Shown: positions 1 to 34,631 of the stretch, piece by piece
Position numbering within the stretch: position 1 is the stretch's first letter
Layout: the number at the start of each line of letters is the position of its first letter
NCBI GenBank assembly: GCA_015064545.1
Contig: SVSA01000015.1
Coordinates: 1-34,631 of the forward strand
DNA: 34,631 bases
From: Oscillospiraceae bacterium
GTDB lineage: Bacteria > Bacillota > Clostridia > Oscillospirales > CAG-272
Direction of reading: 5' to 3'
Notes under the pieces: generated by a model
The model's input: the letters and a program-made list of their open reading frames with translations, nothing else
Told to the model about the DNA's origin: nothing
The model's database searches: none
Translations under genes and position numbers: made by a program

Positions 1-835
1 GAGGTATTCGCCGGCTTCAAGGCCTTCGGGGAAGAGAATAGCGGGGCCGTTAGTGGTATCGTTTTTATCGTAGTCGGTCCACTTGCCGGACTTGTCAAAC
101 TCGATTTCCTTCATTTCCAGAACGGGAGCTCCGGCAACGGTGGTTACGTAGTTGCTGTCCCACTTGTAAACAAGGAGGTCAAACTTACCGGGTTCGCCGG
201 CGATTTGAGGATTGATACCAATCAGCTTGCCGCTGCCCTGAGTAGCGAAGCGGTAAGCGAGAGCGGCGGTACCGTTACCGTCGAAGCGTTCTTCGCCGGA
301 ACCCCACGTGTTGGCGTAGGTAACTTCGGCAGGAAGCTTAGGAGCTGCGGGAGCATCAGCAGCGAGAACGTCGGGCTTGAAGTAGCCGCCCTTTTCGAAG
401 ATGAGCTGCCACTTGAGGTTCTTGTCCATGCACTCACCGTTCTTATAAACCTTGAAGGAACCGGCGGAGCAGCCTTCGTCGGTCTTGGCATCGGTAATGT
501 AGTTGCAGATTGCCCAGCTGGTGTCCTTGAAGTTGGTCATGACGAAGAGGTATTCGCCGGCTTCAAGGCCTTCGGGGAAGAGAATAGCGGGGCCGTTAGT
601 GGTATCGTTTTTATCGTAGTCGCTCCACTTGCCGGACTTGTCAAACTCGATTTCCTTCATTTCCAGAACGGGAGCTCCGGCAATGGTGGTTTCGTAGTTG
701 CTGTCCCACTTGTAAACAAGGAGGTCAAACTTACCGGGTTCGCCGGCGATTTGAGGATTGATACCAATCAGCTTGCCGCTACCCTGCGTAGCGAAGCGGT
801 AAGCGAGAGCGGCGGTACCGTTACCGTCGAAGCGC
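1..835. repeat. Direct repeat of about 289 bp (1-289 and 547-835), period 546 bp
   Basis: Positions 1-289 and 547-835 are nearly identical, with only scattered single-base differences (for example near 76, 135 and 236), while the flanking 290-546 and 836-1092 segments are clearly diverged. The repeat encodes the corresponding halves of domains 2 and 3 of the secreted repeat protein. The abrupt change from near-identity to divergence suggests recent duplication or gene conversion within the gene. Confidence 0.9.
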
Positions 836-1470
836 TCAACCTCGTTTTTGCCCCAGGTGTTAACATAGGTAACCTGCTCAGGAAGGGTAGGACCTTCGGG
901 CTCGGGGGCACCGACATCTTCCGACAAAGCGGCGCCGCCCTTAAACCAGCCGCCTGCCTCGAAGACCAGCTGCCACTGAAGCGTGTTGTTGGAACCAACA
1001 CCGTTCTTGTATACCTTAAAGGCACCGTTGGGATTCGCAGAGAAGACATACTGGCAAAGAGCCCATCCACCTGCGGGAATTACGACATCGCAAATCTCGA
1101 TCAGGTATTCACCGCCGGCAGGAAGAACCTTATCAAACGTGATCGGCAGATAAGCTGTTTTACCGTCGAAGGTGAGGCCGGTCTTTGCCGTCAGGGGTTC
1201 TTGTGCAACGGTGGTTTCGTAGTTGTACTTCCACTCGTAAGCCTTTACGGAGAAGGTTACGCCGGCAGTACCGGCCGTGTAGGGTTGAATACCTACCAGG
1301 CCACCGGTTCCCTGTGTAGCAAAGCGATAGGCGATTTTGGTGCTGTTGTTCATGTCGACACGTTCTGCACTGGGGTCAGTCCAAGTTTTACCCGCACCGG
1401 CAGACACAGCAATCGCCATGACGCTGACAACCATCAGCAGGGAGAGGATAAGCGCGAGTGTCTTTTTCAT
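1..1470 (-). CDS. Secreted repeat protein with tandem 'YETT' beta-rich domains (3' end beyond the window)
   Basis: This frame is open from an ATG at 1470 to the left edge (490 codons, no stop), so the ORF track misses it; the track entries over it are shadows. AAAGGAG sits 7 nt before the ATG. Residues 1-24 form a signal peptide (MKKTLALILSLLMVVSVMAI..A). The rest is three related domains of about 180 residues, beginning near residues 26, 197 and 378. Each has a W..xYETT motif, an 'AGEYL' strand, a 'FKVYKNG' strand and a closing 'WQL(I/V)FE'. The same domain occurs in the lipoprotein at 3973 and at the C-terminus of the protein at 4701. Domains 2 and 3 are almost identical over about 96 residues. 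It is probably exported, the last visible gene of the minus-strand glycan locus. A carbohydrate-binding or adhesive role is a guess from context; the family is not recognised. Confidence 0.85.
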   Translation of the reverse strand, partial: MKKTLALILSLLMVVSVMAIAVSAGAGKTWTDPSAERVDMNNSTKIAYRFATQGTGGLVGIQPYTAGTAGVTFSVKAYEWKYNYETTVAQEPLTAKTGLTFDGKTAYLPITFDKVLPAGGEYLIEICDVVIPAGGWALCQYVFSANPNGAFKVYKNGVGSNNTLQWQLVFEAGGWFKGGAALSEDVGAPEPEGPTLPEQVTYVNTWGKNEVERFDGNGTAALAYRFATQGSGKLIGINPQIAGEPGKFDLLVYKWDSNYETTIAGAPVLEMKEIEFDKSGKWSDYDKNDTTNGPAILFPEGLEAGEYLFVMTNFKDTSWAICNYITDAKTDEGCSAGSFKVYKNGECMDKNLKWQLIFEKGGYFKPDVLAADAPAAPKLPAEVTYANTWGSGEERFDGNGTAALAYRFATQGSGKLIGINPQIAGEPGKFDLLVYKWDSNYVTTVAGAPVLEMKEIEFDKSGKWTDYDKNDTTNGPAILFPEGLEAGEYL

Positions 1471-1536
1471 GTTTTTTCTCCTTTGAAAAATTTTATAGGA
1501 TTGTTTTGCGCGCATCATTTAAGCTTCGGGATCCCG

Positions 1537-2634
1537 TCACAGCAGGGAGCCGATATCGGTGATACCGAAGATGTGAGGATGGGGCTCGATGGTTTCGTGA
1601 TCGTAGGTACCGTTTCCGATAAAAAATTGGTGTCCGATCCGATGCGTCTCATCCTCACTTAGATAGCCCCGTGTAATGGAGCAATCGCAGAAGGTATTAC
1701 CGCGGGGATAGCCGTCATGCCCGAGGGCATCCAACAGCAGTCCCTTGGCGGTTTCAAAACGGTAGACATTCATATGACAACGGCGGAAGGTGAGCTTTTC
1801 GGCATAACGAAGATGCACGGCAATGCCCTGATCCCGTTGCGCCGTGTCGAAGCGGCAGCCGATAAAGCTGCTGTTACGAACCGGCTCGCCCTCGTGTCCT
1901 TCACCGCCGATGCGGAGCGAGGTCACGTTTTCGAGTTGGTTAGCACAGCCTGACTGTTGAAACAGCAGATGCGAGGAGCCGCCGTCAATATCGATGCCAA
2001 CCGATTGTTGGCCCGAGACATGAACGCGGTCGAGCACGGCAGCGTGAACTGCGTGCAGGTGAAGCACGGTTTCGGCCATGCCATTGGCGCGAAGCGACAG
2101 ACAGGCCAGCCGGCAGTCGGCGATCGGGCCGCAAACCGAAAGCATGACGCCCATCGGCTTGATGGCGGTGAGCACGGTTTGCGAGACGGTTCCGTGTCCG
2201 ACGCCGCTTCCGGTTCCGATCAAACGGATTCCGTTTTTGCGCGAGGGTGTGGTACCGTTTCCGTCACCGATGCACAGGGTTTTCGAGATGGCATAATGAC
2301 CGCCGGGCAGGATGACCTCACCGCCGGATGCCGGAAGAGCATCGATTGCCGCCTGAATGGCTGCGGTATCGTCGGTCTTGCCGTCGCCTGCGGCGCCGAA
2401 CCATTTGACATGGATGCGGTGATTTTCCCGCACGCGGACATAGCGTCCTGCTTTAGCGCCGGCGGGCGCAAAGATGGTACCGCCGTCCTCCGGCAGAGCT
2501 TCGGAAGCATCCCAGTAGAAGGTGCCTCCTCCGCCGTCCCGCGGGCTTCGGTAGCCTGCCAGCATGACCACAGCGTGCGGGACCGGCGGCAGGGTTTTCT
2601 TCATGTCCTCAACCGAAGAGAAAAGATAGGTCAT
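1537..2634 (-). CDS. Right-handed beta-helix protein, Pectate_lyase_3 type, without signal peptide
   Basis: The start is set at the ATG at 2634 (MTYLFSSVEDM), preceded by GAAAGAGG and 16 nt after the upstream stop. The longer track ORF to 2886 runs into the upstream gene and adds nothing family-like. The protein has 365 residues. It shows a 'GDGGGGTFYWD' segment near residue 35, the hallmark 'VKWFGAAGDGKTDDTAAIQ' of Pectate_lyase_3 proteins near residues 72-90, then 'GGEVILPGGHY' and beta-helix rungs to a short 'HIFGITDIGSLL' end. It is a clear paralogue of the proteins at 2651 and 4701. Unlike those it begins almost directly at the conserved domain, with no signal peptide or lipobox. Family members are polysaccharide lyases, hydrolases or phage tailspike-like binders; the substrate cannot be read here. 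Confidence 0.85.
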   Translation of the reverse strand: MTYLFSSVEDMKKTLPPVPHAVVMLAGYRSPRDGGGGTFYWDASEALPEDGGTIFAPAGAKAGRYVRVRENHRIHVKWFGAAGDGKTDDTAAIQAAIDALPASGGEVILPGGHYAISKTLCIGDGNGTTPSRKNGIRLIGTGSGVGHGTVSQTVLTAIKPMGVMLSVCGPIADCRLACLSLRANGMAETVLHLHAVHAAVLDRVHVSGQQSVGIDIDGGSSHLLFQQSGCANQLENVTSLRIGGEGHEGEPVRNSSFIGCRFDTAQRDQGIAVHLRYAEKLTFRRCHMNVYRFETAKGLLLDALGHDGYPRGNTFCDCSITRGYLSEDETHRIGHQFFIGNGTYDHETIEPHPHIFGITDIGSLL

Positions 2635-2650
2635 AGAAGGCCTCTTTCGT

Positions 2651-3931
2651 TCATCCGTCGTAGCGGATGATCTTGCCATCCTCGGTAATTCCGAAGATGT
2701 GCTTGTTAGGGAGGAAGTCTTCTTGCAGATCGTAGGTGCCGTGGCCGAGGAAGAAGTGATAGCCGATGGTGTGGCTTTCATCCTCCAAGATCGAAGAACT
2801 GGCGACCGTACAATCGTAGAAGGAATTCTGACGGGGATATCCGTCGTTTTCCAGCGCGTTGAGCCACAAGGAAGTCGATTCCTCACTGTAAGCGCTGATG
2901 TGGCAACGCTTGAAGGTCAAGCCCTCAGCGTAGCGGATATCCAGCGTTACACAGTTCGGAAGCGTGTGGGGCTCGAAGCGGGAATCCTCGAATACGGTAT
3001 CGTACACGAGCGCGCCCTTTTCGTAATTGCCCCCCAACGAGAACACGGTGGTGTTTTCGTTGATGTTGACGAAATTGACCGAGCGGAACAGATTGTCATG
3101 GCTTCCGCCGAAAGCGGGTGCCTGCGCCGTATACACGACGCCGGTGCCCTTGAAGTTGATGCCGCTGACATAACTGAGCTCGCTTTGGACGATATCGGTC
3201 ATATACAGCAGGGTATTAACATTGGCCTGTCCGTTCAGACGGATTCCTTGGATAGTGACATCGGTGATGGGGCCGTTGATCGACAGCATGGTGTCGTACT
3301 TTGCCGAGGCGAGAAGTGTTGTCTCGGCGGTAACCTCATGCCCGAAGGCCGCTCCCTGGCCGATCAGTTTGATGCCGTTTTTATCAGAGGCTTTTTCGGT
3401 GGTGCCGTTCCCGATGTGGATGGTATCGGTTACTTTGTAGCGTCCGCCGGGCAGTACCACCGTGCCGCCTTCCTTCGGAAGACTGTCGATGGCGGCTTGA
3501 ATGGCGGCAGTGTCATCATGAGCACCGTCACCTGTCGCGCCGAACCACTTGACATTTCGATGATTGTCCTCGCAAAGACGGACATAGCGTCCGACCTCTG
3601 CACCGGTGGGGGCAATCACGGTGCCGCCGTTATCGGCAGCCGTTTCGCTGCTGTCCCAGTAGAACAAGCCTTTACCGCCGTCGCCGCTGAGGTAGTATCC
3701 GGTCAGCATGACGATGGCATGATCCACGGTGGGGATGGTGTCCCGCATTTTTCGGATATTTTCCAGGACAAGGTTTGCTTCGGAGGAGGCGGCAACCGAG
3801 ATCTCGGCTGCCGCGCTTTCCTCCGTATCGTCTCCCGCGTATGTGGCGGGAGACGGGGAACGCTCATGGCATGAGGCAAGAAGCAATGTACCGATCAGTA
3901 GTATGACGAATGCCGGTCGTTTTTTCTTCAC
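2651..3931 (-). CDS. Lipoprotein with right-handed beta-helix (Pectate_lyase_3 type)
   Basis: The start codon is GTG at 3931, chosen because it gives MKKKRPAFVILLIGTLLLASC, a standard lipoprotein signal with lipobox LLAS-C at residue 21; GAGGAGAG lies about 9 nt upstream. After an acidic, Ser/Ala-rich linker comes 'AIVMLTGYYLSGDGG' and the family signature 'VKWFGATGDGAHDDTAAIQ' (about 124-142), followed by 'GGTVVLPGGRY' and beta-helix rungs, ending 'HIFGITEDGKIIRYDG'. It is paralogous along its length with the neighbours at 1537 and 4701. The mature protein should be tethered outside the membrane and act on or bind a polysaccharide. It lies 41 nt downstream of the 3973 gene and 16 nt upstream of the 1537 gene, so co-transcription is likely. 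Confidence 0.88.
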   Translation of the reverse strand: MKKKRPAFVILLIGTLLLASCHERSPSPATYAGDDTEESAAAEISVAASSEANLVLENIRKMRDTIPTVDHAIVMLTGYYLSGDGGKGLFYWDSSETAADNGGTVIAPTGAEVGRYVRLCEDNHRNVKWFGATGDGAHDDTAAIQAAIDSLPKEGGTVVLPGGRYKVTDTIHIGNGTTEKASDKNGIKLIGQGAAFGHEVTAETTLLASAKYDTMLSINGPITDVTIQGIRLNGQANVNTLLYMTDIVQSELSYVSGINFKGTGVVYTAQAPAFGGSHDNLFRSVNFVNINENTTVFSLGGNYEKGALVYDTVFEDSRFEPHTLPNCVTLDIRYAEGLTFKRCHISAYSEESTSLWLNALENDGYPRQNSFYDCTVASSSILEDESHTIGYHFFLGHGTYDLQEDFLPNKHIFGITEDGKIIRYDG

Positions 3932-3972
3932 GGGATTATGCTCTCCTCTCGTTGTAACGGGTACGGGTCAAA

Positions 3973-4674
3973 TTACTCGACGATGAACTGAGCCCAAACG
4001 CCGGCATCATCCATTTCAACACCGTTTTCGTAGGTGTAGAAGTAGGGGGAAGAGTTCATGCACCAGATTGCCGTGCCATAGTCGTGCTCGGTGTCGCCGT
4101 CGGAGGTACCGGTGAACTCAACGAGATACTCGCCGGCAGGCAGGGGCTGCTCAAAGGTAATCATGTACCAGCCGCCGTTGGGGTAACCGGTAATGGTCAG
4201 CGTAGCAACAGCTTCGCCGGCAGCGGTGGTTTCGTAGTCGGTGTTCCAAGCGAAGACAGTAACCGTGATCTGGTCGCCGTTATCGTGGTCATAGGTAGCG
4301 GTGTAGAGGTTGATGGACTTGAAGGAGCCGCCAATATTAGCAACAACACCGTACTTATTGCCGAGCTTCAGGTTCTTGTGCTCCTGCTTGCCCATGCTGA
4401 GGTAGGTGGGAACGGTACCCTTGATGGCTTCCAGGCCGGTAGCGCCTACATTGGCGGGCGGCTCTTCGGTATCGGCCTCGGTATCCTTGGTGTCAGCCTC
4501 GGTGTCCTTGGTGTCGGCCTCAGTGTCCTTGGTATCGGCTTCGGTATCCTTGGTGTCAGCTTCGGTGTCGGTGGTGTTGGCAGGTGTGTTGGTGCCGTTG
4601 TTGCAAGCTACAAGAGCCAGCGAAAGAATGGCAGCTACGATAAGGCAAAGCACGCGAAGAGTAAGGTTTTTCAT
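3973..4674 (-). CDS. Small lipoprotein with DTEADTK repeats and one 'YETT' domain
   Basis: Two in-frame ATGs exist, at 4680 and 4674. The second is preferred because AAGGAG lies 9 nt before it but only 3 nt before the first. The product has 233 residues with a lipoprotein signal (ILSLALVAC, Cys24), a low-complexity linker of nearly five DTEADTK heptads (residues 36-70) and a single beta-rich domain. This domain carries 'VFAWNTDYETTAAGE', 'LPAGEYLVEF', 'YENGVEMDDAGVWAQFIVE', matching the C-terminal domain of the 4701 protein and the repeats of the 1-1470 protein. A tethered domain on a flexible acidic stalk suggests binding at the cell surface. There is no recognised family and no visible catalytic motif. 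Confidence 0.85.
   Translation of the reverse strand: MKNLTLRVLCLIVAAILSLALVACNNGTNTPANTTDTEADTKDTEADTKDTEADTKDTEADTKDTEADTEEPPANVGATGLEAIKGTVPTYLSMGKQEHKNLKLGNKYGVVANIGGSFKSINLYTATYDHDNGDQITVTVFAWNTDYETTAAGEAVATLTITGYPNGGWYMITFEQPLPAGEYLVEFTGTSDGDTEHDYGTAIWCMNSSPYFYTYENGVEMDDAGVWAQFIVE
4465..4569. repeat. 21-bp tandem repeat encoding DTEADTK
   Basis: Nearly five copies of a 21-bp unit encode the DTEADTK stalk of the lipoprotein at 3973. Synonymous differences between copies show that it is an established coding repeat, not an assembly artefact. Confidence 0.85.
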
Positions 4675-4700
4675 AATCATGTTCTCCTTAATAGTGTATT

Positions 4701-6506
4701 TTAATTTGTTATAAACTGACCGTGCAGACCGGCATCCACACGCTCACCGTTTACGAAAGTAATGGAGGTCGAGACCGCCGCACGGGTCCAAACGGCTACG
4801 CCATAATCGCCGGCGGGAGCAGATCCTGTCGCCACGATCAGGTAATAGCCGTTGCCGAGTCCCTCAAACTCGACATCGCACATGGTGTTATCCTTGAAGT
4901 CTACCACGGAATCGGTGGCGAGAACCTCGCCCTTCAGGGTTGTTTCATAGTCGGTATTCCAACGGTACACGTCGAATTTGACGGTACCCACGTTGTTGTC
5001 ATAGCTGGACAGATAGAAGGAACCGCCGATCAGGTTGCCCTTGGCGTTGACCAGCACGGCTACCTCCTTGGCCTGCTCCTGCAACAGATTCCGATGCTTT
5101 GCCACATCCTGACCGCCGCTGCAGGTATCCACACGGCCGCCCTTTGCTAAAAGGAAGTACTCGTCAAGCGGTTGATTGTTGTCATCGGGCGTACTGCTAT
5201 TATTTTTGTGAGCAAGGAACACGTCCAGATCGTCCATGTTGAAGGTTTCGCCGGTATCGGTGACACCAATCAGCTTGTTGTGCGTGGGGATCTTCTCGTT
5301 GTCGTACGTACCGAAGCCGTAGAAATACTGCTTACGGATGGTGTGGCTGGCATCCTCCCAAACCTCATGGGATACCATCGAGCAGTCGTAGAAGGCCATG
5401 CCGCAGGGGAAATCGTGGTTGTTGAGGGCATCAAAGACTGCGCCGATCGACGAGCTGTCGTAGGTGTTGAAGTGGCAACGGTAGAAGGAAATGCTATCCA
5501 CAAATTTGAAGTGGGCGGCGATGGAGTTTTTACTCTGTGCCGTATCGAAGCGGCAATCGGTCAGAACCGACAGCCAGGTGTCATTGTTGGTGCCGTAATC
5601 GCCGTCGAAGAGGATGGCGGTGGTGTTGTCGTAGAGGCAGAAGACACCGATGGATTCAAAGCGGTTATAAATATTGTAGTTTCCGGTAGGAGCTGTACCC
5701 GCCATCACCTTGATACCAATATCGGTAAAGCCCATAGCCATAATATTATGGAAATAACCGCCGGTGAAGGAATGGAGATACAGACAGGTCTTGGCCTTGT
5801 TGTTACCGTTCAGATAGATGCCGGAAACCTCGCAGTCGGAGATACGGCCGCGGACATGAATCATCGCTTCCATCTCGGTCGTTGCCACGATGCTCGTGGA
5901 GGCAGGGGTACTGAAGGCAAAGCCGCCGCCGGTGCCAACCAGCTTGATACCGCCCTTGGAGGAAACGGTCTGGCCGGCATCGCCGTTACCCATGTTCAGG
6001 GTAGCGGAGATATGATAGGTGCCGCCCGGCAAAGCAACGGTGCCGCCGCCATTGGGGAGCGTATCGATGGCCGCCTGAATGGCCGCGGTGTCATCGGCAG
6101 AGCCGTCGCCCTTGGCACCGAACCATTTGACATTCACGTAGTTTTCCTCGTAGTCGCGAACAAAGCGTCCGCTGGCGCGGTTACCCTTGATAACCGTGGC
6201 ACCGTTTTCCTCAATTCGCGAGGTAATGTCATAGTAGAAGGTTCCACCGCCGCCGTCGCCCGAACGGTGATAGCCCTTCAGAATGACGATGGCCTTGGGT
6301 TCCTTCGGCTCAAGCTCCAGCAGATCGGCCATGGTAGAGACCACATAGCTGCCGGCACCGGAGACGGTTACCTGCTCGACCTGCTCGGTCTCGGTCTCAG
6401 TCTCGGATTCGGTGCTAGCCGATCCACTGCCGCCGTCGGAGCAGCCGGCCAAAAGAAGCGTGGTCAACAGCCCGGCACTGAGAAATGTCAGGATCATTTT
6501 TTTCAT
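4701..6506 (-). CDS. Lipoprotein: beta-helix (Pectate_lyase_3 type) fused to a C-terminal 'YETT' domain
   Basis: ATG at 6506 with AGGAGG 5 nt upstream. The 601-residue product has the signal MKKMILTFLSAGLLTTLLLAGC with lipobox LLAG-C at residue 22 and a Thr/Glu/Ser linker (TESETETETE). The beta-helix region opens with 'AIVILKGYHRSGDGGGGTFYYD', carries 'VKWFGAKGDGSADDTAAIQ' (about 123-141) and continues to 'HNKLIGVTDTGE'. From about residue 460 comes a domain absent from its two paralogues: 'VYRWNTDYETTLKGE', 'GYYLIVATG', 'VNGERVDAGLHGQFITN'. This fusion links the beta-helix and YETT families directly. It is predicted to be membrane-tethered outside and to act in polysaccharide binding or cleavage. 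The 77-nt gap to the upstream oxidoreductase gene contains a small hairpin. Confidence 0.88.
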   Translation of the reverse strand: MKKMILTFLSAGLLTTLLLAGCSDGGSGSASTESETETETEQVEQVTVSGAGSYVVSTMADLLELEPKEPKAIVILKGYHRSGDGGGGTFYYDITSRIEENGATVIKGNRASGRFVRDYEENYVNVKWFGAKGDGSADDTAAIQAAIDTLPNGGGTVALPGGTYHISATLNMGNGDAGQTVSSKGGIKLVGTGGGFAFSTPASTSIVATTEMEAMIHVRGRISDCEVSGIYLNGNNKAKTCLYLHSFTGGYFHNIMAMGFTDIGIKVMAGTAPTGNYNIYNRFESIGVFCLYDNTTAILFDGDYGTNNDTWLSVLTDCRFDTAQSKNSIAAHFKFVDSISFYRCHFNTYDSSSIGAVFDALNNHDFPCGMAFYDCSMVSHEVWEDASHTIRKQYFYGFGTYDNEKIPTHNKLIGVTDTGETFNMDDLDVFLAHKNNSSTPDDNNQPLDEYFLLAKGGRVDTCSGGQDVAKHRNLLQEQAKEVAVLVNAKGNLIGGSFYLSSYDNNVGTVKFDVYRWNTDYETTLKGEVLATDSVVDFKDNTMCDVEFEGLGNGYYLIVATGSAPAGDYGVAVWTRAAVSTSITFVNGERVDAGLHGQFITN

Positions 6507-6538
6507 TGTTGCCTCCTTGAAGCATGATAGTATAATGT

Positions 6539-6555
6539 GGCTGTCGCTGACAGCC
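6539..6555. other. Small intercistronic hairpin
   Basis: Perfect 7-bp inverted repeat GGCTGTC/GACAGCC around a 3-nt loop, between the oxidoreductase stop (6584) and the 6506 start. No T-run follows on the minus strand, so a transcript-stability or partial-termination role is only possible. Confidence 0.4.
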
Positions 6556-6583
6556 GGGGGTTCGTTGCTTTTTGTCTGCCTTG

Positions 6584-7627
6584 TCAGTCAAGCAATGTGG
6601 GAAGTACAGGAATACCGTTTATAAAGGAGATTGTCTTCCCGCTTTTGACCGCATATTCGGCGGCGGCCGCCGCCTCGAAGGCTTTGGCGGCATCGGCCAT
6701 CGAGGGGAAGCCCTCGGTGCCGTTCTCAATGCGGTCGATCAGCGTCATCAGCTGTGCGTACATATTTTTGTACTCGGCCTGAATGTTGATCGTTTCGTAT
6801 ACACCCGTGTCGCTGTGGAAGACGGTGATCAGATCTCCCTCCTCCCGACATTCGGCGCGGTTGCCGGCCAAGGTCAATTCGATTCGTCCCTTGGTGCCCA
6901 CAAATTCCTTGCGGTTGTTGGAGGCGGTGTTTCGACTCCATCCGGCCTCATAATAGCCGATACAGCCGTTTTCCAGGGTAAACTGTGTCAAGGTATAGTT
7001 GATGTTGGGTGAATCGGTATCCAATGTCGAGCCGAAGGCTCGTATCTCGCGGAATTCCTGACCTGTGAACCACCGTACGACATCAAAATAGTGGATCCCG
7101 CAATCGAGGGCGGGGGTGCAGTCCTGCAAAAGCCGCTTGTAGCGCTCCCAGTTCATCGCGTGATGGTTTTGCACCATGCGAATCAGTGTCAGCTCACCGA
7201 TGGCACCACCGTGGATCAGCTCCGCCGCCTTGCGGTAGGTTTCATTATGCCGCAGCACATGAGCGATGAGCAGCTTGCCCGGGCAGGTCTCGGCCTCGGC
7301 AAAGAAGCGCCGCCCCTCTTCGGGCGTAGAAGCCGCCGGTTTCTCGCAAAGAACGTGCTTTCCCTTGCGCAAAAAGGCCAGGCTGATGGCGGGATGAGAA
7401 TCGGTATAGGTGGCGACAATTGCGATGTCGACTCGCGCATCGTCAAGATAGGGGCGCCAATCGGTACCGTATTCCTTGACGCCGTAGCGTGCCGCGGCAT
7501 AGCGCGCCGCCGCAGGATTCTGGTCAACAACGGCAACCATATGCACGTTGTCTTGAAAATGAATATCCGACAGATGCTCCAAGCCAATATGGCCGCACCC
7601 GATCAGAATAACGCCGTAAGATTTCAT
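6584..7627 (-). CDS. Gfo/Idh/MocA family NAD(P)-dependent oxidoreductase
   Basis: 347 residues. The N-terminal Rossmann motif 'VILIGCGHIG' binds NAD(P). 'CEKPAAS' near residue 95 holds the EKP lysine that is catalytic in this family, and 'DCGIHYFDVVRW' near 175-186 gives the GxHxxD motif. The C-terminal half is the usual alpha/beta domain with an open sheet. Members oxidise or reduce sugars, inositols and their derivatives; some take part in redox-assisted cleavage of glycosides. It lies 17 nt downstream of the glycosidase gene at 7645, so the two are probably co-transcribed and may act on one substrate. The exact substrate cannot be inferred. Confidence 0.9.
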   Translation of the reverse strand: MKSYGVILIGCGHIGLEHLSDIHFQDNVHMVAVVDQNPAAARYAAARYGVKEYGTDWRPYLDDARVDIAIVATYTDSHPAISLAFLRKGKHVLCEKPAASTPEEGRRFFAEAETCPGKLLIAHVLRHNETYRKAAELIHGGAIGELTLIRMVQNHHAMNWERYKRLLQDCTPALDCGIHYFDVVRWFTGQEFREIRAFGSTLDTDSPNINYTLTQFTLENGCIGYYEAGWSRNTASNNRKEFVGTKGRIELTLAGNRAECREEGDLITVFHSDTGVYETINIQAEYKNMYAQLMTLIDRIENGTEGFPSMADAAKAFEAAAAAEYAVKSGKTISFINGIPVLPTLLD

Positions 7628-7644
7628 GGTTAGTCCTGTTTCAT

Positions 7645-9051
7645 TTACATCATAGAATAGGTCGAAAGAAGATGTCCTTCAAGATCGGTCACAACCCGCG
7701 TGCCGCAATCAACGGTGGTCAGCTCCCGTCCGTTATAGAAGATAGCCGCCTTTTTGCCGTCGTTCTTGACGGTATAGGTGCGGTCGCCCTCGGCTTGGGT
7801 ATATTCACAGCCGCCGAGGTCGGGGTGAGTGGAGAAGACAGCATGATCGCGCAGCAGCTCGACACCGTAAAGATGGGAGGTGTATCCCATAAATGCCAGA
7901 ATGGAGGGGCCGTAATCGCCCGAGGCGGTACAGAAGGCCGCCTGCGGCTCGCCGGTGTAGGGATCAAACTGCTGGGTGAAGATGACGGGATCATTTTGCG
8001 CCAAAGCATCGCAAAGCTTGTGTCCGAACACCGAAAGCAGAGGATAGTACCCATAGTTTTCCAAGGCACGGATGGCGCGCTGATAGGTGAGTCCCTCCGG
8101 CTGGCCGCTCCAGTTATTGAAGGAATCGGAGACAAAGAGCGGATCGTTTGCCGCGATGGAGGTCAAGGGCATGGGGGTGAAAAATTCCTCGGGATTGAGC
8201 AGGTGCTTGGTCACAAAGCGATGGGCTTTTTCGGCTTCATAAGCGCCGTGGTACATGACACGCAGATTATTGTGAATCAGCGTATCAAGGAAGTTGTTGT
8301 CGCAGTCGCGATCGTAGAGCGCACCCTTTTCCTCCCACCATAAGTAGGAATTGAGGGTTCTCTTGACGGCTTCGGCACCGCTGCGCCATTTGGCCTCCTC
8401 GCCGTTGCCGAGGATAGCGGCAATTTCGGCAAGCGTTACCCGTCCGTCATAGGAGTAGGCCATGATGTCCATCGATTCAAAGGGAAATTTTGCCTGTCCG
8501 TAGGGCGGCTCGTCGCTTCCCCAGGCATCGGGACCGCCAAAAAAGCGGGTGCTGGTATCTTCGCCGGTATCCCAGACGCAGAAGGATTCGAGGCAGCCGT
8601 TTCCGTCGGTATCGCGGGTGCGCCAGAGGTAATTGTCAAAGCGCGAGAGTCCGTCGTACAGACGGTGCAAATAGTCGAGATCCTTGCCCGTCCGATACCA
8701 GACATTCAAGGCGTGATAGGGGAAACAGTAGCCCTGAAAGTGAGAATACATTAACGCGGGGCCGGTCTCGCCGAAGCGAATGACTGAAGGGAAGCGCCCG
8801 TCCTCGCGGATATAGTCAAGGAACAGATTTTGGTTGTTCCATGCGGTTTCAAGACAGCGTCCGGCGTACATATCGCCGCCCATGGGCTGTGTTTCCAGCC
8901 ATAGACCCTGATAGACGCCGCCCTCTACCAGCATTCGCTTGCCCTGCCAGGTTACGATGTTGTTCCGCCCGATTCGCTCGGCGGCATCGAATACCCGTTG
9001 CCAGGTGGCGTCGGCGGTGGAAAACCGAACGGATGTCGGTAAAAATGTCAT
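7645..9051 (-). CDS. (alpha/alpha)6-barrel glycoside hydrolase, GH63/MGH1-like
   Basis: ATG at 9051 with AGGAGGGGG 6 nt upstream; 468 residues and no signal peptide, so it is probably cytoplasmic. 'DTDGNGCLESFCVWDTGEDTS' near residues 146-166 resembles the acidic substrate-site segment of GH63 and related MGH1-like proteins. 'NNWSGQPEGLTYQRAIRALENYG' near 310-332 resembles their conserved tryptophan segment. These families act on alpha-linked glucosides or mannosides, including trehalose- and glucosylglycerate-type substrates. The catalytic residues cannot be assigned without an alignment. It sits between two solute-binding protein genes upstream and an oxidoreductase downstream, consistent with breakdown of an imported oligosaccharide. 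Confidence 0.75.
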   Translation of the reverse strand: MTFLPTSVRFSTADATWQRVFDAAERIGRNNIVTWQGKRMLVEGGVYQGLWLETQPMGGDMYAGRCLETAWNNQNLFLDYIREDGRFPSVIRFGETGPALMYSHFQGYCFPYHALNVWYRTGKDLDYLHRLYDGLSRFDNYLWRTRDTDGNGCLESFCVWDTGEDTSTRFFGGPDAWGSDEPPYGQAKFPFESMDIMAYSYDGRVTLAEIAAILGNGEEAKWRSGAEAVKRTLNSYLWWEEKGALYDRDCDNNFLDTLIHNNLRVMYHGAYEAEKAHRFVTKHLLNPEEFFTPMPLTSIAANDPLFVSDSFNNWSGQPEGLTYQRAIRALENYGYYPLLSVFGHKLCDALAQNDPVIFTQQFDPYTGEPQAAFCTASGDYGPSILAFMGYTSHLYGVELLRDHAVFSTHPDLGGCEYTQAEGDRTYTVKNDGKKAAIFYNGRELTTVDCGTRVVTDLEGHLLSTYSMM

Positions 9052-9093
9052 AGGGTTCCCCCTCCTTCGGGGTGATGCGTGAAGGACGATGAA

Positions 9094-10563
9094 TTACTTA
9101 TCGTCCTCCGCCATGCGCTCATAAGTGGCTTCAATCTGCCACAGCGCCGACTGATAGGCAATCTTGTTTTCGTTCCAAGCGGTATGGAAGTTATCCGCCT
9201 GCTTCTGAAGCTGATAACGGAAGAGCGCGTTCATACCGCTGAGCGTCGGACCGTAGAGAATAGCAAGGTCGCTGCGCTTGCCGGCCAGAATGAGGTCGAG
9301 CATCTCCTCGTCGTCATCGCTGTCGGTGTATTTGTCCTTCAGAGCAACATCGTAATAAGCAGGAATAACGGTGCGGTAGGTCTCACAGCAGAGAGCCTCG
9401 GTGATGTAGCCGACCATCTTCAGATCGGCCTCGGCAATCGGAATGCAGGCAACCGACCAGTTGTTGGAGCCGCCGCTGTAATAGTGTTCCTGCTCTTCAT
9501 TCAATTTGGGGTAGGGAAGAACGCCGAAGGGGTCCTTCATCTCACGCACCTGCTTGTAGAGCACCGAGAGGCTCTGGGCGCTGAGCAGGGCGTTGCCGGA
9601 GGTGAACATGCCGATCTTATTGTTGTATTCCTTATCGGTCAGAACCGCATAGGAGCCGCTGTTGTTCAAGAACAGATCATGAACCTTTTCATATACGGTA
9701 TCTGCCTTGGCCTCGTCCAGCATCAGAACCAACTCGCCGTCCTCGTTCTGTCCGGTCAAGGAAAGATTGAAGGCGTAGAGATAGGCGCTGGCATCGTGGG
9801 TGGTTGCGGTGACAAAGCCGTAAGCGTCCTCAATATCCCGCTCCTGGTTCTTGTTCACGTCGGTGTAGACGTCCTTGACCAGTGTGTTCACGTAATCGAT
9901 GGTCCATCTGTCCTCGCGGACAACATCATAGAGATTTTCAATCTTCAGATCATCGGCTCTGGCCTGATTAAACAGGTAAGCAAAGGTTCCCTGCAGGGAA
10001 GTCAGCGCAATGTCGCCGGCCGCGACATACAGGGCATCGTTGATGGTGAAGATGTCATTGACCATCGTGGTCCACCAGGGCTGTTCAAAATCGACGCCCG
10101 GCACGTCGTTGTGCCAGTCACGGAAGTAGCCCTCCATAACCAGCGTACCGGCACGCCATACCTGCATCATAATGATGTCGTAGACATCATCGCCCGCATC
10201 GTGGATGCGCATGATCTCTTTTTCATGATTCAGCTGGTTCCCCATGGGGGTGATAACCGGAACGATTTCGACATCAAAGCGTTCCTCGATTTTCAGATTA
10301 CGCTTATACACGGCGGCATCACAGACATCCTGTGTGTCGGTGGAATAAACCTCATACGCGTAGGTATCGGTGCAGGAAACACGGTACTTGGCACCGCCGA
10401 AGGAGGTTTCGGGAAGCCCGTCGGAGGCAGTCAATCTGTCATCGTCACCGGTTTCTTCGTCCCCTAAGGTGGACTTGGTTTCCTCTGTACCGGAGTTGGT
10501 CGTGCAGGCGGCACAGCCGATCAGAAGCAGCAGAGCAAAAAGAAGGCAAAGAATTTTTTTCAT
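9094..10563 (-). CDS. Extracellular solute-binding lipoprotein (ABC importer), copy 1
   Basis: The start is the ATG at 10563, preceded by AAGGAG. It gives MKKILCLLFALLLLIGCAAC, a lipoprotein signal with the lipidated Cys at 17 or 20; the track start at 10611 adds a non-signal prefix. The product has 489 residues. The fold is that of carbohydrate-type binding proteins common in Clostridia, with a Ca-site-like 'DVNKNQERDIEDAYG' segment also seen in the next gene. It aligns along its whole length with the protein at 10688 (for example 'AWRAGTLI..GYF.DW.DDVPGVNFEQPWW' there and a close version here), so the two are tandem paralogues. It should capture an oligosaccharide at the cell surface. No permease or ATPase genes lie nearby. 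Confidence 0.88.
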   Translation of the reverse strand: MKKILCLLFALLLLIGCAACTTNSGTEETKSTLGDEETGDDDRLTASDGLPETSFGGAKYRVSCTDTYAYEVYSTDTQDVCDAAVYKRNLKIEERFDVEIVPVITPMGNQLNHEKEIMRIHDAGDDVYDIIMMQVWRAGTLVMEGYFRDWHNDVPGVDFEQPWWTTMVNDIFTINDALYVAAGDIALTSLQGTFAYLFNQARADDLKIENLYDVVREDRWTIDYVNTLVKDVYTDVNKNQERDIEDAYGFVTATTHDASAYLYAFNLSLTGQNEDGELVLMLDEAKADTVYEKVHDLFLNNSGSYAVLTDKEYNNKIGMFTSGNALLSAQSLSVLYKQVREMKDPFGVLPYPKLNEEQEHYYSGGSNNWSVACIPIAEADLKMVGYITEALCCETYRTVIPAYYDVALKDKYTDSDDDEEMLDLILAGKRSDLAILYGPTLSGMNALFRYQLQKQADNFHTAWNENKIAYQSALWQIEATYERMAEDDK

Positions 10564-10580
10564 AATAACTCCTTTTTGGC

Positions 10581-10609
10581 GCTCTCTCCCGCGCTGGCGA
10601 GGAGAGAGC
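10581..10609. other. Intercistronic hairpin between the two binding-protein genes
   Basis: Perfect 9-bp inverted repeat GCTCTCTCC/GGAGAGAGC around an 11-nt loop, just upstream of the ribosome binding site at 10563. It has no T-run on the minus strand, so it looks like a processing or stability element rather than a full terminator. Confidence 0.5.
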
Positions 10610-10638
10610 ATAAGGTTGTCGTTTTTTAAGGAACATGG

Positions 10639-10659
10639 CGAGGCTGCAGAGCCGCCTCG
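10639..10659. other. Second intercistronic hairpin
   Basis: CGAGGC/GCCTCG stem with a 9-nt loop, in the same 124-nt gap between the two binding-protein genes and directly after the upstream stop at 10688. No T-run is seen on the coding side. Confidence 0.4.
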
Positions 10660-10687
10660 TCTGTAGGATCAGAATCCCGTGGGAAGA

Positions 10688-12196
10688 TCAGGCATTGTCC
10701 TCCGCCATTTTTTCGTACAGACCCTCAAGACGCATAAGCGAAGCGCGCCAACCGAAGATTCTGTCATCCAGAGCGCCGTCTACGTTGGTGTCTTGCTTGG
10801 CGATCATGTCGCGGAAGAAATAGAAGAGACGGTCGAGGCTGGGGGCAAAGAGGACGGCGAGGTCGTAGTTACGGCCGGCCATGATGATATCCAGCATCTC
10901 CGAGTCTTCTTCCAGATTGCTGGTGTACTTATCCTTCATTGAGGTTTCGTAGTAAGCGGTGATAACGGTACGGTAGGTCTCGCAGCAGAGGGATTCGGTA
11001 ACCTTACCTACCATTTCAAGACGGTCGCCGCTTACGTTGTTGGCCATGGTGAGCACCGAGAAGTTGTCGTGTGCGTTACTGTAATATTCTTCCTGATTCT
11101 CATCGAACAGGGGGTAGGGAAGCACGCCGTACTTGTCGGTCATGTCGCGGCACTGGTTGGCCAATACGTTTACGGTGGCGTCAATCAGAAGCACCTGACC
11201 GTTGGCAAACATCTTGTAGCGGTCGGCATATTCGGCGTGCGTCATCGAAATATAGGAGCTGTCGCCGTTGTTGTAGAAAAGATCGGAAATCTTTTCAACC
11301 GCGGTCTGAACGCGGTCGCGGTTGCTGTCGACCGAGATCACCAGCTCACCGTCGCTCTCAGAGGATACCAGCTGAATGCCGAAGGAGGGCAGATATGCGT
11401 CCAGATTGGTGACAATGCCGGAGGCGAAGCCGAAGATATCCTCGGTATCCTTTTGGCTGTTCTTGTTTACGTCGGTGTAGATGTCCTTGGAAATACGCTG
11501 TACATAGTCAATGGTCCATTCCTTATCGCGAACGGTCTGATAGAGGTCATCGAGACGCTTATCGGTGGCCATGGTCTGGTTGAAGAGGTAGCAGTGAGCC
11601 ATCGCCAGCGTTGTCAGCGAGATATCGCCGACGGCGGCAAAGAGCATGTCGTTGATGGTGAAGGCATTGTTGCAGCGCTGGTTCCACCAGGGCTGCTCAA
11701 AGTTAACGCCGGGAACATCGTCGTACCAGTCATAGAAATAGCCGTCGACGATCAGTGTGCCGGCACGCCAGGCGCACATCAGCACGGTATCAAAGGCGTT
11801 ATCGTTGGCCGAGATGGATCTCTTGACATCCTCCTCGTGAAGGAGCTGTCCGACACCGGAGGAGTAGCCGGTGGTGATCACCGGAACGATCTCAATGTCA
11901 TATTTGGCTTCCACACGCAAATTACGGTTGAAGACAGCGGCACCGACTGTTTCCTGGGTATCTTCGGAGAAGATTTCATACTGCTGGTTGTCGCTGATCG
12001 AAATTTTGTACTGCTGTCCGGCATAGCTGACAGCCTCAATGCCATCGGAGGCGGCGAGACGATCGTCACCGGTTTCGATGGGAGGAAGCGTGTTGGATCC
12101 GGTCTCGGTGGGGTTGCTTTCCGTTGCGCAGGAAACGGCCGAAATGGCCATAATCAGCACAAGCAGAAGAGAGACAAGCTTTGTGTAGAATTTCAT
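10688..12196 (-). CDS. Extracellular solute-binding lipoprotein (ABC importer), copy 2
   Basis: 502 residues beginning MKFYTKLVSLLLVLIMAISAVSC, a lipoprotein signal with lipobox AVS-C. A short Thr/Glu/Pro linker precedes the ligand-binding fold. 'FEQPWW', 'TDVNKNSQKDTEDIFGF' and 'ESLCCETYRTVI' are shared with copy 1. The role is high-affinity capture of a sugar oligomer for an ABC importer whose permease is not in the window. It lies 55 nt downstream of the divergent oxidoreductase-like gene and 124 nt upstream of copy 1. Two tandem copies suggest two related ligands, or one high-expression and one low-expression version. Confidence 0.88.
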   Translation of the reverse strand: MKFYTKLVSLLLVLIMAISAVSCATESNPTETGSNTLPPIETGDDRLAASDGIEAVSYAGQQYKISISDNQQYEIFSEDTQETVGAAVFNRNLRVEAKYDIEIVPVITTGYSSGVGQLLHEEDVKRSISANDNAFDTVLMCAWRAGTLIVDGYFYDWYDDVPGVNFEQPWWNQRCNNAFTINDMLFAAVGDISLTTLAMAHCYLFNQTMATDKRLDDLYQTVRDKEWTIDYVQRISKDIYTDVNKNSQKDTEDIFGFASGIVTNLDAYLPSFGIQLVSSESDGELVISVDSNRDRVQTAVEKISDLFYNNGDSSYISMTHAEYADRYKMFANGQVLLIDATVNVLANQCRDMTDKYGVLPYPLFDENQEEYYSNAHDNFSVLTMANNVSGDRLEMVGKVTESLCCETYRTVITAYYETSMKDKYTSNLEEDSEMLDIIMAGRNYDLAVLFAPSLDRLFYFFRDMIAKQDTNVDGALDDRIFGWRASLMRLEGLYEKMAEDNA

Positions 12197-12251
12197 ACGA
12201 TTACCTCACATGTTATGAATGTTATGAATTGTAATAATGATGGTCTACGTC

Positions 12252-13091
12252 TCAAAGAGTGGGAACGGGAATCCAGGTGAAGGGCTTTTCTTGTGCTTCG
12301 AGCGCAGCAGAGCGAGCGGCCATGATTGCCAGCGTCTCATCATGAGGCACCTTGATTTCCTTCGTACGGAAGAAATCCACCAGCTCGACAATAAAATTAT
12401 GGAAGAAATCACTTGTCACATTGATATTCCGATTGCCGCCGCGCATGGTGAGCTGTGCGGCGAAGGGACCGTCGGGGAAGGAGCCCGAGATGCTTCCCAC
12501 GCGACCGTCGGCAAAGCGGATGTTCAACAGATAATAGTTTTCGCCGGTCATCATCATAACCTGCTCGGCCTTGGTCTTCATCAACATAAAGAGAGGCTCC
12601 AGCTGATGAATGGAATAGGTTTCGAAGGCCATCGGACCCCAGAAGTTTGCGGCGGTGATGGCGGCGGTGTCGATGTTCTTGTATTCATCAGCAAAGCGAA
12701 GCGCCGAGGTGGAGTAGCAGGGGGTTCCGTTGGCCTCGGCCAAGGACAAAATGCGCTTGGCGGTTGCCAGGTCGGGAGCGAAGGTCTTGTCGATGTAGAC
12801 AGGCTTGCCCGAACGCAGGGGCAGCTGCGAGAGCTCCTCGTGACGCTCACAGTTGTCGGGTGAAAGCACGACGATGGCGTCGCTCTTTTCTACCAGCTCT
12901 TCCATAGAGCTCAGCTGTTCAATCCCCATCCGCTGGCACCATGCTTCGGTGGTGACACCGGTGTGAGGGCTGGCGATCTCGGCATAGGCGTAAGCCACGG
13001 TCATCTCGCCGTTCGATGCCTCGCGGATCCAGGCGGGATACATATTGGCGTGCCACTCGTCGAGATAATAATCAATAAAACCGATCTTCAT
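12252..13091 (-). CDS. Divergent Gfo/Idh/MocA-like protein lacking the canonical nucleotide-binding loop
   Basis: 279 residues, shorter than usual (about 330-360). The N-terminus 'MKIGFIDYYLDEWHANMYPAW' occupies the first strand of a Rossmann fold but has no GxGxxG. 'DAIVVLSPDNCERH' matches the next conserved strand and loop, and 'GKPVYIDKTFA' replaces the EKP motif with DKT near residue 100, keeping the lysine. The GxHxxD motif is absent; 'YSIHQLEPL' is nearby. It overlaps no gene and follows a canonical family member by 15 nt. It may be an oxidoreductase with an altered cofactor site, or a non-redox isomerase or partner. The assignment to the superfamily is fairly sure, the activity is not. 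Confidence 0.75.
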   Translation of the reverse strand: MKIGFIDYYLDEWHANMYPAWIREASNGEMTVAYAYAEIASPHTGVTTEAWCQRMGIEQLSSMEELVEKSDAIVVLSPDNCERHEELSQLPLRSGKPVYIDKTFAPDLATAKRILSLAEANGTPCYSTSALRFADEYKNIDTAAITAANFWGPMAFETYSIHQLEPLFMLMKTKAEQVMMMTGENYYLLNIRFADGRVGSISGSFPDGPFAAQLTMRGGNRNINVTSDFFHNFIVELVDFFRTKEIKVPHDETLAIMAARSAALEAQEKPFTWIPVPTL

Positions 13092-13106
13092 GCTTGAGTC
13101 CTCCTG

Positions 13107-14177
13107 TCAGAAGCCGATTTCCTTCTTTTCCTCAGCCGAACGGTAGAGGTAGTCGAGAAGCTTGGCGCTTTCCAGAATATTGTCGATATGGGTTTTGGTG
13201 TGCTCGCCGGTGTAGATCGCCTTCAGGAAGGCAGCATCCTCACAGGCGTACATATTGGGAATGTCGTACTTGGGGGTGATTTCGGTGAGCTGTCCGGCCT
13301 TGACGGTATAGAGGGTGAAATCGCCGCCGTAGTTCATGCGGACGCCACCCTTGTCGCCGAGGAAGTCGATGAACATCTCGCCCCGGTTCAGGTTCTGTGC
13401 CCAGGCGCCGTTGAAGGAGATGCTGGCCTTATCGGTACGAATATGACCGGTGATGAAGTCCTCCACGTCGTTGATGCCGTTGAGATCCATGGTTTCCTCG
13501 GCCCACATGCCGGTGTAAACATAATCCTTGATGTTCTTGGCCATCTCGCTGTAGGCGTCGCAGGTTACTGTCTTCAGCGTAGCGCCGCCAAGGATGTAGA
13601 GAATCAGGTCGAGGAAATGGATACCCCAGTCGATCAGAACGCCGCCGCCGGCCTGCTCCTTGATGGTGAAGGGGCCGCCGAGTCCGGGGATCGAGCGATG
13701 GGCGCGGAACGAGCAGTAAACATGGTAGATGGTACCAAATTCGCCGTTGCGGTTCATTTCCTCCAGAACCTCAACCGTCTTGTGATAACGGTTGCAAACA
13801 CCGATGTTCAGCAGCTTACCCTGCTTCTTGGCCTCTTCGGCCATCTCGCAGGAAAGGGCATAGTTAACCGTGATGGGCTTTTCGCAGAAAACGTGCTTGC
13901 CGGCGCGGAGCGCATCCATGGTTACGGTGTAGTGGGCATAGTTGGGGGTCAGAACCCAAACGGCCTCGACCTCGGGGTCGTTCAGGGCGATCTGGTAATC
14001 GGTGATGGCCTGCTCGGCACCGTAACGGGCAACCTTGTCCTCGGCCTTAGCCAGGATCAGGTCACAGGCATACTTGATGCGAACATTGTCCATCTGGGAG
14101 AGCGCCGGGAAATGGGCGTTTTCGGAAATTCTGCCGCAGCCAATGACGGCGATGGTTGTTTTTCTGGTTTCAGTCAT
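13107..14177 (-). CDS. Gfo/Idh/MocA family NAD(P)-dependent oxidoreductase
   Basis: 356 residues, first gene of the minus-strand locus. The Rossmann motif is 'IAVIGCGRISENAHFPAL'; 'HVFCEKPITVN' near residue 97 holds the catalytic lysine; 'GGGVLIDWGIHFLDLILY' near 178-195 gives the GxHxxD motif. The C-terminal domain is complete. Substrates in the family are sugars, sugar acids or inositols. A predicted promoter lies upstream at 14256-14284, facing away from the AraC regulator gene, so this operon is likely controlled by that regulator. Confidence 0.92.
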   Translation of the reverse strand: MTETRKTTIAVIGCGRISENAHFPALSQMDNVRIKYACDLILAKAEDKVARYGAEQAITDYQIALNDPEVEAVWVLTPNYAHYTVTMDALRAGKHVFCEKPITVNYALSCEMAEEAKKQGKLLNIGVCNRYHKTVEVLEEMNRNGEFGTIYHVYCSFRAHRSIPGLGGPFTIKEQAGGGVLIDWGIHFLDLILYILGGATLKTVTCDAYSEMAKNIKDYVYTGMWAEETMDLNGINDVEDFITGHIRTDKASISFNGAWAQNLNRGEMFIDFLGDKGGVRMNYGGDFTLYTVKAGQLTEITPKYDIPNMYACEDAAFLKAIYTGEHTKTHIDNILESAKLLDYLYRSAEEKKEIGF

Positions 14178-14255
14178 GACAGTCGTACCTTCTTTTTTAT
14201 AAATTGATTACTTTAATTTTGATTGGTTTGCAGGTGATACCGTTTCTCTGTATAA

Positions 14256-14284
14256 AATGTATCATATTTTATGTGTTTCTTCAA
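14256..14284 (-). promoter_or_regulatory. Predicted sigma-A promoter of the minus-strand glycan locus
   Basis: On the minus strand, TTGAAG (-35) and TACATT (-10) are separated by 17 nt, about 80 nt before the ATG at 14177. The match is moderate. Confidence 0.5.
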
Positions 14285-14568
14285 TGGGCTTGTGCCATTT
14301 GGACGACAAATGCTAAATAATTGGTTCCGTATCGGCAAAGCCGCCGGTCATTTTTTGCGGTTGTCGGAAGGATCACGGCAGCGGGGCGTATGGCAGCAAC
14401 ACGGTCGGACTTCAAGCCCCTTGTCAACAAGCTTACCGTTTTATTGAATCTATCCTTAATTATTAATAGAGACAATGATACATAATAATTTTACTAAAGA
14501 GAAGGCTCAGCGTCTTTGCCATAATTGTGCCAAAAATTTAGCATTTTTGATGAATTCGCTTGCGCCTC

Positions 14569-14597
14569 TTGCGAAATAATTGAAAACCATGTATAAT
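14569..14597 (+). promoter_or_regulatory. Predicted sigma-A promoter of the AraC-type regulator
   Basis: TTGCGA and a perfect TATAAT with 17-nt spacing, 69 nt before the ATG at 14667. Confidence 0.65.
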
Positions 14598-14666
14598 GAA
14601 CTTGTCATTGGTTAAGACATTCTTGTATTTGTTGCAGTTTGATACCGTCGAAAGGAAGGGATTTCT

Positions 14667-15599
14667 ATGATCGGTCAATACAATCTGTACCATTTCGAAA
14701 ACAATTTTTTTGATAACCCCAAAAATTGCGGCGGACTCCGTATTTATCAGCTCGGCGAGATGCTTTGCCGTCCCACGACGGTGGTGTCGCCTCATCAGCA
14801 GCCGTGCTATGAGCTGACCTATGTGCTTTCGGGACGCGGCAAAACGATAACCAACGGTGTCGAATGCGAGCTGTATCCGGGAGATTGTGCCATCAATTTC
14901 CCCGGTGACACGCACAGCATCGTATCGGATCCCGAGGCGCCCCTTCGCTATGCCTTCTGCGGCTTTATGGTGAACGATGAGGATCCGGTTTGCTCGGGGC
15001 TTGTGAAGGAGCTGCATCGGCTGTTCGAGGGAACCAGCGAGCGGATTCTTCACATGAAAGAAGAAAACAATGTGTTCTATGAGATCTTTGTCGAGATCAA
15101 TTCGGGCAATTTCATGGCGGCCGAGCTGATTACCGCCACGCTCTCGCGCTTTCTGATTCTCCTGATCCGCAGTAAGCGTCAGAAATCCAAGTCCTTTTAT
15201 CTGCCCCAGATCAAAAATGAGGCCATGCTGACCTATCAGATCCAGCGCTATCTTTATCACCATGCTTGTGAAATCCGTAAGCTGACCGATCTTGAGCAGA
15301 TTTTCAGCTACAATTACCATTATATTACCAAGTGCTTTAAGAAGATCGCGGGTGAAACACTCGGCGACTATCACACCAAGTGCCGGATGAATACTGCCTG
15401 CAAGATGTTGAGCGAAGGAATATCCGTTACGCAAATCAGCGAGGCTCTGCGCTATTCCTCCATTCATGTGTTTACCCGCAGCTTCAAAAACTATTTCGGC
15501 ATGACACCCAGCGAATACCGTTCCCGCTTGAAGCAATCGGTCGCGGCGGTTCGCGATGATCCGAAAGGAGACACTCCCCATGAAAGCCAGCCTGTTTAA
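14667..15599 (+). CDS. AraC family transcriptional regulator (cupin sensor plus HTH)
   Basis: 310 residues; ATG at 14667 after GGAAGGG. The N-terminal half is an AraC-type cupin: 'SPHQQPCYELTYVLSGRGKT', 'LYPGDCAINFPGDTHSI'. The C-terminal 90 residues are the double helix-turn-helix: 'LTDLEQIFSYNYHYITKCFK' and 'ISVTQISEALRYSSIHVFTRSFKNYFGMTPSEYRS'. Such regulators bind a sugar and activate neighbouring catabolic genes. It is divergent from the oxidoreductase/binding-protein operon and overlaps the GH31 gene start by 20 nt, so it probably controls both. The overlapping track ORF 14538-16097 (minus) is a shadow. Confidence 0.93.
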   Translation: MIGQYNLYHFENNFFDNPKNCGGLRIYQLGEMLCRPTTVVSPHQQPCYELTYVLSGRGKTITNGVECELYPGDCAINFPGDTHSIVSDPEAPLRYAFCGFMVNDEDPVCSGLVKELHRLFEGTSERILHMKEENNVFYEIFVEINSGNFMAAELITATLSRFLILLIRSKRQKSKSFYLPQIKNEAMLTYQIQRYLYHHACEIRKLTDLEQIFSYNYHYITKCFKKIAGETLGDYHTKCRMNTACKMLSEGISVTQISEALRYSSIHVFTRSFKNYFGMTPSEYRSRLKQSVAAVRDDPKGDTPHESQPV

Positions 15600-17490
15600 G
15601 ATTACCTTCGGTACGCCCGAAGCCTTCGTGCCGACCCGCTTTGCGCCTCCCTCGCGCGTTCCTGTCAAGGAGATTGATGCCGCCGCGGTGCCGGAAATTG
15701 CCTTTTCGGTTTCGCGCCGCGGTTGTAAGCTTGTCTTGCCCTTGACGGCCGCCACACAGCTGTACGGCTTTGGCCTGCAGCTTCGCTCCTTCAAGCATCG
15801 GGGTAATAAGATTACCTGCCGTGTTAACGCCGATCCCCGTTCGACCAGCGGTGACTCCCATGCACCGGTTCCGTTCTTTGTGACAAACGAAGGATGGGCG
15901 ATGTATGTGGATACCGCCCGCAATGCCGTCTTCCAGTGCGGAAGCGATCGGAATACCGGCATGGTTCTGCAAGCCGAGAGCGCGGAAAGCAAGGTCATGA
16001 ACAGCACCGACGAGCTGTATGCCGCCCGCACCTCCGCAACCTCGGTGCTTACGGTCGAGATCCCGGTGGCCGAGGGCGTCGAGGTGTACTTCATCAAGGG
16101 CGATACGGTGGGCGATATGGTGGCCGCCTATAATATGCTGTCGGGCGGCGGCTGTATGCCGCCGATGTGGGGCCTCGGTAACTTTTACCGTTGCTGCGGA
16201 CAATTCAATGAGGAGCAGGTGATGGCGATTGCCGACGGCTTCCGCTCGCTAAAGCTTCCCTGCGATATTCTCGGACTCGAGCCGGGATGGCATACCCACA
16301 GCTATTCCTGCTCCTATGTGTGGAGCGAGCGTTTCCCCCATCATAAGGAGATGCTGGAAAAGCTGACGGCTCAGGGCTTTAAGATCAATCTGTGGGAGCA
16401 TGCCTTTGCGCATCCTGCCGCTCCCATTCACGATGCCTTGATTCCGTATTCGGGCGATTATCTGGTATGGAACGGTCTGGTGCCCGATTTTTCGCTTCCC
16501 GAAGCAGTCAATATCTTTGCTGATTATCATAAGAAGCTCTGCGCCGAGGGCATTACCGGCTTTAAGCTGGACGAGTGTGACGGAAGTGATCTGACCGGCG
16601 GTTGGTCCTTCCCCGACTGTGCGATGTTCCCCTCCGGTATGGACGGTGAGCAATATCACCATCTGTTCGGAACGCTGTACAGCAAAACCATCAAGCAAGC
16701 GCTGGGTAGTAACCGTATTCTGTCCGAGGTGCGAAACCTCGGCGCGTTGGCCGCCTCGTATCCCTTTGTCCTCTACAGCGATCTGTATCAGTTTGAGGAT
16801 TTCCTGACGGGAACCGTGAATGCCGGCTTCTCGGGCCTTTTGTGGGCGCCCGAGCTTCGCCATGCCGAAAACAAGGACGACCTGATTCGCCGTCTGCAGC
16901 TGGTGGCCTTCTCGGCACAGTCGCTTGTCAATGCCTGGTATCTGGATAAGATGCCTTGGCTGGAGCTGGATGCCACCGACGAGGTGCGCGAAATCCTCGA
17001 AACCCGTATGCGCTTCCTCCCATATCTTTATACCGCCTTCTACGATTATTATACAACCGGCAAGCCTCCGGTTCGTGCTTTGGTTTGTGACTATCCTGCG
17101 GCCGGCGAGGTGAAGGATCAGTTCCTCTTCGGCGATCTTGTGGTAGCGCCTATCGCTCCCGGTAAGACCGGCCGCGATGTGTGGCTTCCCGAGGGGGAAT
17201 GGTACGGCTTCTTCGACGGCAAGCGCTACGAGGGCGGCCTCCATCACGTAGAAACCGACGGCGTACCGCTCTATGTCAAGGCAGGCACCCTCCTGCCCAT
17301 CGCCGAACCGGTTCCCTATATTGCTCCCGATACGGTGTTCGACATCACGCTGCGTGCCTTTGGCGACTGTGCCGAGGCGACCTGCCGTCTCATCGAGGAC
17401 GACGGCCTCACCGACGGCACCGACTATCGTGTTCTTACGCTCCGCCGAGGGGAAACGGTCGCGAGTAAGCGCTATCGGATTCTTCCATAA
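15580..17490 (+). CDS. Glycoside hydrolase family 31 (alpha-glucosidase/alpha-xylosidase type)
   Basis: The start is set at the ATG at 15580 (MKASLFKITFG), with AAAGGAG 9 nt upstream, rather than the track start at 15556; it overlaps the regulator gene by 20 nt. 636 residues, no signal peptide. The catalytic barrel shows 'PMWGLGNFYRC', 'DILGLEPGW', and 'GITGFKLDECDG', in which D331 aligns with the GH31 nucleophile (compare KTDFGE of alpha-xylosidases). 'YPFVLYSD' D401 sits where the acid/base of 'WSGD' lies in other members. The C-terminal beta-domains carry 'GDLVVAPIAPGKTGRDVWLPEGEWY' and 'VPLYVKAGTLLPI', typical of the family. It removes terminal alpha-linked sugars; substrate choice is open. 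Confidence 0.93.
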   Translation: MKASLFKITFGTPEAFVPTRFAPPSRVPVKEIDAAAVPEIAFSVSRRGCKLVLPLTAATQLYGFGLQLRSFKHRGNKITCRVNADPRSTSGDSHAPVPFFVTNEGWAMYVDTARNAVFQCGSDRNTGMVLQAESAESKVMNSTDELYAARTSATSVLTVEIPVAEGVEVYFIKGDTVGDMVAAYNMLSGGGCMPPMWGLGNFYRCCGQFNEEQVMAIADGFRSLKLPCDILGLEPGWHTHSYSCSYVWSERFPHHKEMLEKLTAQGFKINLWEHAFAHPAAPIHDALIPYSGDYLVWNGLVPDFSLPEAVNIFADYHKKLCAEGITGFKLDECDGSDLTGGWSFPDCAMFPSGMDGEQYHHLFGTLYSKTIKQALGSNRILSEVRNLGALAASYPFVLYSDLYQFEDFLTGTVNAGFSGLLWAPELRHAENKDDLIRRLQLVAFSAQSLVNAWYLDKMPWLELDATDEVREILETRMRFLPYLYTAFYDYYTTGKPPVRALVCDYPAAGEVKDQFLFGDLVVAPIAPGKTGRDVWLPEGEWYGFFDGKRYEGGLHHVETDGVPLYVKAGTLLPIAEPVPYIAPDTVFDITLRAFGDCAEATCRLIEDDGLTDGTDYRVLTLRRGETVASKRYRILP

Positions 17491-17504
17491 TGAAAAGAAA
17501 AAAT

Positions 17505-17533
17505 GCCTCCGCTGTCGCTGTGACGGCGGAGGC
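17505..17533 (-). terminator. Intrinsic terminator, used mainly by the TIR gene
   Basis: 12-bp stem GCCTCCGCTGTC/GACGGCGGAGGC (one G-U pair) with a 5-nt loop. On the minus strand it is followed by TTTTTTCTTTTC; on the plus strand only by GTTTGCTTT. It lies between convergent genes and may serve both. Confidence 0.9.
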
Positions 17534-17556
17534 GTTTGCTTTATGAGGCGGTACGA

Positions 17557-18537
17557 TTACGGGAGCGAAACCAGATAGGCCAGACTTTGGATGACCTTCT
17601 GAACGGCGGGGCTGTTGGCATCCAGGGTTTTTACCGGGATGATCTGAGCCTTGCCGAGAAAGAATTTAAAGCCTGAATTCAAAACACAGTTATCGATGTG
17701 CATGGATACAACGGTTTTGTTATAGGACACCGCGCGCTCCAACTCGCATTCGACAAACTGCGAGGCCTGTGAATTGGCCGACAGTAACAGCAGCATGCAG
17801 GCACAGCTTTCGATGGCATCGTTGATGACGTAGGCATATTTGGAGCCGGCAGGGATGTCGTAGGGGGCCATCCAGGTGGTGATATTGTTCTGATACAACA
17901 GCGCACGCGTGGCCTCGGCAAAGGCCAGATCCTCGCTGCCGTAGCTGATGAAAACATAAGGAGTATCCGACGGTGTGTGGGAAGACGCGGCGATCGGATC
18001 GAGGGGCGGTACGGTTGCGTCGGGCCCATTCTTCGACGGAAGCTCGTTGCGGCTGTCGTCGATGCAGGTCTTCCATCGATTATTCTGAGAGACATGGAAG
18101 GTGTACGCCAAATCGGCAGAGAGCTTTACGACGAGCTTGTTTTGCGTGGTTTCGGTGCTTTGAATGAGGTCGAGGGGAATGATAATCTTGTCCGAGGAAA
18201 GATTGATCTTGTGGGGATAGAATTCCAGTCCCTTTTCGGTAAGATACATCCAGCCGCCATTCCCGTTATGCGTTGCACTGCCGTCGCAGATCAAGCGCCG
18301 CTCGCCGGCGATTGCCTTGCGCAGCTTTCGGTATTTGATTTCCAGAAGGAAGGAAATGAGCTGCATAACGATCGGGAACATGATACCGCAGGCGACACCC
18401 CAAATCAAGCCTTGCAGCGCACCTTCCGCCATATCACCCATCGTAAAGCCGAGAAAGAGGCCGTAAAGCTGACCGCCAATGATATAGAGGCCGAGAGAGG
18501 CAAAAAAGAGATGTGAAAATTTTGGCTTGAAAATCAT
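17557..18537 (-). CDS. Membrane-anchored GRAM-like/TIR domain protein
   Basis: The start is set at the ATG at 18537 (MIFKPKFSHLFF), with GGAGG 8 nt upstream. 326 residues. Two hydrophobic helices (about 8-30 and 40-66) anchor the protein. A central beta-rich segment (about 77-165; 'GGWMYLTEKGLEFYPHK..IIIPLDLIQS') resembles a GRAM/PH-like domain. The C-terminal part from about 192 is a TIR domain: 'YVFISYGSEDLAFAEATRALL', 'TTWMAPYDIPAGSKY', 'CACMLLLLSANSQASQFVECELERA'. The Glu after VECE near residue 262 sits where the catalytic Glu of NAD-cleaving TIR proteins lies. The gene stands alone with its own promoter and terminator. It could be an NADase effector or a signalling scaffold; the sequence cannot decide. 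Confidence 0.85.
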   Translation of the reverse strand: MIFKPKFSHLFFASLGLYIIGGQLYGLFLGFTMGDMAEGALQGLIWGVACGIMFPIVMQLISFLLEIKYRKLRKAIAGERRLICDGSATHNGNGGWMYLTEKGLEFYPHKINLSSDKIIIPLDLIQSTETTQNKLVVKLSADLAYTFHVSQNNRWKTCIDDSRNELPSKNGPDATVPPLDPIAASSHTPSDTPYVFISYGSEDLAFAEATRALLYQNNITTWMAPYDIPAGSKYAYVINDAIESCACMLLLLSANSQASQFVECELERAVSYNKTVVSMHIDNCVLNSGFKFFLGKAQIIPVKTLDANSPAVQKVIQSLAYLVSLP

Positions 18538-18576
18538 ATCATCATCCTCCCGAAACAAGAAATGTTCCTTGTTTAT

Positions 18577-18606
18577 AGTATAGCATACCCCGTCGATTGT
18601 TGGCAA
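18577..18606 (-). promoter_or_regulatory. Predicted promoter of the TIR-domain gene
   Basis: On the minus strand, TTGCCA and TATACT are separated by 18 nt. The transcript would start about 33 nt before the ATG at 18537 and contain a 7-bp hairpin AAACAAG/CTTGTTT (18553-18574). Confidence 0.6.
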
Positions 18607-18740
18607 GTGCTTTTTTTGTTTTTTTTGCGGAATTTGTCGTTATGTTGCTATTGCGATCGATGCGACAAGAACGCGTGATCGGCCTCCGCGAAGCGGGCAT
18701 GAAGCTTGTCAAGGTTCATGAAGAGAAAGAAGAGTGAAAA

Positions 18741-18777
18741 AGTAAAATCGACAAGCTTCGGCAGAAGCTTGTCGATT
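18741..18777 (-). terminator. Intrinsic terminator of tRNA-Leu
   Basis: Stem of about 14-15 bp, AAATCGACAAGCTTC paired with GAAGCTTGTCGATT(T), with a GGCA loop. On the minus strand it is followed by TTTTACTTTTTC. It starts at the encoded CCA end of the tRNA. Confidence 0.93.
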
Positions 18778-18861
18778 TGGTGCGGGTAACAGGGGTCGAA
18801 CCTGCACGTCGGAGACACCAGATCCTAAATCTGGCGCGTCTGCCAATTCCGCCATACCCGC
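18778..18861 (-). tRNA. tRNA-Leu (anticodon UAG)
   Basis: The minus strand reads GCGGGTATGGCGGAATTGGC at its 5' end, pairs its acceptor arm (GCGGGTA/TACCCGC) and ends ACCA with an encoded CCA. The anticodon arm is CCAGA-TTTAGGA-TCTGG, giving anticodon UAG (codon CUA, Leu). The long variable arm and the T-arm GTTCGACCC fit a class II leucine tRNA. It is flanked by its own promoter and terminator. Confidence 0.97.
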
Positions 18862-18871
18862 AAGTAGCATC

Positions 18872-18900
18872 ATTGTATCACACTTTTACTCGCTTGTCAA
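18872..18900 (-). promoter_or_regulatory. Promoter of tRNA-Leu
   Basis: Minus strand: perfect TTGACA, 17-nt spacer, TACAAT, ending 10 nt before the mature tRNA 5' end. Confidence 0.9.
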
Positions 18901-19039
18901 CGGGTTGCGGGTCTCTTTTCCGAAGAAGATGTTGTCTCACCGAGGATAAAACGAGGCTGATTCCGCACACGAAATCTGATGTCCATAGGCGGGGAAATGC
19001 CGAAATAAAAATTATTTTTGAAAATTCCCGCTTAGCTCT

Positions 19040-19068
19040 TGCAATTCCCGAAATTGTATGATACAATA
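19040..19068 (+). promoter_or_regulatory. Promoter of secG
   Basis: TTGCAA, 17-nt spacer, TACAAT, about 65 nt before the secG ATG. Confidence 0.75.
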
Positions 19069-19133
19069 GATAGGCTATGATAAAATACAGGTATTGTCCC
19101 TTGCCGGGACAACGGTTTTGGAGGATATAACAC

Positions 19134-19529
19134 ATGGATATTGTTATTGGTATTATTCTGATTGCGGCAGGGCTGTTTCTGATTGGCGTAGTTTTGCTCC
19201 AGTCCAACAAGGATAAGGGCCTTTCGGGTGCTCTTGCCGGCAACACCGATACGTACTACGGTAAGAATAAGGCAAAGGATGCAGACAAGCTGCTCTCCCG
19301 CATCACGATGGTGGTAGCGATTGTGTTTGCTGTTCTTGTTCTTGTGTCTTTTGTGATTCAGGACGATCAGGATCTTGAAGACCTTGCCAACCAGCTGAAG
19401 GATCAGGCAACGGCGACCGAATCGGTGACAACCGAGGACGTTTCCGACACCGAAGCCGACTCGGTTTCCGATACCGAGGCTGACTCGGAGGCTGACACCG
19501 AAAACGAGGGCACTGACACCGAGTCGTAA
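19134..19529 (+). CDS. secG: SecG, preprotein translocase subunit, with acidic repeat tail
   Basis: 131 residues; ATG after TTGGAGGATATAACAC. The first 75 residues are ordinary SecG: a TM helix (3-22), the conserved loop 'VVLLQSNKDKGLSGALAG', 'RITMVVAIVFAVLVLVSFVI' as the second TM helix. SecG associates with SecYE and helps SecA-driven export. The remaining 56 residues form an unusual acidic tail with 'SDTEADS' repeats, much like the stalks of the lipoproteins in this window; SecG is usually only about 75-80 residues. By the known SecG topology the tail should lie outside the membrane. The gene is monocistronic, with its own promoter and terminator. Confidence 0.93.
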   Translation: MDIVIGIILIAAGLFLIGVVLLQSNKDKGLSGALAGNTDTYYGKNKAKDADKLLSRITMVVAIVFAVLVLVSFVIQDDQDLEDLANQLKDQATATESVTTEDVSDTEADSVSDTEADSEADTENEGTDTES

Positions 19530-19563
19530 GACTCACCGCGCCCTCTTCCGAACCGATAAGACG

Positions 19564-19600
19564 AGGGGGCAGACAGCTGTTTTCCCCCTTTTCTTTGTTT
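19564..19600 (+). terminator. Intrinsic terminator after secG
   Basis: AGGGGG/CCCCCT stem with a 14-nt apical part, followed by TTTTCTTTGTTTTC. Confidence 0.75.
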
Positions 19601-19651
19601 TCAGATCGGCTTCTTTACCCGCTTGTGGGATAATACTATTTGGAGGATACT

Positions 19652-20608
19652 ATGATGACAAAGCGTTTTTCCCTTGTTTTAAGCCCTAAGACCAAGTCGT
19701 CGGGACATCGCTTCTCCCGTATGATGGCTGCTGTGTTAGCGCTTATTCTCGGTTTGAGCCTTATGGCTTGTTCCAACCCGAGCACCACAGCCCCTTCCTC
19801 CTCGGAGGCGGATACCACGGATACCTCCGCTCAGGTGTCTGACACCGAAACCGAGGCCGTCTCTGACACGGATTCTGACACTACTGTTGACACCGAGGCC
19901 GTTTCTGACACCGAAACCGAAGCCGAAACCGATCCGGTTTTCCCGGATTATGAAGTGAAGACCATGTACTTCTTGGGCGACAGTATTACCTATGGATCCG
20001 GCCTGAAAAATGCGAAGCAGCGCTTCTCCTCGGTCTTGGCAGAACGCTTTGGTGCAACCGAAAAGAACTATGGCAATCCCGGCTCTCTTGTCGCTCAGGC
20101 CGGCAACAATGCCGATAATAACTATGCTCTGGTCAATCAGATTCACCGCCTCGATGCTGCCGATGTTGCCATCTTCTTCGGTGGAACCAATGACTATTTC
20201 TGGAGCACGAAGCCGATTACCGGCGGGGAAGACAAATCCTATTTCGAGTATGCCATGAAAACGGTTTGCCAGCATATTCTCGATACTCGCGAAGGAAAGA
20301 TTACGATTTTCGTAACACCCTATCCGCATAACGGTACCGGTAACTATGAAGGCGGCAGCGAATGGAATGCCTCTTCGACGCACGATACCAGTGATAAGAA
20401 TTATTTCGGACTCACCTTAGAGGATTATGTGGATACCATTGTTAAGGTTTGCAAGGAATACGGTATCCCTTGCCTCAACCTGCACGAGGACTTCGGTTTC
20501 AACTGGGAGCAGCATACGATTGACGGCTGTCATCCCAACGAGGAAGGCCACCGACTGATTGCCGATGCTATCGAGGCCAAGCTGAATGCCATGCTTGGCA
20601 AGAGCTGA
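19652..20608 (+). CDS. SGNH/GDSL-type hydrolase lipoprotein
   Basis: The track starts at a TTG (19640); the ATG at 19652, 5 nt after GGAGG, is preferred. 318 residues. The N-terminus is a long lipoprotein signal ending LGLSLMAC (Cys40), followed by an acidic [14 protein letters not shown] stalk to about residue 95. The catalytic domain has block I '[11 protein letters not shown]' (Ser111), the block III-like 'GGTND' (Asn180), and '[10 protein letters not shown]' with Asp291 and His294 as the other triad members. Such enzymes remove acyl groups from carbohydrates or lipids. It should act outside the cell, tethered by its lipid anchor, perhaps de-acetylating plant or host glycans. Confidence 0.92.
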
Positions 20609-20703
20609 GCGGCAAGGATCCTGTGAGGGGGAGGAACCGTATTACTATACTGTTATAAAGAAGCGTTCTTTTCCCGGCTTTTTCCCATGGTATGGACATG
20701 CGA

Positions 20704-20738
20704 GGCGCCTCTTTTCCCAAAGGGGCGCCTTTGGCTTT
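20704..20738 (+). terminator. Intrinsic terminator after the SGNH hydrolase gene
   Basis: 11-bp stem GGCGCCTCTTT/AAAGGGGCGCC (one G-U pair) with a TCCC loop, then TTTGGCTTT. A second palindrome, GGATCCGA/TCGGATCC, follows at 20742-20760 within the leader of the hydratase gene. Confidence 0.8.
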
Positions 20739-20795
20739 CATGGATCCGATTTTCGGATCCCGTCTTATTTCGATTTATCTTCAGGAGGAACCCTC

Positions 20796-22967
20796 ATGAT
20801 TACTTTGACCGAGCATGGCGTGTATTTGCTGAACGGTAAAACACCCGTCGATTCTCATCCGATGCCGATCGGTGAGGCGAAAAAAGGAACGATTGCCTAT
20901 TCGATCCTTACCGCCCACAACACCTCGAATAACGACGAGGCGCTGAAAATCCGTTTTGACGCGATGGCTTCCCACGACATTACCTATGTCGGTATCATTC
21001 AAACCGCGCGCGCCAGCGGCCTGACCGAATTCCCGATCCCCTATGTGCTCACCAACTGTCATAACAGTCTTTGCGCAGTCGGCGGCACCATTAATGAGGA
21101 CGACCATCTCTTTGGCTTGTCGGCCGCTCAGAAGTATGGCGGTATTTATGTGCCGGCCCATCAGTCTGTCATTCATTCCTATATGCGTGAAACGATGGCG
21201 GCCTGCGGCAAGATGATTCTCGGCTCGGACAGCCATACTCGTTACGGTGCGCTGGGCACGATGGCGATCGGTGAGGGTGGACCTGAGCTGGTAAAGCAGC
21301 TGCTTTGCCGTACCTACGATATTCCGATGCCCGAGGTGATTGCCGTCAATCTGGTCGGCAAGCCGCGTCCCGGTGTCGGCCCGCACGATGTCGCGATTGC
21401 GCTGATCGGAGCTGTTTTTGCTTCCGGCTTTGTCAAGAACAAGGTGTTGGAGTTTGTCGGTGAGGGCGTTGCCAATCTGCCGATTGAGTTCCGTAACGGT
21501 ATCGATGTTATGACCACCGAAACCACCTGCCTGTCTTCGATCTGGGTGACCGACGAGAAAACCGCGGCTTATTATGAAAAGCATCACCGTCCCGAGGCGT
21601 ACCGCCCGCTTTCACCGGCGTCGGTTGCCTACTACGACGGCATGGTAACCATTGATCTGTCGCGCGTGGACTGTATGATTGCGCTCCCCTGCCATCCCAG
21701 CAATGCCGTGTCGATTGAAGAATTCCGCCGTGATCCCAAGGGGGTTCTGACGCGCTTTGGTCTGACTGAGCTGATCGATAAGCTCGACGAAGACGGTCGT
21801 CTGCATGTGGATCAGGGTGTTATCGCCGGATGCGCGGGCGGTATTTATGACAATCTGGTGGCGGCAGGCGATATTCTCCGCGGCCGTACCATCGGAAACG
21901 GTGCCTTTGCGCTCTCTGCCTACCCGGCCAGCCAGCCGGTTATGACGCGCCTGATGCGTACCGGTGTGGCGGCGGATCTGTTGGACGCCGGCGTAACCCT
22001 TCGCACAGCCTTCTGCGGTCCCTGCTTCGGTGCCGGCGATGTTCCTGCGAACGGTTGTCTCAGTATACGTCACTCGACCCGTAATTTCCCGAATCGCGAG
22101 GGCTCTAAGCCCGGTAACGGTCAGAGCGCCTTCGTGGCCTTGATGGATGCCCGTTCGATTGCCGCAACGGCTAGGAACGGCGGCATTCTGACGCCTGCCA
22201 CCGATCTTGAGGTTACCTATTCCGAGCCCGATTACGTTTACGATGATGCCGCCTACCGCAGCCGCGTGTATGATGGCTACGGCAAGGCCGATCCCTCGGT
22301 AGCGCTTCGCTTCGGTCCCAATATCGCCGATTGGCCCGCTATGCCGCCGCTGGCCGATGATATTCTGATGCAGGTTTGCTCTTACATCACCGATCCCGTT
22401 ACCACAACCGACGAGCTGATCCCCTCGGGCGAAACCTCGTCGTATCGCTCCAATCCCATGAAGCTGGCCGAGTTTACGCTGTCGCGGAAGGATCCTGCCT
22501 ATGTGGCTCGCGCCAAAAAAACCGTAGCTGAGGCTCCGACTCAGGCGGTAGTGGAAGCGGTAACCGCTCTGACCGGAAAGTCTGAGCTGCCGCAGATCGG
22601 CTCGGTGGTTTACGCCCGTAAGCCCGGCGACGGCTCGGCACGCGAGCAGGCCGCCTCCTGCCAGCGCGTTCTCGGCGGCTCGGCCAATATTGCGCTCGAA
22701 TATGCCACCAAGCGTTATCGCAGTAATCTGATCAACTGGGGTATGATTCCCTTTACCGTGTCCGAGGAGCCTGCCTTTGCCGTTGGCGACTATCTTTTGG
22801 TGCGTGGCATCCGCGAGGCCCTGCTCCGCCGCGATGAAACCATCGAGGCACAGTGCTTGACGCCCGACGGTACCGTGATGGCGCTGACGCTCACGCTCCC
22901 GGTGCTGACCGATGATGAAAGACAGATCATCCTGGACGGCTGTCTGATCAATTATTATCGGGGCTAA
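20796..22967 (+). CDS. Aconitase-superfamily hydratase (large and swivel domains fused)
   Basis: The start is the ATG at 20796 after AGGAGG, not the track start at 20586, which reads through the terminator. 723 residues. '[21 protein letters not shown]' is the aconitase SDSHT motif. Three cysteines fit a [4Fe-4S] site: C346 in 'AGCAGG' and C407/C410 in 'FCGPCFG', spaced as in aconitases. The C-terminal swivel domain carries '[13 protein letters not shown]'. The protein departs from classical citrate aconitase (for example GCAGG in place of GSCTNS), so the substrate may be another hydroxy acid. It lies 21 nt upstream of a small membrane protein gene and may be co-transcribed with it. Confidence 0.88.
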
Positions 22968-22988
22968 CGGCCAAAACGGAGGTTTGTG

Positions 22989-23534
22989 ATGCTGTCTGCC
23001 TATCGTATTGACCGCAAGCATCCTGCCGCGCTGACGGCTGTGCTTCTGATGCTGGCCTCGGCTGTCGTACGTCTTGTCTATTTTTGGGGAAAAGCGCTGA
23101 CACCGGTGCTGTTGTGGGTACATCTTGTTAATGTCGTAGCTGCCGCGCTGCTCTTCGCGGTCATGATCTTAGCCTTGGGCGAACGCCATGCCTCTCTGAC
23201 CGTGATTCCGGTGGCCATGGGTGTGCTGTTTTTCATGGTCAAGGCGTTTACCTTTGAGAGCTTGTTTCACACGGTCTTCTGCTTGACGCTGTATCTTGCG
23301 GTTTTCGTGCTGTATACCTTGACGGTATTTGGCATTTTACCGACAAAGAAGCTGTTATATCCCCTGTTTGGTTTGCCATTTTTGTATCATCTTCTGGTCG
23401 AGGACATGATCAACTATGTTTTCGCCAACCCCCAACCGCCGTTGTTTGAGTGGCTTCCCGAAATCTCGGTGCTGCTGATTATGGCGGGACTCTTCTCGCT
23501 GTCGATCGCGCTGGAGCCCAAGTCAAGGGCGTGA
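22989..23534 (+). CDS. Small multipass membrane protein of unknown function
   Basis: The ATG at 22989 is preferred over the GTG at 22986, with GGAGG 6 nt upstream. 181 residues, mostly hydrophobic, with about six predicted TM helices (for example 'LTAVLLMLASAVVRLVYFW', 'LLWVHLVNVVAAALLFAVMI', 'VLLIMAGLFSLSIAL'). I see no catalytic or transport motif. It follows the hydratase gene by 21 nt and precedes the Nudix gene by 35 nt, suggesting one operon. I do not recognise the family. Confidence 0.8.
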   Translation: MLSAYRIDRKHPAALTAVLLMLASAVVRLVYFWGKALTPVLLWVHLVNVVAAALLFAVMILALGERHASLTVIPVAMGVLFFMVKAFTFESLFHTVFCLTLYLAVFVLYTLTVFGILPTKKLLYPLFGLPFLYHLLVEDMINYVFANPQPPLFEWLPEISVLLIMAGLFSLSIALEPKSRA

Positions 23535-23569
23535 TATCGATGGCGAATCGAAAGAAAGGAGGCGATCGT

Positions 23570-24118
23570 ATGCCCGAATATTGGGATTTATATGATCAGA
23601 ATCGCCGCCCCCTGCACCGCACGCATCTGCGCGGACGCCGCTTGCAGCAGGGAACCTATCATCTTGCCGTCGGTATTTGGACGGTCAATATAAAAAATGA
23701 AATTTTGCTAACCCTTCGTGCGCCCGAAAAGCCGGATTGGCCCGGCAAATGGGAGAACACCGCCGGTTCGGTTTTGGCCGGCGAAACCGCACAGGAGGGG
23801 GCTATCCGGGAGCTTTACGAGGAAACCGGTATTCGCGTTACTGCGGAAGAGCTTGTCCTGCTCGGAACCGAGTGCGGGCGAAACACCATCGGTGATTGCT
23901 ATATCGTGCGAAAGGCTGTCTCCCTTTCCGATCTGCGCTTACAGCCGGGGGAAACCTGCGACGCGCGCTTTGTGACGCTCGAGACGCTGGATGCCATGAT
24001 TCGCGAGGATCTGGTAGCGCCGCCGGTTTACGAGCGCTTGGCCAAGATCCGTCCCCGCTTTGAGGCTTTTCTTCGCTCAGAGCCTTTTCCCAATGATCCG
24101 AAAGGAGATACTGTATGA
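23570..24118 (+). CDS. Nudix hydrolase
   Basis: The start is set at the ATG at 23570, 7 nt after AAAGGAGG; the track ORF begins inside the previous gene. 182 residues. The Nudix box 'GSVLAGETAQEGAIRELYEETGI' (about 65-87) matches Gx5Ex7REUxEExGU completely. The N-terminus 'EYWDLYDQNRRPLHRTHLRG' resembles Nudix proteins of the isopentenyl-diphosphate-isomerase-like group. The substrate is a nucleoside or other diphosphate, not deducible. The stop overlaps the next start (ATGA), so it is translationally coupled to the DUF1015 gene. Confidence 0.93.
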   Translation: MPEYWDLYDQNRRPLHRTHLRGRRLQQGTYHLAVGIWTVNIKNEILLTLRAPEKPDWPGKWENTAGSVLAGETAQEGAIRELYEETGIRVTAEELVLLGTECGRNTIGDCYIVRKAVSLSDLRLQPGETCDARFVTLETLDAMIREDLVAPPVYERLAKIRPRFEAFLRSEPFPNDPKGDTV

Positions 24119-25278
24119 AATCCGTTCCCTTTTTGCCTGCCGATATTCTGATTCCCAAAACCGATGCCCGTCGCTGGGCGGTTGTCGCCTGTGACCAATA
24201 TACCTCCGAGCCTGCCTATTGGGAGGCTGTGGATGCCGAGGTCGGCGATGCTCCCTCGACGCTTCGGATCACGCTTCCCGAGGTATATCTTGAGAAAGAG
24301 GATGTGGCCGAGCGAATTGATACCATCAACCGTACGATGGACGACTATCTGTCGCGTGGGCTCTTTACCCTTTATCCCGATGCTATGGTTCTGGTCGAGC
24401 GTACCTTGGCCGACGGACGGGTGCGCCGCGGACTGGTTGGTGCGGTCGATCTGACGGCCTACGACTATGCGGCAGACTCCCATTCGCCCATTCGTGCGAC
24501 TGAGGGTACCGTGCTTTCCCGTATCCCGCCCCGCGTGGCGATTCGCCGTGATGCTCCGCTGGAGCTGCCCCATATTATGATCCTGATTGATGATCCCGAG
24601 CAGACCGTGATTCCGAAGCAATCGGACGGCAAGGTGCTGTATGATACCGATTTGATGCAGAACGGCGGCCATTTGCGCGGTCGACTGTTAGCGAAGGAAG
24701 CCATCGATTCTGTGCTTGCGGCGCTTGCCAAGCAGGCGGAAACCAAGGAGCTGCTGTTTGCGATGGGCGATGGCAATCATTCGCTGGCCACCGCCAAGGC
24801 CTGCTATCGGGAGGACTGTCCCGCCTCGCGCTATGCCTTGGCCGAAATTGTGAATATTCACGATCCGGCGCTCGACTTTGAGCCGATTTACCGGATTCTG
24901 TTCGGTGTCGATCCCGAAGCGCTGCTTACGGAAGCCAAGGCGCACTTTGCCTCCCATACGGAGCATTCGGTGACCTGCTTCTTTGACGGCAAAACCGATG
25001 CCTTCTCTGTGGATGGCTTGGTAGCCGGCGTGTTGCAGGAGTTTTTGGATGCCTATGTGGCGGCACATCCCGAGGCTACGGTCGATTATATTCACGGTGA
25101 AGAATCCCTGAAGGCGCTGTCAGCCCGTCCCGATGCGGTTGGCTTCCTGTTCGAGGGGATTGCCAAACACGAGCTCTTTCCCTATGTGGAGGCTCACGGT
25201 GCCTTACCCCGCAAAACCTTCTCGATGGGAGAGGCGCACGATAAGCGGTATTACATGGAGTGCCGCAAAATCCGATAA
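24115..25278 (+). CDS. DUF1015 family protein
   Basis: 387 residues; ATG at 24115 shares four bases with the Nudix stop, with AAAGGAG upstream. The hallmarks of DUF1015 are visible: 'VVACDQYTSEPAYW' near the N-terminus, 'FAMGDGNHSLATAKACY' in the middle and 'YIHGEESLKALS' and 'KTFSMGEAHDKRYYME' at the end. The family is related to ParB/Srx-fold proteins including an archaeal serine kinase; a kinase or nucleotide-using role is possible but unproven here. It ends nine bases before a strong bidirectional terminator. Confidence 0.9.
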   Translation: MKSVPFLPADILIPKTDARRWAVVACDQYTSEPAYWEAVDAEVGDAPSTLRITLPEVYLEKEDVAERIDTINRTMDDYLSRGLFTLYPDAMVLVERTLADGRVRRGLVGAVDLTAYDYAADSHSPIRATEGTVLSRIPPRVAIRRDAPLELPHIMILIDDPEQTVIPKQSDGKVLYDTDLMQNGGHLRGRLLAKEAIDSVLAALAKQAETKELLFAMGDGNHSLATAKACYREDCPASRYALAEIVNIHDPALDFEPIYRILFGVDPEALLTEAKAHFASHTEHSVTCFFDGKTDAFSVDGLVAGVLQEFLDAYVAAHPEATVDYIHGEESLKALSARPDAVGFLFEGIAKHELFPYVEAHGALPRKTFSMGEAHDKRYYMECRKIR

Positions 25279-25287
25279 CCGAAAACG

Positions 25288-25319
25288 AAAGGCCGAAGCC
25301 TGTCAGGGCTTCGGCCTTT
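25288..25319. terminator. Bidirectional intrinsic terminator between convergent genes
   Basis: 13-bp perfect stem AAAGGCCGAAGCC/GGCTTCGGCCTTT with a 6-nt loop. On the minus strand it is followed by CGTTTTCGG. It ends the DUF1015 gene and the cysteine-rich gene. Confidence 0.93.
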
Positions 25320-25330
25320 ATGAGGCGGGA

Positions 25331-25651
25331 TCAGCGGCAACCGCAATGGTTGTTGCCGCGACAGCCGCAACCGCAATGGCCGGAAAGCGAATTGTCAAGA
25401 CCGCGGAGAATACGGAAAGCGGTATTGACAAAGCCATCGGCCGCACAGCCGAGCAGGTTGTTGCTGCAACCGCAGGTGTTTCCGCAGCCACAGTCGCCGA
25501 CACCGCCGACTTGGTTGTTATCACAGCCGCAGCTGTTGTTTCCGACGTAGTTGTCATTACAACCGCAGCTGTTGTTACCGATCTGGTTGTTATGACAGCC
25601 GTCGTTGTCGCCGTCGTAATGATAAGCGTGGTATCTGTTGCAAGAGAGCAT
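25331..25651 (-). CDS. Cysteine/asparagine/glycine-rich small protein with CGC repeats
   Basis: The start is set at the ATG at 25651 (MLSCNRYHAYHYDGDNDG) rather than the track start at 25723; GAAAGG and GAAAGA lie upstream but the ribosome binding site is not strong. 106 residues with 16 cysteines, mostly as CGC pairs within Asn/Gly-rich repeats ('NNQIGNNSCGC', 'NYVGNNSCGC', 'HCGCGCRGNNHCGC'). A more ordinary stretch 'FVNTAFRILRGLDNSL' interrupts them. No signal peptide or TM helix. The pattern suits metal binding or a cross-linked structural, perhaps spore-coat, protein; it lies about 0.8 kb from cotJABC. Family not recognised. The overlapping plus-strand Ala/Val-rich ORF is its shadow. Confidence 0.75.
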   Translation of the reverse strand: MLSCNRYHAYHYDGDNDGCHNNQIGNNSCGCNDNYVGNNSCGCDNNQVGGVGDCGCGNTCGCSNNLLGCAADGFVNTAFRILRGLDNSLSGHCGCGCRGNNHCGCR

Positions 25652-25679
25652 TCTTTCTGTCTGCCTTTCCTTGAGTGTT

Positions 25680-25704
25680 CCGAGACACCGTTTGGTGTTC
25701 TCGG
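25680..25704 (-). promoter_or_regulatory. Hairpin in the leader of the cysteine-rich gene
   Basis: CCGAGACACC pairs with GGTGTTCTCGG (one-base bulge) around a 4-nt loop, about 30 nt upstream of the ATG at 25651. It lacks a T-run and could affect translation or stability. Confidence 0.4.
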
Positions 25705-25768
25705 TACAGCATATGCCGTCCACGCAGTTTCGTTACCGAGGATTAGTCAAAAAAAGTCGAATTACCGA

Positions 25769-25796
25769 TTGCTTTTTCGAAAAACTATGCTATAAT
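25769..25796 (+). promoter_or_regulatory. Promoter of yhbY
   Basis: TTGCTT, 16-nt spacer, perfect TATAAT, about 45 nt before the yhbY start. Confidence 0.7.
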
Positions 25797-25841
25797 ATTA
25801 TCGAATCTCACCGAACACTACCGATCAAGAAAGGATTCATC

Positions 25842-26114
25842 ATGACAGGAAAAGAACGTGCTGCCTTCCGTGCCATGGCCAACAGTCTGCAGACCATTCA
25901 GCAGGTTGGTCATAACGGAATTGGCGAAGAACTGATAAAAAATATCGATGCGGCCCTGACCGCCCGCGAGCTGATTAAGCTCCGCGTTCTCGAGACCTGC
26001 CCCCATACCGCGCGCGAAGCGGCGGATATCTTAGCCGAAGCAACCGGCGCCGAGGTTATTCAGGTGATCGGCTACCGCTTTGTCCTGTACCGCAAAAATC
26101 CCGATAAGGAATAA
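25842..26114 (+). CDS. yhbY: YhbY-type RNA-binding protein (CRM domain)
   Basis: 90 residues; ATG at 25842 with AAAGGA upstream. The whole protein is one CRM domain: 'RAMANSLQTIQQVGHNGIGEELIKNIDAALTARELIKLRVLE', then 'EAADILAEATGAEVIQVIGYRFVLYRK'. The VGHNG loop corresponds to the GxxG RNA-contact loop. The family binds pre-50S ribosomal subunits and helps assembly. In many Firmicutes it is followed by nadD; here it is not, and a terminator lies about 180 nt downstream. Confidence 0.95.
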   Translation: MTGKERAAFRAMANSLQTIQQVGHNGIGEELIKNIDAALTARELIKLRVLETCPHTAREAADILAEATGAEVIQVIGYRFVLYRKNPDKE

Positions 26115-26429
26115 TTCGAACGGCGTTTTCTATGGGAGGATACCCTATGATCCCGGCGCTCCTTCCTTTGTCTATCAGGGAAAGCCGGGCATTTTCTTTG
26201 CGGTTGAGCTGGGCGTACTCTTGCAGCCATTTTGCCCGCCTACCTGTATTTATGGCTGTTTTACGGCATCTGATGCCGCTTTTGGTAAGAAACACGGTGC
26301 TGTCCCACGGGGGACGCACCGTGTCTTTTGCTTTTTGGGAATCTGGAACCTTTTGCTTCTCTGTCCATATACTGATCGTAGCAGTCGCGATGATTGCAAA
26401 AACTGAAAAAGGAACAGTGAATACACGAT
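26115..26429. other. Intergenic stretch after yhbY with a strong terminator; no confident gene
   Basis: Between yhbY and cotJA. An ATG at 26147 has a good GGGAGG 7 nt upstream and opens a 98-codon frame (to 26443), but that frame runs through the strong terminator at 26292 and into cotJA and looks like no family, so it is not called. A CATATACT near 26366 could be part of a sporulation sigma-E-type -10, but no convincing -35 was found. Confidence 0.5.
26292..26337 (+). terminator. Intrinsic terminator downstream of yhbY
   Basis: ACACGGTGC/GCACCGTGT (9 bp) extended by GTCCC/GGGAC with an ACGG loop, then TCTTTTGCTTTTT. Confidence 0.93.
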
Positions 26430-26699
26430 ATGGACAGAAATAACCGTTACGCCAGACGCTGTGGCGTACCGACCGACGCCCGTTCCGGTGAGAGGAGACT
26501 CGGAGGGGAGAGGGTGTCTTCGCCGATGCCGTCTGCCCCGACCGACCGTTGCCTCTGCGACAGTCAGCCGATCGCCTTGGCAATGTCATATGTCAAGAAG
26601 CAGCCCTATGATGGGGTGTTTGATGCCGGAAGAGCATGGCAGCATGGCACACTCTTTCCGTCGCTCGTCATGCCGTATGTGGGAGGTCGATCACGATGA
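26430..26699 (+). CDS. cotJA: CotJA, spore coat associated protein
   Basis: 89 residues. The C-terminal half 'LAMSYVKKQPYDGVFDAGRAWQHGTLFPSLVMPY' matches the CotJA pattern (LAxAYVPxQ...YD...A...GTLFPxLxxPY). The N-terminal 45 residues are low-complexity and Arg/Ser-rich, without family signal, so the exact start is uncertain; AAGGAA lies rather far upstream. The stop overlaps the cotJB start (ATGA), the usual coupling of this operon. The competing ORF at 26461 in another frame is a shadow. Expected to be expressed in the mother cell during sporulation. Confidence 0.85.
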   Translation: MDRNNRYARRCGVPTDARSGERRLGGERVSSPMPSAPTDRCLCDSQPIALAMSYVKKQPYDGVFDAGRAWQHGTLFPSLVMPYVGGRSR

Positions 26700-26983
26700 A
26701 TAACGGATATACCAACCGAAACAGCGCCATGAGCCGCAAGGAGCTGTGGGATGCCATCGGATCGGTCAGCTTTGCCATGGATGAGCTCCGTCTTTTCCTT
26801 GATACGCATCCCGATTGTGCTGAGGCACTGTCGCTCTTTAGCGAGTACAGCAACGCAAGACACGAGCTTCTTGTCCGCTATACGCAGACCTTTGGACCGT
26901 TGGATTCCTATACGCCGGGAACCGAAAACGGCTGGACCTGGAATTGCGGGCCGATGCCTTGGAGCACGGAGGTGATGGACTAA
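26696..26983 (+). CDS. cotJB: CotJB, spore coat protein
   Basis: The start is the ATG at 26696 with GGGAGG upstream; 95 residues. 'WDAIGSVSFAMDELRLFLDTHPDCAEALSLF', 'FGPLDSY' and the ending 'WTWNCGPMPW' are the characteristic CotJB segments. It overlaps cotJA by four bases and cotJC by one (TAATG), so the three are one translationally coupled operon. In Bacillus the CotJ proteins form an inner-coat layer. Confidence 0.93.
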   Translation: MNNGYTNRNSAMSRKELWDAIGSVSFAMDELRLFLDTHPDCAEALSLFSEYSNARHELLVRYTQTFGPLDSYTPGTENGWTWNCGPMPWSTEVMD

Positions 26984-27576
26984 TGTGGGGTTATGAAAAA
27001 CGCTTGCAATATCCGGTGAATATCAAAAAGCCCGATGCCCGCGCGGCCAAGGTGATTCTGACACAGTACGGCGGCCCCGACGGTGAGCTCGGTGCCTCCT
27101 TGCGCTATCTCTCGCAACGCTTTGCGATGCCGAATGCCAGAGTAGCCGGTCTTTTGACCGATATCGGCACCGAAGAATTGGCCCATTTGGAAATTATCGG
27201 TGCGATTGTGGCACAGTTAACGCGCCATCTTTCCACCGATGAGATCATTCGACAGGGCTTTGATGCTTACTTTGTCGATCATACCGTCGGCATTTATCCC
27301 GCCTCGGCTGCCGGTGTGCCCTTTACGGCTGCTTATCTGCAGTCCAAGGGCGATCCGATTACCGATTTGATCGAGGATATGGGGGCCGAGCAAAAGGCAC
27401 GTACCACCTATGATAATATTCTGAAATTAGTGGACGATCCCGATATCATCGATCCGATCCGCTTCCTGCGCCAACGCGAGATTGTGCATTTTCAGCGCTT
27501 CGGCGAACGAGTACAATCAAGGTGGAATGAGTGCGGAGCTGCTGACAAAAAAATGAAGAGATACAAATCGTTTTAG
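26983..27576 (+). CDS. cotJC: CotJC, spore coat manganese-catalase-like protein
   Basis: The start is the ATG at 26983 with GGAGGTGA upstream; 197 residues. It belongs to the manganese catalase family: ligand-type motifs 'EELAHLEIIG', 'DMGAEQKARTTYDNIL' and 'REIVHFQRFGE' supply the Glu and His residues of the di-manganese site. 'YPVNIKKPDARAAKVILTQYGGPDGELGASLRYLSQR' is the typical CotJC N-terminus. The last residues (DKKMKRYKSF) are atypical and lie inside a terminator stem; the stop TAG is in the loop. Base composition changes to AT-rich immediately after, so the C-terminus may have been altered at an insertion boundary. Confidence 0.93.
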   Translation: MWGYEKRLQYPVNIKKPDARAAKVILTQYGGPDGELGASLRYLSQRFAMPNARVAGLLTDIGTEELAHLEIIGAIVAQLTRHLSTDEIIRQGFDAYFVDHTVGIYPASAAGVPFTAAYLQSKGDPITDLIEDMGAEQKARTTYDNILKLVDDPDIIDPIRFLRQREIVHFQRFGERVQSRWNECGAADKKMKRYKSF

Positions 27577-27591
27577 ATTTGTATCTCTTTT
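27556..27591 (+). terminator. Intrinsic terminator overlapping the cotJC stop codon
   Basis: Perfect 14-bp stem AAGAGATACAAATC/GATTTGTATCTCTT with a GTTTTA loop containing the start of the TAG stop, followed by TTC. Confidence 0.8.
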
Positions 27592-27872
27592 CAATCTATA
27601 AAATCAAGAGGACTCTGCTCAACAGCAGAGTCCTTATTATTTTGTCAAAACCTCACCTATCAGCTAAAAAACCAATAAGAGAATTTTTTACACTTGTCGG
27701 GTGATTGTCAAAATATCATCATACCATACTTTGACCATATCCTAAAAACATTTGCCTTTAGAAATAAAAATTAAGAATCCATAGCTACCTCCATTCTAAA
27801 TTCCCCACCGCAAATATATTATAGTACATTTTATGCTGGTTGTCAAGTATTTGTTGAAATTAATTTGCAAAT
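27577..27872. other. AT-rich intergenic region at the island edge
   Basis: No gene seen. It contains the second terminator at 27609 and otherwise AT-rich unstructured sequence; the sharp drop in GC begins here. Confidence 0.6.
27609..27641 (+). terminator. Second tandem intrinsic terminator
   Basis: 11-bp perfect stem AGGACTCTGCT/AGCAGAGTCCT with a CAAC loop, then TATTATTTTG. Confidence 0.9.
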
Positions 27873-28700
27873 TTAATTTACAAAACGTGTATTTGAATTT
27901 TCTTCGCCTTCAAAATCCCAAGATAACAAATATTTATAACCCCACACTGGATATTCTTCGGAGATAGATAATGTTCTTGTTTGAACATCATAATGCATAC
28001 GTGAAGTTTTTGGTTTGTTTTCATAATCCTCACTATAAATTGGATTATCAGATGAATAATTGTCAAAAATCTTATATTTTAAATTTATTGGAGTTACATC
28101 ATTACTAAATACGACTTTGAGAACCAATTTCTTCGTTTTATGTATGATATTGGATGACAGAAAAGGTAAGGCTTTTTTATCAGGATCTTTCAAATTATCA
28201 ATTTGAATTTGAATTTTCCTCTCAGAAGACTTTGCCATAGGGTCAAAGTTAATACTATAACAATGCCAGTTTTCTTCGCGTTTTAATATCATTTGGCTAT
28301 CACAAGTAAAACACCTTATAGAAATATCATCAAGTTTTTGTTCAACAGACCATTTGAACTTGTCTGAAAAAGAGGATATATCGTTAGTATTTGCCTTTAT
28401 TTTATGAGTTTTAGTATATTTCAATTCAGTACGATTAACATATTGATATACACATTCTTTTTCAAGAACGGTAAATGATTTTCTTGTAAAAAGGTATTTA
28501 ATTCTACTATTTAAGCCATACCTTGCATTAAAGTGAGAGAAAACAATTGCAAGTACAATTAAAACAATAGTAATGACGAGAAAGATGATAGCAATATTGG
28601 AAATATATAAGCTCATTGATTTTATGGATTTAATGGCTATATCTCCAATAGTTATCAAGCCCGACACTAAACTAATCCAATATAGAATCTTATTTCCCAT
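27873..28700 (-). CDS. Two-TM membrane protein with large soluble domain, unknown family
   Basis: The start is set at the ATG at 28700 with GGGGAG 7 nt upstream, rather than the upstream GTG at 28715. 275 residues. Two hydrophobic segments lie at about 5-22 and 33-58 ('ISNIAIIFLVITIVLIVLAIVF'); the remaining 215 residues are soluble and beta-rich, with Trp/Asp-rich segments ('NWHCYSINFDPMAKSSERK', 'YPVWGYKYLLSWDFEG'). The start overlaps the stop of the deformylase-like gene (TAATG), so the two are translated together. The AT-rich composition differs from the backbone. Family not recognised; a membrane-linked effector or sensor is possible. Confidence 0.75.
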   Translation of the reverse strand: MGNKILYWISLVSGLITIGDIAIKSIKSMSLYISNIAIIFLVITIVLIVLAIVFSHFNARYGLNSRIKYLFTRKSFTVLEKECVYQYVNRTELKYTKTHKIKANTNDISSFSDKFKWSVEQKLDDISIRCFTCDSQMILKREENWHCYSINFDPMAKSSERKIQIQIDNLKDPDKKALPFLSSNIIHKTKKLVLKVVFSNDVTPINLKYKIFDNYSSDNPIYSEDYENKPKTSRMHYDVQTRTLSISEEYPVWGYKYLLSWDFEGEENSNTRFVN

Positions 28701-29257
28701 TAACACTCTCCCCACAGTTTATTTACAATTTCTGTTGCGATTAAATTCGGACGTCCATGATAATCATCAACACAACTGCAATGTTCCGTAGATACATGAC
28801 AAATTCCATTTAAATGATCAATTTCATGCTGAAAAACAGTGCTTTTAAATCCTTCTATTGTTTCCTCTATTTCTTCTCCCATTACGTTTTGATATCGAAC
28901 TTTAATTTTTTTATAACGTTGCGTGGTTACAATTGCATCTGGAAAACTCAAACATACTTCTTTTGATTCAGTTAGTTCCCCAATTCCTTGGTATTCGGGA
29001 TTTATAAGAACAATAGGGTTTTTGCCATCCCTTTTGGTATCTATAACACAAATTCTTATAAGTAAGCCAACCTGGTTCGCAGCCAATCCTACGCCTGTTG
29101 GATTAGAGTACAATGTTTCAAACATATCGTGAACAATTTTCTTTAATGAAAATTGAGGATAGTTTTTAATATCAATTTCACGGGCACGTTCGAACAAAAC
29201 AGACTCTCTTAAAGCCAGATCATCTTTAAATATTTGAATTACTGTTAATGCTGCCAT
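28700..29257 (-). CDS. Peptide deformylase-like metalloenzyme (accessory)
   Basis: 185 residues; AGGAGG 8 nt before the ATG at 29257. All three deformylase motifs are seen: I 'GVGLAANQ' (55-62), II 'EVCLS' (100-104, with Val where Gly is usual in EGCLS) and III 'HEIDH' (144-148). C102, H144 and H148 would bind the metal and E145 act as base. Housekeeping deformylases remove formyl groups from nascent proteins and usually sit beside fmt; here the gene is in an AT-rich island, overlapping a membrane protein gene. It may be a second deformylase with a specialised substrate. Confidence 0.88.
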   Translation of the reverse strand: MAALTVIQIFKDDLALRESVLFERAREIDIKNYPQFSLKKIVHDMFETLYSNPTGVGLAANQVGLLIRICVIDTKRDGKNPIVLINPEYQGIGELTESKEVCLSFPDAIVTTQRYKKIKVRYQNVMGEEIEETIEGFKSTVFQHEIDHLNGICHVSTEHCSCVDDYHGRPNLIATEIVNKLWGEC

Positions 29258-29285
29258 AACTTATACCTCCTATTTTTGTATAATT

Positions 29286-29314
29286 ATTATACCATATTTT
29301 ACTACAAAAATCAA
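29286..29314 (-). promoter_or_regulatory. Promoter of the deformylase-like operon
   Basis: Minus strand: TTGATT, 17-nt spacer, perfect TATAAT, about 30 nt before the ATG at 29257. Confidence 0.8.
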
Positions 29315-29382
29315 CATAATTAGCAGAAATTTTTGGTTAAAATTTTTATGTTTAATATCTTATTTAAAATTCTCCACTTATC

Positions 29383-29411
29383 TTGATTTATTCATAAAAA
29401 TGTGGTATACT
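29383..29411 (+). promoter_or_regulatory. Promoter of the structured leader and Ltp/LRR lipoprotein gene
   Basis: TTGATT, 17-nt spacer, TATACT. The expected start site, about 7 nt downstream, falls at about 29418, the first base of the closing helix of the leader RNA. Confidence 0.8.
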
Positions 29412-29417
29412 AATACT

Positions 29418-29615
29418 GCTAAACCAACTTAATAACTTCAAAAGACACCTGTTTTTCTATGGGGATACTATACCCTTTTTGTCTTTTACATAGTGAATTT
29501 GATAAAAATGCAAATTCCGCTTGTAAAAGACAGGGTGATCTTGTTATTTCAAGTTGGTTTAGCGACTTGGAGTTTGCGTTTTTTGTGCGTTGGCTCCGGT
29601 CAGCGCACTTTTTAA
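29418..29615 (+). ncRNA. Candidate structured leader RNA (riboswitch- or attenuator-like), undescribed
   Basis: The element is closed by GCTAAACCAACTT (29418-29430) paired with AAGTTGGTTTAGC (29551-29563), extended by AATAAC/GTTATT across a 2-nt bulge to 19 bp. Inside, TGTCTTTTACA (29480-29490) pairs perfectly with TGTAAAAGACA (29522-29532), extended outward by TACCC/GGGTG across a 4-nt bulge and inward by GAATTT/AAATTC. The single-stranded part 29437-29470 would lie in one large internal loop. It is followed by an intrinsic terminator (29585) and then the AGGAGG of the lipoprotein gene. TTGGAG (29566-29571) can pair with CTCCGG (29594-29599), an alternative that would open the terminator. 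I do not recognise any known riboswitch core. Confidence 0.65.
29585..29615 (+). terminator. Intrinsic terminator directly upstream of the lipoprotein ribosome binding site
   Basis: GTGCGTTGGC/GTCAGCGCAC (10 bp with G-U pairs) around a TCCG loop, then TTTTTAATTTC. It lies within the leader, six bases before AGGAGG, as in attenuated genes. Confidence 0.8.
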
Positions 29616-29630
29616 TTTCAGGAGGACAGT

Positions 29631-31907
29631 ATGAAAAGAATTATAACTTCGTTGTTCACACTTATTGTAGCTTTCACTATGATATTGGGGCTGACTTCTT
29701 GCAAGAGTGAAGAAGAAAAATTAGTAGATCAGCCTTCTGAATCTTATATTATAGAATGCTTACAAAAAGTACCTTGCATCATAGAAATTGAAGCGGTTAC
29801 CGAAGATAACGACCCCATAGGTCAATTAAATAAGCCCGGTGGATATACAGCTCTCGTGTATTTCTCATACGAACTGGTTGATCAGGAAGAAGTATATGGA
29901 GATGATTTGATAGACAAAGGCACAGATGCTGGCGGATGTATAGAGGTTTATACTACAGAAAAGGATGCTAATAAGAGAAACGAATATTTGGCAGCATTTG
30001 ATGGCGGAGTTCTGACTTCCGGCTCTCATACCGTGGTTGGTACAATCGTAGTTAGAACTTCTGATGAATTAACTGCAACTCAACAAAAATTATTAGAATC
30101 AAACATTATCGCTGCTTTGCAAGGTCAAGATGACAAAATTGTTGCTCCAAAAACCAATTCAAATAATAATGACAGCAACGATGATTCTAATAATGACGAT
30201 GATCCCCCTGCTCAACCAAGCGGTAATACAAAAGAAGATGGCGTAAACGATGCTGAAAAATTTGCAAACGAGTTTGCAACAGAATATCCTAACGATTATT
30301 TAACTCCTAATTACATAACGGAATATTTAAGAGATGTATTGGGGTACTCTGAAACGATAGCGGTTTACGCTACGGAGAACTGTAATATCAGTTGGGCGAC
30401 TCATGCTAAAAAATATGCTCAAGTTTATTTGACCTATGAAGAAGAATTCGGCAGACCTGCGAGCTGGTGGAATCCTTCGGATATTGAGGATATGTTGCTG
30501 GAGGATGGTTTTTCTTATGACACCATTGATGCAACGATGGCAACCATTGATTGGACAGCCCAATCAAAAAAATATGTAAAGCATTTGTCTGAATTTTACG
30601 ATACATTTAATCGTCTTGATGCAAGAGGTTATTTGGAAGATATCGCTGCTAATGAAGCTGGTGTGAACTATCTTTTAGAAAATAGCGGCGTGAATTGGAA
30701 ACAACACGCGCTAAACATGGCAAACGAATTGTGGACAGAATATAGTTCGCAAGGATATTATGAAGATAAAACTGTAGAGTTTATTCTGACAGACATACGC
30801 GAAGAGCTATCTTCCATTTGGGAATATACCCAAGCAGAAATTGATTATGCTATTCAAAACATTACCATAGATAGATGCCGTCATACAAATTTACAGACAT
30901 TAAGTGCTGTTGCCGCAACATGTACGGCTACGGGATTGACCGAGGGCAAAAAATGCAAGGATTGTGGTGAAACTATAATAGAACAATCTACAATCCCTGC
31001 AAGCCACACAGAAGTTGTGGATGAAGCGGTATCTGCCACTTGTGAAAATACTGGATTATCAGAGGGTTCACACTGTTCTAAATGCGGAGAAATAATTGTT
31101 GCACAGCAAGTGCTTTCCATTGTAAATCACTCATTTAACAGTGGTTACTGCCGATACTGCGAATGTGAAGAATATACAACTGGACTTGTATTTACAGAAA
31201 TTACAGGAGGATATGCTGTCACTGGATACAATGGAACAGCCTATTCCATTAAAATTCCTTCTGTATATAAAGATAAAGCAGTTGTTTATATAGACGATTC
31301 TGCTTTTAAAGGAAAATCTTCAATCACTTCGGTTGCTATGGGGGATAATATTACGAGCATGGGAACCAAAGTGTTTAGCAATTGTACCTCTCTTACATCT
31401 ATCAAATTAAGTGAGAATCTAAGTGCTATAGGCGACTATGCATTTGAAGGATGTTCAAAACTATCAAGTGTATCCGTGCCTAATTCGGTGGAAAAAATCG
31501 GAAACTATGCATTTAGCGGTTGTACAAAGCTAAGCAAAGTTGTTTTTGGAACAGGATTAAAAACAATAGGAAAATATTCATTCTCAAACTGTTCGGCTTT
31601 AGAATATGGTAATAGTTATACCAAGTTTACAATCCCCGACACAGTCGAAAGAATCGAAAAAGGAGCATTCAATAATTGCACCACTCTATCAAACAAAGGC
31701 ATGCTTTACATTCCTTCGTCTGTTACATATATTGAGTGTGGCGCTTTTACTGGATTTGAACTAAACGATATTGGTTTTAGTGATGGCACAGGATGGTATT
31801 ATTACAAATCAGAAACAGCCACGGGAACAAGTGTGGATATGAGATATACTTCTAATAGCTACACATACTTGAGCAAAACATATTCAGGCTATCTAATAAA
31901 AAAATAA
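29631..31907 (+). CDS. Large lipoprotein: Ltp-like repeats, cysteine motifs and BspA-like leucine-rich repeats
   Basis: 758 residues; AGGAGG 4-5 nt before the ATG. Signal peptide with lipobox LTS-C (Cys24). An N-terminal domain (about 25-170) is followed by an Asn/Asp-rich linker. From about 205-410 come repeats resembling the host-cell-surface lipoprotein Ltp motif: 'LGYSETIAVYATENCNISW', 'DGFSYDTIDATMATIDW'. Two segments with paired CxxC motifs (about 415-505; 'CTATGLTEGKKCKDCGE', 'CENTGLSEGSHCSKCGE') match a repeat common in Clostridia surface proteins. From about 550 to 710 lie LRR_5 repeats ('SAFKGKSSITSVAMGDNI', 'YAFSGCTKLSKVVF'). It should be displayed on the cell surface. Ltp-type proteins of phages block superinfection; adhesion is an alternative role. 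Confidence 0.85.
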   Translation: MKRIITSLFTLIVAFTMILGLTSCKSEEEKLVDQPSESYIIECLQKVPCIIEIEAVTEDNDPIGQLNKPGGYTALVYFSYELVDQEEVYGDDLIDKGTDAGGCIEVYTTEKDANKRNEYLAAFDGGVLTSGSHTVVGTIVVRTSDELTATQQKLLESNIIAALQGQDDKIVAPKTNSNNNDSNDDSNNDDDPPAQPSGNTKEDGVNDAEKFANEFATEYPNDYLTPNYITEYLRDVLGYSETIAVYATENCNISWATHAKKYAQVYLTYEEEFGRPASWWNPSDIEDMLLEDGFSYDTIDATMATIDWTAQSKKYVKHLSEFYDTFNRLDARGYLEDIAANEAGVNYLLENSGVNWKQHALNMANELWTEYSSQGYYEDKTVEFILTDIREELSSIWEYTQAEIDYAIQNITIDRCRHTNLQTLSAVAATCTATGLTEGKKCKDCGETIIEQSTIPASHTEVVDEAVSATCENTGLSEGSHCSKCGEIIVAQQVLSIVNHSFNSGYCRYCECEEYTTGLVFTEITGGYAVTGYNGTAYSIKIPSVYKDKAVVYIDDSAFKGKSSITSVAMGDNITSMGTKVFSNCTSLTSIKLSENLSAIGDYAFEGCSKLSSVSVPNSVEKIGNYAFSGCTKLSKVVFGTGLKTIGKYSFSNCSALEYGNSYTKFTIPDTVERIEKGAFNNCTTLSNKGMLYIPSSVTYIECGAFTGFELNDIGFSDGTGWYYYKSETATGTSVDMRYTSNSYTYLSKTYSGYLIKK

Positions 31908-31921
31908 TCACCCAAAATGTT

Positions 31922-31955
31922 GGAGGCAAGTGCGAATCTTGCCTCCGATTATCTT
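31922..31955 (+). terminator. Intrinsic terminator after the large lipoprotein gene
   Basis: Perfect 9-bp stem GGAGGCAAG/CTTGCCTCC with a 7-nt loop, followed by GATTATCTTTATATT. Confidence 0.85.
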
Positions 31956-31994
31956 TATATTCCTCTCAATTTGTATTCTCTCTAATATAATGCA

Positions 31995-32023
31995 TTGAAA
32001 ATCATCAATATTTATGTTATAAT
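31995..32023 (+). promoter_or_regulatory. Promoter of the DUF4238-like gene
   Basis: TTGAAA, 17-nt spacer, perfect TATAAT, 31 nt before the ATG at 32055. Confidence 0.85.
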
Positions 32024-32054
32024 ACTGTCAAAGAATTCGAGGTGGAATTATAAA

Positions 32055-32948
32055 ATGGCAGATACAACCGTTCATCAACACTATGTTTGGCGATATTATT
32101 TAAGGCAATGGGCAACCAACGAACAGATTATATGTTTGCGAGATGGAAATAAAATATTCCCTGTCAACTTGATGAAGATAGCACAAGAAAAATTGTTTTA
32201 TCAATTTTGCGAATCATCCGAAACCGATTTTTTAATCGCTCGTCATATGGCGGACGATTGCTCCATTAAGCTTATAGAGGTTTATGAAAGTATCAACGCA
32301 TTTTTGCGTAGCGCAAGAGAAAACGGAGATGACGCATTATATCAAGATATACTTGAGTTTTGTAAGGACTTTGATGAAAAATTCTACAATTGCCCCGTTG
32401 AAAAAGCATTAAAATTACCATTAGAGAAACTATATGCAAAAGATTTTTCTTTTTTGGATAATCAGGATACCAAAATCCCGTTTTGCAATGCAATAGCAGA
32501 ACAATATTGTCGAACAAACATGATGAAAACAGGATTTATTCGTAGTATAAAAGAATCAAATATCGAAGGGGCTAATCCACACAATGTATGGTTCTTAATT
32601 CGTCATAGTTTGGCGTGCAAAATAGGGATGGCTCTTGCCTTTAAGGAATATCGTTTTTGCTTATTAGAAAGCTCGGATGTTCCGCTTATTACAGGAGATC
32701 AGCCAATTATAAATGTTTATGCCGACTATAGAGAACCTAAAGGAATTGCAGAACAGTGTGATTTATATTATCCAATAACTCCACAATTGGCTTTGTTCAT
32801 CACCGATAAGGATATTGTTGAAAACAAGGGCATGATTTTTCTATCACGAGAGCAAGCAATGAAATTAAACGATCTCATAGTTGCCGCATCTCACAGCCAA
32901 GTCTTTGCAGCAAACAATGATGACCTCTTAAAATATAAAACAACATAA
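32055..32948 (+). CDS. DUF4238-like protein
   Basis: The start is set at the ATG at 32055 (MADTTVHQHYVWRYYL) with GAGGTGG about 9 nt upstream; the track start at 31995 lies in the -35 box. 297 residues, soluble. 'HQHYVWRYYLRQWA' at the N-terminus, followed by 'KIFPVNLMKIAQEKLFY', and later 'VPLITGDQPIIN' and 'CDLYYPITPQLALFI', are the pattern of DUF4238 proteins. The function of the family is unknown; members are frequent in accessory regions. It is monocistronic with its own promoter and terminator. Confidence 0.8.
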   Translation: MADTTVHQHYVWRYYLRQWATNEQIICLRDGNKIFPVNLMKIAQEKLFYQFCESSETDFLIARHMADDCSIKLIEVYESINAFLRSARENGDDALYQDILEFCKDFDEKFYNCPVEKALKLPLEKLYAKDFSFLDNQDTKIPFCNAIAEQYCRTNMMKTGFIRSIKESNIEGANPHNVWFLIRHSLACKIGMALAFKEYRFCLLESSDVPLITGDQPIINVYADYREPKGIAEQCDLYYPITPQLALFITDKDIVENKGMIFLSREQAMKLNDLIVAASHSQVFAANNDDLLKYKTT

Positions 32949-32957
32949 TACACTTCG

Positions 32958-32989
32958 GGAGCGAGAAAACAATCTCGCTCCTTTTATAT
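32958..32989 (+). terminator. Intrinsic terminator after the DUF4238-like gene
   Basis: Perfect 9-bp stem GGAGCGAGA/TCTCGCTCC with a 6-nt loop, followed by TTTTATATC. Confidence 0.93.
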
Positions 32990-33062
32990 CTAACAAGATA
33001 AATAAAAGAAATAACTGATTTACACCAATTTTGCCTTTTTTCTGCCATCTCATTTTCACCCG

Positions 33063-33091
33063 TTGACTTGAGTATATGGGTATGGTATAAT
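33063..33091 (+). promoter_or_regulatory. Strong sigma-A promoter in a region without genes (first)
   Basis: TTGACT, 17-nt spacer, perfect TATAAT followed by AAATG. No open reading frame with a ribosome binding site follows. Confidence 0.85.
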
Positions 33092-33097
33092 AAATGT

Positions 33098-33330
33098 GGA
33101 ACGGGAGATCGCTCCTACCACTTGTGGCGGCAACCGGTATTTTTTCACAGACTCGCTCTGTATAGTTTCCTGCGTGTTATCACGAATAATTTCAGACCGC
33201 CCGCGCCTTATAATTCGAGGGTAAGTTGCGCCGCCCTCTTCCGGCTTGCGTTCAGCAAGAAAAATTTATCAGACTGTAAAAAACAGAACTATGGCTTCGC
33301 TTCCCCTGGGGAAGCATAAGAAAAAAGCCC
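33098..33330 (+). ncRNA. Candidate structured non-coding RNA (first transcript)
   Basis: Downstream of the 33063 promoter there is no credible gene but many short perfect hairpins: GGAG/CTCC (33104), ACAGA/TCTGT near 33147, CGTG/CACG near 33174, GCGC-CTTA/TAAG-TTGCGC (33203-33231), CTTGC/GCAAG near 33245, and GCTTCCC/GGGAAGC at 33299-33315 as a possible 3' end. No clear T-run terminator is present, so the end is uncertain. Confidence 0.4.
33299..33315. repeat. GCTTCCC-GGGAAGC palindrome, copy 1
   Basis: A 17-bp palindromic unit, nearly identical to the copy at 34452-34468, each close upstream of a TTGACA hexamer. Confidence 0.6.
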
Positions 33331-33341
33331 CCAAACCCCCA

Positions 33342-33370
33342 TTGACAAAAACACTCCTTTTTGGTATAAT
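33342..33370 (+). promoter_or_regulatory. Consensus sigma-A promoter of the large structured RNA
   Basis: Perfect TTGACA, 17-nt spacer, perfect TATAAT, the strongest promoter in the window, followed by no coding gene for about 600 nt. Confidence 0.92.
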
Positions 33371-33376
33371 AAAGGT

Positions 33377-33870
33377 GCAGAGGGCTAGAACCCCTGGATT
33401 GATTTTTGTGCGCCGTCCAATAGGACACATTTTCGCGGCTATGCCGTGTAGCACATCTGGTTAGGATTGTATTTATGTGTTGTGTTAGGATACCGTGGGC
33501 TTTTTGCTCGCAATGCACACGTTGTTATTTTTGTATGCGGTTATGATGCAACTATCATAACCATGTTTTGAGAATGGATCAATTTACGGGGTAAGTGTTT
33601 CTTCTCCCCTGCGAAGAAAGTTTATATCTTGCCATTGAGCAGGAACAGTTTATCAGAGCCGTATGGCAAGCTATTTCCGGGCAACCGTTGCAAATAGCTA
33701 TTTTCAAGGATTCAGGCGCATTCACGCGCAAATTGTGTTGAGGGCAGTTTTTACGGGATAACTATGCCCGTAAAAGTATCAGGGTAATTTTCATAATTAC
33801 CACAATGAATTTCATAGCGACATCGCCGCAAAAGTGTGAAAGTACAGGAAAAAGATTTCTGTGCTTTTTT
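33377..33870 (+). ncRNA. Candidate large structured non-coding RNA, possibly of the ROOL/GOLLD/OLE type or new
   Basis: About 490 nt from the expected start of the consensus promoter to a U-run terminator, with no supported ORF on either strand. Perfect or near-perfect stems follow each other: GTCC/GGAC and CGCGGC/GCCGTG inside a GTGC/GCAC junction (33408-33455), GGTTATGAT/ATCATAACC (33539-33562), TTTCTTC/GAAGAAA (about 33597-33618) whose CCCC loop could pair with the GGGG at about 33588, CTTGCCA/TGGCAAG (about 33634-33671), AGCTATTT/AAATAGCT (about 33671-33701), TTTTACGGG/CCCGTAAAA (about 33747-33773), GGTAATT/AATTACC (about 33783-33801). The RNA may extend to about 34030, where a further long helix lies. 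Identity with a named large RNA class was not established. Confidence 0.65.
33840..33870 (+). terminator. Terminator-like stem at the 3' end of the large RNA
   Basis: AAGTACAG/CTGTGCTT (8 bp, one G-U pair) with an 11-nt loop, running into TTTTTT. Confidence 0.65.
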
Positions 33871-33880
33871 CGTTGTCAGC

Positions 33881-34022
33881 GATGCGTACCGGAGGCGGAT
33901 TTTTACGTTCCGTTTTTGCCGTTATGAAAGGAGGTGGTGCTTATGAAAATTACCCTTTTTGTATTTTTCATATATTCTTGCACATTGAACAAACATATCA
34001 ACCATCGCCTCCGTCGCGCATC
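33881..34022. other. Long-range imperfect inverted repeat around a small ORF
   Basis: GATGCG (33881) pairs with CGCATC (34017-34022) and CGGAGGCG (33890-33897) with CGCCTCCG (34006-34013), separated by a 3x3 internal loop. The enclosed arm holds an AAAGGAGG and the small ORF at 33943. It could be an extension of the large RNA or a translational control element. Confidence 0.5.
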
Positions 34023-34062
34023 CGTTAAACTCACACAGAAAAGCGTAGGGCTTAGCTGCTAA
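33943..34062 (+). CDS. Possible 39-residue small protein
   Basis: Too short for the track. The ATG is 8 nt after a near-ideal AAAGGAGG, and the peptide opens with a hydrophobic MKITLFVFFIYSC, then a basic part (HRLRRASVKLTQK). The frame ends at 34062, inside the run-up to the HTH-like ORF, which is in a different frame. It might be a leader peptide, a broken 5' end of that gene or chance. Confidence 0.3.
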   Translation: MKITLFVFFIYSCTLNKHINHRLRRASVKLTQKSVGLSC

Positions 34063-34099
34063 CAATCGTTATCCGGAAATCGTAACGCTATCCAAGACG

Positions 34100-34426
34100 T
34101 TGCAACGGTTAAGAGAAAGTAATCCCAAAATAACACAGGCATCTCTTATACGAGATGGATATTTTCAAAGAACAAGAATCAATCGTATATTCAGAAACAG
34201 TAATGACAAGGGCGGACCGTTCCCTATAACCGTAAAGGATATCGTCACTCTCGCAATCGCTTATAAGCTAAACGAGGAGCAGACAAGAGAACTTTTATTC
34301 AGCGCATTCCCAGATTTCAGATTTTATGAGATGTTCGTAAAAAATCAAATGAGTCTGGCAGATGCAAACGAAATCTTAGACGAGCAAGCTCTTGACTTGC
34401 TTGGTACGTCAATCTTAGATGATTGA
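34100..34426 (+). CDS. Small HTH-like regulatory protein, start uncertain
   Basis: The track starts at a TTG without a ribosome binding site. The same frame is open from 34049 and reads GLAANNRYPEIVTLSKT before it, which looks like real coding sequence but offers no ATG, GTG or earlier TTG. The protein (108 residues from the TTG) has 'SLIRDGYFQRTRINRIFRNSN' and 'PITVKDIVTLAIAYKLNEEQTRELL', resembling small XRE/HTH-type proteins of mobile elements in Clostridia. Either the start is unusual, or the 5' end has been lost or frameshifted (compare the small ORF at 33943). Confidence 0.6.
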   Translation: MQRLRESNPKITQASLIRDGYFQRTRINRIFRNSNDKGGPFPITVKDIVTLAIAYKLNEEQTRELLFSAFPDFRFYEMFVKNQMSLADANEILDEQALDLLGTSILDD

Positions 34427-34438
34427 AAAAATGATAAA

Positions 34439-34475
34439 GTTTCCTCGCGCCGCTTCCCTTGGGGAAGCAGGAAAC
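34439..34475 (+). repeat. Composite hairpin with GCTTCCC-GGGAAGC palindrome, copy 2
   Basis: GTTTCCT/AGGAAAC encloses GCTTCCC/GGGAAGC (34452-34468), with a 6-nt bulge on the left. It sits between the HTH-like gene and the last gene and may act as a terminator, although only GCTTT follows. Confidence 0.5.
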
Positions 34476-34509
34476 GCTTTGACATCAGGTATAATGGTGT
34501 CAGGTTAAA

Positions 34510-34519
34510 GTTGCGCAAC
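34510..34519. promoter_or_regulatory. Palindrome GTTGCGCAAC, possible operator
   Basis: Perfect 10-bp palindrome upstream of the last gene, close to a TATAAT at 34490 that lies between TGACA and TGTCA inverted half-sites. It could be a binding site for the neighbouring HTH-like protein; no good -35 was found. Confidence 0.3.
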
Positions 34520-34556
34520 CAAAACCAATTTTTTATTTACGAAAGGAGAAAAAAGT

Positions 34557-34631
34557 ATGCTAAACATCAGAGATCTTAAAATCGATCCCGCCTCGCTCGG
34601 TGAGAAAAAGCTCCTTGTGGAGATCATTCCC
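34557..34631 (+). CDS. Start of an unidentified gene, cut by the right edge
   Basis: ATG at 34557 with AAAGGAG upstream; 25 codons are visible (MLNIRDLKIDPASLGEK..). Base composition is GC-richer again. Too short to identify. Confidence 0.7.
   Translation, partial: MLNIRDLKIDPASLGEKKLLVEIIP

Follow-up and report, generated by a model that had tools for sequence, protein, structure and literature searches.

A predicted transcription-attenuation leader RNA of a new family in gut Clostridia

What kind of RNA precedes the lipoprotein gene near the end of the window (the whole 34,631-nucleotide stretch that we analyzed, contig SVSA01000015.1 of an Oscillospiraceae bacterium; all coordinates are positions in it, and all features of the element are on the forward strand)? 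The putatively regulated gene (29631-31907, with its ATG at 29631) encodes a secreted lipoprotein with BspA-type LRR_5 repeats and is preceded by the Shine-Dalgarno (SD) sequence AGGAGG at 29620-29625. The original prediction saw upstream of it an undescribed leader laid out like a riboswitch or attenuator, with no known aptamer core. Scans of the window and of its homologues against Rfam 15, including the 6S models, returned only tRNAs and chance-level matches at both gathering and relaxed E-values, and no description of the element was found in the open-access literature (non-open papers and preprints lay outside that search). Judged by its homologues, the element in the region 29418-29613 is a member of a large RNA family that is new, being absent from Rfam 15. 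We consider it probable, at roughly three chances in four, that this family consists of cis-acting leaders that attenuate transcription, for which a riboswitch with putative ligand binding would be the simplest reading. This view is based on a terminator and an antiterminator that share bases, on a covarying sensor domain close to the promoter, and on the position of the element in the 5' leader of a gene, with an SD-led gene behind most copies.

The proposed search for homologues located the element upstream of other genes in the same genome (1.83 Mb in 117 contigs, 82% complete) and in many Clostridia. The two further copies in this genome, on contigs C78 and C100, have about 68% identity (BLAST); one is upstream of a row of hexapeptide acetyltransferase, acyltransferase, and AMP-ligase genes, and the other precedes the gene for another protein with BspA-type LRR repeats. 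Homology between copies spans the -35 box to the terminator T-run. Matches were found in 29 of 98 relatives, and a covariance model of the long form (R1, built from 22 copies) matched 78 of the 295 genomes of the window's order (one genome per species) and 44 of 291 genomes of the class Clostridia; across 399 genomes of the phylum, searched with R1 only, the window's own genome was the sole match. The weaker R1 matches represent a short form (about 130 nt) that is built on the same principle and for which a second model (R2) matched 89 of 391 Clostridia genomes (one genome per species). With a more exhaustive R2 search, 23 matches were obtained in genome G603, 9 in G002 (same genus), and 8 in G101. 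Altogether, 194 Clostridia elements were extracted, 155 of them long (the window type) and 39 short. A pattern scan of named genomes recovered metagenome-assembled genomes of gut Clostridia, most of which came from ruminants, along with a single cultured species, Pumilibacter intestinalis, of which strain CLA-AA-M10 has a full copy. Since matches in phages were limited to two weak ones in metagenomic "Bacteriophage sp." records, with none in plasmids and none by exact pattern in IMG/VR, phages and plasmids are not the main carriers of the element. It is thus widespread, with up to ∼23 copies per genome, yet absent from Rfam.

Many copies with target duplications, as in a miniature inverted-repeat transposable element (MITE), had been named as an observation that would speak against a leader RNA. 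The copies are indeed many, their terminal complementary arms are long, and some lie near tRNA genes, all of which would suit a mobile element whose palindromic folds are terminal repeats. We regard this as barely credible, because copies within the window's genome are only 68% identical, the helices covary, homology runs exactly from the -35 box to the terminator, and 20 of 22 cases show no tRNA-end repeat downstream of the genes. Judged on identity, boundaries, and covariation, a recent MITE does not account for copies that are diverged, conserved in structure, and bounded by promoter and terminator. tRNA genes show an approximately 6-fold enrichment at distances of up to 1 kb from an element, which they nearly always precede in the same orientation (among others at L009:917-1240, L070, L077, L088, L116, L117, L152, L159, and L193). 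Integration at tRNA sites was rejected on the same 22 cases, in which the tRNA 3'-end repeats amounted to one 16-nt and one 11-nt match. Tandem copies occur at L083:936-1471, L104:3666-4236, L191:657-1078, and on contigs C2, C11, and C35 of G603; in L083, promoter, leader, and gene start have been duplicated together as a whole unit, with a broken first gene, and in L191, the 5' half of the first copy is missing.

The promoter is at 29383-29411, where it was originally placed, with a -35 box TTGATT (29383-29388), a 17-nt spacer, and an extended -10 element (TG.TATACT; -10 hexamer at 29406-29411). By itself, this pattern is at chance level (8 sites found, 7.1 expected), but a -10 hexamer lies 3 to 8 nt before the closing helix, P1, in 162 of 186 distinct homologues (exactly 5 nt in 113), and this conserved distance supports the promoter in the window. 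The predicted +1 is the first base of P1, at 29418, in agreement with the earlier placement, and the homologous elements likewise always start at about +1. Divergent from this promoter is a peptide deformylase gene (28700-29257); the ORF that follows it (27873-28715) has no Pfam match.

Folding recovered the 19-bp helix with one 2-nt bulge that was described as closing a 146-nt domain. This predicted sensor domain (29418-29563, from fold and covariation) is closed by P1, with 13 bp between 29418-29430 and 29551-29563 and, beyond the bulge, an extension of 6 bp between 29431-29436 and 29543-29548. The 208-nt leader (29418-29625) has a folding energy of -76.2 kcal/mol (z = -7.8), and none of 200 shuffled sequences was as stable. 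In 102 homologues, 9 of the 13 P1 pairs are changed on both sides and 97.7% of cells are paired; pair 9/212, for example, is UA in 38 sequences, AU in 36, CG in 24, GC in 3, and GU in 1. The concern that the main helices might lack covariation is therefore dispelled for P1, and P2 and P4 proved partner specific in swap tests. P2 (29442-29445 with 29539-29542 and 29446-29450 with 29533-29537, from the minimum free energy fold and the swap test) and P4 (29480-29490 with 29522-29532) vary freely in sequence while keeping the pairing with their own strands: P2 strands reach -13.9 kcal/mol with their own partner and -7.4 kcal/mol with swapped ones, and P4 strands (120 homologues) reach -18.1 and -8.1 kcal/mol, respectively, with the reservation that the relatedness of the copies inflates all shuffle and swap tests. 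The segment GGGATAcTATACCCTTTTT (29461-29484) is conserved in the long-type homologues, and a small hairpin within it, P3 (29461-29464 with 29473-29476), is a tentative, weakly supported pairing. At the apex, GAATTTG (29495-29501) and CAAATTC (29511-29517) form a predicted hairpin that is paired in 93 to 102 of the 102 homologues at each position. The long-form consensus reads tGCcAAACnAAytnaATA ... rgg..anTaTaccytTTTt ... tGaATTTGrTAAAAatGCAaATTCC ... arTTnGTTTgGCgACnATCGGAGTTTGCGTTTTT, followed by the terminator. A 22-nt stretch of the window at 33951-33972 is 91% identical to the conserved positions 29471-29492 of the element (E value of 0.12) and could be a chance match or a remnant.

Comparison of the copies revealed a pseudoknot that is invisible in the single sequence on which the original prediction was based. 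Its predicted strands, AAAAATGCAAATTCC in the P4 loop (29504-29518) and GGAGTTTGCGTTTTT just 3' of P1 (29569-29583), form 15 bp (AAAAAYGCAAAUUCC : GGAGUUUGCRUUUUU). Across 102 homologues, 99.2% of its cells are paired, and 122 of 127 long elements retain at least 8 of the 9 pairs of its 9-bp core. For P1 and the pseudoknot together, 98.5% of cells are paired in 102 sequences, compared to 29 to 54% in slid-register controls, and covariation is 0.250 versus 0.114 after shuffling (0 of 500 shuffles as high). Nearly all sequence changes preserve pairing; some are two-sided, as in L013 (GCAGATTCC/GGAGTCTGC) and L023 (GCGACTCC/GGAGTTCGC, with a bulge), and most are one-sided (A-U to G-U) because the 3' strand hardly varies. 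The short form has an equivalent in GCAUACUC with GGAGUURUGC. The apical hairpin competes locally with the pseudoknot, the upstream competitor of the loop strand being GAAUUUG in long elements and GUAUG in short ones.

An intrinsic terminator (hairpin at 29585-29608, T-run at 29609-29613) stands directly before the AGGAGG of the lipoprotein gene, as had been noted. Its stem covaries in 52 homologues, above all 500 shuffles of these diverse copies. An alternative pairing that could disrupt the terminator had also been noticed; the pairing itself is borne out, but its 5' coordinates, given as 29566-29571, were off by one, the true register being 29567-29572 (UUGGAG) with 29594-29599 (CUCCGG). 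It is not "weaker" either, since it belongs to a 14-bp antiterminator (29564-29579 with 29587-29601) for which RNAfold gives -17.2 kcal/mol, compared to -15.9 kcal/mol for the terminator hairpin. This predicted antiterminator hairpin (29564-29601, from fold and covariation) pairs 29564-29567 with 29598-29601, 29569-29574 with 29592-29597, and 29576-29579 with 29587-29590. Terminator and antiterminator folds are close in energy, where the enforced-antiterminator energies are lower bounds (the constraint was not honored in every sequence) and were used only for this closeness; in several copies without the pseudoknot, RNAfold favors the terminator over the antiterminator. Covariation of the antiterminator in the 52 diverse copies is 0.220 versus 0.151 after shuffling (0 of 500 as high), and its duplexes have -12.3 kcal/mol with their own strands and -10.2 kcal/mol with swapped ones (standard deviation, 0.14). 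Compensating changes are seen in L070 (AATTGGAGA/TCTCTGATT), L082 (AAGCGGAGC/GCTCTGTTT), L073 (AAATGGAGTT/AGCTCCGTTT), L089 (AAAATGGGGCC/GGTTCCGTTTT), and L010 (AATCGGGG/CCCCGGTT). The 3' pseudoknot strand CNAUCGGAGU can also pair with ACUUCGGUNG, from the loop and 3' arm of the terminator, a complementarity that could be partly coincidental because the loop CUUCGG is a common stable tetraloop. The antiterminator uses the GGAGTT of this strand, and with GGAG common to both, pseudoknot and antiterminator are mutually exclusive. A leader-peptide attenuator was rejected, since the 102 leaders contain no conserved ORF; an SD-led short ORF is present in 17 of them, with spacings in all three frames.

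These three competing folds (pseudoknot, antiterminator, and terminator) appear to set whether the gene is on or off. Sequence comparison establishes the family, P1, P2, P4, the pseudoknot, the terminator, the antiterminator, and the exclusion that results from shared bases. In the model that we propose, the RNA would start at the first G of P1, and the P1-closed domain with P2 to P4 would act as the sensor. The strand GGAGUUUGCGUUUUU just behind it would have two alternative partners. By pairing with the P4 loop strand AAAAAYGCAAAUUCC, it would form the pseudoknot and leave the downstream hairpin free to fold as the terminator, so that transcription would stop before the gene. If the loop strand were instead kept in the apical hairpin, the antiterminator would form between GGAG with its neighbors and the loop and 3' arm of the terminator, and the gene would be transcribed. 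The choice would be made during transcription and set by a signal that stabilizes or blocks the pseudoknot; the sign of the response would be as drawn here, and the effector is presumably a small molecule. The fuller proposal, that the long and short forms make up a new riboswitch class that senses a putative widespread intracellular signal, pits its sensor-loop pseudoknot directly against the antiterminator, and governs, in gut Clostridia, a dispersed regulon of genes for surface and secreted proteins and for small accessory ones, seems to us evenly balanced between right and wrong. If such a switch exists, one signal would reach dozens of unlinked genes of unassigned function, many of them for surface proteins, in uncultured gut bacteria. 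Its parts are mapped finely enough for point-mutation tests, and P. intestinalis CLA-AA-M10 is a cultured carrier.

Might the leader instead be constitutive? A blunt 5' end, in which pairing is complete from the first P1 base on, and a leaky terminator could serve as an unregulated stabilizer or insulator; this is improbable, as it offers no explanation for the 15-bp pseudoknot, the competing antiterminator, or the conservation of the loop strand. That a protein or RNA polymerase itself reads the leader (via an antitermination factor, a NusG paralogue such as LoaP, or as a put/EAR-like RNA that modifies the polymerase) is a possibility that we hold to be rather unlikely. The put, EAR, and LoaP-associated antitermination RNAs act right after the promoter on downstream terminators, and the constant start of the element at about +1 and its diverse, often accessory or surface genes would suit such a global factor. 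Polymerase-modifying RNAs, however, need neither an antiterminator/terminator pair nor a covarying pseudoknot, and the element has a covarying local antiterminator against one adjacent terminator and controls mostly a single nearby gene, not a long operon.

The attenuation reading fits better with transcriptional riboswitches, which share the leader position, a conserved sensor domain, terminator/antiterminator alternatives, and a pseudoknot as the switching element. Unlike the riboswitches in Rfam, to which it has no sequence or structure match, the element includes its promoter and +1 in the conserved unit, and unlike most metabolite riboswitches, it precedes genes too diverse to indicate a pathway. 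T-box leaders are likewise terminator/antiterminator leaders in Clostridia, whereas the genes behind the element are not aminoacyl-tRNA or amino acid genes, and the T-box model has no match in the window. c-di-GMP riboswitches (classes I and II) occur in many copies per genome and control surface and accessory genes in Clostridia. The element has no Rfam match to them, and GGDEF proteins, the sole proteins examined for co-occurrence, went undetected in the genome of the window (G000) and in other carriers (G002, G323, G603, G535, G583, G355, and others), several of them element rich and some incomplete, which makes c-di-GMP unlikely as the effector.

The 6S-like rod RNA that was originally offered as an alternative, a stand-alone small RNA with its own promoter and terminator, shares the rod-like fold of 6S RNA (SsrS), and 13 of the 194 copies, most at contig ends, have no obvious gene right behind them. 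We find it very improbable, since 6S covariance models have no match in the window, nor is there another Rfam match, genomes carry up to ∼23 copies, and in most copies the terminator leads directly into a ribosome-binding site and gene start. The start codon follows the T-run at a median of 23 nt (at most 40 nt in 117 of 158 copies), and the downstream ORF has a ribosome-binding site in 155 of 174 cases.

The genes behind the element are very diverse, including those for BspA-type LRR proteins, lipoproteins, AMP-ligases, and small Cys-rich proteins; such a wide range speaks for a general signal. Among 143 downstream proteins scanned, 20 are BspA-type LRR proteins, 8 contain SHOCT domains, 6 are AMP-binding proteins, and 6 have zinc ribbons; many of the remaining ones are small proteins without a family or are predicted to be lipoproteins. 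A search for a link to defense systems gave scattered single PADLOC hits only. Some downstream proteins recur. A small Cys-rich protein (ITGIELTPGxPxxCLGNGEQGFECCCDECDYFLLC) follows the element on unrelated contigs (L023, L028, L048, L104, L165, L190, and L209), and a second one (MKCENYLCIYE...C..C) is found in L084, L151, and L187. In L052, L115, L118, and L174, the element precedes genes for small AbrB/MazE-like proteins, four in all, whose tail is Cys rich (CKICHEKI). AMP-binding ligases that share the start motif LTGYPSIDKPWxKYY (L021, L053, L088, L094, L181, and L009:3065-4789) lie in rows with acyl- and acetyltransferases, possibly forming a lipid or polymer pathway.
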